Assembly (NCBI GenBank): GCA_913030835.1 | Contig: CAJWDP010000018.1 | Span: 1-58,079, forward strand | Direction: 5' to 3' | From: an uncultured Flavobacteriales bacterium | GTDB taxonomy: Bacteria > Bacteroidota > Bacteroidia > Flavobacteriales_D > Parvicellaceae | DNA length: 58,079 bases | Shown: piece by piece, positions 1-58,079 of the stretch | Numbering within the stretch: position 1 is the stretch's first letter | Layout of the letters: the number at the start of each line of letters is the position of its first letter | The notes under the pieces: generated by a model | Told to the model about the DNA's origin: nothing | Database searches by the model: none | The model's input: only the letters and a program-made list of their open reading frames with translations | Made by a program: the position numbers and the translations under genes

Positions 1-62
1 AGTTGGTTTAGAGCACTACCTTGACAGGGTAGGGGTCACTGGTTCGAATCCAGTACAGCCCA
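1..62 (+). tRNA. tRNA-Val (GAC), 5' end missing
   Basis: The D-arm remnant, anticodon arm (stem CTACC/GGTAG, loop TTGACAG, anticodon GAC), T-arm with GTTCGAATC, and 3' acceptor strand ACAGCCC plus discriminator A are visible. The 5' acceptor strand lies outside the window. CCA is not encoded. A terminator hairpin follows directly. Confidence 0.9.
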
Positions 63-76
63 CAACATAATGAGTC

Positions 77-100
77 AGGCCTCGGAACAGAGGCCTTTTT
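77..100 (+). terminator. Rho-independent terminator after tRNA-Val
   Basis: Perfect 7-bp stem AGGCCTC/GAGGCCT with a six-base loop followed by a T-run, 14 bases after the tRNA end. It ends the tRNA transcript; on the other strand it lies beyond the stop of the CotH-like gene. Confidence 0.85.
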
Positions 101-127
101 CTTTACCTATTGAATCGTCATTTGTTA

Positions 128-1525
128 CTATGGCGTGTACGCATCTGCTTCTGCATACCTCACATTACAATGATTGATCAGCTCAGTCAAACTCGCATCA
201 AAATCCGAATAATTGTTCAGAAATGAGAACTCAGGAATAACTTCCCCTTCACTACCTGTCACGAAAGGTTGGATCAAGTTGTACAGGTCGTTGTAATTAG
301 CAGCCATCTTTGAGGGCTCAAAAGGACCATTGATGAACTGGTCAATGTAGTTATCGTATGCCGTTTTGTATGTCGGGTCGTCATACAGAAACCGGATCAA
401 TGGCCAGTTTGGACCAATACTACCAGGTCCCGTTCCTGAAAAATCAAAAGGCAAAGGATCGCGTGCCGCATGAACCATGGTTGTGCTGTTTATGAAACAT
501 TCATTGTGGTCCCAAGGGATCCAATGAATGCGGGTGTCTTCCGGGTTGTAGTACAGATAGTAATTGTGGGGAGCAAGCCCATACGTATCCCAGTTTTGAA
601 CAGTGGTATTTGCTGCCAACCATTTCAAAAAGCCGTCAACATTGAAAACAGCTTCCAAATTGGAACGCCACAAGGCCGGGTCTGTGAGTCTACGGCTGTC
701 GTGCAGAGCCGTAAACATATTTATCAGCTCACTCATATCGGACTGCACATCGCCCTTTAATTCGAAATCCTTTTCATAGTCTTCCATAAAATGGATGTAA
801 TTGAACGTTGCCCCACCCGCATGTCCGTTCGCATGATCTCCCTCTGCTTTAAAACAAATTCCTGCATCCGTCCCGAACTGTGATTTGATCATGGTGTCAA
901 AAACTATCTCGACGCCTGTGTACAACCCGTAATATTCAGGTCCATTTCCGTGATCGACATATACTCGATAGAAAGCAGCCTTGGCAGTTGGGATGCCAAA
1001 TTCTCTAAAAACATCATCCGCAGCCTTTTCCCTCATTAGCGAATAATCTTTAAAACTGTTCGCCAATGATAATTGTTGAAAGCCATAAAAGCTTTGACCC
1101 CAGATCAGTGGGTTTTCATCTTCAAAATGATTGAACTCAAGCCGTATCGGAAATTTGGATTTGCCTGTATTATAGGCGGAGCTGAGGCTTGAGTTTCCCT
1201 TAAACCGAAAACCTACATCGTACCACTGTCTTCCATTAAAATAGACTTGGCTTGGGACATACGTTGGTGTTTCCGTCGCAAATCCACCCGATCCCAAAAC
1301 TTCATTCAGATTATTTTGTAACACCTCCCAATATTCAGGTTCAATCACGATATCGAATCGATTTACTTTGTCATTTGGAAAAACAATGTCGTAATTGGGT
1401 GTTGCATCACCAGCATGTGTGTCAATTGTCCAATCTTCCAACTCAAATCCCGGTGGTACCGGAGCTTCTTTCCTACATGACACCATTGCAAGCAAGAGAA
1501 TTAAAACCAAATAGTATTTACTCAT
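128..1525 (-). CDS. CotH kinase family lipoprotein
   Basis: 465 residues, resembling the CotH family, named after the Bacillus spore-coat kinase CotH. A lipobox ending at Cys17 (AMVSC) predicts a lipoprotein, so it should act at the cell surface or in the periplasm. Family-like features are an early strand FDIVIEPEYWE, a GFRFKGNSS segment near residue 105, a YYGLYTGVE block near 200 and a conserved late motif WIPWDHNECF near 340 with Asp/His/Asn residues as in CotH active sites. It overlaps the upstream DUF2490-like gene by 8 bp, so the two are probably co-translated. Substrate is unknown; kinase activity is inferred from the family only. Confidence 0.8.
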   Translation of the reverse strand: MSKYYLVLILLLAMVSCRKEAPVPPGFELEDWTIDTHAGDATPNYDIVFPNDKVNRFDIVIEPEYWEVLQNNLNEVLGSGGFATETPTYVPSQVYFNGRQWYDVGFRFKGNSSLSSAYNTGKSKFPIRLEFNHFEDENPLIWGQSFYGFQQLSLANSFKDYSLMREKAADDVFREFGIPTAKAAFYRVYVDHGNGPEYYGLYTGVEIVFDTMIKSQFGTDAGICFKAEGDHANGHAGGATFNYIHFMEDYEKDFELKGDVQSDMSELINMFTALHDSRRLTDPALWRSNLEAVFNVDGFLKWLAANTTVQNWDTYGLAPHNYYLYYNPEDTRIHWIPWDHNECFINSTTMVHAARDPLPFDFSGTGPGSIGPNWPLIRFLYDDPTYKTAYDNYIDQFINGPFEPSKMAANYNDLYNLIQPFVTGSEGEVIPEFSFLNNYSDFDASLTELINHCNVRYAEADAYTP

Positions 1526-2300
1526 TCTTTTTCAAGTTTAATTTGTAGCTGAAATTGAATCCTAGAATGTAAATGGTTTCCGGATTGAATGTGGTTGTCC
1601 CAAGATACGTCGGGAATGTATTGAATCCTTTCTCGATTCTGTAATACAATCCTAGCCGCGCCCTTTTAAACGGTTTTAAATTGGTTCCCAATGTGAACCT
1701 GACCTTTTCAAAGCCCGAAAGCTCCATAGAACCGGTTTCAACCTCAGGAATATATTCCACAGCATCTTCTGTCGTTTTTGCGTGAAACAATTCTGCCTTA
1801 AGGTATGGGTCAAGTTTCCAATTTTTTACGTTGTAATCCAGTTTTAAAGCGAGTCTAAGTTTCGAGGTAGAATAGTCCCCGTTTCCTTTAGACTGTTGAA
1901 AATAATCCCTTAGCTGATATCTCAATCGGCAGGACAATTTGAATCGATTTAATTTGTGTCCGTAACCAAGATCTGCCTGAGCGCGCCACTGTCGGTTACC
2001 CGTGTTTTCATCGGTTTCATTTATATAGCGGTATGCTGCTCCCAATTTTAATCCATCGATAATTTCATATGAACCGCCAAACTGGGTAAATAAAATTCCT
2101 AGGGCTGAAGAATTTTCGTTGAATCGTAAGTTTTGACTTACTTTGAACTCGAGTTTATCATCTAACAATTCTGTTCTTAACGCAAAGCTGCTCCAGGTTT
2201 CAAAGTCTTGAACCACCATTGAATCCTGCTGCCCTATTGTGCTGGCAGCATAATGAACAACACACAACAATACACACAAATTTCTTATTCTCCTGACCAT
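1518..2300 (-). CDS. DUF2490-like outer-membrane beta-barrel protein
   Basis: 260 residues with an N-terminal signal peptide (about residues 1-23, ending near STIGQ). The rest is alternating amphipathic strands typical of a small outer-membrane barrel, e.g. KLGAAYRYINE and RFKLSCRLRYQLRDY, and it ends on a strand, FNFSYKLNLKK. Length and the opening block (DFETWSSFALRTEL...) fit the DUF2490 family, whose function is unknown. It is first in a two-gene unit with the CotH-like lipoprotein, which starts inside its last codons. A palindrome lies just upstream of its start. Confidence 0.7.
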   Translation of the reverse strand: MVRRIRNLCVLLCVVHYAASTIGQQDSMVVQDFETWSSFALRTELLDDKLEFKVSQNLRFNENSSALGILFTQFGGSYEIIDGLKLGAAYRYINETDENTGNRQWRAQADLGYGHKLNRFKLSCRLRYQLRDYFQQSKGNGDYSTSKLRLALKLDYNVKNWKLDPYLKAELFHAKTTEDAVEYIPEVETGSMELSGFEKVRFTLGTNLKPFKRARLGLYYRIEKGFNTFPTYLGTTTFNPETIYILGFNFSYKLNLKKNE

Positions 2301-2314
2301 TGCTCGGAAGTATT

Positions 2315-2330
2315 ATGTCCTATTGGACAT
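2315..2330. promoter_or_regulatory. Palindrome upstream of the DUF2490-like gene
   Basis: Perfect inverted repeat ATGTCC-TATT-GGACAT, 15 bp upstream of the start codon at 2300. A TACTTTG element resembling the Bacteroidota -7 box lies just upstream of it on the minus strand, so the palindrome would fall near or just after the transcription start. It could be an operator or a 5' UTR hairpin. Confidence 0.35.
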
Positions 2331-2415
2331 TGAACAAAGTAAATGGTTTAATCCTTCGGCAGCATTTCTTTTACGCGTGACAATTTAGGAAGAAATTCGA
2401 TATCGCATAATCATT

Positions 2416-3261
2416 CTAATGATCTGACACGACAAGTTTCCCAATAGCCAAAGGAAGGGCCTTCCCTCCGATTCGAACATGATACAAGCCATTAGCTAAT
2501 CCAGAAATGTCCAATTCACAATCCCTGAGAAGTTGGTCATAAACGAGCACTCCAACTGATGAAACAATTTGAATTGGCTCACCTTGTAGATCAATACAGT
2601 TATTCCTATTGACCCTGACTCTATTTGAAGCGGGCATAGGAAATAATTCAAGAGGTGTAGTTTGTTGGATTTCTCCCTTTGCCATAGAAGTCGGGCCGGA
2701 TGGACTACTACTTGAGAAAGTTATATTATCAAAATAGGCGATCACATTATCCGTTCTTCCAGCTAGGTCAAAGTCAGGGAAAATTACAATTTGATCTTTA
2801 ACAAGAGGATATACTCCTATTCGAGTTGAAAAATCGAATGTAAGCTCTTCCCACTCGTTAATGATTGTGTTCGATACTTTTATTTCAGGTTGTGCAGCGG
2901 AAGTAGCATCTACGAACTTTATTCCAACATCACTGATTTTATCCTTAAATACCATAATTTTGATTACACAATTAGTCGAATCAAAGCTAAACGAGCTCAA
3001 ATCTGTACCATGCATTGATTCGCATCCAGCCCAAGGATTTCCTGTTTGTAATGCTGTGAATTTGGCAACACTAGAAGACAAATTCACTCCACCAGGAGCC
3101 GGGTTTGAGACAATCTCTAACGGGGGGTTGGTGTCATTCTCGAATACAGTCCAAGTCCAGGAGGACCCAATACCGGGATTTTCAAAATCGATTGGATTAT
3201 TTTGGCAATAGGCTGAGGAAAACACAAGCGAGGTAGTCAAAATGAATAGAATCTTTTTCAT
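2416..3261 (-). CDS. Secreted protein with C-terminal T9SS sorting domain
   Basis: 281 residues from the ATG at 3261, which begins a clean signal peptide (MKKILFILTTSLVFSSAYCQ); a TTG 18 bp further up is less likely. Residues about 20-190 look like a jelly-roll carbohydrate-binding-type domain: an FENPG opening, a WTVFEND turn, a long EITFDFST-type strand and a YFDNITF strand near the end. The last 75 residues (LELFPMPASNRV ... LANGLYHVRI ... LVV) match a type A T9SS C-terminal domain, so export across the outer membrane is expected. No catalytic motif is seen; the binding function is inferred from the fold pattern. Confidence 0.65.
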   Translation of the reverse strand: MKKILFILTTSLVFSSAYCQNNPIDFENPGIGSSWTWTVFENDTNPPLEIVSNPAPGGVNLSSSVAKFTALQTGNPWAGCESMHGTDLSSFSFDSTNCVIKIMVFKDKISDVGIKFVDATSAAQPEIKVSNTIINEWEELTFDFSTRIGVYPLVKDQIVIFPDFDLAGRTDNVIAYFDNITFSSSSPSGPTSMAKGEIQQTTPLELFPMPASNRVRVNRNNCIDLQGEPIQIVSSVGVLVYDQLLRDCELDISGLANGLYHVRIGGKALPLAIGKLVVSDH

Positions 3262-3300
3262 CTGTTTGAATTTAGACAAGCAAACTATAGCACCCTGCTA

Positions 3301-3323
3301 CTTATTGTCTTGTTAACAATAAG
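3301..3323. promoter_or_regulatory. Inverted repeat between divergent genes
   Basis: CTTATTGT-N7-ACAATAAG, a perfect 8-bp inverted repeat in the 180-bp gap between the divergent sorting-domain protein and the HAD phosphatase. It is AT-rich and may be an operator or chance. Confidence 0.25.
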
Positions 3324-3441
3324 AAAGTTAGTGTTTTCTAAATCATTTGACAAGCTTGATCGATTCGACATCTAGCTTTTCCATATAAATACTTTAGGCT
3401 TTCCACCAAAATATTCAACAATTGTTGATATTTTGAACTCT

Positions 3442-4083
3442 ATGCAAATTGCTAAAGAAAGAATTACCAGCATCATTTTTGATCTTGGCGGAGTATTGTT
3501 GAATATTGATTATGGCCGAACAAGAACTGCGTTTGAACACCTTGGAGTACCAAACTTTAGTGACCTGTTCTCTCAGGCACAACAAACCGAATTATTCTCG
3601 TTGTTTGAAACAGGGAAAATTACCGAGATCGAATTTTTTCATGGGGTAAGGACCACTGCGGGTATTGGGTGTACCGACGATGAGATCCGAACGGCTTGGA
3701 ATGCGATGTTATTGAGTTTTCCACCTCAACGACTTGAATTTCTACAGAATATTAAACCCAGATATAGGACTTATTTACTGAGTAATACTAACGCAACCCA
3801 TGAAACGGCATTTCTTCAAATCATACAAGAAGAAAATGGGATTCAAAGTCTGAACGACTACTTCAACTCCGTATATTTTTCTCATAAAATCGGCTACCGT
3901 AAACCGGATCGTGATTCATTCAGTTATGTGCTCAATGAAAATAATCTTGATGCTAATCAAACCCTGTTCATCGATGACTCCATTCAACATGTAATGGGAG
4001 CAAAACAACTAGGTATTCATTCGGTTCACCTAGACACCTCCAAAGAAAATGTAATTGAAAAATTAAGTTTTCTCCTGGCATAG
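3442..4083 (+). CDS. HAD-superfamily phosphatase (YihX-like)
   Basis: 213 residues from the ATG at 3442; a TTG nine bases upstream is an alternative. HAD motifs are in order: motif I FDLGGVLLNID with nucleophile Asp14, motif II LLSNTN near residue 113, motif III Lys in IGYRKPD near 150, and motif IV FIDDS near 175. The DLG form of motif I and the spacing resemble the sugar-phosphate phosphatase YihX and relatives. A helical cap sits between motifs I and II. Substrate cannot be read from sequence. Its last 21 bp overlap the convergent epimerase gene. Confidence 0.8.
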   Translation: MQIAKERITSIIFDLGGVLLNIDYGRTRTAFEHLGVPNFSDLFSQAQQTELFSLFETGKITEIEFFHGVRTTAGIGCTDDEIRTAWNAMLLSFPPQRLEFLQNIKPRYRTYLLSNTNATHETAFLQIIQEENGIQSLNDYFNSVYFSHKIGYRKPDRDSFSYVLNENNLDANQTLFIDDSIQHVMGAKQLGIHSVHLDTSKENVIEKLSFLLA

Positions 4084-4461
4084 CTCCACCAAGACTCCGT
4101 TTGTCGATTTTGGATGTAGGAATACAATCCGCTTGTTGTCTGCTCCGTCTTTGGGCTCAGAATTAATCAATTGATAACCTAATTTTGTTAGTCTATCAAT
4201 TTCAGATTGAATGTCTTTTACTTCAAAAGCAAGATGATGAATGCCTTCACCCTTTTTCTCGATAAACTTGGAAATCGGACTTTCTGAAGTTGTGCCTTCC
4301 AACAACTCCACTTTACTCTCCCCCACGCGGAAGAACGAGGTGCGGACACCTTCAGAATGAACTTCTTCCAGTTTATAGCTCTCCTGATCAAACAACTCAG
4401 AAAACAGTTTCGTTGATGATTTTAAATCTTTTACAGCGATACCGATGTGCTCCAGCTTCAT
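4063..4461 (-). CDS. mce: Methylmalonyl-CoA epimerase
   Basis: 132 residues from the ATG at 4461, where the family normally begins (MKLEHIGIAVKDL); an upstream in-frame start adds eight atypical residues. It belongs to the VOC (glyoxalase-like) fold. The metal ligands of the family are present: His5 in EHIGIAV, His in GIHHLAF near residue 77, and Glu in VLVELC near the end. It interconverts (R)- and (S)-methylmalonyl-CoA in propionyl-CoA/succinyl-CoA metabolism. The mutase genes are not in the window. It lies just beyond the terminator of the next upstream gene. Confidence 0.85.
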   Translation of the reverse strand: MKLEHIGIAVKDLKSSTKLFSELFDQESYKLEEVHSEGVRTSFFRVGESKVELLEGTTSESPISKFIEKKGEGIHHLAFEVKDIQSEIDRLTKLGYQLINSEPKDGADNKRIVFLHPKSTNGVLVELCQEKT

Positions 4462-4470
4462 ATTTATTGT

Positions 4471-4498
4471 AAAAAAAAACCCCACTGTTGAAGTGAGG
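4471..4498 (-). terminator. Rho-independent terminator
   Basis: Read on the minus strand: CCTCACT-TCAAC-AGTGGGG followed by nine T. It lies 23 bp past the stop of the gene at 4522-5325 and insulates that gene from the epimerase gene. Confidence 0.85.
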
Positions 4499-4521
4499 AT
4501 TCAAATCTTTTGAATTCAGGT

Positions 4522-5325
4522 TTAGTTTTTACTAAACTCGTCGTTTGTATTATCATAATTAAGATAATACAGGCCCTTCTTCAAGGTTGTACAGTCAATC
4601 TTCTCCCCAAAACCTTTTTTAACGATGTTTCCAAACGAATCAAATATTTCGTACTTCGTTTTTTGCGTAAACGTGATCTCTTTTTTCACCTTCTTCGGGT
4701 AAAACTCAACCTCTTTCATTTCAGTATCGATAAATGTAGCGGCAGTCGACATTCTCGGCCTTCCTGTATAGTCCACCTGTTTCACTCTGAACTTATTCTC
4801 TCCTGAATGGGTAGTCACTTTAAACTTGTAATCTTGTTCGCCTGGAGTGCCATTCCCTTCAACTTCCCCTACTTTAATCCACTTGTTCCAGCGATATTGC
4901 TCAACTATGTAGGTAAGCTTTCCCGTTTCTTTGTTTGTCTTCCAATTCAGCACCTGATCATCACCAACATTAATGGAAATTGTTTCGAAAGTACTTTGTG
5001 GCTCAAGAACCTGTGGGTTAATGATTTTGGGCGTACAATCCAACTTGTGAAATATTTCTACTTCCAAGGGTTCTCCCACCTTCATTTGAAAATTGACAAA
5101 ATCAATTTCAAATGCACTTGAGGCAATTTCATCGGTTGTTACATCACCGTTAACCGTCACTTTGGTAACACAAAATCCCACTCCAGAACTTCCAAAGGGA
5201 TTTTGAACATAAATGTTTCTACCCTGATAATGACCCTGTAAGATAATGGACGTTTCTGACTGCGCTTTTGCGGTCGAAACCAATCCGAAAGCCACTACTA
5301 GTAGTAAGACAGATAGTTTGTTCAT
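4522..5325 (-). CDS. Secreted protein of unknown function, T9SS-like C-terminus
   Basis: 267 residues from the ATG at 5325, which gives a signal peptide (MNKLSVLLLVVAFGLVSTAKA); the longer frame adds an arginine-rich leader and is less likely. After a central beta-rich part with two cysteines (GFCVTKVTV, HKLDCTP), a fibronectin-like segment around residues 125-195 (LNWKTNKETGKLTYIVEQY ... KFRVKQVD) is followed by a C-terminal block, EFYPKKVKKEITF ... TLKKGLYYLNYD, resembling a T9SS sorting domain. I recognise no enzymatic motif. Single gene, bounded by a strong terminator. Confidence 0.6.
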   Translation of the reverse strand: MNKLSVLLLVVAFGLVSTAKAQSETSIILQGHYQGRNIYVQNPFGSSGVGFCVTKVTVNGDVTTDEIASSAFEIDFVNFQMKVGEPLEVEIFHKLDCTPKIINPQVLEPQSTFETISINVGDDQVLNWKTNKETGKLTYIVEQYRWNKWIKVGEVEGNGTPGEQDYKFKVTTHSGENKFRVKQVDYTGRPRMSTAATFIDTEMKEVEFYPKKVKKEITFTQKTKYEIFDSFGNIVKKGFGEKIDCTTLKKGLYYLNYDNTNDEFSKN

Positions 5326-5537
5326 TTTTGTGCTTAAATTTAAAAGGATGCTAAGCCTAAGCAGGCGCAATATTACTCTCATTTTTCTACATATCAAAAT
5401 AAATGAGAGAATTAATTACCCCATCATTTCAGGCAAAATCATTCCTATTACATCAACAACTTTCTTCGGTCTAATATAAATTATATTCTTCCAATTTAAA
5501 TAAAATAGTGGGATAATTCTCCATTAATTTATTCTCG

Positions 5538-5545
5538 TATATTCG
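5538..5545 (+). promoter_or_regulatory. Putative -7 promoter element
   Basis: TATATTCG, one base off the Bacteroidota -7 consensus TAnnTTTG, 46 bp upstream of the peptide-binding lipoprotein start. No clear -33 element. Confidence 0.35.
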
Positions 5546-5591
5546 TAACTCCAATTTCATTTTAGAATAAACTAAAGAATTAAGGCAATCT

Positions 5592-7337
5592 ATGGACGTT
5601 AGGGTTTGGATTTTATCTGTTGCTGTTTTGGCCTGTGCATGCAGTCAAGGCTCAAGTGAAGAATCGGGAAAAAGGGTAGCAAAGGGAGAAGCAGCTTATG
5701 GTGGAAACATTAAAACTGCCGAAACTGAAAAGTACTCCACGTTGTTTCCGGTCGAGATTGTTTCCATGAGCGCCGCGAGAATCGCCCAACAAATACACGA
5801 GGGATTGGTTAAGTTTAACACCGAAGACTTAAGTGCAATCGGTGCTATTGCAGAAAGTTGGGAAATTAGTGATGGTGGACGAGTATACACCTTTAAGCTA
5901 AGAGAAAATGTATACTTCCATGACAACGATTGTTTTGAGGGTGGAAAGGGAAGACAAGTAAAGGCAGACGACTTTGTATATTCTTTTGAATTACTTTGCG
6001 GAAATAACAAGAACAACAGCAATTACGACAACTTTTTTAAAGAAGAAGTGGTTGGTGCAAAGTTGTTTCATAACGGACAGGCAAAATCCATTGAAGGCAT
6101 CAAAAAGCTGGATGATTTTACCCTTCAAATTTCATTGATCAATCCCAATCCTACATTTATTTATTCCCTAGCCAATCCCGCTTGTTCTGTTCTTGCTAAA
6201 GAAGCGTATGAAAAGTATGAGTCAGATTTAATGGTTGGCGCTGGTCCTTTCCGATTTTCCGGGGAAGATGAGAACTCCGGCACAGTTTATCTGACCTATC
6301 ATCCGAAATACCATCTTCAGGATGAACAAGGGAACCGCTTTCCATATGCAGACTCACTTACTTTCAGTTTTTATGAAAACAAATTGGACGAATATGAGGC
6401 CTTTGCTGCGAAAAAACTGTCTTTTATTGATGGGATTCCTTCTTCAAAAGTAGCTGAGATCCTTCAAGAGAACATCAGCAACTTTGAAATGATGCCGCCC
6501 ATGTATGAACTTACGATTGAGCCGGAGGCGCTAACCCAATATTATGAATTTAACATGTCCAAGCCTCCTTTTGACAATGTTTTGGTTAGAAAGGCATTTA
6601 ATTATGCCATTAATCGACCTAAGATTATCGACAACGCACTAAATGGTCAGGGTATAGAAGCGAGATACGGACTAGTTCCGAAAATAAGAGCTTTCAGCGA
6701 CTACCCTTTTGATTCGATTAACGGGTACAACTACAATCCTGAAAAAGCACAACAATTATTGGCCGAGGCAGGATATCCGCATGGCGAGGGATTCCCGACA
6801 ATTTCTCTTGAAATCAATTCGGGCGGAAATGTAAATAATAAGGTCGCCGCTGAAATCGAAAGACAGCTAAAAACAGTGCTCAATGTCAATATTTCATGGA
6901 GCACCGTTTCGTTCAAACAAAAACTTGAGGACAGTAAGTATGGACGGGCTGACATGTTTAGATCTGCCTGGATCGCTGACTTTCCTTCTCCAGAGAATTT
7001 TTTAATGATCTGCTACGGCGCTAATGTTCCTGCATCTGCTGAAGCGCCTTCTTATCCAAATACAATGCGGTATGTGAACCCTGTTTTTGATTCATTGTTT
7101 GTTGCCGGGCTTCATACTGAAGACCGAGAAACTAAAATGAGTCTATTGGCTCAAGCAGAAAAAATCATGATGGAAGAGGCGCCTATGATGATGCTTTGGT
7201 ACGGCGAGGACTACAAGATCATTCACTCGAACGTTCAGAATTATCACCACAATGCACTTAATTACATAGACTTTTCTCGAATTTATTTGAAGACTTTAAC
7301 CGAAGAAGAGTTTAAGGCCCTTAAAGGCATTCAATAA
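5592..7337 (+). CDS. Peptide ABC transporter substrate-binding lipoprotein (SBP family 5)
   Basis: 581 residues. A short signal peptide with cysteines at 15 and 17 (VLACACSQ) suggests a lipoprotein. It has the family 5 solute-binding order: an ARIAQQIHEGLVKFN segment near residue 60, AESWEISDGGRVYTFKLRENV near 90-110, VRKAFNYAINR near 335, and a late block with PEKAQQLLAEAGYP near 390. This is the OppA/DppA fold, which captures oligopeptides for uptake. No permease or ATPase gene adjoins it, so it must use partners encoded elsewhere or serve another role. Confidence 0.85.
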   Translation: MDVRVWILSVAVLACACSQGSSEESGKRVAKGEAAYGGNIKTAETEKYSTLFPVEIVSMSAARIAQQIHEGLVKFNTEDLSAIGAIAESWEISDGGRVYTFKLRENVYFHDNDCFEGGKGRQVKADDFVYSFELLCGNNKNNSNYDNFFKEEVVGAKLFHNGQAKSIEGIKKLDDFTLQISLINPNPTFIYSLANPACSVLAKEAYEKYESDLMVGAGPFRFSGEDENSGTVYLTYHPKYHLQDEQGNRFPYADSLTFSFYENKLDEYEAFAAKKLSFIDGIPSSKVAEILQENISNFEMMPPMYELTIEPEALTQYYEFNMSKPPFDNVLVRKAFNYAINRPKIIDNALNGQGIEARYGLVPKIRAFSDYPFDSINGYNYNPEKAQQLLAEAGYPHGEGFPTISLEINSGGNVNNKVAAEIERQLKTVLNVNISWSTVSFKQKLEDSKYGRADMFRSAWIADFPSPENFLMICYGANVPASAEAPSYPNTMRYVNPVFDSLFVAGLHTEDRETKMSLLAQAEKIMMEEAPMMMLWYGEDYKIIHSNVQNYHHNALNYIDFSRIYLKTLTEEEFKALKGIQ

Positions 7338-7378
7338 CTCACTCGAAGATTCGGATCGAATTTACTTCCCTAGTCAAA

Positions 7379-7972
7379 CTAGGCTTCCTCTTTCGCTGAC
7401 TTGAACGACTTTGCAGCACGTAACATGTCGTTTACCCTAGATAGTGAAAACGATCCGAAGTAATGACTTTGAATCGTAAAATATGTTCCTTCAATTTCTT
7501 TGATCAGACAAAAGTGATTGAATCCTCCTATCTCAGAATTATTTTTTCCATTCAAAGTGTAGATAATTTCATCGTCGTCTTCTGTGTTAACAACCAAATC
7601 GAACACCCCATTGTCTAAAATTAGGCGCTCTTTTATCTTTTCAATTGTTTTCACTTCTTTGCCCCAATCGTCTATCGTAAGGTGAAACTTGTCATTTAAT
7701 TTTACGTGCCACGTTACCTCTTCTTTGTGTTCAATCATTGGACGCTCTCCAATTGTTTTTATCGGTAACATCATTTGATATGGCAAATCGACCTGGTCTA
7801 TTGTAAAATCACACATAGTCATATCGGAATAGTCCAGTTCGTCAACTTCGCTTTCCATAACTGTTGGGCTTTCTTCCTGATCATCATTCGTTTTTGGTTC
7901 TTCAGAACCACATGAGACAATAGCTGCCAAGAAAGCAGTAGTAAATAATAGTTTTATTTGGTTCATGTTCAT
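7379..7972 (-). CDS. Lipoprotein of unknown function
   Basis: 197 residues from the ATG at 7972; another ATG at 7966 and a TTG at 7981 are possible. Signal peptide with a lipobox ending IVSC, followed by an acidic linker (EEPKTNDDQEESPT). The mature part has two cysteines (TMCDF and NHFCLIK) and ends in a basic helix (MLRAAKSFKSAKEE). No recognised domain. It is convergent with the peptide-binding gene. Confidence 0.6.
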   Translation of the reverse strand: MNMNQIKLLFTTAFLAAIVSCGSEEPKTNDDQEESPTVMESEVDELDYSDMTMCDFTIDQVDLPYQMMLPIKTIGERPMIEHKEEVTWHVKLNDKFHLTIDDWGKEVKTIEKIKERLILDNGVFDLVVNTEDDDEIIYTLNGKNNSEIGGFNHFCLIKEIEGTYFTIQSHYFGSFSLSRVNDMLRAAKSFKSAKEEA

Positions 7973-8005
7973 CTTCTTCAAATTAAGTTTTCTAAAATAG
8001 CATAT

Positions 8006-9034
8006 TTAATTAAATCTCTTAATGTCAACCTTCGGATTCAGTTGTCCGCCGTAAAGAATATGGCCTACAAACTGCTTTGCAAAGTATGGTGCGAGCATTA
8101 CCCCTTTGGTTCCCAACCCGTTAAAGATTCCTAATGTCCTGTAATCTGGATGCACACCAATTAACGGTCTTCTGTCTGCAACGGTAGGTCGTAAACCTGC
8201 AGTATGGTCGATTATGCTATAAGGCCCCTTATAAAAGGAGGCTAGTTTATCCTCGATTTTCTTTTTTCCGTCCGCGGTTGGGGCTAATGTATGGTCTGTC
8301 CAGTCGTAGGTTGAACCCACGAGGTATTCGTCATTGCCGGCAGGCATAATAAAGAAACCTCGATTCAGAAGTTCATCCGAATCAATTTTTTCAGCTCTGA
8401 TTCTGAGTAGCTCCCCTTTGGTCTTTTGAAGGGGAAGCCAATCGAACCACTCCGAAGATACTCCCAAGTGACCCTGACACAATATGATTTGGTCGAATCG
8501 AATTTGATCGTATGTGTTTTCAGATAAGTTTAACTTATTGGAATCAAACTGATCCTCGATAATCATCTTATGTTCGATCAAATATTCCCGATACCATTTC
8601 AACACATTAGTTAATACCACTCTACTGCAATTGGTAACCCTGCCAAAGCCAAAATCATTTTCAAGAAGTTTGTTTCGGTGTATTTCTCGCGCTGGCTCAA
8701 TGTATTCGTTGTCGAGAGATTTTTGATCCCAAAATTTGCGGTATTCATCACTTCCACAAAATTTCAAAATTTCATAGGTCAAGAAGAAATTCTGACCTAG
8801 CTTTTTCTCTAGATATTCGTAAAAGGATTTAGCAACAGGCAAGAGTTCATCGGCCATCCAGCTTTTTTTGATTCGCTTAAAGGCCATTGGATTGATCATT
8901 CCCGCTGCCACTTTTGAAGATGCTTGTTCGTGACCCTGATCAATAAATAAAACCGACTTGCCTTCCCGGATGAATGTTTCTCCTAAAACGGTGCCTGCAA
9001 TACCCTGACCGACTATTAGAATATCAGTTTCCAT
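8006..9034 (-). CDS. FAD-dependent oxidoreductase (DAO / glycine oxidase-like)
   Basis: 342 residues from the ATG at 9034. An N-terminal Rossmann FAD motif DILIVGQGIAGTVLGE with a closing acidic residue (LFID) is clear. A VAAGMINP block near residue 43 and a C-terminal DHTAGLRPTVADRRPLIG ... GLGTKGVMLAPYFA block are typical of the DAO superfamily (D-amino-acid oxidases, glycine oxidase ThiO, the MnmC C-terminal domain). Substrate is not determinable. It overlaps the upstream LysE-type exporter gene by 11 bp, so the pair may oxidise and export an amino compound. Confidence 0.75.
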   Translation of the reverse strand: METDILIVGQGIAGTVLGETFIREGKSVLFIDQGHEQASSKVAAGMINPMAFKRIKKSWMADELLPVAKSFYEYLEKKLGQNFFLTYEILKFCGSDEYRKFWDQKSLDNEYIEPAREIHRNKLLENDFGFGRVTNCSRVVLTNVLKWYREYLIEHKMIIEDQFDSNKLNLSENTYDQIRFDQIILCQGHLGVSSEWFDWLPLQKTKGELLRIRAEKIDSDELLNRGFFIMPAGNDEYLVGSTYDWTDHTLAPTADGKKKIEDKLASFYKGPYSIIDHTAGLRPTVADRRPLIGVHPDYRTLGIFNGLGTKGVMLAPYFAKQFVGHILYGGQLNPKVDIKRFN

Positions 9035-9692
9035 CAATCATTTCAACATCCGTTATTTCAATGTCTTGAATATCCTGAAAGCATAGACCAATACCAATAA
9101 ATATCAGTATTGCGCCAACGACTACGCTAACGGTTGCAATATTTTTCGGGGTGAGCTTTTTCTTTAGCTTGCTTGCAAAGTAGATCTTCAGCAGATCGAT
9201 TAGAAACATCGTTCCCAGACAGATTACAAAAAATATCACAACATTGACCCCCTGAATATTGTGACCTTTTACTTGGTAAGTACAAACAAACAACCAATAA
9301 GCGAGTACTGCAGGATTCATCGCATTCAAAGCGATTCCTTTTGAAATTAAACCAAATGCGTTTGGTCTTTTTAGCTGTTTCAAATCTATATTCTGATTAA
9401 CCTGGGGGGATTTTTTACTTATGATCGTGTACAAACCATACACAATTATAACGCCTGCACCTACAAACTTTAAAAACTCATACTTTTCAAGCCAGACCAT
9501 AATCCTTTCTGCACTGAAATAGGCAAGAAACAAGTACAATACATCTGCCAGCAATACGCCAACATCCACAAAGATTGCGTCTCTCATCCCCCTTCTAATG
9601 CTTGTTTCGATCAGCACAAAGAAAACAGGTCCAATCAGGACGCTTAAAAAAAGGCCGAGGAGTATACCGCTTTTTATTGTTTGGAAATCCAC
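9024..9692 (-). CDS. LysE/RhtB-family amino-acid exporter
   Basis: 222 residues, GTG start. Six hydrophobic segments and the family opening: GILLGLFLSVLIGPVFFVLIE with the conserved GP, followed by the RRGMRDA loop and then GVLLADVLYLFLAY. A conserved ALNAMNPAVLAYW block sits near residue 125. LysE/RhtB proteins export amino acids or derivatives across the inner membrane by proton antiport. It ends inside the start of the FAD oxidase gene. Confidence 0.8.
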   Translation of the reverse strand: MDFQTIKSGILLGLFLSVLIGPVFFVLIETSIRRGMRDAIFVDVGVLLADVLYLFLAYFSAERIMVWLEKYEFLKFVGAGVIIVYGLYTIISKKSPQVNQNIDLKQLKRPNAFGLISKGIALNAMNPAVLAYWLFVCTYQVKGHNIQGVNVVIFFVICLGTMFLIDLLKIYFASKLKKKLTPKNIATVSVVVGAILIFIGIGLCFQDIQDIEITDVEMIDGN

Positions 9693-9742
9693 TAGTGCTG
9701 TTGAAAGCTTAAAATTACGCTTTCCTTAGTTAATGTGAAATA

Positions 9743-9773
9743 AAAAAGCCTTCTTCTCCCGAAAAAGGCTTTA
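9743..9773 (-). terminator. Terminator of the small-protein gene
   Basis: Minus-strand reading gives AAAGCC/GGCTTT with additional partly paired bases and an A-rich side opposite a T-run; it can act in both directions. It is 39 bp downstream of the small gene's stop and separates it from the LysE-type gene. Confidence 0.7.
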
Positions 9774-9811
9774 AATGGCAATAAAGTGTGTTTAGAGAAT
9801 TGCTCCCGCAA

Positions 9812-9955
9812 TTATTTCGATCTCATAGTAACCAATTGCAATTGAATCTTGTTTATTTCGCAAAGCGTTTGTATGTATTCTGTCACAGCCCCCATGTTCA
9901 TTAGTTTCGTGGCTTTGGATTTGAGTGTGTCTAATTTATTTTTTAGGTCAATCAT
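9812..9955 (-). CDS. Small protein, 47 residues, unknown function
   Basis: An uninterrupted frame from ATG at 9955 to TAA at 9812. It begins MIDLKNKLDTLKSKATKLMN and ends QLQLVTMRSK. It is mostly helix-forming, with Leu/Ile at heptad-like spacing, one cysteine, no signal peptide and no membrane segment, so it is probably a small cytoplasmic helical protein. Support: it fills a 385-bp gap that otherwise has no gene, and a terminator follows on the same strand. I do not recognise a family with certainty. Confidence 0.6.
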   Translation of the reverse strand: MIDLKNKLDTLKSKATKLMNMGAVTEYIQTLCEINKIQLQLVTMRSK

Positions 9956-10063
9956 GGTTCAGTTTTTTAGGTACACTATCTATTAAACAAACCTCATGCC
10001 AAAATGTTGGCCTTTGGACTTTTTTCAATGTGTTCAACGTCGTTTCTGTTCCAATTCTTGCCG

Positions 10064-10071
10064 TATCTTTG
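10064..10071 (+). promoter_or_regulatory. -7 promoter element, possibly giving a leaderless mRNA
   Basis: TATCTTTG, an exact TAnnTTTG match, ends 5 bp before the ATG at 10077. Transcription from it would begin at or next to the start codon. Confidence 0.4.
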
Positions 10072-10076
10072 CTCAC

Positions 10077-10724
10077 ATGGTAAAAGTGATCAACCGTTTA
10101 ATATTTATCCTAATTACCCTTTCGAGTGTCTATTCTTTCTATGTGCATAACGACATCGATCAACGTGTTCCTTTTGTTCAAATCACCATCCATATAGTAA
10201 CCGGAATAATGATTCTCCTATTTCTAGTCAAATTCAATTACAAATGGCAGTCGAGGTTGTTTGTAAAAAGGCGCCAAGACAAAATCCTTTATGTCGAACC
10301 GGTTTCCAAAAGCTTACAAAACAAGGTACTTCTTTTTGAAGCTCTAGACCTTTTTACATATGCTGCGGTAGCTGTTTTGCACTTTGTCTATCCCTACCCC
10401 GGGTGGTTATTGGGTAGTGTGTTAGCAGCAGGCGTTTTGGAGGGCTCCATTTATATACTAATTAATTATCGCTCACTAGCGATCGCTATTACTTCGAATT
10501 CCATTATCCTTGCAACGAATCGCCCTAACATTGTCCGATTGAGCAGGCTGAAAGCAATTTTGAATAAAAGTGGGGGCTATGTGTTCCAGCATAAGGATGG
10601 TCGGGTAGATCGGATCGAAGGTACTTGGGTGTCAGACGCTTCAAGAGATCGATTTAACGAAGTGCTCAGGGGCATTTCTGTTCAAGAAGGTTTTTACTTA
10701 GACGACTTCAATTCGAAAAGCTAA
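10077..10724 (+). CDS. Membrane protein with PH-like C-terminal domain, unknown function
   Basis: 215 residues from the ATG at 10077; an upstream in-frame start adds a cysteine-rich leader that I reject. Four hydrophobic segments (about residues 6-22, 34-52, 88-107, 113-132) are followed by a soluble C-terminal part. The pattern AIAITSNSIILATNRP ... VRLSRLKAI ... EGTWVSDASRDRFNEVL resembles the small bacterial PH-like domain placed after membrane helices. No assigned role. Its last 17 bp overlap the convergent DUF4837 gene. Confidence 0.65.
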   Translation: MVKVINRLIFILITLSSVYSFYVHNDIDQRVPFVQITIHIVTGIMILLFLVKFNYKWQSRLFVKRRQDKILYVEPVSKSLQNKVLLFEALDLFTYAAVAVLHFVYPYPGWLLGSVLAAGVLEGSIYILINYRSLAIAITSNSIILATNRPNIVRLSRLKAILNKSGGYVFQHKDGRVDRIEGTWVSDASRDRFNEVLRGISVQEGFYLDDFNSKS

Positions 10725-11769
10725 TTGAATAAACGATTGACTCCATTTCTTTTAAAAAATCTCTTTTTTTAAGCTGCGGAGCATAGCAATAACCCTCAAC
10801 TGTAACTAGTCTGTTTCTATTCTCATCATAGGTCGTGAGACTAATAAAAGGCCCGCCCATAAACCCATTGTGCATGGTAAACTGACCTCTCATTTCAACT
10901 GCATAGTTTCCCAACAAATTGATCTCTTTGTAGTCCGGTAATTTCCCTTCCATTTTTAGCGTTTTCAAGTACTGACCTGCCCTTGAGCCAGGCACCTGTT
11001 TTTTCAGCACCGAATCTCTTTTTGATATGAGGTGCTTATATGTGAACGCACTATCATCTACATAGGGGTACGAATAGATAAAAATACCCTGATGCAACAC
11101 GCCCGTACCATCCGGACTTTTTCCTTTTGCTTCTAACCAGGCAAAACTCTCTGCAGAATCAATAACTGTTTTGTGCAGTGATAGTCTTTTGGGAATAACT
11201 AAGTCCAGATTCAAAGCCTCACTCAATTTTTTTTGTGCTGTAAGGTTGGTCCTTTTTCGGAATTTAACCAGCGCCCTTTCTCTTTCTTTTAGATCTATCT
11301 CTTCAAGAACCCCGGGAAGCTCCTTTCTGATCAGTGCAAGCATGTCAGAAACGTTAGGACCTTTAAACTCATACAGCAGCTGGTTTTTTGCCCATCTGCT
11401 TCCTTTTCTGATAATTGCTGCTTTTTTGTTTTCGTTTCTTTGGTCAACCACCAGCTTGATTATATTTCTATGGGTCAGACGAGCCTTGTTCATATCATCA
11501 GACTGGAACTGATAAACGGTAAACCGTTTTTCGGGCTGAGGAAGGTTTTTTGTGCGCTCCTCCAGGTGTTCCAAAACAAAGGCACCCACTGTGTCTTTCC
11601 AGATTACATTATCGCAAAAAACATAAACTTCATTTGGTTGTCCTGAATATTCCGGAAGCATATCATCCAATTTCAGTTCTTCTCCACAGCTCTGAAACAA
11701 AAATGTTGTCACAGCCATAAAGACCAGCAACATAGATGTTCTTTTTCCTGCCAGTTTTTTCTCCGTCAT
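10708..11769 (-). CDS. DUF4837 family lipoprotein
   Basis: 353 residues. Signal peptide with a lipobox ending LFQSC. The C-terminal half carries the conserved pattern of this Bacteroidota family: FAWLEAKGK near residue 210, GIFIYSYPYVDD, SKRDSVLKKQVPGSRAGQYLKT, GQFTMHNGFMGGPFISLTTYD, VEGYCYAPQLKKRDFLKEME. Function is unknown; it should reside in the periplasm or on the outer membrane. Its start overlaps the stop of the lytic transglycosylase gene by 4 bp (ATGA), so the two are probably translationally coupled and may act together on the wall. Confidence 0.75.
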   Translation of the reverse strand: MTEKKLAGKRTSMLLVFMAVTTFLFQSCGEELKLDDMLPEYSGQPNEVYVFCDNVIWKDTVGAFVLEHLEERTKNLPQPEKRFTVYQFQSDDMNKARLTHRNIIKLVVDQRNENKKAAIIRKGSRWAKNQLLYEFKGPNVSDMLALIRKELPGVLEEIDLKERERALVKFRKRTNLTAQKKLSEALNLDLVIPKRLSLHKTVIDSAESFAWLEAKGKSPDGTGVLHQGIFIYSYPYVDDSAFTYKHLISKRDSVLKKQVPGSRAGQYLKTLKMEGKLPDYKEINLLGNYAVEMRGQFTMHNGFMGGPFISLTTYDENRNRLVTVEGYCYAPQLKKRDFLKEMESIVYSISFSN

Positions 11770-13052
11770 TTTGGTATCCTAATTTTTGTTCCTGTTTTCA
11801 ATTTCTTAAAGTTCAGATGGCTGTTTTCCGATTTTAAATCGTCCATTGTAACACCATCATAACGTTGTGCAACGTCCCATAGTGTGTCGCCTTTCCTTAT
11901 CGTGTAATATATAAACCCTTCTCGCTCATTATTTTTTTCCTCTCCTTTGGTTCTCTTCGGACTACTATCTGTGGGTAAAGATGAAGATCGCTTACTTTTT
12001 GCATAAATCGAATCTTTATTACTTTCAAACAACCCAATATAGACAATTGGCATGACCAGTGGCCTGTCTTCCTTAGTATCAGGGACCAACAATTTTGGGT
12101 AAGCAGGATTCAAATATTCCAGCTCTTTGATCGAGACTTTCAGGTACTTTTCCACAACGCTAAACTTCACTCGTTGATTGATCCAAACCGTGTCGATCTC
12201 AAAATTTCTTCTCGAAGGTTCAATTGGATAAATGTTATGTTCTCGATGGTATTTCATGGCATATGCACAACCCAATAATGCGGGAACATAATTTTGTGTC
12301 TCTCTAGGTAAATACTGAATGATTTCCCAAAAATTAGTTTTTCCATTACTTCTTCGAATAGCTTTGTTCACATTCCCGGCCCCAGAGTTGTATGAAGCGA
12401 TCGCCAAATGCCAATCCTTGTAAATATTGTAAGCATCTTTCAAGTATTTGCATGCCGCTTCTGTAGATTGATACAACTCTCTCCTCTCGTCTATATAATA
12501 GGAAACTTCCAACCCCATTTGTTTTGCAGTACCGGGCATAAATTGCCACAGCCCTGCTGCCCCCATTGGAGAAGTGGCCTTTGCATTAAGTGCAGATTCA
12601 ATAATCGGCAAATATTTCAATTCCTCAGGCATTTGATTCTTTATCAGCAGCTCTTCAAAAACGGGAAAATAGAGTTCCGCTAAACCCAACATTCTGGAGG
12701 TCAGCCTTCTCTTCTTCTCAGCATAGAGCCTTGCGAATGCAATCGTTCTTTTGTCAGGGGAAAATGAAATTGGAGACATTTCACTCATGCGGATTAGCCT
12801 TTCCACAATTATGGAGTCCGGAACCACAGGAATTTCATTGGGTTGAAAGTTGAACGTGTTTAGCTGTAAGGTGTCTGTTGTAAAGTCTTCTTTTTCAAAA
12901 TAATACGCTAAAAATGTGCTGTCTAATCTTCTTGAAATGGGGTCGTCTAGCTCGATCGTTACGGAGTCCTGCACGATGGTATCCTGATTACTTAGCTGAC
13001 AAAAGCCGCTGATCGACGTAAACATCAAAACCGACGCAGCGCAACGTTTCAT
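11766..13052 (-). CDS. MltD-like membrane-bound lytic murein transglycosylase with LysM domain
   Basis: 428 residues with an N-terminal signal peptide. The SLT catalytic domain spans about residues 125-265, with catalytic Glu152 in LPIIESALN followed by the hallmark SPMGAAGLWQFMPGTAK and AIASYNSGAGNV. One LysM peptidoglycan-binding module lies at about 382-428 (YYTIRKGDTLWDVAQRY ... GTKIRIPK). It cleaves the MurNAc-GlcNAc bond, forming 1,6-anhydro ends. It sits 3 bp after gatA and overlaps the DUF4837 gene. Confidence 0.9.
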   Translation of the reverse strand: MKRCAASVLMFTSISGFCQLSNQDTIVQDSVTIELDDPISRRLDSTFLAYYFEKEDFTTDTLQLNTFNFQPNEIPVVPDSIIVERLIRMSEMSPISFSPDKRTIAFARLYAEKKRRLTSRMLGLAELYFPVFEELLIKNQMPEELKYLPIIESALNAKATSPMGAAGLWQFMPGTAKQMGLEVSYYIDERRELYQSTEAACKYLKDAYNIYKDWHLAIASYNSGAGNVNKAIRRSNGKTNFWEIIQYLPRETQNYVPALLGCAYAMKYHREHNIYPIEPSRRNFEIDTVWINQRVKFSVVEKYLKVSIKELEYLNPAYPKLLVPDTKEDRPLVMPIVYIGLFESNKDSIYAKSKRSSSLPTDSSPKRTKGEEKNNEREGFIYYTIRKGDTLWDVAQRYDGVTMDDLKSENSHLNFKKLKTGTKIRIPK

Positions 13053-13055
13053 CTT

Positions 13056-14477
13056 TTAATTGTTGGAAATCGTTTTTGCAAACGCCAGCATTGGGCCCTC
13101 CTGAAACTCCGCTGCCATTACCTGAAAACCAAATGGTAAACCATTGGAGTGAATTCCTGCAGGAACACTGATGGCCGGCACACCTGCCAAGTTCGCCTGA
13201 ACTGTGAAAATATCCTGAAGGTACATGGTAATTGGATCGTCGATGTTCTCCCCTATCTTGAAGGCCGTCGTCGGGCAAGTTGGTGTCAAAATAAAATCGA
13301 AATTCTGAAATATTTCTCTTGTCCGATCCCTCAATATTCTTCTAATTTTCTGCGCTTTTGAATAATAGGCATCGTAATATCCTGCACTGAGCACGAAAGT
13401 TCCCAGCATAATTCTTCTCTGCACCTCTTCCCCAAAACCTTCTGATCTGGAAAGCACATAGGTTCCTTCAATATCGGTAGCTTCAGCTGATCTATGACCA
13501 AAATGAACCCCATCAAATCTGGCAAGGTTGGAGGATGCTTCGGCTGTTGTCAAGACATAATAGGCTGGAATCAAATAGTCCAAGAAAGGATAATCAACCG
13601 GTTCAATCTCGTGCCCTTTCGCCCTCAAGCCATCTAATTTTTCATGGAATCGCTCCTTAATTTCCGGGTCTAGCCCCTCCGATTCAATACACTGTCGGAT
13701 GTAAGCAATCTTTTTTGGTTTATTTTCCTCCAGCTGGTCTGCATACTTCTCCACCGGTCTTTTTGAAGCCGTTGTGTCATAGTCATCCTGACCAGAAACC
13801 ACTTGAAGTAATAATGCCGCATCTTCCACATTATTGGTAAAGGGGCCAATTTGATCAAACGATGATGCATAGGCGATTAAACCGTGCCTAGACACCCTGC
13901 CGTATGTCGGTTTTACTCCAACGATTCCACAAAACGAGGCCGGCTGACGAATTGACCCTCCAGTGTCCGATCCAAATGAGGCCAGGCATAGTCCTGCCTG
14001 CACAGCGACGGCAGATCCGCCTGAAGATCCGCCCGGAACATATTCTGGATTGGCTGCATTCTGCACATGTCCAAATGCAGAGTTTTCATTGGAGCTGCCC
14101 ATTGCAAATTCATCGCAATTCAATCTGCCTATCACAATTGCATCTTCCTCTAGAATTCTGGTCGTGATGGTTGCGTCAAAAATCGATTCGTAATCCTTGA
14201 GAATTTTTGATGCCGCAGAAACTCTGTGATCCTTGTAGCAGATATTGTCTTTTAATCCAATAACTGCGCCGGCGAGCACACCCATTGTTCCCTTTTTGAG
14301 TTTTTCGTCTACCTCAGCGGCCTTTGCGAGAGCTGAAGCTTGAAACACTTCAAGAAATGCATTCAGGTGTTTGTTCTTCTCAATTTTTTCGATGTAGTGT
14401 TCAACCAGTTGAACACATGTAATCAACCCTGATTTTAAATCCGTCTGGACCTCTTTTAGGGATCGATAATCTTTCAA
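13056..14477 (-). CDS. gatA: Glutamyl-tRNA(Gln) amidotransferase subunit A
   Basis: 473 residues, TTG start with no ATG nearby, 8 bp after tatA. The amidase signature is complete. The Ser-cisSer-Lys triad can be placed at Lys76 (GLKDNI), Ser151 (GGSSGGS) and Ser175 (DTGGSIRQPA). It hydrolyses glutamine and supplies ammonia to convert Glu-tRNA(Gln), or Asp-tRNA(Asn), to the amide form in the GatCAB complex. gatB and gatC are not in the window. Length matches the family. Confidence 0.93.
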   Translation of the reverse strand: MKDYRSLKEVQTDLKSGLITCVQLVEHYIEKIEKNKHLNAFLEVFQASALAKAAEVDEKLKKGTMGVLAGAVIGLKDNICYKDHRVSAASKILKDYESIFDATITTRILEEDAIVIGRLNCDEFAMGSSNENSAFGHVQNAANPEYVPGGSSGGSAVAVQAGLCLASFGSDTGGSIRQPASFCGIVGVKPTYGRVSRHGLIAYASSFDQIGPFTNNVEDAALLLQVVSGQDDYDTTASKRPVEKYADQLEENKPKKIAYIRQCIESEGLDPEIKERFHEKLDGLRAKGHEIEPVDYPFLDYLIPAYYVLTTAEASSNLARFDGVHFGHRSAEATDIEGTYVLSRSEGFGEEVQRRIMLGTFVLSAGYYDAYYSKAQKIRRILRDRTREIFQNFDFILTPTCPTTAFKIGENIDDPITMYLQDIFTVQANLAGVPAISVPAGIHSNGLPFGFQVMAAEFQEGPMLAFAKTISNN

Positions 14478-14485
14478 TTTTGGAT

Positions 14486-14686
14486 CTACTTTTTTTCCAC
14501 TTCATCCGAAGAAGTGTCGTTCGACTTGTTCTCGTTAGAAGCGTCTTTGAATTCCTTTACTCCTTTGCCAAGCCCTTTCATCATTTCCGGAATTTTCTTT
14601 CCTCCGAACAATAGTAATACAATCACGAGAATCAGGACAAATCCCCATATTCCCATTTTATTCACAAATAAAAGATCTAACATCAT
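14486..14686 (-). CDS. tatA: Sec-independent protein translocase TatA/E
   Basis: 66 residues: a short N-terminus, one membrane helix (about residues 12-27), then the hallmark LFGGKKIPEMMKGLGKGVKEFKDA hinge and amphipathic helix, and a polar tail rich in Asn/Ser/Asp. It forms the pore component of the twin-arginine pathway for folded proteins. It is first in a unit with gatA, with a good promoter element 45 bp upstream. tatC is not in the window. Confidence 0.9.
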   Translation of the reverse strand: MMLDLLFVNKMGIWGFVLILVIVLLLFGGKKIPEMMKGLGKGVKEFKDASNENKSNDTSSDEVEKK

Positions 14687-14730
14687 GTTGTGTTTTTCTT
14701 GCGCCGCAACTCGGCCCGTTGATTACTCTG

Positions 14731-14738
14731 CAAAGGTA
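14731..14738 (-). promoter_or_regulatory. -7 promoter element for tatA-gatA
   Basis: TACCTTTG on the minus strand (CAAAGGTA on plus), an exact TAnnTTTG match, 45 bp upstream of tatA. The same octamer occurs upstream of atpB. Confidence 0.55.
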
Positions 14739-14830
14739 AAGAAAAACAGACGCGATAGGGCATAAGTTTGTATTATACTTATTTTGTTCACCATCCCTCA
14801 AAACCAACGCTTTGTGTCTCTTATCCAAAG

Positions 14831-16051
14831 CTAGCGGCCATAAAGCCAATATTCAGGGTTTTGCTTGGACATGGTGCCTTCAGAATTGATCTTCCAAATC
14901 TCGATGTGTGCTTCGCTAGTGTTCCCACTAACGAGCAGCTGACCAATTTCTTCCTTCGTGTCGACCTGCTCCCCTTTTTTGACGTGCACCTTCTGCAGGT
15001 TGGAGTATACTGATCGGTATGATCCATGCTTGATCATGACTACCTTTCCTGCTCCCGGAATTACCAAAATACTCGAGACCTCACCTTTAAAAATTGCCCT
15101 TACCCCAGCTCCTTTCGTTGTGCTTATGTCAATCCCATTGTTTTCTACAACCGCTGTTTTAACCACGCTGTGATTGTGTTTGCCAAACTTCCCGGTTATT
15201 TCCCCTTTCGAAACAGGCCAGGGTAGTTTCCCCTTATTCGATTCAAAGGATTTTGATGCCAGTTTTATTTCCGGGGTTTCTTTAAACCCAGAAATCCCCT
15301 TACTTCCACTTTTAGCCCTTGCAGCTGCCAGCTCTGCTTCAATTGCTTTTCTGATTTCAACGGTAAGCCGTTTCTTCTTCTTTTCCTGCTTACCCAATGT
15401 GGCCTGCAAACGAGCTTCATCAGACATTATTTTACCCAGCTCTTGCTTCTGTAGCTCCTGGTCTTTTAAAAATTTTTCCTTTTCGGTGGATTTCACTCCT
15501 GCAAGCTCTTGGTTTCGAATGTTCCTTTCCTTCAATTCGGCTTTCTTTTCTACCAGCTTATTTTGTTCCGCAATAATCCGCATTGCTTGCTTTTGACGGA
15601 AAGAGGCATACTCTTGCAGATATTTTAATCGTCTGTAGCTTTGTGATAGACTGTTGGCGGAGAAAATGTATAACAATTTGTACTCCGTGTTTCTATTCTT
15701 ATAGGCGTAACGCAGCATTTTTGCATAATCCGCTTTTAGTTTCTTGAGGTTGTTCTTGTGCACCTCAATATCCTTTTCAGCATGGAAGATCTGGTCCTCA
15801 ATTTTTCTAATCTGATAGTTCAAGTTGGAAATCAACTCTTCGCGGTAGCTGATCTGATTCTTAATTATCCCAATTTCAGCAATTGTTAGTTGCTTCGAAC
15901 TTCTGGTTGCTTTGATCAGCGTTTTCGTATTTTCTATTTTTTTCTGGATTGACCGCTGCTGCTCTTTGAGCTTATTGCTATTCGACTGACCACAAACAGA
16001 TAGTTCACAGAAAATCAGCAAAAAAAACGTTATGCACCACGGGCCTCTCAA
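14831..16051 (-). CDS. EnvC-like murein hydrolase activator (degenerate M23)
   Basis: 406 residues, TTG start overlapping the DUF4292 stop (TTGA). Signal peptide to about residue 21, then a long coiled coil (about 25-245, rich in Lys/Glu) and a C-terminal LytM/M23 domain (about 275-405). In an active M23 enzyme the first motif is HxxxD and the last HxH; here they read N304xxxD308 and H382xE384. The zinc site is therefore incomplete, as in EnvC/NlpD regulators, which activate amidases rather than cut peptidoglycan themselves. Likely role is control of cell-separation hydrolases in the periplasm. Confidence 0.85.
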   Translation of the reverse strand: MRGPWCITFFLLIFCELSVCGQSNSNKLKEQQRSIQKKIENTKTLIKATRSSKQLTIAEIGIIKNQISYREELISNLNYQIRKIEDQIFHAEKDIEVHKNNLKKLKADYAKMLRYAYKNRNTEYKLLYIFSANSLSQSYRRLKYLQEYASFRQKQAMRIIAEQNKLVEKKAELKERNIRNQELAGVKSTEKEKFLKDQELQKQELGKIMSDEARLQATLGKQEKKKKRLTVEIRKAIEAELAAARAKSGSKGISGFKETPEIKLASKSFESNKGKLPWPVSKGEITGKFGKHNHSVVKTAVVENNGIDISTTKGAGVRAIFKGEVSSILVIPGAGKVVMIKHGSYRSVYSNLQKVHVKKGEQVDTKEEIGQLLVSGNTSEAHIEIWKINSEGTMSKQNPEYWLYGR

Positions 16052-16878
16052 TCTATTCTTGAATACTTTTCAGTAATCCTAAACGGATACGACTGGTTTT
16101 CGTTGAGTTTAATCTTTGTCAAAGTCAAGCCAACTGCAACCGTATCTGACTTACTGGTTATTAAAATGTCCTGTTTTTTAGGAAATCGCTGTCCTTCCAC
16201 ATCCAAATATTGAGAATATTCAGACGTGATAGACGTACTGTCTGATAGGTTGTTCACGATTTGCTTGTTGATTGCGCAATTATCCGGATCAAGCCAATAT
16301 CTGTACAATCGAGAGTGCTTATCTGAAGCGCCCGCCTCGATTGCCTTCTTAATTTTCCTGCACGCGGGTGCACACAAAAGATAAGACGATGTGTCTGCAT
16401 GCGAGTCATAATTTTCTTCTGTCTTGTACCCTATTGCCTTCGCTGTCAGTATCTGCTGAAAAAAATCGTAACCGATGTCGACACCGGCAAGCCTTGATAA
16501 ATAATCGGTCCTCCCAATAAAGTACTCCTTTTTGATTTTGTTCTGAAATTTAACTGTGTCCCTTGATACAATCAAAGTCGCGACTGGTTTTCCAACTACC
16601 GAGATCAACATCCATATTGCACTGTCTTTACGGATTCTAACTGATGCTTTGCAATTGGTTTTTTCCCCGTTCAGCTCGCTTTTAACAGTTGCCCGAAACG
16701 CCAGAGTAGAATAATTTATCCCGGTTGTTCTTAGTTTTTCGTTTAAATAGGTCTGGCTTTTTTTTTCGGGGGTATCGGGATGCAGCTTCTTTTTCGAGGC
16801 ACAACCAAGCAGTGACATGCTGATCGAAAAAATCAATATAATAGGAAGCAAACCAACCCTATTTGCTGCACTACTCAT
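16048..16878 (-). CDS. DUF4292 family lipoprotein
   Basis: 276 residues. Signal peptide with a lipobox ending LLGC. The body fits DUF4292, a Bacteroidota family of periplasmic lipoproteins: TLAFRATVKSELNGEKTNCKASVRIRKDSAIWMLIS near residues 58-95, then VSRDTVKFQNKIKKEYFIG, and a C-terminal YLDVEGQRFPKKQDI strand. The concave beta-sheet pattern recalls LolA/LolB-type lipid carriers, but that is inference. It lies between the TPR lipoprotein (overlap 8 bp) and the EnvC-like gene (overlap 4 bp). Confidence 0.75.
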   Translation of the reverse strand: MSSAANRVGLLPIILIFSISMSLLGCASKKKLHPDTPEKKSQTYLNEKLRTTGINYSTLAFRATVKSELNGEKTNCKASVRIRKDSAIWMLISVVGKPVATLIVSRDTVKFQNKIKKEYFIGRTDYLSRLAGVDIGYDFFQQILTAKAIGYKTEENYDSHADTSSYLLCAPACRKIKKAIEAGASDKHSRLYRYWLDPDNCAINKQIVNNLSDSTSITSEYSQYLDVEGQRFPKKQDILITSKSDTVAVGLTLTKIKLNENQSYPFRITEKYSRID

Positions 16879-18640
16879 AGTATTGCCTATCCGTTATCTT
16901 TTTATCTATTTGTTCCGAGCTTATTCCGGAATTTTTTGCCTTTTCCCAGTATTCTACTGCTTCTTCGATCTTCTGAAGTTTAAAAAGCACGTCCCCATAA
17001 TGTTCAAGAATTGTACCGTCCTTGTAGCCATCCGCCACCATTGCTTTTTTCAACCACAGTTCTGCCTCCTGAAAATTTTCCTGCTGAAACAAAACCCAAC
17101 CATAGGTGTCCATGTATGCAGATGTACCTGGCATCAATTCATTTGTTCTTTTTGACAGCTCCGCAGCTCGGTCCAGCTTTGCCTTGCGTAGCGACAAATA
17201 ATAGCTGTAATTGTTCATTACCATCACATTGGTTGGGTCGTATGTGAGGGCTAGTTCGAAGTGATTGTCCGAATCTTCATTTCGGTCCAATTCATGGTTT
17301 GCCTGTCCTAAATTTTGATGGAACTCCGATAGCAATTTATCATTGTCGATAACCAATTCTTTTCCCTGACTAAAACTGTTAATGGCCTCCTCGTATTTCT
17401 TGAGCTGTATATTGGCCAGGCCATTGAAGAAATAGAATTCGGGTTGTGTAGGATAAATTTCCAAGGCTTTTTTACTATCAACCAGCATGTCTTCGAACGC
17501 TTGCATCTCAAATTCAATTAACATGATCTGATTCCAGATGGTGAAGTGGTCGGGATCAATTTGGATTGCCTTTCTGTACTTTTTAAGAGCATCTTTCGCT
17601 CGACCATCCCGGTACAAAAAATCCCCATAAACGGTATGGGCTTTAGCGTCCAAAGAATCTACAGCCGACATAATGTCCAAATAATCATAGGCCTCCTTTC
17701 GCTTTTCAAAATTCCCTTCGCTTTCATTGAACAATCGAAGCATGACCTGCAATTTGGAGTCTATGGGAACATCTTCAGAGCTTATAGCGATTCTAAGCTC
17801 TTCTTTTGCTCGTTTACTGTTACCATGATACCTGAAGTAGTCATAGAGTGAAAGATGAACCAATCCATTTTGAGGGTCAATTTCCAGAATTTTTTCATAC
17901 GTTTCTAATGCCTTGTCGATCTGTCCTATTTCTTCGTAAAGTTCAGCTAAAATGCCCCAGACGGCTACGTCATTTGGATTTTTTTCTATTAGATTTTCCA
18001 GCTCCTGTATCGCTTTATCACTTTGCCCCAGCTCAAGGTATAGTCTGTGCTTTTGAAGAGTAAGCTCTGGCGTTTTTCCAATAATTGTCTCGGCCTGCTC
18101 GAAACTCTGAAGTGCTTCTTTTTTTCTGCCAAGGTAAAGTTGAGACTCAGCCAACGGAAAATAATACTCTGCACTTTGCGGAGACAGTTTAACCAGCTGT
18201 TTGAATGACTTCACTGCTTCTTCATGGATTCCACTTCTTTGATTTAAATACGCAAGCTGTAGCAAATACCATCTGTTTTTAGGGCTAAGCTGCGACGCTT
18301 TTTTTGCAGACGAAATGGCAAGAGACGTTCGTCCCTGAAAATCGTACAAACCACTCAGCTGGTAATAACATGCTGCACATTCCGGATGAATCGTGATCGC
18401 CTCATTGAATTTTGTGAATGCTCTTTCATAGTCTTCTGTAATCAAATAAGAGTTGGCGTCATGGAACAACCTCCTGAATTGTTGACTTTCCGAATGGCTC
18501 AATTCGTTATTTTCTAACCGGTTTTGTTCCGTGGAATTTTCCGCTGAGTTTTTCCTGATCGAACACCCGATTAAAATAAAAGCAAGAAGTATATAAATTA
18601 ACTGATTCAAATTATAGTTTCTGTTGCGTATAATCGCCAA
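16871..18640 (-). CDS. TPR-repeat lipoprotein
   Basis: 589 residues. TTG start at 18640, or another TTG at 18610 that avoids overlapping the upstream gene; no ATG is available. A lipobox ending LIGC is preceded by Arg5/Arg7 in the longer form. From about residue 60 to the end it consists of tetratricopeptide repeats of about 34 residues (e.g. ACYYQLSGLYDFQGRTSLAI, AEYYFPLAESQLYLGRKKEAL). It is a protein-protein interaction scaffold at the inner face of the outer membrane. Partner unknown; the position suggests envelope assembly. Confidence 0.8.
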   Translation of the reverse strand: MAIIRNRNYNLNQLIYILLAFILIGCSIRKNSAENSTEQNRLENNELSHSESQQFRRLFHDANSYLITEDYERAFTKFNEAITIHPECAACYYQLSGLYDFQGRTSLAISSAKKASQLSPKNRWYLLQLAYLNQRSGIHEEAVKSFKQLVKLSPQSAEYYFPLAESQLYLGRKKEALQSFEQAETIIGKTPELTLQKHRLYLELGQSDKAIQELENLIEKNPNDVAVWGILAELYEEIGQIDKALETYEKILEIDPQNGLVHLSLYDYFRYHGNSKRAKEELRIAISSEDVPIDSKLQVMLRLFNESEGNFEKRKEAYDYLDIMSAVDSLDAKAHTVYGDFLYRDGRAKDALKKYRKAIQIDPDHFTIWNQIMLIEFEMQAFEDMLVDSKKALEIYPTQPEFYFFNGLANIQLKKYEEAINSFSQGKELVIDNDKLLSEFHQNLGQANHELDRNEDSDNHFELALTYDPTNVMVMNNYSYYLSLRKAKLDRAAELSKRTNELMPGTSAYMDTYGWVLFQQENFQEAELWLKKAMVADGYKDGTILEHYGDVLFKLQKIEEAVEYWEKAKNSGISSEQIDKKITDRQYYE

Positions 18641-19616
18641 TACTAAGGTCTAATGCCGTTCCTTCCACCTCTGCATTGTTTCCAATCATGCTCCCTTCCA
18701 CAATTGCATTCTTGACCTTTGAATTCTTTTGAACAATGGAGTTCTTCATCACCGAATTTTCAACACTTGAGTGGTCACCTATTGATACATGCGGACCAAT
18801 GATTGCGTTCAACAGACTCACATTTTCTCCAATGAAACATGGCGGAATAATTACCGAGTTTTCTCGTTTGACCGTTGAAGAAATATTGCTTTCCTCTTTG
18901 GTAAACTCAAGCACTCTTTTGTTTGAATGAACCGTGGCATTTTTGTTTCCGCAATCCAACCATTCCATAACCGTTCCCGGTTTGAATTTCACTCCCTTTG
19001 ATTTCATGTTTTCAAGCGCATTGGTGAGCTGAAATTCTCCCTTTTCTTTAATGCCATTATCAAGCAGGAATTTTATCTCCTCTCTTAACATGTCTCCATC
19101 TTTGAAGTAGTAAATACCAATAATTGCCAGGTCTGAGACAAATGTTTCCGGTTTTTCCACAAAATCTGTAATGACACCATCCTGGTCCAATTTGACTACC
19201 CCAAACGCACTTGGATCTTCGATCTGCTTTGTCCAAATGATTCCGTCTGCTTCGGAATCTAACGTAAAGTCTGCTCTAAACAACGTATCCGCAAAAGCAA
19301 CAACCAGGTTACCAGTCAAAGATGGAGCTGCACAATAAATAGCGTGCGCTGTACCCAATGCTTCTTCCTGGTAATAAATTGAACCCTTCGCACCAAGCCC
19401 TTCTGCAATCTCCACAAGATCTTTCTCAACCTGCTCTCCAAAATCACCAATTATAAAAGCGATCTCATCTACTTTTTCACCACAAACTTTTGTTATGTCT
19501 TCTACCAGTCTTTCAACGATTGGTTTCCCGGCAACCGGGATAAGCGGCTTGGGAACCGTTAACGTGTGAGGTCTTAATCTCGAACCCCGACCTGCCATTG
19601 GCACAATTATCTTCAT
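18612..19616 (-). CDS. Sugar nucleotidyltransferase with left-handed beta-helix tail
   Basis: 334 residues. The N-terminal nucleotidyltransferase signature MAGRGSRLRPHTLTVPKPLIPVAG is complete, followed by GTAHAIYCA, VAFADTLF and VEKP blocks as in glucose-1-phosphate thymidylyl/uridylyltransferases. Residues about 250-330 are hexapeptide-like repeats (IIPPCFIGENVSLLNAIIG ...) forming a beta-helix, sometimes associated with acyl- or acetyltransfer. It activates a hexose-1-phosphate for glycan synthesis; the exact nucleotide and sugar are uncertain. A flippase and dUTPase are upstream. Confidence 0.85.
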   Translation of the reverse strand: MKIIVPMAGRGSRLRPHTLTVPKPLIPVAGKPIVERLVEDITKVCGEKVDEIAFIIGDFGEQVEKDLVEIAEGLGAKGSIYYQEEALGTAHAIYCAAPSLTGNLVVAFADTLFRADFTLDSEADGIIWTKQIEDPSAFGVVKLDQDGVITDFVEKPETFVSDLAIIGIYYFKDGDMLREEIKFLLDNGIKEKGEFQLTNALENMKSKGVKFKPGTVMEWLDCGNKNATVHSNKRVLEFTKEESNISSTVKRENSVIIPPCFIGENVSLLNAIIGPHVSIGDHSSVENSVMKNSIVQKNSKVKNAIVEGSMIGNNAEVEGTALDLSIGDYTQQKL

Positions 19617-19625
19617 ATCTTATTC

Positions 19626-20054
19626 TTATTTAACCCCTGTACTACCAAATCCTCCTGCACCCCGCGCTGTTTCAGACAGCTCGTTGACAGGATTCCATTC
19701 TACCCTTTCGTGTTTAGCGATTACCATTTGAGCAATTCTCTCTCCATTCTCAACGATAAAGGGTTCATTTGACAAGTTCACTAATAAAACGCCTATTTCC
19801 CCACGATAGTCTGCATCTATGGTTCCGGGTGCATTCAGTACTGTAATTCCTTTTTTGAATGCCAAACCGCTTCTCGGTCTGACCTGAGCTTCATATCCCT
19901 CTTCCAGGGAAATAAACAACCCCGTTGGAATTAAAGCTCTTTCCAACGGCATGATCGTAACAGAATTGTCGAGGTTTGCCCTAAGGTCCATTCCGGCAGA
20001 ATATTCTGTTTCGTATCTTGGTAAATCGTGTTTAGATTTATTGATTATTTCCAT
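19626..20054 (-). CDS. dut: dUTP diphosphatase
   Basis: 142 residues with all five motifs of the trimeric dUTPase family: [39 protein letters not shown] with the catalytic Asp, RIAQMVI, and the C-terminal [11 protein letters not shown] that closes over the active site. It hydrolyses dUTP to dUMP and pyrophosphate, preventing uracil incorporation and feeding dTMP synthesis. It lies 9 bp upstream of the nucleotidyltransferase gene in the same unit. Confidence 0.95.
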
Positions 20055-20090
20055 TCTTTGAAGTCGTTATTCGGGATCTTTATAGGGTCA

Positions 20091-21623
20091 TTATTGAACG
20101 TCCGAAGTTACCAATTTTTTCGGTCTTTCAAGAAAGAGTACAACTGCAACAAAAACCAGCAATAGTCCGGTGTGGTACAGCCCCATTTCAAGTGTCATTG
20201 TCTTTGTATGGTCGAACGGTAAGCTCAATAAAAACAACCCCCCAGCCAGTCCGGCATACAACCCAATTTTTCTAAAATTATATGGGATTGGATAATGTTT
20301 TCTTCCAAAAAGAAATGAAAGAATAACCATAATTGTGTAAACGATTAATGTGGTCCAAGCGCAAGCCTCATATCCGTATTCGGGAATGTAAAGCCAGTTC
20401 AATGTAATGGTAATACCCGCGCCGATTGTAGCGATCAAAGCACCATATTGAGTTTTTCCGGACAGCTTAAACCAAATATTTAAATTAAAATAAATCCCCA
20501 ATAGGATATTCGCAGCTAAAAGAATAGGAACCACTTTGAGTCCTTCCCAATAGTCCGGGTTGGGTATAAAGTGTTTGAAAAAATGTAGAAAGAGCATTAT
20601 TCCCAGGAAACAAAAAGAGACAACGATGACAAAGTAGGTCATGACCCTTGCGTATACTTGTTTTGATTCTTTGTTTTCTTCCTGATTAAAAAAGAAGGGT
20701 TCAGAAGCATATCTAAACGCCTGTAGAAACAGGGTGATGATCATGGTAATTTTGTAACAGGCGCCGTAAATTCCATTTTGTCTTTGCCCAATTTCTTTTG
20801 CCAGAAGCTCGGTAGTGCCATTTGCCATCTCTTCGTTCATCGTTATGGTCTTCAGCATAACCCTGTCTATCGTTTCGTTGATATTGCCAGCAAACCCCAC
20901 AATTATTAGTGGCAAGGCATAAGGCAACATCTGCCTGAGTAGTTGAACATCAAATTTAAACCTGCCAAATGGAAACTCCGGGATCAACAATAGGAGTTTT
21001 ACTCCGCTTGCTATGAAGTTGGCAATAAAAACATACCCCACTCCAATGGACGGATCATACAACAGATCAATCATCTCAGAATGCTGTGGTGACTCATATT
21101 CGTACTTACAGTAAACGATGAAGAATAGGTTAAGCCCAATATTTACCAGCACACTCACGAAGTTGATGATTGCGAATTTGGATGCTTGGTTGTTCGCGCG
21201 AAGTTTTGCCATTGGTACTGCAGAGATGGCATCCATTGCCATAATTCCGGACAGCCAGATAATGTATTCCGGGTGGTCTTCATAATTCATCCATCCCGCT
21301 ATTGTTCCGGAAAACCAATACGCCAATGCCATGAAGATCAGAGATGTGGTTAACAATGACGTTAACGCGGTCGAAAAGACTGTGGATTTGTCATTGCCCT
21401 TAAGCGTTGAGTACCTGAAAAACGACGTTTCCATCCCGTATGTCAGCAGAATCATAATAAACGCTATGTAGGCGTACATTTCCGTTATTATTCCATACTG
21501 ATCAGGGGAGAATCCATCCTTACCTGTGTAGAGCGGTGTAAGCAGATAGTTTAGAAATCTTGCTACGATACTGGATAGGCCGTAAATGGCTGTTTGTCCC
21601 GCTAACTTTTTAAAAATGCTCAT
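20091..21623 (-). CDS. Polysaccharide flippase (Wzx/MATE-like)
   Basis: 510 residues with about 14 hydrophobic segments. The N-terminus (KLAGQTAIYGLSSIVARFLNYLLTPLYT) is the usual start of polysaccharide biosynthesis flippases, with YGIITEMYAYIAFIMILLTYGMETSFFR following. It should move lipid-linked glycan across the inner membrane. Neighbouring genes (dut, sugar nucleotidyltransferase) run in the same direction. A 14-bp perfect palindrome lies 56 bp upstream. Confidence 0.85.
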   Translation of the reverse strand: MSIFKKLAGQTAIYGLSSIVARFLNYLLTPLYTGKDGFSPDQYGIITEMYAYIAFIMILLTYGMETSFFRYSTLKGNDKSTVFSTALTSLLTTSLIFMALAYWFSGTIAGWMNYEDHPEYIIWLSGIMAMDAISAVPMAKLRANNQASKFAIINFVSVLVNIGLNLFFIVYCKYEYESPQHSEMIDLLYDPSIGVGYVFIANFIASGVKLLLLIPEFPFGRFKFDVQLLRQMLPYALPLIIVGFAGNINETIDRVMLKTITMNEEMANGTTELLAKEIGQRQNGIYGACYKITMIITLFLQAFRYASEPFFFNQEENKESKQVYARVMTYFVIVVSFCFLGIMLFLHFFKHFIPNPDYWEGLKVVPILLAANILLGIYFNLNIWFKLSGKTQYGALIATIGAGITITLNWLYIPEYGYEACAWTTLIVYTIMVILSFLFGRKHYPIPYNFRKIGLYAGLAGGLFLLSLPFDHTKTMTLEMGLYHTGLLLVFVAVVLFLERPKKLVTSDVQ

Positions 21624-21678
21624 AGCCCGGCGTCTTCGCTCTCAAACAAAGAAACGAAAGTGATGCCCAATAAATTTC

Positions 21679-21692
21679 TTAACGATCGTTAA
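21679..21692. promoter_or_regulatory. Perfect palindrome TTAACGATCGTTAA
   Basis: 14-bp perfect dyad in the 99-bp gap between the enoyl-CoA hydratase stop and the flippase start, about 56 bp upstream of the flippase ATG. Position and symmetry suit a dimeric repressor or activator site. Confidence 0.35.
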
Positions 21693-21722
21693 CTATCAAC
21701 AGGTCTTTATGGAATAGAGGAC

Positions 21723-22514
21723 CTAATTCCCAGTGAAATCTGGTTTTCTTTTTTCCAGAAAAGCAGTCGTGCCTTCCTTAAAATCGGCTGTTCCGAAACA
21801 CTTTCCGAATTCTTCAATTTCTTTTTGAAATCCGTCCTCACCGTGCTTGTATTGCGCATTTACAGAGCGAATTGCTGCACCTATAGCTACAGCTGAATTT
21901 CTTGCGATTTTATTGGCAATTTTCATTGCAAGTAACATCAGCTCTTCCTGTTCCACAACATGATTCACCAATCCCATTCGATACGCGTCTTCGGCGCTAA
22001 TCATCCCCGCTGTTGCTATGATTTCCAACGCACGCCCTTTTCCAACCAATTGTGCGAGTCTTTGAGTTCCTCCATATCCGGGAATTACTCCCAAGGAGAC
22101 TTCGGGAAGGCCTAATTTTGCATTCGTAGAAGCGATTCTGATGTGCGCACTCATCGCCAGTTCAAGTCCTCCTCCAAGCGCAAATCCGTTAACAGCAGCA
22201 ATCACGGGAGTTGAAAGGTCTTCCAACAAATCGAATAGCTTTTCCTGTCCGGAAGCGCTTAATTCCTTGCCTTGTTCAATTGAAAAGTCGGCAAATTCCT
22301 TAATGTCGGCACCTGCTACAAAAGCCTTTTCACCTGATCCGGTTAAGATTACTGCTCTAATTTCTGAATTTGATTCCACGCTTTTAAGGGCATCTCCGAG
22401 CTCGGCAATCGTTTCTGAATTTAAGGCATTGAGCTGGCTAGGGCGGTTGACTGTAATTGTTGCGACGGCACCGTCTGCTGTAACAAGAATATTATTGTAA
22501 TTCATTTTATTCAT
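21723..22514 (-). CDS. Enoyl-CoA hydratase/isomerase
   Basis: 263 residues from the ATG at 22514 (or 260 from 22505, a common family start, MNYNNILV). The crotonase fold signatures are present: AFVAGADIKEFADFS forms the oxyanion hole near residue 70, and NGFALGGGLELAMSAHIRIAS carries a catalytic glutamate, with the second Glu in LGLPEVSLGVIPGYGGTQRL. It hydrates 2,3-enoyl-CoA in beta-oxidation or related catabolism. Its start overlaps the end of the sensor kinase gene by 8 bp if the longer start is used. Confidence 0.9.
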   Translation of the reverse strand: MNKMNYNNILVTADGAVATITVNRPSQLNALNSETIAELGDALKSVESNSEIRAVILTGSGEKAFVAGADIKEFADFSIEQGKELSASGQEKLFDLLEDLSTPVIAAVNGFALGGGLELAMSAHIRIASTNAKLGLPEVSLGVIPGYGGTQRLAQLVGKGRALEIIATAGMISAEDAYRMGLVNHVVEQEELMLLAMKIANKIARNSAVAIGAAIRSVNAQYKHGEDGFQKEIEEFGKCFGTADFKEGTTAFLEKRKPDFTGN

Positions 22515-23976
22515 CTATTTGACGCGGTAAAGAAACAAAAAATGATGTTCCATTTGGCGGATTTGATTCGAACCACACGTGTCCGGAATGATTTTCAACT
22601 ATACTCTTTACCATAGCTAAACCAAGGCCGGAACCAGCAGACTTTGTGGTGAAATTAGGCACGAATATTTTCTCCTTCTTTTCTTCACCTATCCCTATTC
22701 CGTTGTCTTTCACCTCTACCTCAATCGTATCCTGCTTCTCCTCGATTACCACTACTATTTCTCCCTCACGATCATCGGGAATCGACTGTATTCCGTTTTT
22801 GATCAGGTTGTTGAACACCCGGGTTAATTGCTCATCATCCCCCGCCATCATCAATTCATTCCCTGAAGTATTGTTGACAAATTCCATTTTAATCTCTTCA
22901 ATTTCATTGAACAATCCAAGTGCTTCCTTCAGTACTTTAATCAGGTCGATCTTGCTAATTTTCGACCTGGGCATTTTTGCAAAATTGGAGAACTCCGTAG
23001 CAATTGAGGACAGGGTATCTATTTGGCGTATCATTTTATCTGAAAAAATTCTGATTTTCTCTTCAAAATTATCATCGCTAGGGTCAAAGGAGCGTTGCAG
23101 GTGTTGCACACTTAGCTTCATTGGTGTAAGCGGGTTTTTAATCTCATGAGCGACTTGTTTTGCCATCTCCCTCCATGCGCTTTCTCTCTCAGATTTCGCC
23201 AGCATATTCGCGCTTGCTTCGAGTTGAGTGATCATGTGATTGTATTCTGTCACCAATGACCCTATTTCATCCGATCCTTTCCAAAATATTTGCTCGTTCT
23301 TTTTATTGATCCCTACGCTTTTGAACTTTTCTTTGATTACTCTGAGTGATTTTGTAATGTAATTTGACAGTAGATACGCTAATAAAATAACCACTATCAG
23401 TAGGACGGCATAAACGATGAGCAGGGAAGACAAAAATTCGCTAACCTCTCGCTTATTTGCAGAACGATTCCTTGAATACGGCACGTTTATGATACAGATT
23501 CTTTTTCCCTCCTCATTCTTGATATACGAATAGGTTGAAAGGTATTTGTCCTCCTCTACGCCCTTCTCGACCACTACATGTCCGCTTTTTTCCAGCTCAT
23601 AAAATATACTGTCATTAATGATCTGAAGAAAAAAGTTGGGGTCTGCAAGATCCATGTGAGAAGACATCAAAATCTCTCCATGCGTGTTAAATATATTGAT
23701 GTCCAGATTATTCACGTCTGCAATTTCAAGAATCTTGTCTGCAAAATCTTTAATGTATGTATCCAGGTCTTCTTGAATTTCACTATCGTCTAAAAAGTAC
23801 TGGATGGTAGCGATTACCCGCTCTTCCTGCCTTGATAACCTGTTCTGATGATACACATCGTTTTTAGCTTTAAAGTGAAAAATGGTGAATATCCCGGTTA
23901 CCACCATAGACACAAGAATCATAATTACCATGGAAAAATAGATTCTTGTTCGAAGACTGGGGTTGGTGATCGACAT
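22507..23976 (-). CDS. NtrY-like membrane sensor histidine kinase
   Basis: 489 residues. Two membrane helices (about 12-34 and 183-206) frame a 150-residue periplasmic sensor domain. Then come a HAMP-like linker (about 205-260), a dimerisation/phosphoacceptor domain with His277 in VAHEIKNPLTPMKLSVQHL, and an ATPase domain with N, G1 and G2 boxes (FNNLIKNGIQSI, VKDNGIGIGEE, GSGLGLAMVKSIVENHSG). The sequence around the His matches NtrY-type kinases. No response regulator is adjacent, so it is an orphan here; the signal is unknown. Confidence 0.88.
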   Translation of the reverse strand: MSITNPSLRTRIYFSMVIMILVSMVVTGIFTIFHFKAKNDVYHQNRLSRQEERVIATIQYFLDDSEIQEDLDTYIKDFADKILEIADVNNLDINIFNTHGEILMSSHMDLADPNFFLQIINDSIFYELEKSGHVVVEKGVEEDKYLSTYSYIKNEEGKRICIINVPYSRNRSANKREVSEFLSSLLIVYAVLLIVVILLAYLLSNYITKSLRVIKEKFKSVGINKKNEQIFWKGSDEIGSLVTEYNHMITQLEASANMLAKSERESAWREMAKQVAHEIKNPLTPMKLSVQHLQRSFDPSDDNFEEKIRIFSDKMIRQIDTLSSIATEFSNFAKMPRSKISKIDLIKVLKEALGLFNEIEEIKMEFVNNTSGNELMMAGDDEQLTRVFNNLIKNGIQSIPDDREGEIVVVIEEKQDTIEVEVKDNGIGIGEEKKEKIFVPNFTTKSAGSGLGLAMVKSIVENHSGHVWFESNPPNGTSFFVSLPRQIDE

Positions 23977-24031
23977 GACTTAAAGTTAATATTTTCTATG
24001 TCCGGGGAAGCAAATATCAGGCCGCTAAAAA

Positions 24032-24060
24032 CAAAAAATCCCACCCTTTTGAGGTGGGAT
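24032..24060 (-). terminator. Terminator of the ATP synthase operon
   Basis: Minus-strand ATCCCACC-TCAAAAG-GGTGGGAT followed by a run of six T. Perfect 8-bp stem, 23 bp beyond the atpG stop; it marks the end of the operon. Confidence 0.9.
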
Positions 24061-24082
24061 ATAAACTCTTTCAGAAAAAACT

Positions 24083-24964
24083 TTAGCTTTTCAATGCCTC
24101 TGCACCACCAACTATTTCTAAAATTTCATTGGTAATCGCAGCCTGACGAGCTTTGTTGTAATGTAATGTCAGCTCTCTTTTCAGCTCTCCTGCGTTGTCT
24201 GTTGCTTTGTGCATTGCCGTCATTCGCGCTCCATGCTCAGAGGCATGTGAATCAAGCACAGACTTATACAATTGAATCTTAAGTGACTTTGGAATAAGAT
24301 CCTCTACGATTTCTTCTTTATTGGGCTCAAAAATGTAATCGTTTGCTGCACTACTGCTTTCCACCTCATCAGGCGGAAGAACCGGTAGCATCTGTTCCGG
24401 AACAACTTCCTGCACAGCCGCATTTTTGAACTTGTTGTAGACAACAATCACCTTATCGTAATTTTTGGCGACAAACTCATCCATGATCATTTGAGCAACC
24501 GGCGCAACTGTTTCAAAATTGACACTATCCCAAACTTTTTCCAAATCCGAAGGCAGCTCCCCTTCATTCGTAGGAATGCCCTTGCTCTTAAGCAAGTCTT
24601 TTGCTTTTTTACCAATGGTAAGAACATGTACTTTGCTTGACGCATATTCTTCCTTGATGAGCCTTTGGCATTCTTTTACAATATTACTATTGAAGCCACC
24701 GCACAATCCTCTGTTTGATGTGATCGCCACCAACAAAACCGTATTTGCCTCTCGCTGAACGGAGTACACACCATCGGAAGTGTCCAAGCTTTCGCTCAGA
24801 TTTCCCAAAATTTCTTGCAGTTTTTCCGCATAAGGACGCATGTCGGTAATTGCATCCTGAGCTCTTTTGAGCTTAGATGCTGACACCATCTTCATCGCAG
24901 AAGTGATCTGCATGGTTGAATTCACTGAGGAAATTCGGGTTCGTATTTCTTTTAAGTTCGCCAT
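24083..24964 (-). CDS. atpG: F1 ATP synthase subunit gamma
   Basis: 293 residues. The N-terminal coiled-coil strand (LKEIRTRISSVNSTMQITSAMKMVSASKLKRAQ) and the C-terminal helix (TLHYNKARQAAITNEILEIVGGAEAL) are the conserved rotor shaft of the family. The central ITSNRGLCGGFN motif is also present. It forms the rotating stalk inside alpha3beta3. It is last in the operon; the beta and epsilon genes are not downstream and must lie elsewhere. Confidence 0.97.
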   Translation of the reverse strand: MANLKEIRTRISSVNSTMQITSAMKMVSASKLKRAQDAITDMRPYAEKLQEILGNLSESLDTSDGVYSVQREANTVLLVAITSNRGLCGGFNSNIVKECQRLIKEEYASSKVHVLTIGKKAKDLLKSKGIPTNEGELPSDLEKVWDSVNFETVAPVAQMIMDEFVAKNYDKVIVVYNKFKNAAVQEVVPEQMLPVLPPDEVESSSAANDYIFEPNKEEIVEDLIPKSLKIQLYKSVLDSHASEHGARMTAMHKATDNAGELKRELTLHYNKARQAAITNEILEIVGGAEALKS

Positions 24965-25002
24965 TTAATCAATTTGACCGTTAACTTAAGCCTTCCAGCG
25001 CA

Positions 25003-26577
25003 TCAATATTTCGCTGTAAGCTCCTTTGCCGTGTTTTCAATCGCCTCAATTGCTGCATCAGTTAGCTTTCCACCTTTCAGGTCTTCAAGTACAGCAGAAT
25101 GATTTGATCTCATGAATGCAAGAAACTCCTCTTCAAACTCCTTTATTTTCCCTACAGGTACTTTAGAACAAAGTCCTTTCGTTCCAATATAAATTATTGC
25201 AACTTGTTCCTCAACAGGAAGTGGAGATCCTTCATTTTGCTTCAGAATTTCAACGTTTCTGGCACCTTTATCGAGAACCGCTTTCGTTGCCGCATCCAAA
25301 TCAGATCCGAACTTAGCAAAAGCTTCAAGCTCTCTATATTGCGCCTGATCCAGCTTCAATGTTCCGGCAACTTTCTTCATCGACTTGATCTGTGCAGAAC
25401 CACCTACACGAGAAACGGAAATACCTACGTTAATTGCAGGTCTCACACCCGAGTTGAATAAGTCCGATTCAAGGAATATCTGTCCATCCGTAATTGAAAT
25501 CACGTTCGTTGGGATGTAGGCAGATACATCACCCGCTTGAGTCTCAATGATCGGAAGAGCCGTTAATGAGCCTCCACCTTTCACTTTATCTCGCAAGTTC
25601 TCAGGCAAGTCATTCATGTTGGCTGCAATCTCATCAGAAGAGTTGACCTTCGCCGCTCTCTCCAATAATCTGGAGTGAAGGTAGAATACGTCACCAGGGT
25701 ATGCCTCACGACCCGGAGGTCTTCTAAGAAGCAAGGATACTTCACGGTATGCTACTGCCTGTTTTGAAAGGTCATCATATACGATCAATGCAGGTCTTCC
25801 TGTGTCTCTAAAGTATTCACCAATTGCCGCGCCTGTAAACGGAGCGTAAAACTGCATTGGTGCAGGGTCTGCTGCGTTGGCCGCAACTACTACTGTATAG
25901 GCCATGGCGCCCGCTTCTTCCAGTTTCTTTACAATTCCTGCAACCGTTGATCCTTTTTGACCTATGCCGACATAGATACAAAATACAGGTTCTCCCGCAT
26001 CATAAAATTCTTTTTGGTTGATGATGGTATCCAATGCAACCGTTGTCTTTCCGGTTTGTCTATCACCAATGATCAGCTCTCTTTGACCTCTACCGATCGG
26101 AATCATCGCATCAATTGCTTTGATACCTGTTTGAAGCGGCTCGTTTACAGGCTGTCTGTAAATTACTCCAGGAGCTTTTCTTTCGATAGGCATTTCAAAA
26201 GTCTCACCTTCTATCGGGCCTTTACCATCAATTGGGTTACCCAAAGTGTCAATCACTCTTCCTACCATTCCTTCACCAACATTCACTGAGGCAATGGTTC
26301 CGGTTCTTTTCACTGTGTCGCCTTCTTTAACATCATTCGATTTACCAAGAAGAACCGCACCGACATTATCCTCCTCAAGGTTAAGTACGATCGCTCTAAG
26401 GCCGTTTTCGAATTCAATTAGCTCTCCAGACTGCACATTTGTAAGTCCATAAATTCGGGCAATTCCATCCCCGACTTCGAGGACTGTTCCCACTTCTTCC
26501 AATTCTGTTTCAGATTTGAATCCTGATAATTCTTCCCTAAGGATCGCTGAAACTTCTGCTGGTTTAACTTCTGCCAT
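25003..26577 (-). CDS. atpA: F1 ATP synthase subunit alpha
   Basis: 524 residues from the ATG at 26577; a frame extension upstream begins with an atypical leader and is rejected. Walker A GDRQTGKT near residue 170 and the family blocks [23 protein letters not shown] and [43 protein letters not shown] are intact. It forms the nucleotide-binding hexamer with beta. A stem-loop overlaps the upstream atpH stop codon just before this gene. Confidence 0.98.
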
Positions 26578-26598
26578 TACTTGTTTATTTAAAAACCA

Positions 26599-26620
26599 CA
26601 ACTTGGCGTTAGCCTAGTTG
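26599..26620 (-). promoter_or_regulatory. Intercistronic stem-loop between atpH and atpA
   Basis: Minus strand CAACTAGGC-TAAC-GCCAAGTTG; 8 of 9 positions pair. It contains the atpH stop codon and ends 21 bp before the atpA ATG. It could modulate re-initiation or mRNA processing. Confidence 0.35.
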
Positions 26621-27177
26621 AGTTTAATTGTATACGAGCTACTACCAAGGAGCTCCTTTTTTAAATCATTTAACTTCTTTGCGATACTGGCGTCAATCAT
26701 TTTGTCACCAATTCTGACAACAAATCCTCCAATAATTTCCGGGTTAACGCTTTCAACCAGTTCTACTTTACCCTCAACATGGCTCGACACCAATTTGAGG
26801 ATCTTTTCTTTTGTTGCTTCATCAAGAGGAATTGCCGTTGTAACACTTGCCACAACCTGACCTTTTACATTTTTGTACTGTGCAATAAATTCAATTGCGA
26901 TGTCCTCCAAAATCTCTTCTCTTTTTTTCTTGGTTAAGATTGAGATAAATCGATTAGATAGCTCCCCAATTTGAGAAGCAAATATTTTATTCAGTGCCTT
27001 ATCCTTCTTATCCCCTTTAACGATCGGGCTTTTCAAAAGGAGGTCCAGCTCACGACTTTCACTGATCGTTCCAGCAATCAATTGCATATCCGCATACACG
27101 GCATCCAGCTGATCCTTCTCCTGAGAAAGGCTAATCAACGATTTTGCATATCTGGTTGCGGCTCTGTGTCCTGCCAT
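26614..27177 (-). CDS. atpH: F1 ATP synthase subunit delta
   Basis: 187 residues. OSCP/delta family: a helical N-terminal domain starting with AATRYAKSLISLSQEKDQLD, and a C-terminal VVASVTTAIPLDEATKEKILKLVS ... INGGFVVRIG-type block (here PEIIGGFVVRIGDKMIDASIAKKL). It links F1 to the peripheral stalk. Gene order b-delta-alpha is standard. Confidence 0.92.
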   Translation of the reverse strand: MAGHRAATRYAKSLISLSQEKDQLDAVYADMQLIAGTISESRELDLLLKSPIVKGDKKDKALNKIFASQIGELSNRFISILTKKKREEILEDIAIEFIAQYKNVKGQVVASVTTAIPLDEATKEKILKLVSSHVEGKVELVESVNPEIIGGFVVRIGDKMIDASIAKKLNDLKKELLGSSSYTIKLN

Positions 27178-27184
27178 GACTCAA

Positions 27185-27673
27185 TTAATTTAAGGTGACC
27201 TCTTCAATAAGGTTATTCACCAATTCTTTTTGCTTGCTGTCTTCCGAAAGCTTTTCCTTTACAATTTTTTCCGCCACTTCAATAGACAATGCTGCCACTT
27301 GTTTTTTCAACTCGTTCATTGCAGCAACCTTTTCCATTTTGATGGTTTCTTTGGCTTGGGCTACCATCTTGTCACCTTCCAACTTAGCATTCGATTTTGC
27401 TTCAGCTATGATCGCATCTTTTGCTTCTCTTGCTTCCTTAAGCATCGTATCACGCTCTGCTCTTGCTTTTGTCAAAAGCTCTTCGTTGCTTGCTTTGAGT
27501 GCGGCCATTTCTTCTTTCGCCTCTTCAGCTGTTCTTAATGCTCCTGCAATGGATTCCTCCCTCTTTTTAAGCCCTTCCAAAATAGGTTTCCAGGCCATTT
27601 TTTTCAAGATCAGAAGCACGATCAAAAATGCTACTGTTGTCCAAATTATTGTTCCTAAACTGATGTTAAGCAT
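27185..27673 (-). CDS. atpF: F0 ATP synthase subunit b
   Basis: 162 residues: one N-terminal membrane helix (TIIWTTVAFLIVLLILKKMAW) followed by a long charged helix rich in Ala, Glu and Lys, as in the peripheral stalk. The segment MAWKPILEGLKKREESI after the helix is typical. It lies 7 bp upstream of atpH. A GC-rich stem-loop separates it from atpE. Confidence 0.94.
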   Translation of the reverse strand: MLNISLGTIIWTTVAFLIVLLILKKMAWKPILEGLKKREESIAGALRTAEEAKEEMAALKASNEELLTKARAERDTMLKEAREAKDAIIAEAKSNAKLEGDKMVAQAKETIKMEKVAAMNELKKQVAALSIEVAEKIVKEKLSEDSKQKELVNNLIEEVTLN

Positions 27674-27704
27674 ATTCTATTCTTTTCTGTTAAACAAAAC
27701 CTAG

Positions 27705-27725
27705 GCCCCAGCCAACCGCTGGGGC
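27705..27725 (-). promoter_or_regulatory. GC-rich stem-loop between atpE and atpF
   Basis: Perfect 8-bp stem GCCCCAGC/GCTGGGGC with a 5-base loop, starting 7 bp after the atpE stop codon. No proper T-run follows (CTAGGTTTTG), so it is either a weak partial terminator or an mRNA-stabilising hairpin. Either would raise the c-ring message over downstream genes. Confidence 0.5.
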
Positions 27726-27732
27726 ACTTTGG

Positions 27733-27984
27733 TTATCCTAGTACTGCCAATAGACAAACGATGATTGCAAATAGAGCCGCACCTTCAACAAGTGCTGCAA
27801 TAAGAATCATGTTTGTTCTAATGTCATTTGCCATTTCTGGTTGACGAGCCATTGCTTCTACAGCAGAACCACCTACTTTACCGATACCGATACCAGCTCC
27901 AACAGCTGCCATTCCGGCACCAAGTCCAGCGGTAATTCCCTGGCTCATACCACCAATTTCTAGCATTACATTTAAAAGATCCAT
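27733..27984 (-). CDS. atpE: F0 ATP synthase subunit c
   Basis: 83 residues. Two helices with the glycine-rich first helix (GAGMAAVGAGIGIGKVGGSAVEAMARQPE) and the second bearing the ion-binding Glu67 in AALVEGAALFAIIVCLL. Glu67 is followed by Gly rather than Ser/Thr, which suggests proton rather than sodium coupling (inference). Forms the rotor ring. Confidence 0.96.
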   Translation of the reverse strand: MDLLNVMLEIGGMSQGITAGLGAGMAAVGAGIGIGKVGGSAVEAMARQPEMANDIRTNMILIAALVEGAALFAIIVCLLAVLG

Positions 27985-28020
27985 GTCTATCTATTATTTA
28001 TGGTTTAACAATTAAAAATC

Positions 28021-29340
28021 CTAATGGTGTGCTTCTTCAACTGCGGCACCAAAATAAATGGCCGCCAACAATGTAAATACATATGCCTGAAGAAACGCAA
28101 CTAAAAATTCAATCAAATACATGAAGATCATGAAGACGGTTGAACCGACTCCAACTCCCCAGTAGGCTCCTTCGCTGTTGCCTCCGAATAAAAATATCAG
28201 ACTAACAAATGCGAGAATAATAATGTGTCCGGCCGTTATGTTTGCCGTAAGACGAATCATCAGTACGGTAGGCTTGATGAACATCTGAAGTATTTCAATT
28301 GGGGTTAGCAGAACGAGCACCCATTTTGGAACGCCAGGAACTGCAAGCATGTGGCTCCAATAATTCTTATTTCCATTAATGGTGGTTATGATGAATACAA
28401 CCACCGCTAATACTAACGTAATGCTCATTGTTCCTGCGATGTTGAAACCGACCAAAAACGGAATCAGACCCAGCAGATTTGCAAACCAGATGAAAAAGAA
28501 CACGCTTAACAAAAATGGCGTAAATTTTTCAGCTTTAGCAGGGCCAATAGAAGGTAGCGCTATGTCATCACGAACAAACAAAATAAGTGGTTCAAATAAA
28601 TTTTGAATCCCTTTCGGAGCCTGTCCTTCTCGATTTTTGTATCGCTTTGCTATTCTAACAAAAATGAAGACCATCAGAACCATAACAAACAATAAGCCCC
28701 ACACGTTTTTGGTAATTGAAAGATCGAACGGAGCGGCAAGACCAGCTGCTTCTCTAAGCTCCTGTTCTTTCTTGGTTACGGCCGCAATTTCCTCTGCGAT
28801 GATGGCCTGCTCTTCAATTGAGCTGGCTTCAACTTTCTTCTTTTCAAGGTTTACGATGTCTTTTAGAAGAAGGTCTGCTTCTTCTGCTAATTTGACTTTT
28901 TCCTCAATTCCATGAATCCCCCCGTTCTTTTCGAGATAATAGATCACCTCGTTCACCATGATGTATTCGTTGCCCATTGTGAAGGCATGACCTTCCATAC
29001 CATGAACATGCGCCTCATTTTCTTCTTTGTAAAAATTGGAAGAAGAAAAACAAGTGAAACCATCATCGGTCCACAACATTACGGGAAGAGGAATCTGAAA
29101 GTTCGCCCATTCCATTTGATGGCCGTCTGCAACGTGGTGCATAATGAATTCCCCTGGTTTGAAGCCTTCATGGCTTTCCTCTCCTTCTCCATGATGAGCA
29201 GTGTTGTGATCGTCATGACCGACAACCTCATCACCATGTTGAGCATGGGCTCCGAAGAAATTAAATACGAAAACGGCAGTTGCCGCAACTAGGGTGGTTT
29301 TACTTAAAACGCTTCCTAAAAGATTGATTTTGTTAGCCAT
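28021..29340 (-). CDS. atpB: F0 ATP synthase subunit a, N-terminally extended
   Basis: 439 residues, well above the roughly 250-270 of the E. coli type. The C-terminal half has the conserved helices with the essential Arg in PTVLMIRLTANITAGH. The N-terminus begins with a signal-like hydrophobic segment (VAATAVFVFNFFGAHAQ), followed by a His/Glu-rich stretch (HDDHNTAHHGEGEESHEG) and a charged helical segment at about residues 145-200 (EEADLLLKDIVNLEKKKVEASS...). Bacteroidota subunit a is generally extended here, but the helical insert is notable. Preceded by its own promoter element. Confidence 0.93.
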   Translation of the reverse strand: MANKINLLGSVLSKTTLVAATAVFVFNFFGAHAQHGDEVVGHDDHNTAHHGEGEESHEGFKPGEFIMHHVADGHQMEWANFQIPLPVMLWTDDGFTCFSSSNFYKEENEAHVHGMEGHAFTMGNEYIMVNEVIYYLEKNGGIHGIEEKVKLAEEADLLLKDIVNLEKKKVEASSIEEQAIIAEEIAAVTKKEQELREAAGLAAPFDLSITKNVWGLLFVMVLMVFIFVRIAKRYKNREGQAPKGIQNLFEPLILFVRDDIALPSIGPAKAEKFTPFLLSVFFFIWFANLLGLIPFLVGFNIAGTMSITLVLAVVVFIITTINGNKNYWSHMLAVPGVPKWVLVLLTPIEILQMFIKPTVLMIRLTANITAGHIIILAFVSLIFLFGGNSEGAYWGVGVGSTVFMIFMYLIEFLVAFLQAYVFTLLAAIYFGAAVEEAHH

Positions 29341-29381
29341 TAACCTCTATCTTTAAACTGTTACCGTTCAAAAATTCGGGG

Positions 29382-29389
29382 CAAAGGTA
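29382..29389 (-). promoter_or_regulatory. -7 promoter element for atpB
   Basis: TACCTTTG on the minus strand, exact TAnnTTTG match, 42 bp upstream of atpB. It suggests that atpB-E-F-H-A-G can be transcribed from an internal promoter as well as from the bactofilin promoter. Confidence 0.5.
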
Positions 29390-29478
29390 GTAGTATTTTC
29401 AAGATTTGAAAGGATAATGCCCCTAAATTTTTCCTCCCACAAAACGATCCGTTAAATTTTGCTCTTTTACAGAATATT

Positions 29479-29859
29479 CTAAGGATTCAGCGCCTTCTTC
29501 ACAAAGAACACCTCAAGAACTAAAAACATCAAATAAACGACGCCGATTGTAAGCGCCACCGGTTTAAAATTTTCATTGTCCAATAACCCGTACACGAGAA
29601 GCAATACGGCAGTGGCTAAAAATTTAACCATCATAGACAAGGTAAATGCAGTTACAAATTGATGGGGGTTCTTTTCTTTCGCGTTGATCATCATCTTCGC
29701 CGAGATCAGGTTGAGCAAGGCAACAAACGGAATTGTCCAGTAAATTCCTGTTGGCGGCTCCATTACAACTAAATACTTTATGATCAGGAAAGCTCCAAGT
29801 ATGGAAAAAAGAGTCAGTATTACCGAGTAAACTGCAAATTTTGAAAAATCAGTGTTCAT
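29479..29859 (-). CDS. Small membrane protein of the atp operon
   Basis: 126 residues with four hydrophobic segments (about 8-28, 39-57, 68-90, 98-120). No signature motif. Its place between the atpZ-like gene and atpB, and its ATGA overlap with the former, suggest an AtpI-like accessory or assembly factor. The name AtpI is not justified by sequence I can see. Confidence 0.6.
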   Translation of the reverse strand: MNTDFSKFAVYSVILTLFSILGAFLIIKYLVVMEPPTGIYWTIPFVALLNLISAKMMINAKEKNPHQFVTAFTLSMMVKFLATAVLLLVYGLLDNENFKPVALTIGVVYLMFLVLEVFFVKKALNP

Positions 29860-30062
29860 CTTTTTGTGTCGATGATTAGTATATAAATAGCAATAGAAAC
29901 TGAGATCAATGAAAGTCCAATCGTAAAAGCGGGAAAAGTAAGATTAAAGTATTCATCGCACTTGATGCCTCCCAACACCCCACACAAAATGACCAGAATC
30001 ATTTTGATCACTATGGGAAGGAAGTTCGGGGAGCTGCCTGCGTTACGCTGTTTCTTCGGCAA
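29856..30062 (-). CDS. AtpZ/AtpI-like membrane protein
   Basis: 68 residues from a TTG at 30062. A farther TTG at 30116 would overlap the bactofilin gene by 74 bp, and the only ATG would remove the first membrane helix. Two hydrophobic helices are joined by GGIKCDEYF, resembling the GxxLD turn of AtpZ/AtpI accessory proteins, which help assemble the c-ring or conduct Mg2+/Ca2+. It overlaps bactofilin by 20 bp and the next gene by 4 bp. Confidence 0.65.
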   Translation of the reverse strand: MPKKQRNAGSSPNFLPIVIKMILVILCGVLGGIKCDEYFNLTFPAFTIGLSLISVSIAIYILIIDTKR

Positions 30063-30486
30063 GCTCTTGTTTCTTAACGGGAGTGCTGAAACCCGGTTTT
30101 GACATTTCTTTAACAACGCCTCCCATGCTGCAGGTTCCGGTAAATGTTGCTCCGGGCTCTATTGCCAATTTTCCAGTATGAATATCTCCCAATATTTTGG
30201 CTGTAGCGCGCAAAGCCAATAATTCATTGACTTTTATCTTCCCTTCTATCACCCCTTCTACTTCTGCATTATTGCAGATCACGTCACCTTCTATTCTACC
30301 TTTTGGGCCAACCACCAACCGACCCTTCGTATTGATCGTTCCGGTTACTGTTCCGTCTACCCTTATATTGCTCTGCGAATTGAACGTTCCTTCTATGACC
30401 GTTCCATCCACTATTCTATTCAACCGTTCCGGTGCATTAATATCTTGTGTCTTTGCCATGTTGTTATTCGCGTTAGCCTTAAACAT
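30043..30486 (-). CDS. Bactofilin (polymer-forming cytoskeletal protein)
   Basis: 147 residues (ATG at 30486; another at 30459 may be used). Residues about 25-115 are short beta-helix repeats (GTVIEGTFNSQSNIRVDGTVTGTINTKGRLVVGPKGRIEGDV...) typical of bactofilins. Proline/lysine-containing tails flank the core. Bactofilins polymerise and position wall hydrolases or other envelope proteins. Its 3' end overlaps the atpZ-like gene. Confidence 0.88.
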   Translation of the reverse strand: MFKANANNNMAKTQDINAPERLNRIVDGTVIEGTFNSQSNIRVDGTVTGTINTKGRLVVGPKGRIEGDVICNNAEVEGVIEGKIKVNELLALRATAKILGDIHTGKLAIEPGATFTGTCSMGGVVKEMSKPGFSTPVKKQELAEETA

Positions 30487-30507
30487 CTTGTCCTAAATAA
30501 ATCTGTG

Positions 30508-30515
30508 CAAATATA
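30508..30515 (-). promoter_or_regulatory. -7 promoter element for bactofilin and the atp operon
   Basis: TATATTTG on the minus strand, exact TAnnTTTG match, 22 bp upstream of the bactofilin ATG. It probably drives bactofilin and part or all of the atp operon. Confidence 0.5.
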
Positions 30516-30568
30516 CGAACTATTGGGCACTTCTGCTCTTTTTGCCTTCCCGAAAGGCAAACCGGAGG

Positions 30569-33259
30569 CTAATCCAGGTAGTTGTCATCGAAGAACTCCT
30601 TATAGGCCGTATCGTCTTTTTCAATGAGTAGAGAAGCATAGTTTTTTCCGGATATTACAAAATAATTTTCCCCGGAATTGTAGTTTTTCAGAGATGTTTT
30701 GTTCACCTTAAACGCAACAAAATAATCCATTGCGTCATCTTTATTTTCAAAGGACCTTACCATAACCACCTGGTGATCTGAGTTTAGGAAATTACTCGAA
30801 GTAATTAATCCTTTGGTACTGAACGAATTTACATTGAAGTTCGAAATGCCCATTTTGATCGGATTAATACTTCCAGTAGTTTGATCGTGAACATAGACGA
30901 AGAAGTGTGCTTCCGCAGCGTCGTATATATACGTGCTTTTCCCTTCCGTGGCATTTTCCGTTGTTGATTGGTTTCTCAGCAAATCCATCGTCTTTTGAGC
31001 TTCAGCAGCTACATTCGATCCTTTACAGATCTTGATCACCTCAGACAACGCATTTTCAAATGCTGTCGGATCTACAGAGGGCGGACTGATCCGACCGATC
31101 GAAAGAGCCTTCAGATACAAATAGAGACACCTGTACTCACCAATTGTTGTATCGGATGCTACCTCGTTGGCCTTTGTAATGATTAAATTGTAGTTGCCCT
31201 TTTTGTATTCATTGTAATACTGTTTGTATTCGTCCTTAAGTCGGTCCAGTTCTTTTTGCCTTTTCTCCATGAATTTTGGATCTAGCAATAGCTGTGCATG
31301 ATCCGAATTAGGAAAGTCACGCAACAATCTGTCTTTAAAGGGTTGTGGTTTTACAGCAGTTGAAATTCCACCGATCCTAAACAGCTGGTACAATGCTGCC
31401 GGCGTGCGTTCTGATTTTGGAAACCGATCAACAAGTGATTTGAAGCTTTTGACAGCTTCAGGGTAATCGCTTAGCTCATCTTTATAAATAACTCCTTCTC
31501 CATACAAGGCATCAATGATCAGTTCATCGCTTTTTTTGTAGTCATCGGGAGTTTTAGGAATGTTCTGCAGGTACGTCTCAGGGTTGTAGCGCTCCGGCAA
31601 ATTTGTATCTGTTGAGTCTTTTTCTCCACCATCATTTCCAAAAAACGACCCATCCATTGCTGTTGCTTTATCCGAGCGGCGCCAATTGTCTTCCAACGGT
31701 CGATCGCCCCATTTTCTTTTAAAGTCTGCAAATCCTGAGCTTCTAAGCTGGGGATTGAACACCCAAAATTTCCCTCCTTTACCAGCGCTACTTGCTTGAG
31801 CCATAGCCGCATCAATTTGTTGCTGAAGCGCCTCCTCCCTGAGTCGCTCTTCTTCCTCTCTCAGCTCCTCTATTAATTTTGCTACCAGCTGCTCTTGCTC
31901 ATATTCCGAGAGTTTTCCAATCCGCTGCAGACTATCCTGAAGCTCAACCTGCTGAATATGGCCGATCAATGCCGTCAAGCTTTTGTTTTTAGCCTTAATC
32001 ACATCATATTCCGGATGTTCTTTATAAACGACACGAGCAGTACTGTCATAATAGGCCTGAGCGCTTTCATAATTTTTGTCTTCAAAATACAGGTTCGCCA
32101 ATCGTAAATACGTTTTTGTTTCCTGATGAACATTACTCGTGTTTGACTCTGCTGATTTTAGTAAATATGCGATCCCCTCTTCCTTGTTGTTCTCTTTCAG
32201 CTCCAGATCTCCGAGAGCATAATAGATCTGATCCAAATAGTCTATGTTTTTGTCGTCTTTGGCCATGGATAACAGCTCTTTTTTCAATTCACTTTTGTCC
32301 CCACCGCCTGAAAGTGCCCTGTTGATCTTCGCATAAAAGGTCATTTCATAGTCCGGGTTGCTTTTGATCACTTTGGTGTATGACTCATTTGCCAGCTCAG
32401 CATTTCCCGTTTTCTGATACAATTGCGCCAAAATAAAGTGCAATCGAGTCGTTAGCTTTCTACCGGGTTTTTGTTCGATCGTCAGATTGATGTTTTCAAT
32501 TGCTTTCTGCCATTCTTGTCTTCTAATGTGCAGGTCTGCACTGGCCGCATACACCTCGTAGCTGAGCTCAACCGGAAATGGCTCTATCGTCGTTGCTTCC
32601 TCATTCTTTGATTTCTTAGATTTTGATCCTTTTCTTGATTTTTTCTTTTTACTCCCGGCCAGCTTTTGTTTCAGAGTTTTAAAGCTCAGCTTTTCTTCAC
32701 GCGCTTTCTCAATAGCAACTTCTGCCTCCTCTGCTAATTGCGATAAATACTTAGCCGCAACCGTAAAGTCGCTCATCTCAATTCTGCACTTTGCAGACCA
32801 AAGCTTGGCCTTGTGCGAAATCTCTTTTGTTTCATACTGGTCCATTACGAATTCGAACATTTCGATCGATTCTTCATATTCCCTCTTATGAAATTTAGAT
32901 TTTCCAATAATAAACCAATTGTCATCTATCCAGCGGCACCATTCCGTTTTCGCATATTTTCCTTCTTTCTTTTCAGGCATCGAGTGCTTGTTGATCACTG
33001 TAGCACATTTCTTTATTGCCGTGTCCATCGCCGGATAAAGCGACTTGGAGTCCTTTTCATCAGCATATTTAAAAATGGGCAAAAGCTCATTGTAATTCTC
33101 TTTGAAACCAAGCTCGTAGCTATTTAAAGCTTCTTTCATCAGCTCGTTCGCATTGAAATAACCATTGTAACGAGCTGTTGTATTGTGGAATGAACGATTA
33201 AGCCATGCATTCTTTTCTGTGGAGCACGCCCAAAGCAGACAGCCAATACTAGCTGACAT
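30569..33259 (-). CDS. porW: T9SS lipoprotein PorW/SprE
   Basis: 896 residues. Start CSTEKNAWLNRSFHNTTARYNGYFN is the family signature of PorW (Porphyromonas) and SprE (Flavobacterium gliding), a TPR outer-membrane lipoprotein required for type IX secretion. TPR motifs cover about residues 100-450; a lysine-rich linker near 205-225 and a coiled Glu/Gln stretch near 455-500 follow. The ATG at 33259 leaves only 11 residues before the lipid-modified Cys12 and no basic residues; an in-frame CTG at 33292 would give a normal signal peptide (NTPRFISAVFMSAS...). Confidence 0.82.
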   Translation of the reverse strand: MSASIGCLLWACSTEKNAWLNRSFHNTTARYNGYFNANELMKEALNSYELGFKENYNELLPIFKYADEKDSKSLYPAMDTAIKKCATVINKHSMPEKKEGKYAKTEWCRWIDDNWFIIGKSKFHKREYEESIEMFEFVMDQYETKEISHKAKLWSAKCRIEMSDFTVAAKYLSQLAEEAEVAIEKAREEKLSFKTLKQKLAGSKKKKSRKGSKSKKSKNEEATTIEPFPVELSYEVYAASADLHIRRQEWQKAIENINLTIEQKPGRKLTTRLHFILAQLYQKTGNAELANESYTKVIKSNPDYEMTFYAKINRALSGGGDKSELKKELLSMAKDDKNIDYLDQIYYALGDLELKENNKEEGIAYLLKSAESNTSNVHQETKTYLRLANLYFEDKNYESAQAYYDSTARVVYKEHPEYDVIKAKNKSLTALIGHIQQVELQDSLQRIGKLSEYEQEQLVAKLIEELREEEERLREEALQQQIDAAMAQASSAGKGGKFWVFNPQLRSSGFADFKRKWGDRPLEDNWRRSDKATAMDGSFFGNDGGEKDSTDTNLPERYNPETYLQNIPKTPDDYKKSDELIIDALYGEGVIYKDELSDYPEAVKSFKSLVDRFPKSERTPAALYQLFRIGGISTAVKPQPFKDRLLRDFPNSDHAQLLLDPKFMEKRQKELDRLKDEYKQYYNEYKKGNYNLIITKANEVASDTTIGEYRCLYLYLKALSIGRISPPSVDPTAFENALSEVIKICKGSNVAAEAQKTMDLLRNQSTTENATEGKSTYIYDAAEAHFFVYVHDQTTGSINPIKMGISNFNVNSFSTKGLITSSNFLNSDHQVVMVRSFENKDDAMDYFVAFKVNKTSLKNYNSGENYFVISGKNYASLLIEKDDTAYKEFFDDNYLD

Positions 33260-33328
33260 GAATACGGCCGATATGAATCGAGGTGTGTTCAGAAGGAGGA
33301 TTTAACACATTTTATAACTCCAGAGAGA

Positions 33329-33336
33329 CAAAATTA
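33329..33336 (-). promoter_or_regulatory. -7 promoter element for porW
   Basis: TAATTTTG on the minus strand, exact TAnnTTTG match, 70 bp upstream of the ATG and 37 bp upstream of the in-frame CTG of porW. Confidence 0.4.
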
Positions 33337-33381
33337 TTTTAATTTCTCAATATTTCTATTGCTTTTACAAGAATTGCAGCG

Positions 33382-33397
33382 AGTATTCACGAATACT
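33382..33397. promoter_or_regulatory. Perfect palindrome between porW and M23 peptidase
   Basis: AGTATTC-AC-GAATACT, 7-bp arms. It lies in the 169-bp divergent region, about 16 bp upstream of a CATCTTTG box preceding the M23 gene, so it would overlap that gene's -33 region. Candidate operator. Confidence 0.45.
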
Positions 33398-33428
33398 GAG
33401 CCATATTTTAACCATCTTTGAACACAGT

Positions 33429-34319
33429 ATGAAAGGAGAAGGCACACCCAATAAAAAACCCATTCTGGAGCGGCTTCAAAAAAAGTCTAGGTATGTGCGA
33501 CTGAACAGTGATACCTTTGAAGAAGAACATTCATTCACCTTGTCCTACTTCAACATCTTGGTTTATCTGTTATTTGGGACAATTGTGATCTTCATTTTAT
33601 CGTATTTGGTCTTTTCTTATACTCCTCTGAATACATTGATTCCTAATGTTCCTGACCCGACGCTTGAGCGGGAGCGAGCGCAAATCGACAAAGAGAACCT
33701 GTCCACCATTGATCGAATCAGCACGCAATCAGATGCTCAGATCCGCTATAATAAAAATCTAATAGCGCTTTTAAACGGAGACACCCCCGACAGTGATCCT
33801 GAGAATTCAGTTGATTCTTCGAGAGACTACAGCAACATACAATTCCCATCCTCGGCTGAGGACAAACTATTGCGCGAAAAAATAGAACAGGAAGATCGAT
33901 TCAGCATTTCTAATCAAGTTCAAAGCGAGTCAAGGGACGATAAAATGAAAGGGGTATTCTTCTTCACGCCACTGGAAGGAACAATTTCAAATTCCTTTGA
34001 TCGCATTGCGGGCCACCATGGTGTAGACATCATTGCGCCCGAAAATGAAGCGGTTAAATCAACTCTGGACGGAACTGTTGTTTTTGCCGGATGGACATCA
34101 GAGAATGGTCATGTAGTCCAAGTGCAGCATGCGCACAATTTGTTGAGTATTTACAAACATAATTCCGTACTGTTAAAGTCTGTTGGCGACAAAGTAATTG
34201 CTGGAGACCCTATTGCAATCGTGGGGAACACGGGGTCGTTGTCGACCGGTGCACACCTTCATTTTGAGCTATGGTACAACGGCAATTCGATTGACCCTCA
34301 GGAGTTTATTGCATTCTGA
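33429..34319 (+). CDS. M23 family murein endopeptidase
   Basis: 296 residues. A cytoplasmic basic N-terminus (1-42), one membrane helix (43-63), a periplasmic linker, then an M23/LytM domain (about 180-296). The zinc site is complete: H196xxxD200 (HHGVD) and H276xH278 (AHLHFE). It should cleave peptide cross-links in peptidoglycan. Close by is a bactofilin, a family often paired with M23 enzymes in shape control. Divergent from porW. Confidence 0.9.
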   Translation: MKGEGTPNKKPILERLQKKSRYVRLNSDTFEEEHSFTLSYFNILVYLLFGTIVIFILSYLVFSYTPLNTLIPNVPDPTLERERAQIDKENLSTIDRISTQSDAQIRYNKNLIALLNGDTPDSDPENSVDSSRDYSNIQFPSSAEDKLLREKIEQEDRFSISNQVQSESRDDKMKGVFFFTPLEGTISNSFDRIAGHHGVDIIAPENEAVKSTLDGTVVFAGWTSENGHVVQVQHAHNLLSIYKHNSVLLKSVGDKVIAGDPIAIVGNTGSLSTGAHLHFELWYNGNSIDPQEFIAF

Positions 34320-34414
34320 GAAAATTTCATTCCCTAAAACCTGATTAATTGCCCAATCACAAATTTGCCAAAGGCTAAACTTTGTATCTTGGCGCTCAAT
34401 CAAAACTTTTCAAA

Positions 34415-35155
34415 ATGAAAAAAACAATATTAATTCTTGTTGCTTTTTCCTTTTTGGCAAACATCAGTTGTATTGCACAAAAGAAAGTAGCTGTTACTAC
34501 GTTTTGGGTATCAAAACACATCGGGTTTTCCGAGCTAGGTGGGGCCGCAGGTATGGCGGCATCAATCGCATCTTTATCTGAAGATCCTAATTTTAATTTA
34601 CAACCAGTTTTAGACAATTTTTACAAAACTTTTACGGAAGAATACGCTAAAAACTTTCCTTTCGAATTAATGCCAGAAGAAGACGTCATTAAGCGAGCTG
34701 AATACCAAGAATATGAGGGTAGGTTCAACGAAGATAAAGATGCTGATCGCAGTAAACTTTTTCAGAGATACCTTACCCCGGAAGGTTATAAACCTTTGGT
34801 TGAATCTCTTACCAAAGGTGAGAAAAGTAATCAAATGCAAATGGTCAAAATGTTCAGTGATGCGGATGGAGTGATGTTTGTTTCAATGGGCTATGACTTT
34901 GTTAAAAAAGCTGTTCCGTTAACGGCAGGAGTCAGGGCATTTGTCCGAATTAAATTGTGGAACAAAGAGGGTAAGCGAGTATTCACAATTAACGAGTATG
35001 GTACATCAAAGAAGTCTGTAGCAATAGTCGGAGGAATTCCGATTATGAAACCTGAAAAGCTTCTCCCGCTTTGTGAAAGCGCATCTGAAAAGCTAGTCGC
35101 TGACTTGTCAAAAAAGATCAAGAAAATAGCCAATAAGGCTGCAAAAAAACTTTAG
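34415..35155 (+). CDS. Secreted protein of unknown function
   Basis: 246 residues from the ATG at 34415, giving a clean signal peptide (MKKTILILVAFSFLANISCIAQ). The mature part starts KKVAVTTFWVSKHIGF and has a DADGVMFVSMGYDF strand and a lysine-rich amphipathic C-terminal helix (ADLSKKIKKIANKAAKK). The opening and the FVRIKLWNKEGKRVF strand resemble small periplasmic proteins that are not enzymes. No known domain; the gene is closed by a strong terminator. Confidence 0.65.
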   Translation: MKKTILILVAFSFLANISCIAQKKVAVTTFWVSKHIGFSELGGAAGMAASIASLSEDPNFNLQPVLDNFYKTFTEEYAKNFPFELMPEEDVIKRAEYQEYEGRFNEDKDADRSKLFQRYLTPEGYKPLVESLTKGEKSNQMQMVKMFSDADGVMFVSMGYDFVKKAVPLTAGVRAFVRIKLWNKEGKRVFTINEYGTSKKSVAIVGGIPIMKPEKLLPLCESASEKLVADLSKKIKKIANKAAKKL

Positions 35156-35180
35156 TTGTTTACTTGAATAGAATCGTTTA

Positions 35181-35204
35181 AAAGGGCCTTAGCGCCCTTT
35201 TTTT
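35181..35204 (+). terminator. Rho-independent terminator
   Basis: AAAGGGC-CTTAGC-GCCCTTT followed by four more T, 25 bp past the stop of the gene ending at 35155. Confidence 0.9.
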
Positions 35205-35252
35205 GTGCCTGAATTAAAAATTCAGCAATCCGTTCATTTCACAACTCTCGTG

Positions 35253-36098
35253 TTAATTGCGACTTGAGATGGTTACCAACCGCTTTTCCGTGGAAGACTC
35301 TTGGTAACGAGTTAGTTTGTATTTGATCGGGCCGTATGTCATGTGGTGCCATAATTCAAACTCCAAATAATTGCCGTCAGGGGAAAAAGAAATGTGCCTT
35401 AAACGATCAACATTTGTCGAATTCTCATGAAAATAAATGGTTATATCGGCAGTTGCTTTTCCGTCTGCCTGCACATCGTATATGTTGTATGTCTTGGATT
35501 CGTGATCTATGTCAGATCCATAATAGAGTGCCGACCCCCAAAATTCAGTTGGATAAGCGAAATTGGTCGCTGTCAGTGCCTTTCCCGAATAAGTGCCATC
35601 GGAGTTAAACTTGAAAACTACATTCTGAGGCGCTACCCAGGGTGTTGTTACATTTCCGATCCAATCCCCAACCATGTTGTTTTTTATTTCGGTTATGGAT
35701 AGTCCTGTTGCATAAATCGTTGGTGTATGGTGCAAGTCGATCTTATAGTAAGAAGAGGTTTCGGCGCTTACACCTCCATCAAATGAAGCGATCGCTCTAA
35801 TTTCAACGATGGTTCCATGACCCGAAACAACGATCGGACCTGTGTATTCTAAAGAAGAAGTGGTTGGCTCAGTGCCATCCATTGTATAATATATCGTTGA
35901 CCCTTCCGTAATCGTGTATAGCTCCACCGATTGGTCGCTTGAGTATGCCCCCGCAAGAACAGAATATCGAGGTGTTGTGATTTCTGAAATTGAGGCGGGT
36001 TGTGGTTCCATTTCGATTGCAGGATCCTCTTTTGTGCATGAGGTGGAAATAACAATGCTGATAAGAATGGCGGCGATATTTTTTGTGCAGGCTTCCAT
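35253..36098 (-). CDS. Lipoprotein with chitobiase-type C-terminal (CHB_HEX) repeat
   Basis: 281 residues. Lipobox ending ISTSC (Cys21). Residues about 40-120 match the CHB_HEX_C_1 domain: VELYTITEGSTIYYTMDGTEPTTSS is its signature, seen as an accessory in chitobiases and many Bacteroidota surface proteins. A C-terminal beta-rich domain (FKFNSDGTYSG, ISFSPDGNYLEFELW) follows, with no catalytic residues I can recognise. A surface lipoprotein with binding or scaffolding role is likely. Confidence 0.7.
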   Translation of the reverse strand: MEACTKNIAAILISIVISTSCTKEDPAIEMEPQPASISEITTPRYSVLAGAYSSDQSVELYTITEGSTIYYTMDGTEPTTSSLEYTGPIVVSGHGTIVEIRAIASFDGGVSAETSSYYKIDLHHTPTIYATGLSITEIKNNMVGDWIGNVTTPWVAPQNVVFKFNSDGTYSGKALTATNFAYPTEFWGSALYYGSDIDHESKTYNIYDVQADGKATADITIYFHENSTNVDRLRHISFSPDGNYLEFELWHHMTYGPIKYKLTRYQESSTEKRLVTISSRN

Positions 36099-36126
36099 AA
36101 AGTGTCTTTTCGAATCGTACTATGTG

Positions 36127-36166
36127 ATCTTGTAAAACGTTGGATCTATGCTGTATATTGTAAAAC
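36127..36166. repeat. Direct repeat ATnTTGTAAAAC, two copies
   Basis: ATCTTGTAAAAC (36127-36138) and ATATTGTAAAAC (36155-36166), 28 bp apart, upstream of the lipoprotein start at 36098. Possible tandem regulator sites. Confidence 0.3.
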
Positions 36167-36361
36167 ATGCGTTCTACACGAAAAGTTACAATTGTAGCTT
36201 GAAGCTGTATTAGAATTTTCTTTTTTGTTATTGAATTAAAAAAGGGGGCAATCACCTTCGACTCGACGCCGCAAAATACGTTTCATTGCTATTTCACAGG
36301 TGTTTCAACTAATAAACAGCAACTAACGATTTGCCCAATTTTCCGGATTCCCTTAAAACAG

Positions 36362-36401
36362 AAAAGCGAGTAGCACTCCGGATAGAAATGTACTCGCTTT
36401 T
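36362..36401. terminator. Bidirectional terminator-like hairpin
   Basis: AAAAGCGAGTA (36362-36372) and TACTCGCTTTT (36391-36401): perfect 11-bp arms around an 18-base loop, with T-runs on both strands. It lies 550 bp past the S8 protease stop with no other gene between, so it either ends a long 3' UTR or serves an unannotated RNA. Confidence 0.5.
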
Positions 36402-36950
36402 ACATTTAAAACTGTCACCAGTTTCCAATGTCCAAACTACTGTTATTGTGACTTCCGCTTCCACTAAATTCCGAAGAACTTTGCTTTCACTTCTAACTTT
36501 CCAGCAACTGTCGAACCCTATGAGATTTCGAAAAACCCCTTGTATTCAACGACCACTAAGGAATCCTATTTCAATCCAACTTACGAAGTAGTTAATCGAA
36601 ACATTTTACCTTCTTAAACTGCGTTGAACCGAAGTACTACACAATTCTAGAGAATTAATCCTACCCAAGCACTTTTCAGCGCCAAGGATTGAAGCAAATT
36701 TGGTCTGGAGCTAAGCTCTCTCAAACGTCAGGACTTCTTCGTTTTTCCTGATGATCCTTTCAACAATCTACTTCCCGGAACTAACCCTCGGGAGAATCTC
36801 ACCCGTTGGTGAGCCTTTTATCCCTCGTTTGGTTCTATAAACATACGCCATGGTACAGGAAAATTGCAAATAATTTACCCCGTAGTTATTAAGACGTTTT
36901 TAACTGCGGTTATTAACAAATGTTGATAACTGCGGTTTTTCTCCTGCAAG

Positions 36951-39900
36951 CTATTGAACTACAAGTTTAGTGGCGTATTGGTCCTTATCGGTTCTAACCG
37001 ACAACAGATACAATTCCTTACTAAGCCCTAAAACAGGGATTTGCACCATTGAAGTAGGGTTCGCAACAGAGCTGCACCTAACCAATTTGCCAATCGCATT
37101 GTAAAGTTCAATCTCAACAACCCCTTCCACGTCGTCAGGGAAGCTAAGAACAATTGAACCTGATGACCTATTTACGTAGGCATCCATTCCAGAAAGTGAA
37201 GCTGAAGGACCTTCTGCACCGGTTGCGCATTCCATGGGGGTTTTTACCACAACACTTGTGCTTTTGGTATCGATTTGTCCACAGGAATTTTCCACCAACA
37301 ACTGGGTAGAATACGTCCCATCCGTGTTGTATACTACGGTCGGGTTTGCAGAAGAAGACGATGAAATATCTCCCCCGACAAACGTCCACTCGTAAAGGCT
37401 CGCGCCAACGGATATCGCACCATTGTAATTAATAACTTCTCCAGGGCAAATGGTGTCACCACTTGATATAAAGTCCGCAGTTGGGGCGCTATCATCCACC
37501 TCTATGGTAACATACGTTGTTGCACTACAAGGCGCTGTCGTCCCCGTTACGGAATACGTTGTCGTAATTGAAGGGGTTGCAACGGGGGCGGGGCAAGAAG
37601 TGCACGATAATCCTGAAGCCGGAGACCACGTGAAACTTGTCGCTCCAGAAGCGGAAAGGTTTGATGCTCCTCCAGGACATATTGTATCATTACTTGAGGT
37701 AACAGAAACATCGGGTGTAGGTGACACTATAACAGCCGCCGAATCTATATGGTAAAACCCACAACTGTTGTAGGCTGCTAAATACACCATGTGTGTTCCT
37801 GCAGAACTCATCAATACGGAAGGGTTGCTTCCCGTCGGATAGGGTGTTGACGTTCCATTAATGGCCCATTCCCAATTGAATGCATTCGGTGAGCTCGATC
37901 CATCAAAATCGACATATGTTCCTTCACAAGCGGATACTACCGGAGCAATCACAGCCGTTGGGGGAGTTTGTGTAATTCGAGGGTAAATGTGCATGGACCA
38001 CTCGGCTGTTCCTATTTCTCCTCCGGTCTGGTACCATCCTCCACCCAATCCCAGCGGATCATCAGCCGGGTTTATGTAGTACATCATGGTATTGTTTCGT
38101 GACAGATCGGAGGTTAGGTCGTCTGTAAGAGCGCAATTCACAGTATCTCCAGCCGCGTAAAACAGCTCGTAGCCCACGTAAAAATCAGACGTTGAAACGA
38201 ATACAGGGGCGTCAAAGTTGACCTGAGTAATATAAAAAGAACCGGGACCGGGACCGGCTACATTGGCCTCAATCTCATCAATTAATACGTCTTCTGTATA
38301 GACAACGGTTCCGGGCGAACCGCCAGCGTCTTCCCACACCATGATCGTAATGTATGCCGTGGGGTCGCTTGTTTCTCCCTGGGTAAAATAAAAGTCTGCA
38401 CCCATCAGATTGGTAGAGCCTAGTCCTGAATATTTGTCGCAAATGTATTGCGGATGGATAAAGTTGTGACCGCCAATATATCCATTTACAGCGCCCCAGG
38501 TCCAGGTATAGTTTGCGTCAGAAGGAATCGTATTCGATACCGTATCACAGCCGGTCAATGCATTCACAGTAATGTAGGCTGTTTCTGTTTTTGTATCTGA
38601 ACCATTCGCATTTGTTACCGTTAGCTCTACCGTGTATGAGCCTGCTGTGCTATACGTAATTGCCGGAGGTGTAGGGCCTGTATGCGTTGAAGGAGTGCCG
38701 CCCGTGAAAGTCCAGTCCCAGCTTGTTGGATTGTGATATGATAAATCCGTGAAGTTTACCGATTGACCAACTACAATATTGGTTGGGGCACCATTGAAAT
38801 CTGCGACCGGGGACCAGTTCAGCGTAGCGGAAACACAGTTCATCGCCGCAAGTGCATTGATCCTTCCATCACCGAGCTGGCCAACGTAACTCGGGTTCGA
38901 ACCATCTATATTGTCTGCGGTAGATCGAATGCAGTTCTCCACATCATCAGGGTTCAGTCCCGAGTTCAGGGATAGAATTAGCCCTGCCAATCCGGCAACC
39001 ATTGGGGAAGCCATTGAGGTTCCCTGCTTGAAATCATATGTGTTTCCGGGAACGGTGCTCCAGATTGCACTCCCGGGAGCAGTAATGTCGATCCAGGAAC
39101 CATAATTGGAAAATCCGGATTTTGAGTCTCCAAAGGTTGAAGACGCTACAGAAATGACATGATTGTACGCAGCTGGGTAAAATTGAGTGGACACATCGTC
39201 ATTGCCTGCGGCAGCAATACAGGTAACTCCATTTGCGTAGGCAAAATCTATAATTGATTGTGCTGTTGTCGACGATCCACTTCCTCCCCAGGACATGTTG
39301 ATGACATCAGCTCCTGAATTAACGGCATACACCACACCATCGTATCCATGTGACACTACACTTGCAGAATTTGTTGATTTAACGGCCATAAGGGAAACTC
39401 CAAAACCTATTGATGCAACTCCTGTAGCATTGTTTGTTGCTGCTCCCGCAATTCCCGCCACATGAGTACCGTGATCATAGGCCGGGCCATCCGGATTAGG
39501 GTCATTGTCATTATTTGCCACGTCAAACCCGTCTACATCATCTACGTATCCATTGCCATCGTCATCCACGCCATTACCTGCTATTTCACCCGGGTTTGTC
39601 CAGATTACCGGGCTAAGGTCATCATGTGTAATTTCAACTGCATCGTCGACTATTGCCACTACAATACTCGAACTTCCCGTTCCCAAATTCCATGCTGTTT
39701 CTGCATTAATTTGAAACAGACACCACTGGTCTGTGGAGTTAAAATCCGGATCGTTTGGCGTTAATGTTTTCTTTAGCAATTCAACTGGCTCAGCATACTC
39801 AACAGAGGGGTAGCTGTTTAACTTTCGAATCACTTCTTCAGTCCCTGCTGCATCGGCCAGCGTCAACCTGTAAATTCTGTTGAGCCCTTGATCAGATTGT

Positions 39901-40169
39901 ATGTGCCGAAAAGGCTGCTCCACCCTGTCGAACTCTACAGCGTTATTTAATTCCTTTAAAAACGGGACCTGTTCTGCACTCAGATCGTGCCTGTCGTCAA
40001 TGGTTGTCTTCCCGATTCGTGCTGCCTGTCTTCCCAAAACCGTCTCTTGTTTTACTTTGACCCAGATCTGGCCTTCCGCATAATCGTGTTGGTTTTGTTG
40101 TGAAAAAGAAACTGAAGAGAAATGAAAAGTTAGCATTGCCATGAACATGGCGATCATTAGTGGTTTCAT
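36951..40169 (-). CDS. Secreted S8 subtilisin-like protease with PKD and T9SS domains
   Basis: 1072 residues. Signal peptide to about residue 24, a propeptide-like region to about 140, then a peptidase S8 domain with catalytic Asp175 ([10 protein letters not shown]), His233 ([12 protein letters not shown]), oxyanion Asn323 and Ser385 ([11 protein letters not shown]). A PKD domain (about 455-535) and later Ig/PKD-like repeats (e.g. [21 protein letters not shown]) precede a T9SS-type C-terminal region ending [19 protein letters not shown]. It is an extracellular protease exported by the type IX system, likely feeding on protein. Confidence 0.9.
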
Positions 40170-40334
40170 AGTTAGTAGTTGGTTAAGAAGAGTAGCAATT
40201 TAACGAAAAAACGGTAATCCCTGGTGCTGGTCTTTGTGGCCTCCTGTAATAAATCGCTCTTTTCCCCGTAATGTCTATCGACATAAAGATTATAAGGCTA
40301 TCTTTACCGCCCTTATTTGTATTGCTATAGAGCT

Positions 40335-42137
40335 ATGAACAAATTCATTCTAACCATTGTATTCGGCTTTTTGCTTGTTGCGGGCAATGCACAAGTGAGG
40401 CTTTCGGTCAATGATCAGTGGCCGGATACCATTTCACAAGGGACTGCAATCAGTTTTATTCTGGAGGCAGATTTGCCCGACTCATTGCTTACAGGATCAT
40501 TTCCCGATGCAATCGTAATCGAAGACGCGGAAAACTCTCTGAGGTATTCTGATACCATCTTCCTGGAGAATAATCCCCAGCTATTTGATTCGGAAAAAAA
40601 TGCAACAAGTTTCCCGCTTTCATTAGAGACAAGCAGTCTGCCGGTTGGGCAAAATGAAGTGACCATCCAGGCTTATTTGGAGGATAATCCGGTAGGCAAT
40701 TTATTGACGATGAAAACCGTCCTCAAAGCCCCGTTTGAACCGGAGCCAGAAAGTACGTTTTGGATAAAGGCTGCTCAATTGTTGTTGAGTCTATCCATCC
40801 TCATTGTTTTGCATGAGCTTGGTCATATGGTTCCTGCACGCCTTTTCTCAACACGGGTAGAAAAATTTTATCTGTTTTTCAATCCGGGGATGTCCATATT
40901 CAGATATAAAAAAGTAAATGGAACTAAGCGGTATTCCTGGTTCACCAAAAAGTCTCCCGAAGCTTGGGAAGAAGATCTAAATACTACAGAGTGGGGGCTT
41001 GGCTGGCTTCCTTTGGGTGGATACGTGAAAATCGCGGGAATGGTTGATGAATCCATGGACAAAGAACAAATGGCTCAACCTGCTCAGCCATGGGAATTTA
41101 GATCAAAGCCGGCATGGCAAAGGCTGATTATTATGATTGGCGGGGTTGTCGTTAACCTAATTCTTGGGTTTTTGATTTACATGATGGTTTTAGGTGTATG
41201 GGGGAGAGATTACGTAAACCAAGGGGATGTGTCCCATGGGTTTTCCGCAGCTCCGGTAGCAAAAGACATTGGGTTTCAAGATGGTGACAAGATTCAAAGT
41301 GTAAATGGTGAAGAGCTGTTCAGCGTTCTAGACATCAGTAGACACCTGCTGATGAGAGATGTAAACACCGTTGAGGTAGTGCATCAAGATGGTTCGGAAG
41401 AAGCCATCTCCATACCTGAAGACTTTGGCATGACCATGTGGAAAAACGGCCAGGAAGTTCCATTGACCCCGGTTGGTTTTGCCACCTTGGACTCCGTTTT
41501 GCCGAACCGTGCAGCAAGCGCGGCAGGTTTGTTGAAAGGAGATAGTATCTTATCGATCAATGGCAATCCGGTTCAGTATTGGCATGAGGCTAAGGCAGAA
41601 ATACAAAAGGTTTTCAACTCAAATCTATTGATGAAAGTTTATCGCAACAATGAGGCAATTTATCTCGCTGTAAGAAATGACTCCTTGGGCAAAATTGGTG
41701 TATCTGGCGGGTCGCCAGCCAAAACCATTTCAGTAAGTCATAAAGATTTTTCGTTTTCCGAGGCGATCTCTGAGGGCTTCTCCTATGGATATTGGACCTT
41801 GCACGATTATGTTGTACAGTTCAAATATGTTTTTACCAAAAAAGGAGCTACCCAGATCGGTGGATTCGGAGCCATTGGAAATTTGTTTCCGGCTGCCTGG
41901 GACTGGAATCAATTCTGGATGAACACTGCCTTAATTTCTATCATCCTTGCTTTTATGAACCTGCTGCCCATACCTGCACTCGACGGGGGGCACGTTTTGT
42001 TCCTTTTATGGGAAATGCTTACGGGAAGAGCCGTAAGCCAAAAGGTACTTGAGCGCGCGCAAACCGTGGGCATGTTGTTGCTTCTGGCCCTGTTGCTTTA
42101 TGCAAATGGCTTAGACGTTATAAAAGGGTTTTTCTAA
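40335..42137 (+). CDS. rseP: Site-2 protease RseP with N-terminal periplasmic extension
   Basis: 600 residues from the ATG at 40335, which starts a signal peptide (MNKFILTIVFGFLLVAGNAQ). Residues about 20-140 form a beta-rich, Ig-like extracytoplasmic segment. The intramembrane protease follows: zinc motif HELGH at 160-164 in the helix QLLLSLSILIVLHELGHM, a PDZ region at roughly 300-450, and the second ligand motif NLLPIPALDGGHVLF with Asp550. RseP cleaves anti-sigma factors and leftover signal peptides. In E. coli the zinc motif is near residue 22, so about 137 residues are extra. Confidence 0.88.
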   Translation: MNKFILTIVFGFLLVAGNAQVRLSVNDQWPDTISQGTAISFILEADLPDSLLTGSFPDAIVIEDAENSLRYSDTIFLENNPQLFDSEKNATSFPLSLETSSLPVGQNEVTIQAYLEDNPVGNLLTMKTVLKAPFEPEPESTFWIKAAQLLLSLSILIVLHELGHMVPARLFSTRVEKFYLFFNPGMSIFRYKKVNGTKRYSWFTKKSPEAWEEDLNTTEWGLGWLPLGGYVKIAGMVDESMDKEQMAQPAQPWEFRSKPAWQRLIIMIGGVVVNLILGFLIYMMVLGVWGRDYVNQGDVSHGFSAAPVAKDIGFQDGDKIQSVNGEELFSVLDISRHLLMRDVNTVEVVHQDGSEEAISIPEDFGMTMWKNGQEVPLTPVGFATLDSVLPNRAASAAGLLKGDSILSINGNPVQYWHEAKAEIQKVFNSNLLMKVYRNNEAIYLAVRNDSLGKIGVSGGSPAKTISVSHKDFSFSEAISEGFSYGYWTLHDYVVQFKYVFTKKGATQIGGFGAIGNLFPAAWDWNQFWMNTALISIILAFMNLLPIPALDGGHVLFLLWEMLTGRAVSQKVLERAQTVGMLLLLALLLYANGLDVIKGFF

Positions 42138-42164
42138 CAGATATAAACTTTTAAGTATTCATAA

Positions 42165-42184
42165 CTAGGCTGCATTATGCCTAG
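42165..42184. repeat. Inverted repeat upstream of the 42.2 kb gene
   Basis: CTAGGC-TGCATTAT-GCCTAG, 6-bp arms, without T-run. It is 20 bp upstream of the TAAATTTG box; function unknown. Confidence 0.25.
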
Positions 42185-42203
42185 ATACGGCTATCAATCT
42201 CCC

Positions 42204-42211
42204 TAAATTTG
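42204..42211 (+). promoter_or_regulatory. -7 promoter element
   Basis: TAAATTTG, exact TAnnTTTG match, 19 bp upstream of the ATG at 42231. Separates this gene and the antiporter from rseP. Confidence 0.4.
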
Positions 42212-42230
42212 ATAGTATAAGTAGGTTGAT

Positions 42231-43193
42231 ATGCGCTGTGTTTTATCTATTGTACTGTTTTCATTGCTTTGCACTTCCTTTTTAGCTCAAAATCGGAACG
42301 GAATTTTTACAGGAGAAAAAACCGATCAAGAAGCTTATTCAGAGGGCCAAACAGCATCTGACCGAGTTTTAATCGTTCCGTTTGAGCCGAAAATGTACAT
42401 GTCAGGAATTGACAAAGACATTTCCATGAAAACCGGAATGACATTTCAGCAAATTCGCAACAATATGCGCTTCGGCCTTTGTAATGAGTTGCTCTCTCAG
42501 CTACATGGGCAAATGAAAACAACCTCTCTTATGCATCTTGATACAGGAGGCATAGAGGAAGAGCTACGGTACATCTATGCTTCAATCGGATACAAGTATA
42601 AAGAGATGCCCACAGAACAAATGGTTCCAGTCAAAGAAATAGAGCCAGGAGAGGATGCAAAAACGATTGATAAAGCGAAGTACAAGCTCAATACCTTGGT
42701 AAACAATGTAAAGGATAAAGTCAACACAATTGGAGAGACTGAGGAAGAAGAGCCGGTAAGATCTGCAGGTGTTGTCAACGGCGAAGTCGTCACCAGCTAT
42801 GACGATGCTGAACGCTACATGGCGACCAGTATCCATAACCCAAATCTGCTAAATCAGCTGAATATGAAATTTGGCGCAACAAAATTTATGTTCATTAATC
42901 AGCTGGACATTGAACGGGCCGCCAAACCCACTCAAAGGGGTCTGGCAACGGATTCTTACCAAAGGAAAATTAAAGTGCACTATACCATTTTCAACCTTGA
43001 TGGCACCGAGTTTTCTTCCGGAGCAAGTATCTCGTATTTTCCTTCTAGGGTAAATGATATGAACATCATTATCAAAAACCACTTTGCTGCCATTTCCAAA
43101 CACATTTCTTCCAAACTATCCGAACCCGAAGCAAATCATTCCGGGGAACGAGAAAAGTCCAAAGACACCAGAAGTGAGATTGAAAAGTACTAA
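42231..43193 (+). CDS. Secreted protein of unknown function
   Basis: 320 residues with a signal peptide (MRCVLSIVLFSLLCTSFLAQ). A mature part with a VLIVPFEPKMYMSGIDKDI strand, a lysine-rich central linker (TIDKAKYKLNTLVNNVKDKVN) and an acidic stretch EEEEP, then FMFINQLDIE and VHYTIFNLDGTEF strands and a charged tail. No known motif. It is 3 bp upstream of the cation/proton antiporter gene, so co-translation is likely. Confidence 0.6.
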   Translation: MRCVLSIVLFSLLCTSFLAQNRNGIFTGEKTDQEAYSEGQTASDRVLIVPFEPKMYMSGIDKDISMKTGMTFQQIRNNMRFGLCNELLSQLHGQMKTTSLMHLDTGGIEEELRYIYASIGYKYKEMPTEQMVPVKEIEPGEDAKTIDKAKYKLNTLVNNVKDKVNTIGETEEEEPVRSAGVVNGEVVTSYDDAERYMATSIHNPNLLNQLNMKFGATKFMFINQLDIERAAKPTQRGLATDSYQRKIKVHYTIFNLDGTEFSSGASISYFPSRVNDMNIIIKNHFAAISKHISSKLSEPEANHSGEREKSKDTRSEIEKY

Positions 43194-43196
43194 CAC

Positions 43197-44579
43197 ATGA
43201 ATACCTATTTATTCATTATTGGTGTTTCTCTGGTAATTATTCTTAGCTTTTTCTTCAACATTCTAGCGAAACGAACGAATATTCCAAGCGTCCTGATGTT
43301 AATTGCTCTTGGAATAGGAATTCAGTATTTGGCCCCACATATAGGCCTTGAGTTTGAAGAGGATCATTACTTGATGAACCAATTGAAAATTCTTGGCAAT
43401 ATCGGTTTGATCCTCATCGTGTTGGAAGCCGCGCTAGACCTAGAGCTGAAAAAAGAAAAGATTGGTATTATCCTGAAATCATTCTCAGTCGCTTTACTTG
43501 CACTCGTTGGGTCGTCCTTTTTGATCGCTATGCTCATCTCCTTGTTTTTTGCCGACGCCTCCTTCATCAAAGCCTTAATATACGCCGTTCCCTTATCCAT
43601 CATGAGCAGCGCTATCATCATTCCAAGTATCGGAAGTCTCGAGAAAGACAAAAAAGAGTTTCTGATTTATGAGAGCACATTTTCAGACATTCTCGGCATC
43701 ATGTTCTTTTACTTTCTTATTCAAAACGCCGATGCAGAGAGCGCGGGAAGTGTTTTGATTAACATTGGGAAAAACATTGGTATCACTCTGATCATTAGTA
43801 TTGTCGCTAGCTACGCCCTTGTTGTACTGTTCCAAAAAATAACAAGCCCTGTAAAGCTATTTCTGATTATCGCTGTTCTCATGTGTTTGTATGCAATAGG
43901 AAAGTCATTTCACCTGTCTGCATTGATTATCATTCTGATGTTCGGCTTGGTACTTAATAATACCGGGTTGTTTTTTAGAGGGCCGATGAAAAAGCTAAAC
44001 AACAAAGCTGTGTTAAAGCCAATTTTCCACGATTTTCATGTGTTAACACTCGAGTCTGCATTCGTGACTCGCACATTTTTCTTTGTTCTTTTCGGAATTA
44101 CCATTCACCTAACTTCCCTCATTGATCTGAGAATTGCGATTGTAAGCTCAGTAATTATCGCATGTCTTTATCTTGTGAGGTGGATTTCTTTGCTTGCGAT
44201 CGTTCAAAAGGCAATAACACCCCAGCTCTACATTGCCCCTCGAGGATTGATCACCATACTCCTTTTTTACGCGATTCCGGACGGCTGGATGAACTTTCAT
44301 GGTGAGATGCTGGACAAGTACAATTCCAGTTATGATATGACCATCCTGAACTTTGAGTCAGGCATCTTGTTGTTTACCATATTGATTACCAGCTTGGTGA
44401 TGATGGTGTCCTTGGTTGTGAATCGTGGGGGCAAAATGAAAGATGTTCTTAAAATGAGTGTTGCTGCAGAGGAAATGGCTGATAAGACAAGCTTTGATGG
44501 TGATGAGCCTGAGCCTACCGAACCCGAGTCGGCCGAGTCCAATGAATCGCCGAACGAAAATTCTGGCCAAATCCAATAA
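43197..44579 (+). CDS. Cation/proton antiporter (CPA1-like)
   Basis: 460 residues with about 12 membrane segments. The opening NIPSVLMLIALGIGIQYL and the FIKALIYAVPLSIMSSAIIIPSI block resemble the Na+/H+ antiporter helices, and the ESTFSDILGIMFFYFLI segment near residue 160 contains the acidic residues expected at the ion site. The last ~40 residues are strongly acidic (DGDEPEPTEPESAESNESPNE), a cytoplasmic tail not seen in all members. It exchanges cations for protons, relevant to salinity or pH. Confidence 0.8.
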   Translation: MNTYLFIIGVSLVIILSFFFNILAKRTNIPSVLMLIALGIGIQYLAPHIGLEFEEDHYLMNQLKILGNIGLILIVLEAALDLELKKEKIGIILKSFSVALLALVGSSFLIAMLISLFFADASFIKALIYAVPLSIMSSAIIIPSIGSLEKDKKEFLIYESTFSDILGIMFFYFLIQNADAESAGSVLINIGKNIGITLIISIVASYALVVLFQKITSPVKLFLIIAVLMCLYAIGKSFHLSALIIILMFGLVLNNTGLFFRGPMKKLNNKAVLKPIFHDFHVLTLESAFVTRTFFFVLFGITIHLTSLIDLRIAIVSSVIIACLYLVRWISLLAIVQKAITPQLYIAPRGLITILLFYAIPDGWMNFHGEMLDKYNSSYDMTILNFESGILLFTILITSLVMMVSLVVNRGGKMKDVLKMSVAAEEMADKTSFDGDEPEPTEPESAESNESPNENSGQIQ

Positions 44580-44649
44580 AATGGTTTAGGCAATTTTCAG
44601 AATTACTTAGTTTATTCCTACCTTCGCAGCCAATTTTAATGCAAATAAG

Positions 44650-46206
44650 ATGATGGACACAGCAATTGATTTCGGTATTTCCGAAGCACTTGAAACATTA
44701 GGAATTAAAGAGGTAAACAGTGGAGCTGCCGCAGGGTCTCACTGGTTCGCGACACGAGGGCCAAAAATTGAGTCCTACTCACCGGTAGACGGAACACTTA
44801 TAGGCAGCGTAAACAGTGCTACGGAAGCCGACTATGAGGCGTGTGTTACAAAGTCTGAAGAAGCTTTTAAGGCATGGAGGGAGATTCCCGCGCCACTAAG
44901 AGGCGAGGTAGTTCGTCAATTGGGGGAGGCATTGCGTGATAAAAAAGAAGCCCTTGGAAAACTCGTTTCATTTGAAATGGGAAAGTCATATCAGGAAGGC
45001 CTTGGAGAGGTGCAGGAAATGATCGACATCTGTGACTTTGCCGTTGGTCTTTCAAGACAATTACATGGTCTTACTATGCATTCGGAGCGACCAAAGCACA
45101 GAATGTATGAGCAGTATCATCCCCTGGGAATTGTAGGTATTATTTCTGCCTTTAATTTTCCAGTAGCGGTTTGGAACTGGAACACCGCGCTTGCCTGGGT
45201 TTGCGGAGATGTTTGCATCTGGAAACCTTCAGAAAAAACCCCGCTAACTGCGATTGCGTGTCAAAATATTACACAAGAAGTATTTGCAAAGAATAATGTC
45301 CCCGAAGGAGTTTCTTCATTGGTTATTGGTGGTGCTGAATTGGGTAAGTCAATGGCAAATGATAAACGTATTCCCTTGGTTTCTGCTACTGGGTCAACTA
45401 GAATGGGGAAATCTGTTGGTGCGGCTGTTGGCGCCAGGCTAGGAAAGTCATTATTGGAGCTTGGTGGCAACAATGCCATCATTGTTACTCCGGATGCAGA
45501 CCTTGAAATGACGATCATTGGAGCGGTTTTTGGCGCAGTTGGGACTGCCGGTCAGCGCTGCACGTCAACAAGAAGATTGATCATTCACGACTCTATTTAC
45601 GAGGAGGTAAAAAACAAGCTTGCCGCTGCTTATACCCAATTGAAGATCGGCAATCCATTGGATGAAAACATGCACGTTGGTCCGCTGATCGACAGAGATG
45701 CTGTTAAGATGTACCAGGACGCGATGGAGAAATGCCTTGCTGAAGGTGGAAAATGTGTCGTTGAAGGTGGTGTTGTTTCAGGAGAAGGATACGAAAGTGG
45801 ATGCTACGTTAAACCGGCAATTTTTGAGGCGGAAAACGGCATGCAAATCGTACAGCACGAAACATTTGCGCCGATTTTATACTTGCTGAAGTATTCCGGT
45901 GATGTGGAGAATGCGATTGCAATCCAAAATGATGTCCCTCAAGGACTTTCATCAGCGATTATGACAACCAACATGAGAGAGAGTGAGAAATTTCTGTCTT
46001 GTGCCGGTTCAGATTGTGGAATTGCCAATGTAAATATTGGAACTTCAGGTGCAGAAATTGGCGGAGCATTTGGTGGAGAGAAAGAAACCGGAGGCGGGAG
46101 AGAATCCGGTTCAGATGCCTGGAAAATTTACATGAGGAGACAAACCAATACGACCAACTGGTCTACCGAGCTTCCATTGGCCCAAGGGATAAAGTTCGAC
46201 CTTTAA
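44650..46206 (+). CDS. Aldehyde dehydrogenase (ALDH7-like, aminoadipate semialdehyde type)
   Basis: 518 residues. Catalytic Cys in GTAGQRCTSTRR, general base Glu in LLELGGNNAIIV, and NAD-binding ATGSTRMGKSVG motifs. The C-terminus IGTSGAEIGGAFGGEKETGGGRESGSDAWKIYMRRQTNTTNWS is close to the ALDH7 (alpha-aminoadipate semialdehyde / piperideine-6-carboxylate dehydrogenase) pattern rather than other ALDHs. It probably oxidises a lysine-catabolism semialdehyde. ATG start at 44650, with a second ATG next to it. Confidence 0.87.
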   Translation: MMDTAIDFGISEALETLGIKEVNSGAAAGSHWFATRGPKIESYSPVDGTLIGSVNSATEADYEACVTKSEEAFKAWREIPAPLRGEVVRQLGEALRDKKEALGKLVSFEMGKSYQEGLGEVQEMIDICDFAVGLSRQLHGLTMHSERPKHRMYEQYHPLGIVGIISAFNFPVAVWNWNTALAWVCGDVCIWKPSEKTPLTAIACQNITQEVFAKNNVPEGVSSLVIGGAELGKSMANDKRIPLVSATGSTRMGKSVGAAVGARLGKSLLELGGNNAIIVTPDADLEMTIIGAVFGAVGTAGQRCTSTRRLIIHDSIYEEVKNKLAAAYTQLKIGNPLDENMHVGPLIDRDAVKMYQDAMEKCLAEGGKCVVEGGVVSGEGYESGCYVKPAIFEAENGMQIVQHETFAPILYLLKYSGDVENAIAIQNDVPQGLSSAIMTTNMRESEKFLSCAGSDCGIANVNIGTSGAEIGGAFGGEKETGGGRESGSDAWKIYMRRQTNTTNWSTELPLAQGIKFDL

Positions 46207-46356
46207 TTCTTCGGCATAGTAGTAATGCTGTATTGTTTCGTTTTGGTTCGAAGAAGGGCATAGATTCGAATTGCTTCTTGTCATTCAATTGATTCGATTC
46301 ATCCTTGTTTTCAGTGGCTAAAAACAATGCTGAATAACCTGTAATTAACAAATTCG

Positions 46357-46364
46357 TAAATTTG
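46357..46364 (+). promoter_or_regulatory. -7 promoter element
   Basis: TAAATTTG, exact TAnnTTTG match, 31 bp upstream of the M43 metalloprotease ATG. Confidence 0.45.
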
Positions 46365-46395
46365 GAACCGTTTATACGACTTAGTCCAAATTACA

Positions 46396-49371
46396 ATGAA
46401 AAACACCTTACTATTACTGATCATTATTTCGATCGTTGGTTTCAGTGGACATTCTCAGCAAAATAGGATAACTGCAATTGACTTATTAAGGTCCAGGATG
46501 AACCAAAATGGATCTGAGTGTAAATCCGATCATATTCACAATCGATTGATGCAATCCGATGCAAACTATCGATCCAACTTCAATACTGCTCAGCTCAAAT
46601 TACAAAACTATCTTTCCTCGGAACAGAAGAGTGCAAAAGCCACCTTATTAACCGTTCCTGTTGTAGTTCACGTGTTGCATTTAGGAGAACCCGTTGGAAC
46701 AGGGACGAATATAAGTGATGCGCAAATACAAAGCGCAATAGACAATATGAACGATTGTTTTGCAGGAGTCGGAGCTTATCCAACGGATACAGACATTCAA
46801 TTTCAGCTGGCTGCTCAGGATCCAAATTGTGCAGCCACATCCGGAATTTTGCGCGTGAATGCCGCGGGAGTATCTGACTATTCTACCAACGGAATTACGA
46901 ATGACCCCGGAAGCTCTTTGAATGAAGCTACCATTAAGGCATTAAGCAAATGGCCCAACTCCGACTACTACAATATCTGGATTGTGGCAGGGATTGATGG
47001 CAATATGGGTGCTGGTGGCGTCCAGGGCTATGCCTATTTTCCCGGTGCCAGTAGCAATGTTGATGGAACGGTTGTGTTGTATAATTCATTCGGATATGAT
47101 CCGACGGGGACACTGGGTTACAACCTGAAAAGCTATACAAACCGAAACGTAACAGCCAACCATGAATTGGGTCATGCATTGAACTTGTACCACACCTTTG
47201 AAGGAGATGATGGTAATTCCGACGGCGTAGCCGATCAGTGTCCGGCGAATGGCGACCCCAGCACAGACGGAGATCAGTGTGCCGACACTGACCCACACCG
47301 AAGAGACGATGGAGATTGTGGGGATTCCGGCTTCACATGCGGAGGCGCAGGAACAGACTTAGCTGACATCGTAACCAATATTATGGCGTATTCATCTGAT
47401 AATTGTCAAGTCAAATTTTCAACAGACCAGAAGGACAGAATGAGGGCTGCATTGCAAACCAACCGAGCAGGATTACTAACCTCAAAAGCACTCGATGCGC
47501 CCGGGGCACCATTCAGCCCGCCTTTAGCAAATTCCTGTACACCGCAAACTGACCCTGCTTGGGGATTAGACGGTAATTATTCTGGTATTCAGACCGTTGT
47601 CGTGAAAGATATAACCAACACCAGCGGATACCCCAGCTCAGACAACGCCGCAACCGGCACACTGGATAAGTCTGCTGACTGCCAGAAACTTATCGAAGTG
47701 TCAGAAGGGGAACTTGTAGCAGTTTCCGTGACTACTTTATTTAATAATGGGAACAATATTAAAATGTATGTTGACTATGACAATAGTGGGAGCTTTGATG
47801 TGTCAGAAGAAGTTTTCAGCGCAACAGGAGTAAGTGCATTTTCAACTGCTTCGGGTGACTTTACTGTTCCCGGAACGGCAACAACCAGCACTACATTGAG
47901 ACTACGCGTTGTTCAGGATCTCAATGCCATATCCGGTCCCTGTCATGATTCACAATACGGGCAGGCAGAGGATTATCCGATCTACATTACCCCAGCAGCG
48001 GGTACGGCACCTGTAGCTGATTTTAGCGCTAATCAAACCAGCGTTTGCCAGGGAACACAGATCAATTTTACAGACCTGAGTACAAATACTCCTACCGGAT
48101 GGTCGTGGAATTTTGGAGATGGTTCCGGAACATCAACCGCACAAAACCCGAGCTATACCTACGGTTCTGCAGGAACATACAATGTAACCCTTACTGCTAC
48201 CAACGCTTCAGGCAGCGACGCCGAAACGAAAGTAGGCTACATAACCATTAACGATGTCCCTGGGAACGCAGGAGCAATTACCGGTAGCAATTCTGAATGT
48301 TCAAGCACAAACGGGGTTGCCTACTCTATTTCTGCAGTATCAGAGGCGACAAGCTATACGTGGTCCGCTCCGGGAGGTTCCACCATTGCTTCCGGACAAG
48401 GAACAACTTCTGTTGGTGTAAACTTTGGATCGACAAGCGGAAACATACAGGTAACACCTTCTAACAGCTGTGGAAATGGTGGGGCAAGTACTTTAGCGGT
48501 TACCCTTACGAACTGTGCGTCCAGCCAACTGGCAGCAGCACATTGTGGCGCAACAGGATCATCGATGACCGAAAGAATTTATGCTGAATCTGTTTCTGGA
48601 GCTACCGCATATACCTGGCGATTTCGAAGTGGTGGAACCGATTACACATTTACACGATCAATAAGGTATGTAAAGCCCTACGAGCTTGGCCTTCCGGCCA
48701 ACACTACATTTGAGGCTTATGTTAGCTATCGGAATGCAAGTGGTGTATGGCAACCGGAAGGGCCGATGTGCAACTACACAACACCTGGGCCAGCACAGAC
48801 CCAACTAGCAGCTGCTTACTGCGGAGCAACCGGAACTTCCATGAATGAATGGATTTACTCTGATCCTGTCCCTGGAGCAACTGCCTATTCATGGAGATTT
48901 CGCGCTGGAGGAGTTGACTATACGTTTACGAGAGCCGTTTGGTATGTACGGCCTTTTGAACTAGGGCTTCCTGAAAGCACAGCTTTTGAAGCCTATGTGA
49001 GCTTTCGTGACGCAAGCTATAACTGGCAACCGGAAGGACCCATGTGCAATTATACCACCGGGTCGGGTGGATTGAAAAATGGAGATGTATCTACCTCATC
49101 GTGGTCCGACGAATCACGAAACGAAAGTTTTGAGGATCTAATTGTTTCGGTATATCCCAACCCTACGGAAAGTGTATTTAACGTACAATGGGAGTCTACC
49201 AAAGATGCCGTTGTCACACTCTTTGATCTCAGCTCAAGAATTGTCTTGAAAAAGCAGATCGGAGACCGTCAAAATACAACCCTTGATATGGGGGGTCAAT
49301 CTCCCGGCGTGTATATTTTGAACCTGACCTGTGGAGATCGAAGTAAATCGATCAAGGTAATCAAGAGATAG
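46396..49371 (+). CDS. Secreted M43-type zinc metalloprotease with T9SS domain
   Basis: 991 residues. Signal peptide (about 1-20), propeptide, and an M43B-like (cytophagalysin) catalytic domain with zinc motif H256-E-L-G-H260...H266 (HELGHALNLYH) and a Met-turn NIMAYSSDNC. Then a GEVED domain (MYVDYDNSGSFD ... AEDYPIYI; about 410-530), a PKD domain (about 540-620), two tandem 92-residue-spaced repeats (from 711), and a T9SS type A sorting domain (SVYPNPTESVFNV ... SPGVYILNL). Extracellular protease exported by the type IX system. Confidence 0.92.
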   Translation: MKNTLLLLIIISIVGFSGHSQQNRITAIDLLRSRMNQNGSECKSDHIHNRLMQSDANYRSNFNTAQLKLQNYLSSEQKSAKATLLTVPVVVHVLHLGEPVGTGTNISDAQIQSAIDNMNDCFAGVGAYPTDTDIQFQLAAQDPNCAATSGILRVNAAGVSDYSTNGITNDPGSSLNEATIKALSKWPNSDYYNIWIVAGIDGNMGAGGVQGYAYFPGASSNVDGTVVLYNSFGYDPTGTLGYNLKSYTNRNVTANHELGHALNLYHTFEGDDGNSDGVADQCPANGDPSTDGDQCADTDPHRRDDGDCGDSGFTCGGAGTDLADIVTNIMAYSSDNCQVKFSTDQKDRMRAALQTNRAGLLTSKALDAPGAPFSPPLANSCTPQTDPAWGLDGNYSGIQTVVVKDITNTSGYPSSDNAATGTLDKSADCQKLIEVSEGELVAVSVTTLFNNGNNIKMYVDYDNSGSFDVSEEVFSATGVSAFSTASGDFTVPGTATTSTTLRLRVVQDLNAISGPCHDSQYGQAEDYPIYITPAAGTAPVADFSANQTSVCQGTQINFTDLSTNTPTGWSWNFGDGSGTSTAQNPSYTYGSAGTYNVTLTATNASGSDAETKVGYITINDVPGNAGAITGSNSECSSTNGVAYSISAVSEATSYTWSAPGGSTIASGQGTTSVGVNFGSTSGNIQVTPSNSCGNGGASTLAVTLTNCASSQLAAAHCGATGSSMTERIYAESVSGATAYTWRFRSGGTDYTFTRSIRYVKPYELGLPANTTFEAYVSYRNASGVWQPEGPMCNYTTPGPAQTQLAAAYCGATGTSMNEWIYSDPVPGATAYSWRFRAGGVDYTFTRAVWYVRPFELGLPESTAFEAYVSFRDASYNWQPEGPMCNYTTGSGGLKNGDVSTSSWSDESRNESFEDLIVSVYPNPTESVFNVQWESTKDAVVTLFDLSSRIVLKKQIGDRQNTTLDMGGQSPGVYILNLTCGDRSKSIKVIKR
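48526..49059 (+). repeat. Two tandem protein-level repeats in the M43 protease
   Basis: Copy 1 starts at Gln711 (48526), copy 2 at Gln803 (48802). Each is 86 residues, ending MCNYTT, and they match at 63 of 86 positions by my count. Repeats of this type occur in other T9SS-exported proteins; role probably adhesion. Confidence 0.85.
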
Positions 49372-49382
49372 GGGTTGTTCTG

Positions 49383-52154
49383 CTAATCCCAGCCATAATC
49401 CTTACCCTTTTGGATTGCGGGAATACCCTCCTTCATCCATTTGGGTTCCGGACCGTCTTTCAGATAATGATCAAAGAACTGTCTCATTCTTCTGCTCAAG
49501 TCGCGCATGTTGGCCTGCTTTCTAAGATTATGAGAGTCTCCGTTGTAATTTAGCATCCAAACTGGCTTGTTCAATCTCCTTAAAGAAACAAAATACTCGA
49601 TTCCCTGATACCAGGGTACCGCTCCATCCTGATCGTTGTGCATGATCAATAAAGGAGTTTGAACTTTCGGAGCAAAAAATATCGGCGAGTTCTCTATGTA
49701 TACATCAAGACTGTCCCATAAAGTGCCCCCAAGTCGAGACTGCGATTTTTCATACTGGAACATTCTGCTTAGGCCACTCCCCCATCGTATGCCTCCATAA
49801 GCGCTGGTCATGTTGCTAACGGGCGCCCCAGCCATTGCACACTTGTACTTGTTTGTCATGGTTACCAGCATTGCCGTTTGATACCCTCCCCAGCTTTGCC
49901 CTTGAAGAGCCATCCTGGTCGAATCGATCCAACGATAGTTGTTGGTGAGGTAGTCCGTTCCGGATACAATGCAATCGTAAGCGCTCTTCGCCGGATGACC
50001 GTCTATATACTTAATGTCCGGAATGAAGACCACGTAGCCATTACTTGTATATTCTGAGGGATAAATTATCGAAGCTGTCGGCCTTGGCGTATAATGCCGG
50101 TGTATTCTATCGGAATAGGTTTCATAAAAATAAACCATCAACGGGTAACTATTTGAAGAGTCAAAATCCTCCGGCTTATAGAGTAGCCCATCCAATTCAA
50201 GCCCATCAAAACTCTGCCAGGAGATCGGCTCAACCGTCCCCCAATTGTATTCGGATTGCTGGGGGTTGATTTCGGTGAGTTCCCGTACATTATCAAAGGC
50301 AGTTGTTGTGAGCTTTAAATCCGGATAGTTGATGAAGCTCTGTGTTCGAAAAAGCACTTCCTTAGAATCTCTTGCTTTCATCACTCCTTTGAATTGGGCG
50401 TCTTCACGGTAAATATTTCTGATCGTATGATCAGCCAGCATGCCGATCGAAATGGCTTTGGTTTGATAATTAAACCCCATCCAATACGTCGTATCTGTAA
50501 GGTCTATGAAATGCTCTTCCGGGTCTGATCTCCAATACCTGTATGACCATTCAGAGCTTCGGGTTCTTGTGAGATTTTGTGGTGGGAATTCGTCCTTCAT
50601 GTTGATCCTCCATACATTGAACTTGTCGTAGATCAATACATCTTCCGTCGCGGTCCATCCTGCAACTCCATAAGGATCCGGTGCCATTGGATGGTCGTCA
50701 TCTTCATCATCGAAACGGGCATTGATCGTTTTGGTGATGCTCCTGTCTGCCCCTGTTGCGGAATTTACAGCGTGCCAGCTCGTATCTTTTTGACTAAAAT
50801 AAATGAACCACTTCCCATCGGGAGAAAAAGATGTTCTGTACTGCACCTTTTCGGCAAGCTTTACTCGTTTGCCACTTTCCGTATCGATACTATAATAATC
50901 GTAATACCAGGTGTCCCAAGACATTAAACGTTCATACGGTTGTTGAGAAGATCCGAGACAATATCTTCCGTTTCCTTTCATTTGTATTCTAGCATCTATG
51001 CCCAATTCTTTATCCTCCAGCTGAACCAATTGAGCTCCACCTCTGACCCATACGTTAAGGTATCCCTTCACTTTGTCCCTTTTCATGGTTTTGAGCTGCT
51101 GCGGCTGCAGCCTCCCATCCTGGTAGTTCCAAACATCTAAAACTGCCTTTTCATCGTCCGGGATAGAATCTTCCGGTTCTTCCTTCTTACTTGGTGAGGT
51201 GAAAAAGAATAGCTTTTTACCATTTTCGGAGAAGAATGCATTGTTTTCATCGTTTATGCTCCACCCTTCAGGCATCCACTCCCGTTTAATGGGTTGTTCT
51301 ACTTCATTTCCGGAGCAGAGTAACAGGTCGAAAATTCTTACCTCTCCTGTATCAGAAGTAGACATAAACCCCAGAGTCGTCTCCTGCTCATCGAAGAACA
51401 AATGTTTAGATGTCCCCGCGTTATGATATACGCGGTCCGTGCTGCCGTCAGCTGTGTTGTAGATATAGACAGATGTAGTGTCCAGGCTGTCTGCCAGCGT
51501 GAAGTTTTTGATGTATGCAATCTTGTTGGCGTACTTCGAGATCAAATACTCATTCGCTTTCTCCAGCTTTTGTCGAGTTCCGTTAGCCGCATTTACAAAC
51601 AAGACCGGGTTCCCTTTTTCTTCCCGTTTTGGTGGTTCCGGCTTCTTTTTTCTCAAAAAGCATTTTTTCTCTTTTTTGGGTTTTGGTTTGAATCGGTCTT
51701 TATCATCAAACTCAATCACGACCCAATCCGAACCTTTCTCGGACAACGATACTTTTTTCACCTTATCGAAAAGAATCAATGAGTCAGACCTGCTGAACCA
51801 TATCCCGGCACTGTCTTTTGGCATTTTGTCCTTTTTCACCTTTTCGATCTTCAGCTTTCTTATCGTATCGTATGGCTGGCTTATTTTAAATGCGACTGTA
51901 TTGCCGTCTGCAGAAACTTTTGCCGACTTTCCTCTGTCAATTGAAGTAAGTGATGACCTTCCATCTGTTATATAAAGTGTCCCATCGCCTCTTAGTGGCT
52001 TCACTTCATAAACAATTCTTGATCCATTGTCGGAGATCTGCTCGTTTTTTATGTCTCTCCATTTGTCGTATGTCGTGTGGTCGATTGTCTTTTTTTGCGC
52101 CAAAACGCCCATAGAAAGGGCTGCAAAAAGCAGTATTAATGATGTTTTCAGCAT
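49383..52154 (-). CDS. S9 family prolyl oligopeptidase
   Basis: 923 residues from the ATG at 52154 with a signal peptide (MLKTSLILLFAALSMGVLAQ); a longer upstream frame overlaps the TonB receptor gene and is rejected. An N-terminal beta-propeller-like part includes WD-like repeats and a lysine-rich stretch near residue 165-190 (RFKPKPKKEKKCFLRKKKPEPPKREEKG). The C-terminal alpha/beta hydrolase has catalytic Ser in GQSWGGYQT, Asp in NDQDGAVPW and His in GDSHNL. It probably degrades oligopeptides in the periplasm or outside. Confidence 0.88.
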   Translation of the reverse strand: MLKTSLILLFAALSMGVLAQKKTIDHTTYDKWRDIKNEQISDNGSRIVYEVKPLRGDGTLYITDGRSSLTSIDRGKSAKVSADGNTVAFKISQPYDTIRKLKIEKVKKDKMPKDSAGIWFSRSDSLILFDKVKKVSLSEKGSDWVVIEFDDKDRFKPKPKKEKKCFLRKKKPEPPKREEKGNPVLFVNAANGTRQKLEKANEYLISKYANKIAYIKNFTLADSLDTTSVYIYNTADGSTDRVYHNAGTSKHLFFDEQETTLGFMSTSDTGEVRIFDLLLCSGNEVEQPIKREWMPEGWSINDENNAFFSENGKKLFFFTSPSKKEEPEDSIPDDEKAVLDVWNYQDGRLQPQQLKTMKRDKVKGYLNVWVRGGAQLVQLEDKELGIDARIQMKGNGRYCLGSSQQPYERLMSWDTWYYDYYSIDTESGKRVKLAEKVQYRTSFSPDGKWFIYFSQKDTSWHAVNSATGADRSITKTINARFDDEDDDHPMAPDPYGVAGWTATEDVLIYDKFNVWRINMKDEFPPQNLTRTRSSEWSYRYWRSDPEEHFIDLTDTTYWMGFNYQTKAISIGMLADHTIRNIYREDAQFKGVMKARDSKEVLFRTQSFINYPDLKLTTTAFDNVRELTEINPQQSEYNWGTVEPISWQSFDGLELDGLLYKPEDFDSSNSYPLMVYFYETYSDRIHRHYTPRPTASIIYPSEYTSNGYVVFIPDIKYIDGHPAKSAYDCIVSGTDYLTNNYRWIDSTRMALQGQSWGGYQTAMLVTMTNKYKCAMAGAPVSNMTSAYGGIRWGSGLSRMFQYEKSQSRLGGTLWDSLDVYIENSPIFFAPKVQTPLLIMHNDQDGAVPWYQGIEYFVSLRRLNKPVWMLNYNGDSHNLRKQANMRDLSRRMRQFFDHYLKDGPEPKWMKEGIPAIQKGKDYGWD

Positions 52155-52207
52155 TATAAATAGTTTACTTGAATAACGTAAGCAGTGTTTGAAGCTTCCC
52201 CAACGAC

Positions 52208-54643
52208 TTACCATTGCAGTCTTAAAGTAATAGAAAAACTTCTGCCCGGCGCAGAGATTCCCGAAGAAAATTGCTTGTAGTGATAGTCCAGTATGTTTGT
52301 GATCGCTCCTTGAATCTGAACCCTATCATCTACACGAACAAGAGTTTTCAAGTTCAGCGTAAACCAACCCGGAGTGCCATTTTCGGTCGCTTCGGACAGG
52401 TTGTCTTCTCCGCTGGGAGAATAGTCCACCGCCAATTTGGCCCTGTGGTAATTCGAATAAAAAGAAATGTGCCATTTTCTTCGTTCCAAATTCAAAGACG
52501 TCTGACCAAACAGCGGAGGAATGTGGCCAAGTGGCGAGCTGTTGGTCAGGTCCTCTCCGAAAGTATATGTAATGGAGGATTTGAAATTGAACGACGGTGT
52601 AAATCTGACTTGCAGCTCCCCCGATCCTCCAATAATGAAAGCATTGGTTGCATTGCTGTTTGTCTGAACTTTTGCCATCTCCCCATCGTAAAGAATGGAA
52701 TCCTGCCCATCCAGAGAATAATCCACCCGCACAATTGCATTGGTAAGGTGGGTATAAAACACCCCTGCCGACACCCTGATCAGCTCGGCCTTTTGTTCCG
52801 TAGAAGTCACTTCCTTTATTCTTTTTCTGAACGACTTGACAAAGCTGATCTCCCCATTGTAGGCATACTCGGGACGCAAGAGGTTGTTGGGCACAACGAC
52901 ATTGCCGTTTTTCTCAAAGATTTTCCCATAGTCGTCTACGTTCGGACTTCTGAATCCGGTAGACGCCACAAAGTTCAGTTTGCTTGTAGGATCAGGCTCC
53001 ATCATTAACCCCAGGCTTCCGGACAAAGCGCCACCATTGAATTCAATCGAGTTGAATGGCAATTGAATGAGCGATGTGTCGTAAAAAAGTGAATTCAATA
53101 TCGATCGAGAGTATCGGATACCGGAATTCAGGATGGCGTATTTTGACACCTTTCTGTCATACGCCATATAGGCTGCAAAGGTGGACATGTTGCTTCCACC
53201 ATCCGGATAACGAGTGGAGGTCTTTACTCGCTCCAGGGTTACTATATTTTCGGAATATGCTGTCGACTGAACGTCGTTATACGTTACTTCCAACCCGTAA
53301 GAAAAGGACTCTTCTTCACTCAGATTTCTAGCGAAATCCATATTCAAGCTGTACACATTTACATCCTCAAATCGGCTGTTGTTCCAGTCGTTGTTGAATT
53401 TTCGACTTACCCGGTCTTCGTCTATGTTCTGATAGGCTAAAATAAAGCTGGCCTTTGTGAACAAACCACTTTTGTTGGAGAGCTCTCCCTTAAGTGAAGT
53501 CATGAACCGATTTTGTGGTCCGTAGTACCACTCTGCATATTTGGGTACTCCTCCAACCGTATCGTTTAGTCGATCAAATCGGCCAATATTCGAAGATGTA
53601 GAGTACTGTGTATTGAGCGTTATGCAAAAATCCTCAGAGGCCTGAAAGCGCAATTTTTGTAGTAGATCGTATTGCTCGTAATTTGTTCCGACCTGTACAT
53701 TCGGATCGGGATTGATTATTGCAGAATCTTTTCCGTTTATTCTTTTGGCATACACAGGCATTTTTCCAAATTCCGGATAGCCGTGTTTTCTGTTCTCACC
53801 CATTCGGATGTTCCCAAAGGAGCTGCCCGTTACAGAGCCCAGGTATGCCCATTTTTTGCTCCCCAATTCAAAATGAACGTGCCCTGTTGTTTCCTGGTTT
53901 GCGGTATTGTAGCGGGCCATACCCCCTGCTCCAACCCCGCGAAATTGATCGTCTTTGAATCGTGGGTTTTTCGTGTGGAAATGCACAACACCCCCCAACG
54001 CGTCACTACCATAGATCACCGATCCGGGCCCAAAATAGATGTCGGTGGAGCTAAGCACATTATTGTCTATGGTAATTACATTTTGCAAATGTCCCGATCT
54101 GTAGATCGCGTTGTTCATTCGCACTCCATCAACAACCAGTAAGATTCTGTTTGCTTCAAATCCTCGAATTACGGGGCTACCTCCACCGGCCTGACTTTTC
54201 TGTACGAGGACCGATCCGGTGGCTTCCAACATGTCAGCTGTAGTTTGGGCATTTATTCTCTGAATGTCCTGAGGTGAAAGGATTTTTATCTGCGCACTAG
54301 TATTGGAAGTAATGGCATCCCTTTTGAGTCCATCATCCACCTCTACTTCTACGATGAACGACTTGTCCAGCAAAAACACTTTAAACCCATCCTTTTTTAT
54401 GGTTTTAAACGCGATCTTCTTCGTGTTGTAATACGGATGTTCAAAAATCAGCGAATCCTTTGCACTGAAGGCTTCGATCAGTGCCTCTCCCAGCATATTG
54501 GTTTTTACTGCCTTAGTGCATTTTGCATCGGTGATCACTACGTCGGCTATCGGCATGTATTCCAGCGGGTCGATTACCTGAACAACCTGTGCAAATGGCT
54601 TAAAAACTACCAATAAACCTACTATGATCAAACCCAGTCTCAT
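52208..54643 (-). CDS. TonB-dependent receptor (heme/siderophore type)
   Basis: 811 residues. Signal peptide, then a partial CarboxypepD_reg-like domain (about 20-95), a plug (QDIQRINAQTTADMLEATGSVLVQKSQAGGGSPVIRGFEANRILLVVDGVRMNNAIY) and a beta-barrel. The C-terminal strand ends SFSITLRLQW. The TGFRSPNVDDY ... NNLLRPEYAYN stretch recalls the FRAP/NPNL heme-receptor boxes, but diverges. Imports a substrate, possibly heme, through TonB. Its start overlaps the recO stop (ATGA). Confidence 0.9.
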   Translation of the reverse strand: MRLGLIIVGLLVVFKPFAQVVQVIDPLEYMPIADVVITDAKCTKAVKTNMLGEALIEAFSAKDSLIFEHPYYNTKKIAFKTIKKDGFKVFLLDKSFIVEVEVDDGLKRDAITSNTSAQIKILSPQDIQRINAQTTADMLEATGSVLVQKSQAGGGSPVIRGFEANRILLVVDGVRMNNAIYRSGHLQNVITIDNNVLSSTDIYFGPGSVIYGSDALGGVVHFHTKNPRFKDDQFRGVGAGGMARYNTANQETTGHVHFELGSKKWAYLGSVTGSSFGNIRMGENRKHGYPEFGKMPVYAKRINGKDSAIINPDPNVQVGTNYEQYDLLQKLRFQASEDFCITLNTQYSTSSNIGRFDRLNDTVGGVPKYAEWYYGPQNRFMTSLKGELSNKSGLFTKASFILAYQNIDEDRVSRKFNNDWNNSRFEDVNVYSLNMDFARNLSEEESFSYGLEVTYNDVQSTAYSENIVTLERVKTSTRYPDGGSNMSTFAAYMAYDRKVSKYAILNSGIRYSRSILNSLFYDTSLIQLPFNSIEFNGGALSGSLGLMMEPDPTSKLNFVASTGFRSPNVDDYGKIFEKNGNVVVPNNLLRPEYAYNGEISFVKSFRKRIKEVTSTEQKAELIRVSAGVFYTHLTNAIVRVDYSLDGQDSILYDGEMAKVQTNSNATNAFIIGGSGELQVRFTPSFNFKSSITYTFGEDLTNSSPLGHIPPLFGQTSLNLERRKWHISFYSNYHRAKLAVDYSPSGEDNLSEATENGTPGWFTLNLKTLVRVDDRVQIQGAITNILDYHYKQFSSGISAPGRSFSITLRLQW

Positions 54644-55359
54644 TCCAAAAGTTCGTGCAAAACGGTGTGTGAATTTATGGTTTTTATGCCCTCCAGCTGA
54701 TAAACGTAATACCGTATGAGCGTTTCCAGTATTTCTTTCCTTAGTGTTCGGTTTATCGTTAGTGCGCTCAATCCCTCAAAATTCGTGCCCATTATTGTTA
54801 CAATTGCTTCTGATGCTGGGGGGCTTGCATCCCCCTTTGTCCTCCCTTCGCTCTTAAATGTCCCCTCCAAGAGATCCAATGCACTTCCGGGTTTATAGCT
54901 TTCAACGTCGGGCGAGATTCCCAGAAAAAAAGTCAGCTGGAGCATAAACAGCAGGTGTGTATTTGGGTCGTAGTCTACCCGATCCATTTCCAGTAGAAAA
55001 GACTCTACGAATCGAAACAGCTCATCGTTCTTTTCTTCCTGTGGGATGGCTTTATAGAGCAGCTCATTCATAAAGATCAGGGCTGCTGATTTGTAGATCT
55101 GGTTGTGTAACGACTTAAAGGGTTTTCTGAGCTCGATGGACTTGGTGGTGTATAGGTCCCTTTTTTCAGAAAAATAATACTCGACCGAGACCAATGACAG
55201 TGCCGGAAATTTTGATTTTGCGCCCTTTGATGCCGTTCTTCGAGCGCCTTTTTTGAGTAGGGAGATCACTCCTTTTTCTTTCGTCAGCACCTTAATGATC
55301 AGGCTTGATTCAGAATAAGTTATGTAATGCAATACTATGCCCTGGTCTGCTACTAACAT
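54640..55359 (-). CDS. recO: DNA repair protein RecO
   Basis: 239 residues. The N-terminal OB-fold (LVADQGIVLHYITYSESSLIIKVLTKEKGVISLLKKGARR) is the RecO signature, followed by the all-helical C-terminal domain (FMNELLYKAIPQEEKN, FLLEMDRVDYDPNTHLLFMLQL). No CxxC zinc motif is visible; many Bacteroidota RecO lack it. It anneals single strands and assists RecF/RecR at gaps. It overlaps the TonB receptor start. Confidence 0.9.
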   Translation of the reverse strand: MLVADQGIVLHYITYSESSLIIKVLTKEKGVISLLKKGARRTASKGAKSKFPALSLVSVEYYFSEKRDLYTTKSIELRKPFKSLHNQIYKSAALIFMNELLYKAIPQEEKNDELFRFVESFLLEMDRVDYDPNTHLLFMLQLTFFLGISPDVESYKPGSALDLLEGTFKSEGRTKGDASPPASEAIVTIMGTNFEGLSALTINRTLRKEILETLIRYYVYQLEGIKTINSHTVLHELLE

Positions 55360-55375
55360 CGAATAGGTTGGTCCG

Positions 55376-55397
55376 GTAAAAATAGTGCGTAGCGCAC
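55376..55397 (-). terminator. Weak terminator after porZ
   Basis: Minus strand GTGCG-CTA-CGCAC followed by TATTTTT, 6 bp beyond the porZ stop. A short stem; it may act as a partial attenuator between porZ and recO. Confidence 0.45.
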
Positions 55398-55403
55398 ATT
55401 AAA

Positions 55404-57731
55404 TCAGTTGACCACAGCAATTTTTGTAACAATCGCCCTTGAACCGTCTGCGCTCGAGGCAAAAACCAGATAAATTCCACTTTTTACTCTTTGTCCGTCA
55501 AATGTTCGGCCATTCCAGGTTGCCTGGCCGCCATACGATGTGGTTTCGTAGACCAGGTTTCCGCTCACGTCGGTTATTTTTACATCGGAATCCCGAACCA
55601 AGCCTTTAATTGCGATGGTGCCGTCAAATTCAGGTCTTACCGGATTAGGGAAGGCATATACATCGGAAAAGTAATCCCCTCCTTCTGTTGCGGTGCTTTT
55701 GTATGAAACGATGCCGTTGAGTGTTCCAAAAAACACTTCTCCCGTTTCGTCGTTAATTTCAATGTCTCTGATCTCGTTGGAGGGAAGCGGGCTATTTTCT
55801 TCCGTAAAATGATGAATTTGTTCTGTTCCATCTTCACTGATCAGAAATACTCCTGAAGTTTGCGTGCCCATCCATTTTCGGTTTGCACCATCAATTTCGA
55901 TGGTATTAATGGTTTCTGTTTCCAGTAAGATCTGCACATTACCATCCTGTTCGATCAGGATCTGCTGGGCGTCAAAATCTCCTCCACTGAATACAGATTC
56001 GGGGTTGTAAATTACAGCAGGCCCCAGCTCCGTTCCGATCCAGACCTCTCCGTCAAGATCCAGTGCTACACAGTTTACGTTAGCGGTTGGAAGGCCGCCG
56101 CCGCCGAGTGTGGTCGTTAACAATTCACACTGATCATCGGACTCGTCTTCCGGAGTCTGATTAGTGCTATACACAAACACACCGGTTTTTGGGGCAGCTG
56201 CCCAAATTGAGCCCGCGACGGTCATCACCGAATTGGTAATCCGCGTTGTATTGTTCAGCTGCGAACAGGAAAAGGCCTTCCATGTGCCGGATGGTGTCTT
56301 CAGACAAATGGGCGCATCTGAACGGGAGCTGGTTACCCATAGATTGCCATCATTGTCGAAATGACATTGTCCCAGATCATAATAGTTGGTCATTCCACTT
56401 CTTTCCAAGAGGCTGGAGTTGTTCTTGTTGTACAAGCCGGTCACCTCATCGCCTAAAATTTCCATTAGGCCAATTTCAGAGCTAGAGGATACAAATACAT
56501 GGTTCGGGTCATTCGGATCGATTACCACATAAGTGAAATCGTATGCTCCTGAGCTGTCCAGCTCCGGTGAATTGTTGGAGAACTTATTGTACATGATCCA
56601 GTACTCATCTGTAAACCGATACAATCCATTTCTACTGAAGGCATTGCTTCCCAAATTTCCATACAATTGTCCGGATGCCACCCAAAGATCGCCGTTAAAA
56701 AAACTCATTGAATAATTCTGGCTATAGGCCGGGCCAACCGGTTGATACCCTTGTGTATTCCAATTGCTCTCCGCTCGGATCAACCCTTTCGACTGGGATG
56801 CGATCCAGGTCGTAGATCCATCGTGATGCGCATCATTGGCGTTGAAAAAATTGCCCCCGTAATTGTACAGGTTCTCAAACCGATCGTTGACGTTTTCGAG
56901 CAGAGCAACAGAACCCGTATGAACAACTACCAGTTTGCCGTTGCCCGATTTTACATTCAGGATTTCCAATCCTGATTCATTGAGGTCCAGCTCCCAGGCA
57001 GCCCCATCGAATGCATACAGCGTGTCATCGTTGTATCCCGAGTTTTGTTGAGCAACATAAAGTTTTCCCTCAAAAAACTCCACATTGGCAACTGTTTTGC
57101 CTGAATGGGGCAGGTCGGTTCTTCGAGTCCATTGTGAATAATCCGACAAGAACGGATTTGTCTCGTCAGCTTCCTTGAGTCCGTCGGACAGTGCTGCATA
57201 GATCGTATTTCCGTCTGTAGCTACATCATTTACCTGAGCATATTCCCCCCCATCTCCAATGATGTAGGTGTCTTTCACTTCTTGTTTTCGGATGTCCAAC
57301 TTTACAATACCAAATCCAGTTGCTAGGTACGCCCAGTCCCCTTCGCAATGAATTCCGTAAATCTTTTTGTCTCCGCTGATGCTTGAGTTGGTAATGTCAG
57401 GCATGTTGATCGTGGAGGTGTTTTGTATCAGGTCAATATTTCCGTTGCTGTAACCAACAACCACGGTGCTGTTGTTTTGGTTGTATGCAAGGCTGGAAAT
57501 GCCTATATCCGAAAGGCTTATTCCTTTGATCAGTCGCTCGAGGCTTTGATCAGACAAGTTGTACGTGAACATCGAGTAAGGAGTCGCGACGTAGATCAGG
57601 TCACCATCCTGAACCACCCCCACCGTATTTCTGTAGGGGAAGTGATCTCTCCAGAACCCGATCTCGGGCAGCTGGGCCATACTGGAAAGGGTAAATAGGG
57701 CTCCTAGTACTATTGAAATGATTCGTTTCAC
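55404..57731 (-). CDS. porZ: T9SS protein PorZ
   Basis: 775 residues, GTG start, signal peptide ending SSMAQ. The opening GFWRDHFPYRNTVGVVQDGDLIYVATPYSMFTYNL matches PorZ, which has two beta-propellers and a C-terminal T9SS-type domain. The propeller repeats are seen in DIGISSLAYNQNN, DGEVWIGTELG and RKWMGTQTSGVFLI. The C-terminal block VYAFPNPVRPEFDG ... SGIYLVFAS is a sorting-domain-like fold. PorZ binds the lipid or A-LPS anchor and takes part in the attachment complex. It is adjacent to recO, a common arrangement in this group. Confidence 0.85.
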   Translation of the reverse strand: MKRIISIVLGALFTLSSMAQLPEIGFWRDHFPYRNTVGVVQDGDLIYVATPYSMFTYNLSDQSLERLIKGISLSDIGISSLAYNQNNSTVVVGYSNGNIDLIQNTSTINMPDITNSSISGDKKIYGIHCEGDWAYLATGFGIVKLDIRKQEVKDTYIIGDGGEYAQVNDVATDGNTIYAALSDGLKEADETNPFLSDYSQWTRRTDLPHSGKTVANVEFFEGKLYVAQQNSGYNDDTLYAFDGAAWELDLNESGLEILNVKSGNGKLVVVHTGSVALLENVNDRFENLYNYGGNFFNANDAHHDGSTTWIASQSKGLIRAESNWNTQGYQPVGPAYSQNYSMSFFNGDLWVASGQLYGNLGSNAFSRNGLYRFTDEYWIMYNKFSNNSPELDSSGAYDFTYVVIDPNDPNHVFVSSSSEIGLMEILGDEVTGLYNKNNSSLLERSGMTNYYDLGQCHFDNDGNLWVTSSRSDAPICLKTPSGTWKAFSCSQLNNTTRITNSVMTVAGSIWAAAPKTGVFVYSTNQTPEDESDDQCELLTTTLGGGGLPTANVNCVALDLDGEVWIGTELGPAVIYNPESVFSGGDFDAQQILIEQDGNVQILLETETINTIEIDGANRKWMGTQTSGVFLISEDGTEQIHHFTEENSPLPSNEIRDIEINDETGEVFFGTLNGIVSYKSTATEGGDYFSDVYAFPNPVRPEFDGTIAIKGLVRDSDVKITDVSGNLVYETTSYGGQATWNGRTFDGQRVKSGIYLVFASSADGSRAIVTKIAVVN

Positions 57732-57826
57732 TGCTAGCTACAAACTAAAGAAATTAAATTTTATTGTAAGAATTTCTACTACTTTTGTTCTTTGATTCGA
57801 CATCTACGCGATGTCTTTTCTGATAA

Positions 57827-57900
57827 GGGCTCGTGGCGCAACTGAATAGCGCACTGGATTTCGGCTCCAGCGGTTGCAGGTTTGAATCCTGCCGGGCTCA
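57827..57900 (+). tRNA. tRNA-Arg (TCG)
   Basis: Complete 74-base tRNA. Acceptor strands GGGCTCG/CGGGCTC pair with two G-T wobble pairs; D-stem GCGC/GCGC; anticodon stem CTGGA/TCCAG with loop TTTCGGC, anticodon TCG; T-arm GCAGG/CCTGC. CCA is not encoded. Reads CGA codons and, by wobble, other CGN codons. Confidence 0.92.
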
Positions 57901-57910
57901 CACTGATAAA

Positions 57911-57939
57911 AGCGTTTGCCAGAGGCAAGCGCTTTTTTT
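57911..57939 (+). terminator. Terminator after tRNA-Arg
   Basis: AGCGTTTGCC-AGA-GGCAAGCGCT, 10-bp stem with one G-T pair, then a seven-T run. Begins 10 bp after the tRNA. Confidence 0.9.
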
Positions 57940-58079
57940 GTGGAAACAAGTCAAGTTCACTTGAATTTGTTGACGCAGAAAAAGTGGGCAATGAGTGAAA
58001 CGAATGAACGCTTTTATCCACTGTACGTCGGGCACAAAGGATCAATTTAGTAATCCTGTCGTGGTAACTAGACCAAATG

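Follow-up and report, generated by a model that had tools for sequence, protein, structure and literature searches.

The Fused rseP Gene

The window (the whole stretch of 58,079 nucleotides analyzed) contains an rseP gene whose product bears, ahead of the protease, an orphan segment led by a signal peptide-like sequence, an arrangement found in one genome so far. The protein should be the membrane stress protease shared by the relatives plus an extra front segment, a part that would lie outside the membrane and is absent from the relatives examined. Our preferred reading, to which we assign, anatomy included, a probability of roughly 45%, is the lineage-specific gain of an N-terminal domain by the only RseP of this genome, with the new segment gating or docking substrates. 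No such fusion was found in the literature searched, which consisted of titles and abstract openings, with subscription journals mostly outside it.

Positions 40335–42137 are translated as a single open frame of 600 amino acids with zero internal stops; the frame and its parts lie on the plus strand. Residues 1–19 (40335..40391), MNKFILTIVFGFLLVAGNA followed by Q20, comprise a basic n-region, a hydrophobic core, and small residues before the cut, ending in GNA ahead of Q20, as judged by eye (the cleavage site included) and by hydropathy. By eye they also resemble the starts of neighboring proteins of the window, and they represent a candidate Sec signal peptide, with cleavage likely before Q20. 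They are followed by an acidic orphan segment (residues 20–130; 40392..40724), presumed to be periplasmic, and by the Pro/Glu linker KAPFEPEPE (residues 131–139; 40725..40751), which precedes the first protease helix. Matches to the congeners start at S140, and a complete RseP module occupies residues 140–600 (40752..42134). It includes the HELGH zinc motif (residues 160–164; 40812..40826), a PDZ tandem at approximately residues 292–459 (41208..41711), recognized by two Pfam PDZ stretches and by a match to RseP PDZ tandem structures, and DGG (residues 550–552; 41982..41990), the second conserved protease motif. The earlier note had placed HELGH at residue 160 and had described a signal peptide-like start and a soluble segment fused in frame to RseP, and the translation bears this out.

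The Protease Module

The fused protein scored 203.1 bits against the RseP family TIGR00054 (cut-off 147.55) and 120.5 bits against NF008046, the E. coli-type sigma-E protease equivalog, which is below the cut-off of 477. Residues H160, E161, G163, and H164 are invariant in 47 aligned sequences, as are D550, G551, and G552 in the same alignment, and hydrophobic segments at residues 259–291 and 527–551 flank the PDZ tandem. AlphaFold prediction, proposed in the earlier note, was successful for the protease and failed for the extension (see below). The model was aligned with E. coli RseP 7w6x (Z 25.9, rmsd 6.5, 417 residues aligned) and with Aquifex aeolicus RseP 9j83 (Z 23.6), and its residues 292–460 with the RseP PDZ tandem 3wkm_A (Z 16.0, 3.5 A, 160 residues); VIA-align structure matches mostly span residues 292–463 and are uninformative on the extension. 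Both RseP structures share with the fused protein the zinc site, the PDZ tandem, and the four-TM plan, but in the alignment their chains start with TM1, whereas the fused protein has a part before TM1. Judged by its sequence, the stretch from residue 140 to residue 600 is an ordinary, complete RseP, that is, a Group I site-2 protease, with the conserved residues kept. Apart from the fused gene, no PF02163 (M50) gene was found in the genome, a 3.14 Mb draft of 86 contigs.

Changes in conserved columns were compared between the window and a congener. Those present only in the window amounted to 0 of 13 in PDZ-N and 1 of 15 in PDZ-C, those present only in the congener to 3 and 0, respectively; no burst that would point to co-adaptation of the PDZ tandem with the extension is seen. 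Window-only changes were most frequent in residues 171–259 (5 of 52, vs. 2 in the congener), numbers too few to build on. FecR-type anti-sigma factor substrates gave no match in the genome. That the RseP module looks ordinary also fits the main rival to our reading, in which the segment is a tolerated passenger: a secreted ORFan lying between promoter and rseP would have been joined to the protease by loss of its stop and of the rseP start, and would have no role in proteolysis. We grant this rival a real, though minority, chance.

Homology Searches and Physical Character of the Front Segment

The profile search of the front segment, suggested in the earlier note, matched no family: residues 20–139 were without a hit in Pfam or NCBIfam at E values up to 10, under HMMER filters that drop most weak matches. 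The segment likewise matched no PHROGs family and no PDB sequence up to E 10, and nothing in phages and plasmids up to E 1. Genome searches gave 3 others at E ≤ 10 among 60 relatives and 3 others at E ≤ 1 among 39 genomes of the family, both at chance level. Among 399 genomes of the order 17 others were found at a per-genome E ≤ 0.1, where chance would give about 40, and 395 genomes of the phylum yielded 2 others at E ≤ 0.01, against a chance expectation of about 4. The family, order, and phylum samples overlap slightly, and about 790 genomes of the phylum were covered overall. A DNA search with the segment returned, apart from the segment itself, only pieces of 16–41 bases.

The best-looking match, L125 (E 0.003, 23% over 103 residues, ungapped), lies close to the N-terminus of a large lipoprotein-like protein whose only family match, to DUF7743, is weak. 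Single-locus BLAST gave 7e-08 for L125 and 3e-06 for L117, values obtained with a 3 kb database and without composition correction. Both loci were treated as chance matches rather than homologues, given E values drawn from so small a database, though they may be distantly related to the segment.

Residues 20–139 have a net charge of −15, a pI of about 4, and no Cys. No hydrophobic 19-mer is present in residues 21–139, where the Kyte-Doolittle maximum is −0.33, in agreement with the claim that the added part contains no membrane helix. When the fused protein was modeled with 47 RseP sequences, the block-mean pLDDT over residues 1–140 was 23–41, and residues 1–137 lay below pLDDT 50; from the single sequence, the mean pLDDT was 36. 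Six strands were drawn in the extension, which was modeled only within the whole protein, at a block-mean pLDDT of at most 41, that is, with low confidence. The earlier note had called the segment beta-rich and Ig-like. The first term has as its basis these low-confidence strands and a guess from composition; the second is so far unsupported, since strands at low pLDDT do not support an Ig fold, no confident model was obtained, and no Pfam or NCBIfam family matched.

The segment thus yielded neither a homologue nor a confidently predicted fold nor a conserved residue, which leaves a selected function conjectural, and a segment with neither homologue nor conserved motif, present in one genome only, is in keeping with the tolerated passenger. 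The layout of putative signal peptide, soluble acidic body, and linker is that of a small exported protein, and it would suit a segment with its own periplasmic job (binding, adhesion, or chaperone-like), RseP being a mere anchor or a second cut freeing the segment. However, no free-standing relative above chance was found in the 39 family, 399 order, and 395 phylum genomes, and we regard an independent job of this kind as improbable.

Coding Character of the Extension

The 417 bases before S140 have a codon score of 0.175 per codon, compared with 0.119 for the RseP part and a mean of 0.161 (sd 0.073) for the window's own genes, taken over 100 pieces of the training set. None of 500 wrong-frame pieces reached the score of the extension, the best of them coming close at 0.172. 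GC content by codon position is near-equal in the extension (0.51/0.36/0.48) and in the RseP part (0.51/0.37/0.47). When the 417-base segment was shuffled preserving dinucleotides, 34 of 20,000 shuffles stayed open in frame, and none of these 34 had a comparable hydrophobic start by a hydrophobicity criterion chosen post hoc. An open front segment with a signal peptide-like start therefore exceeds chance. These features tell against the tolerated passenger, since the extension is still soluble and still has a signal peptide-like start, both of which the topology demands. Furthermore, gene-like codon use together with loss of the rseP start codon (see below) indicates that the fusion seems to have persisted.

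Promoter Block and Loss of the Ancestral Start Codon

A promoter-like block, ATTATAAGGCTATCTTTACCG (40289..40309, plus strand), is common to the rseP genes of the congeners, in which it takes the form A[A/T]TATAAGGTTATATTTACCG and is located 22–23 nt before the rseP ATG; its counterpart in the window stands 25 nt ahead of the fused ATG. Each of three genomes of the genus contains a single copy of the block at two or fewer mismatches, always just upstream of rseP, and G037, the fourth genome searched, contains none; at three or fewer mismatches it appeared in 0 of 100 window shuffles. The motif TAnnTTTR, which we take to be a promoter consensus, occurs only once on the plus strand of 40170–40760, at 40299 within the block, and not near Met126. 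The rseP start reads ATG-AGT-GAA-TTT-TGG in both congeners and GAA-AGT-ACG-TTT-TGG in the window. Comparison of ATG AGT with GAA AGT indicates that the ancestral start is gone and that the first codon in common is codon 2; furthermore, no ATG, GTG, or TTG is found between residues 126 and 149 of the fused frame. About 138 codons now stand between the native rseP promoter block and start and codon 2, and the position of the block before the fused ATG, together with the lost ancestral start, suggests that they were added there. Most simply, they arrived in one insertion, or a short gene for an exported product first came to lie behind the promoter and was then fused to rseP. The locus is also a clear example of a domain gained at a start codon, since two congeners still display the arrangement that preceded the gain.

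The in-frame ATGs of the fused gene lie 159 and 34 codons ahead of HExxH. The second, Met126 (40710..40712, plus strand), is the sole further in-frame ATG ahead of that motif and a possible internal start, from which RseP could be made while the upstream frame was separate or untranslated. Nevertheless, the upstream frame is coding-like and has a signal peptide-like start, an ATG is present 16–23 codons before HExxH in the 106 other frames, and the one consensus scanned gave no promoter-like site near Met126, only the native one at 40299. Such an internal start is very improbable.

An artefact in which a frameshift or chimera joined two genes, a concern in a draft assembly of 86 contigs, is hardly credible. 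A frameshift is made unlikely by the gene-like codon usage, the lost ancestral start, and the placing of the rseP promoter block ahead of the fused ATG; this objection, already raised in the earlier note, does not fit the locus. Moreover, if a frameshift were undone, RseP would still have no start codon near the usual place; promoter block, extension, and protease are ordered as for one transcript; GC by codon position is nearly equal in both parts; and the flanking blocks are collinear with the congeners.

Distribution of the Extension Among Relatives

Neither congener (G001, locus L005; G002, Crocinitomicaceae bacterium SI075_bin79, loci L004 and L037) has the extension. Their proteins begin MSEFWIK and are 70% identical to the fused protein over residues 140–600. 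The RseP of L037 (TIGR00054, M50) thus shares with it the protease module, the promoter block, and the downstream neighbor, but, unlike the fused protein, has no signal peptide or front segment. An ATG 16–23 codons before HExxH was present in 106 of 107 other RseP-like loci fetched (103 distinct sequences), the exception being L052, where the script had picked the wrong frame; a stricter scan for an ATG near HExxH found it in 97 of 97 loci, L052 counted in. Two further loci, L012 and L028, yielded no RseP-like frame.

The fused protein matched 55 of 60 genomes, its own included, and outside its own genome nothing matched upstream of residue 133. In a 150-genome search 148 genomes matched, again including its own, and the smallest start elsewhere among the matches listed was residue 117, in a locus (L134) with the native ATG present. 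Among the matches listed in this search, frames longer than 500 codons occurred in at least 14 genomes besides that of the window. Nine of these loci were read; all keep an ATG 16–23 codons before HExxH, and no signal peptide was seen by eye in their upstream stretches. Five such genomes fall outside the nine: in G407, G479, G421, and G381 the matching part starts with residue 141 or 142, and G445 is represented among the matches listed by a C-terminal piece. In two of the nine, L127 and L128, the HExxH frame has only 439 codons, earlier values of 697 and 661 not being reproduced. L111, which seemed to match from residue 65, was discarded as a candidate, having its own ATG and a separate gene of 389 aa ending just upstream. 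In a further phylum sample TIGR00054 matches were found in 296 of 296 genomes (295 over cut-off), and, with the window's own gene left out, frames among the matches listed did not exceed 522 codons.

The possibility that the extension is a lineage trait, also put forward in the earlier note, was rejected, the extension being absent from every other RseP locus examined; in the other loci read, the position of the RseP start varies by no more than a few codons. Several relatives (L129–L135) have long stop-free stretches upstream of rseP and keep the native ATG, the stretch in L129 being stop-free up to 305 codons before HExxH. Since such stretches occur beside a native ATG, open-frame length alone would mislead start-site annotation.

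Proposed Topology and Role

In E. coli RseP, which spans the membrane with four TM segments, the PDZ tandem lies in the periplasm between TM2 and TM3 (PMC7728848), and this arrangement places the N-terminus of the protease in the periplasm. The tandem acts as a size-exclusion filter (PMC7728848, PMC10202637). A soluble N-terminal tail of 120 residues should need a signal peptide to reach the periplasm; one is seemingly present, and the mature protein would therefore carry an N-terminal domain on TM1. The topology outlined in the earlier note is thus workable, with a signal peptide-like start and an N-out RseP. The signal peptide would direct the segment across the inner membrane and then be cut, TM1 would serve as a stop-transfer helix, keeping the N-out topology of RseP, and a domain of about 13 kDa would be tethered to TM1 via the Pro/Glu linker, beside the PDZ tandem. 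With less certainty, this domain may serve as an additional gate or docking site in the periplasm and so alter the choice of substrates admitted to the active site; access could well change with a 13 kDa body placed beside the size-exclusion filter of the tandem. Position alone suggests this gating role, and ligand sensing by the domain is no more than a possibility. The sensing, docking, and inhibition raised in the earlier note are conjectural roles. More doubtful is the specific proposal that, in one lineage, the protease has acquired its own periplasmic lid or sensor in front of TM1, where the orphan domain would act in cis with the PDZ tandem to choose which membrane proteins are cut. If it were true, RseP would be regulated without a separate inhibitor or a first protease. 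With an exported segment placed before RseP behind the same promoter block, the locus would offer a natural experiment on periplasmic control of intramembrane proteolysis.

Long N-terminal parts are present in the plant EGY proteases. Accessory domains added to the S2P core are also found in the Group III (CBS domain) and Group I (variable PDZ number) site-2 proteases; in the portion of the source available these additions are PDZ or CBS domains, not a signal peptide-led segment ahead of TM1 (PMC10202637). Access to a site-2 protease is likewise controlled by a second part in SpoIVFB with its inhibitors BofA and SpoIVFA. As far as the available portions of the sources go, however, BofA and SpoIVFA are separate membrane proteins, whereas here the part is a fused, putatively periplasmic domain (PMC9042235, PMC10202637).

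Gene Neighborhood

Blocks collinear with the congeners lie on both sides of the extension (31095–34309, 36356–36930, and 40758–44454), and the genes at 34.4–36.1 kb differ from those of L037. Directly downstream of rseP, as in both congeners, is a gene for a protein of 320 aa with a signal peptide-like start and no Pfam or NCBIfam match (42231..43193, plus strand). On the other side is a gene for a subtilase with Peptidase_S8 and PKD domains (36951..40169, minus strand), absent at the same place in both congeners; its product also shows weak similarity, scoring under the cut-off, to a secretion sorting tail. The distance from an upstream palindrome to the promoter block is 128 bp in both congeners and 3358 bp here, and only here, of the three genomes, does a 3.2 kb subtilase gene intervene between that block and the conserved element upstream. 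The subtilase gene is a second lineage-specific insertion beside rseP.

The upstream element (36345–36945) is conserved and non-coding, with its two best blocks 80–84% identical to the congeners; the DNA near it, mostly coding, is 67–70% identical. It contains no ORF over 86 aa and no Rfam family over threshold, and its folding gave z −3.9 on the minus strand and z −3.0 on the plus strand (20 shuffles each). Two inverted DnaA box-like 9-mers are located at 36910–36929, the window total being 4 vs. 3.1 by chance. GC skew is negative to 34 kb, near zero at 34–42 kb, positive at 40–50 kb, and then negative. The element is a candidate replication origin or structured RNA. The palindrome within it, at about 36908–36931 (4802–4825 in L037), is a perfect 24-bp palindrome in the congeners and imperfect in the window. 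Matches of 25–34 bases overlapping it were found in five genomes belonging to two further genera within the family (G003, G011, and G018; G004 and G019), and their occurrence in other genera makes the palindrome a candidate for a conserved protein-binding site.
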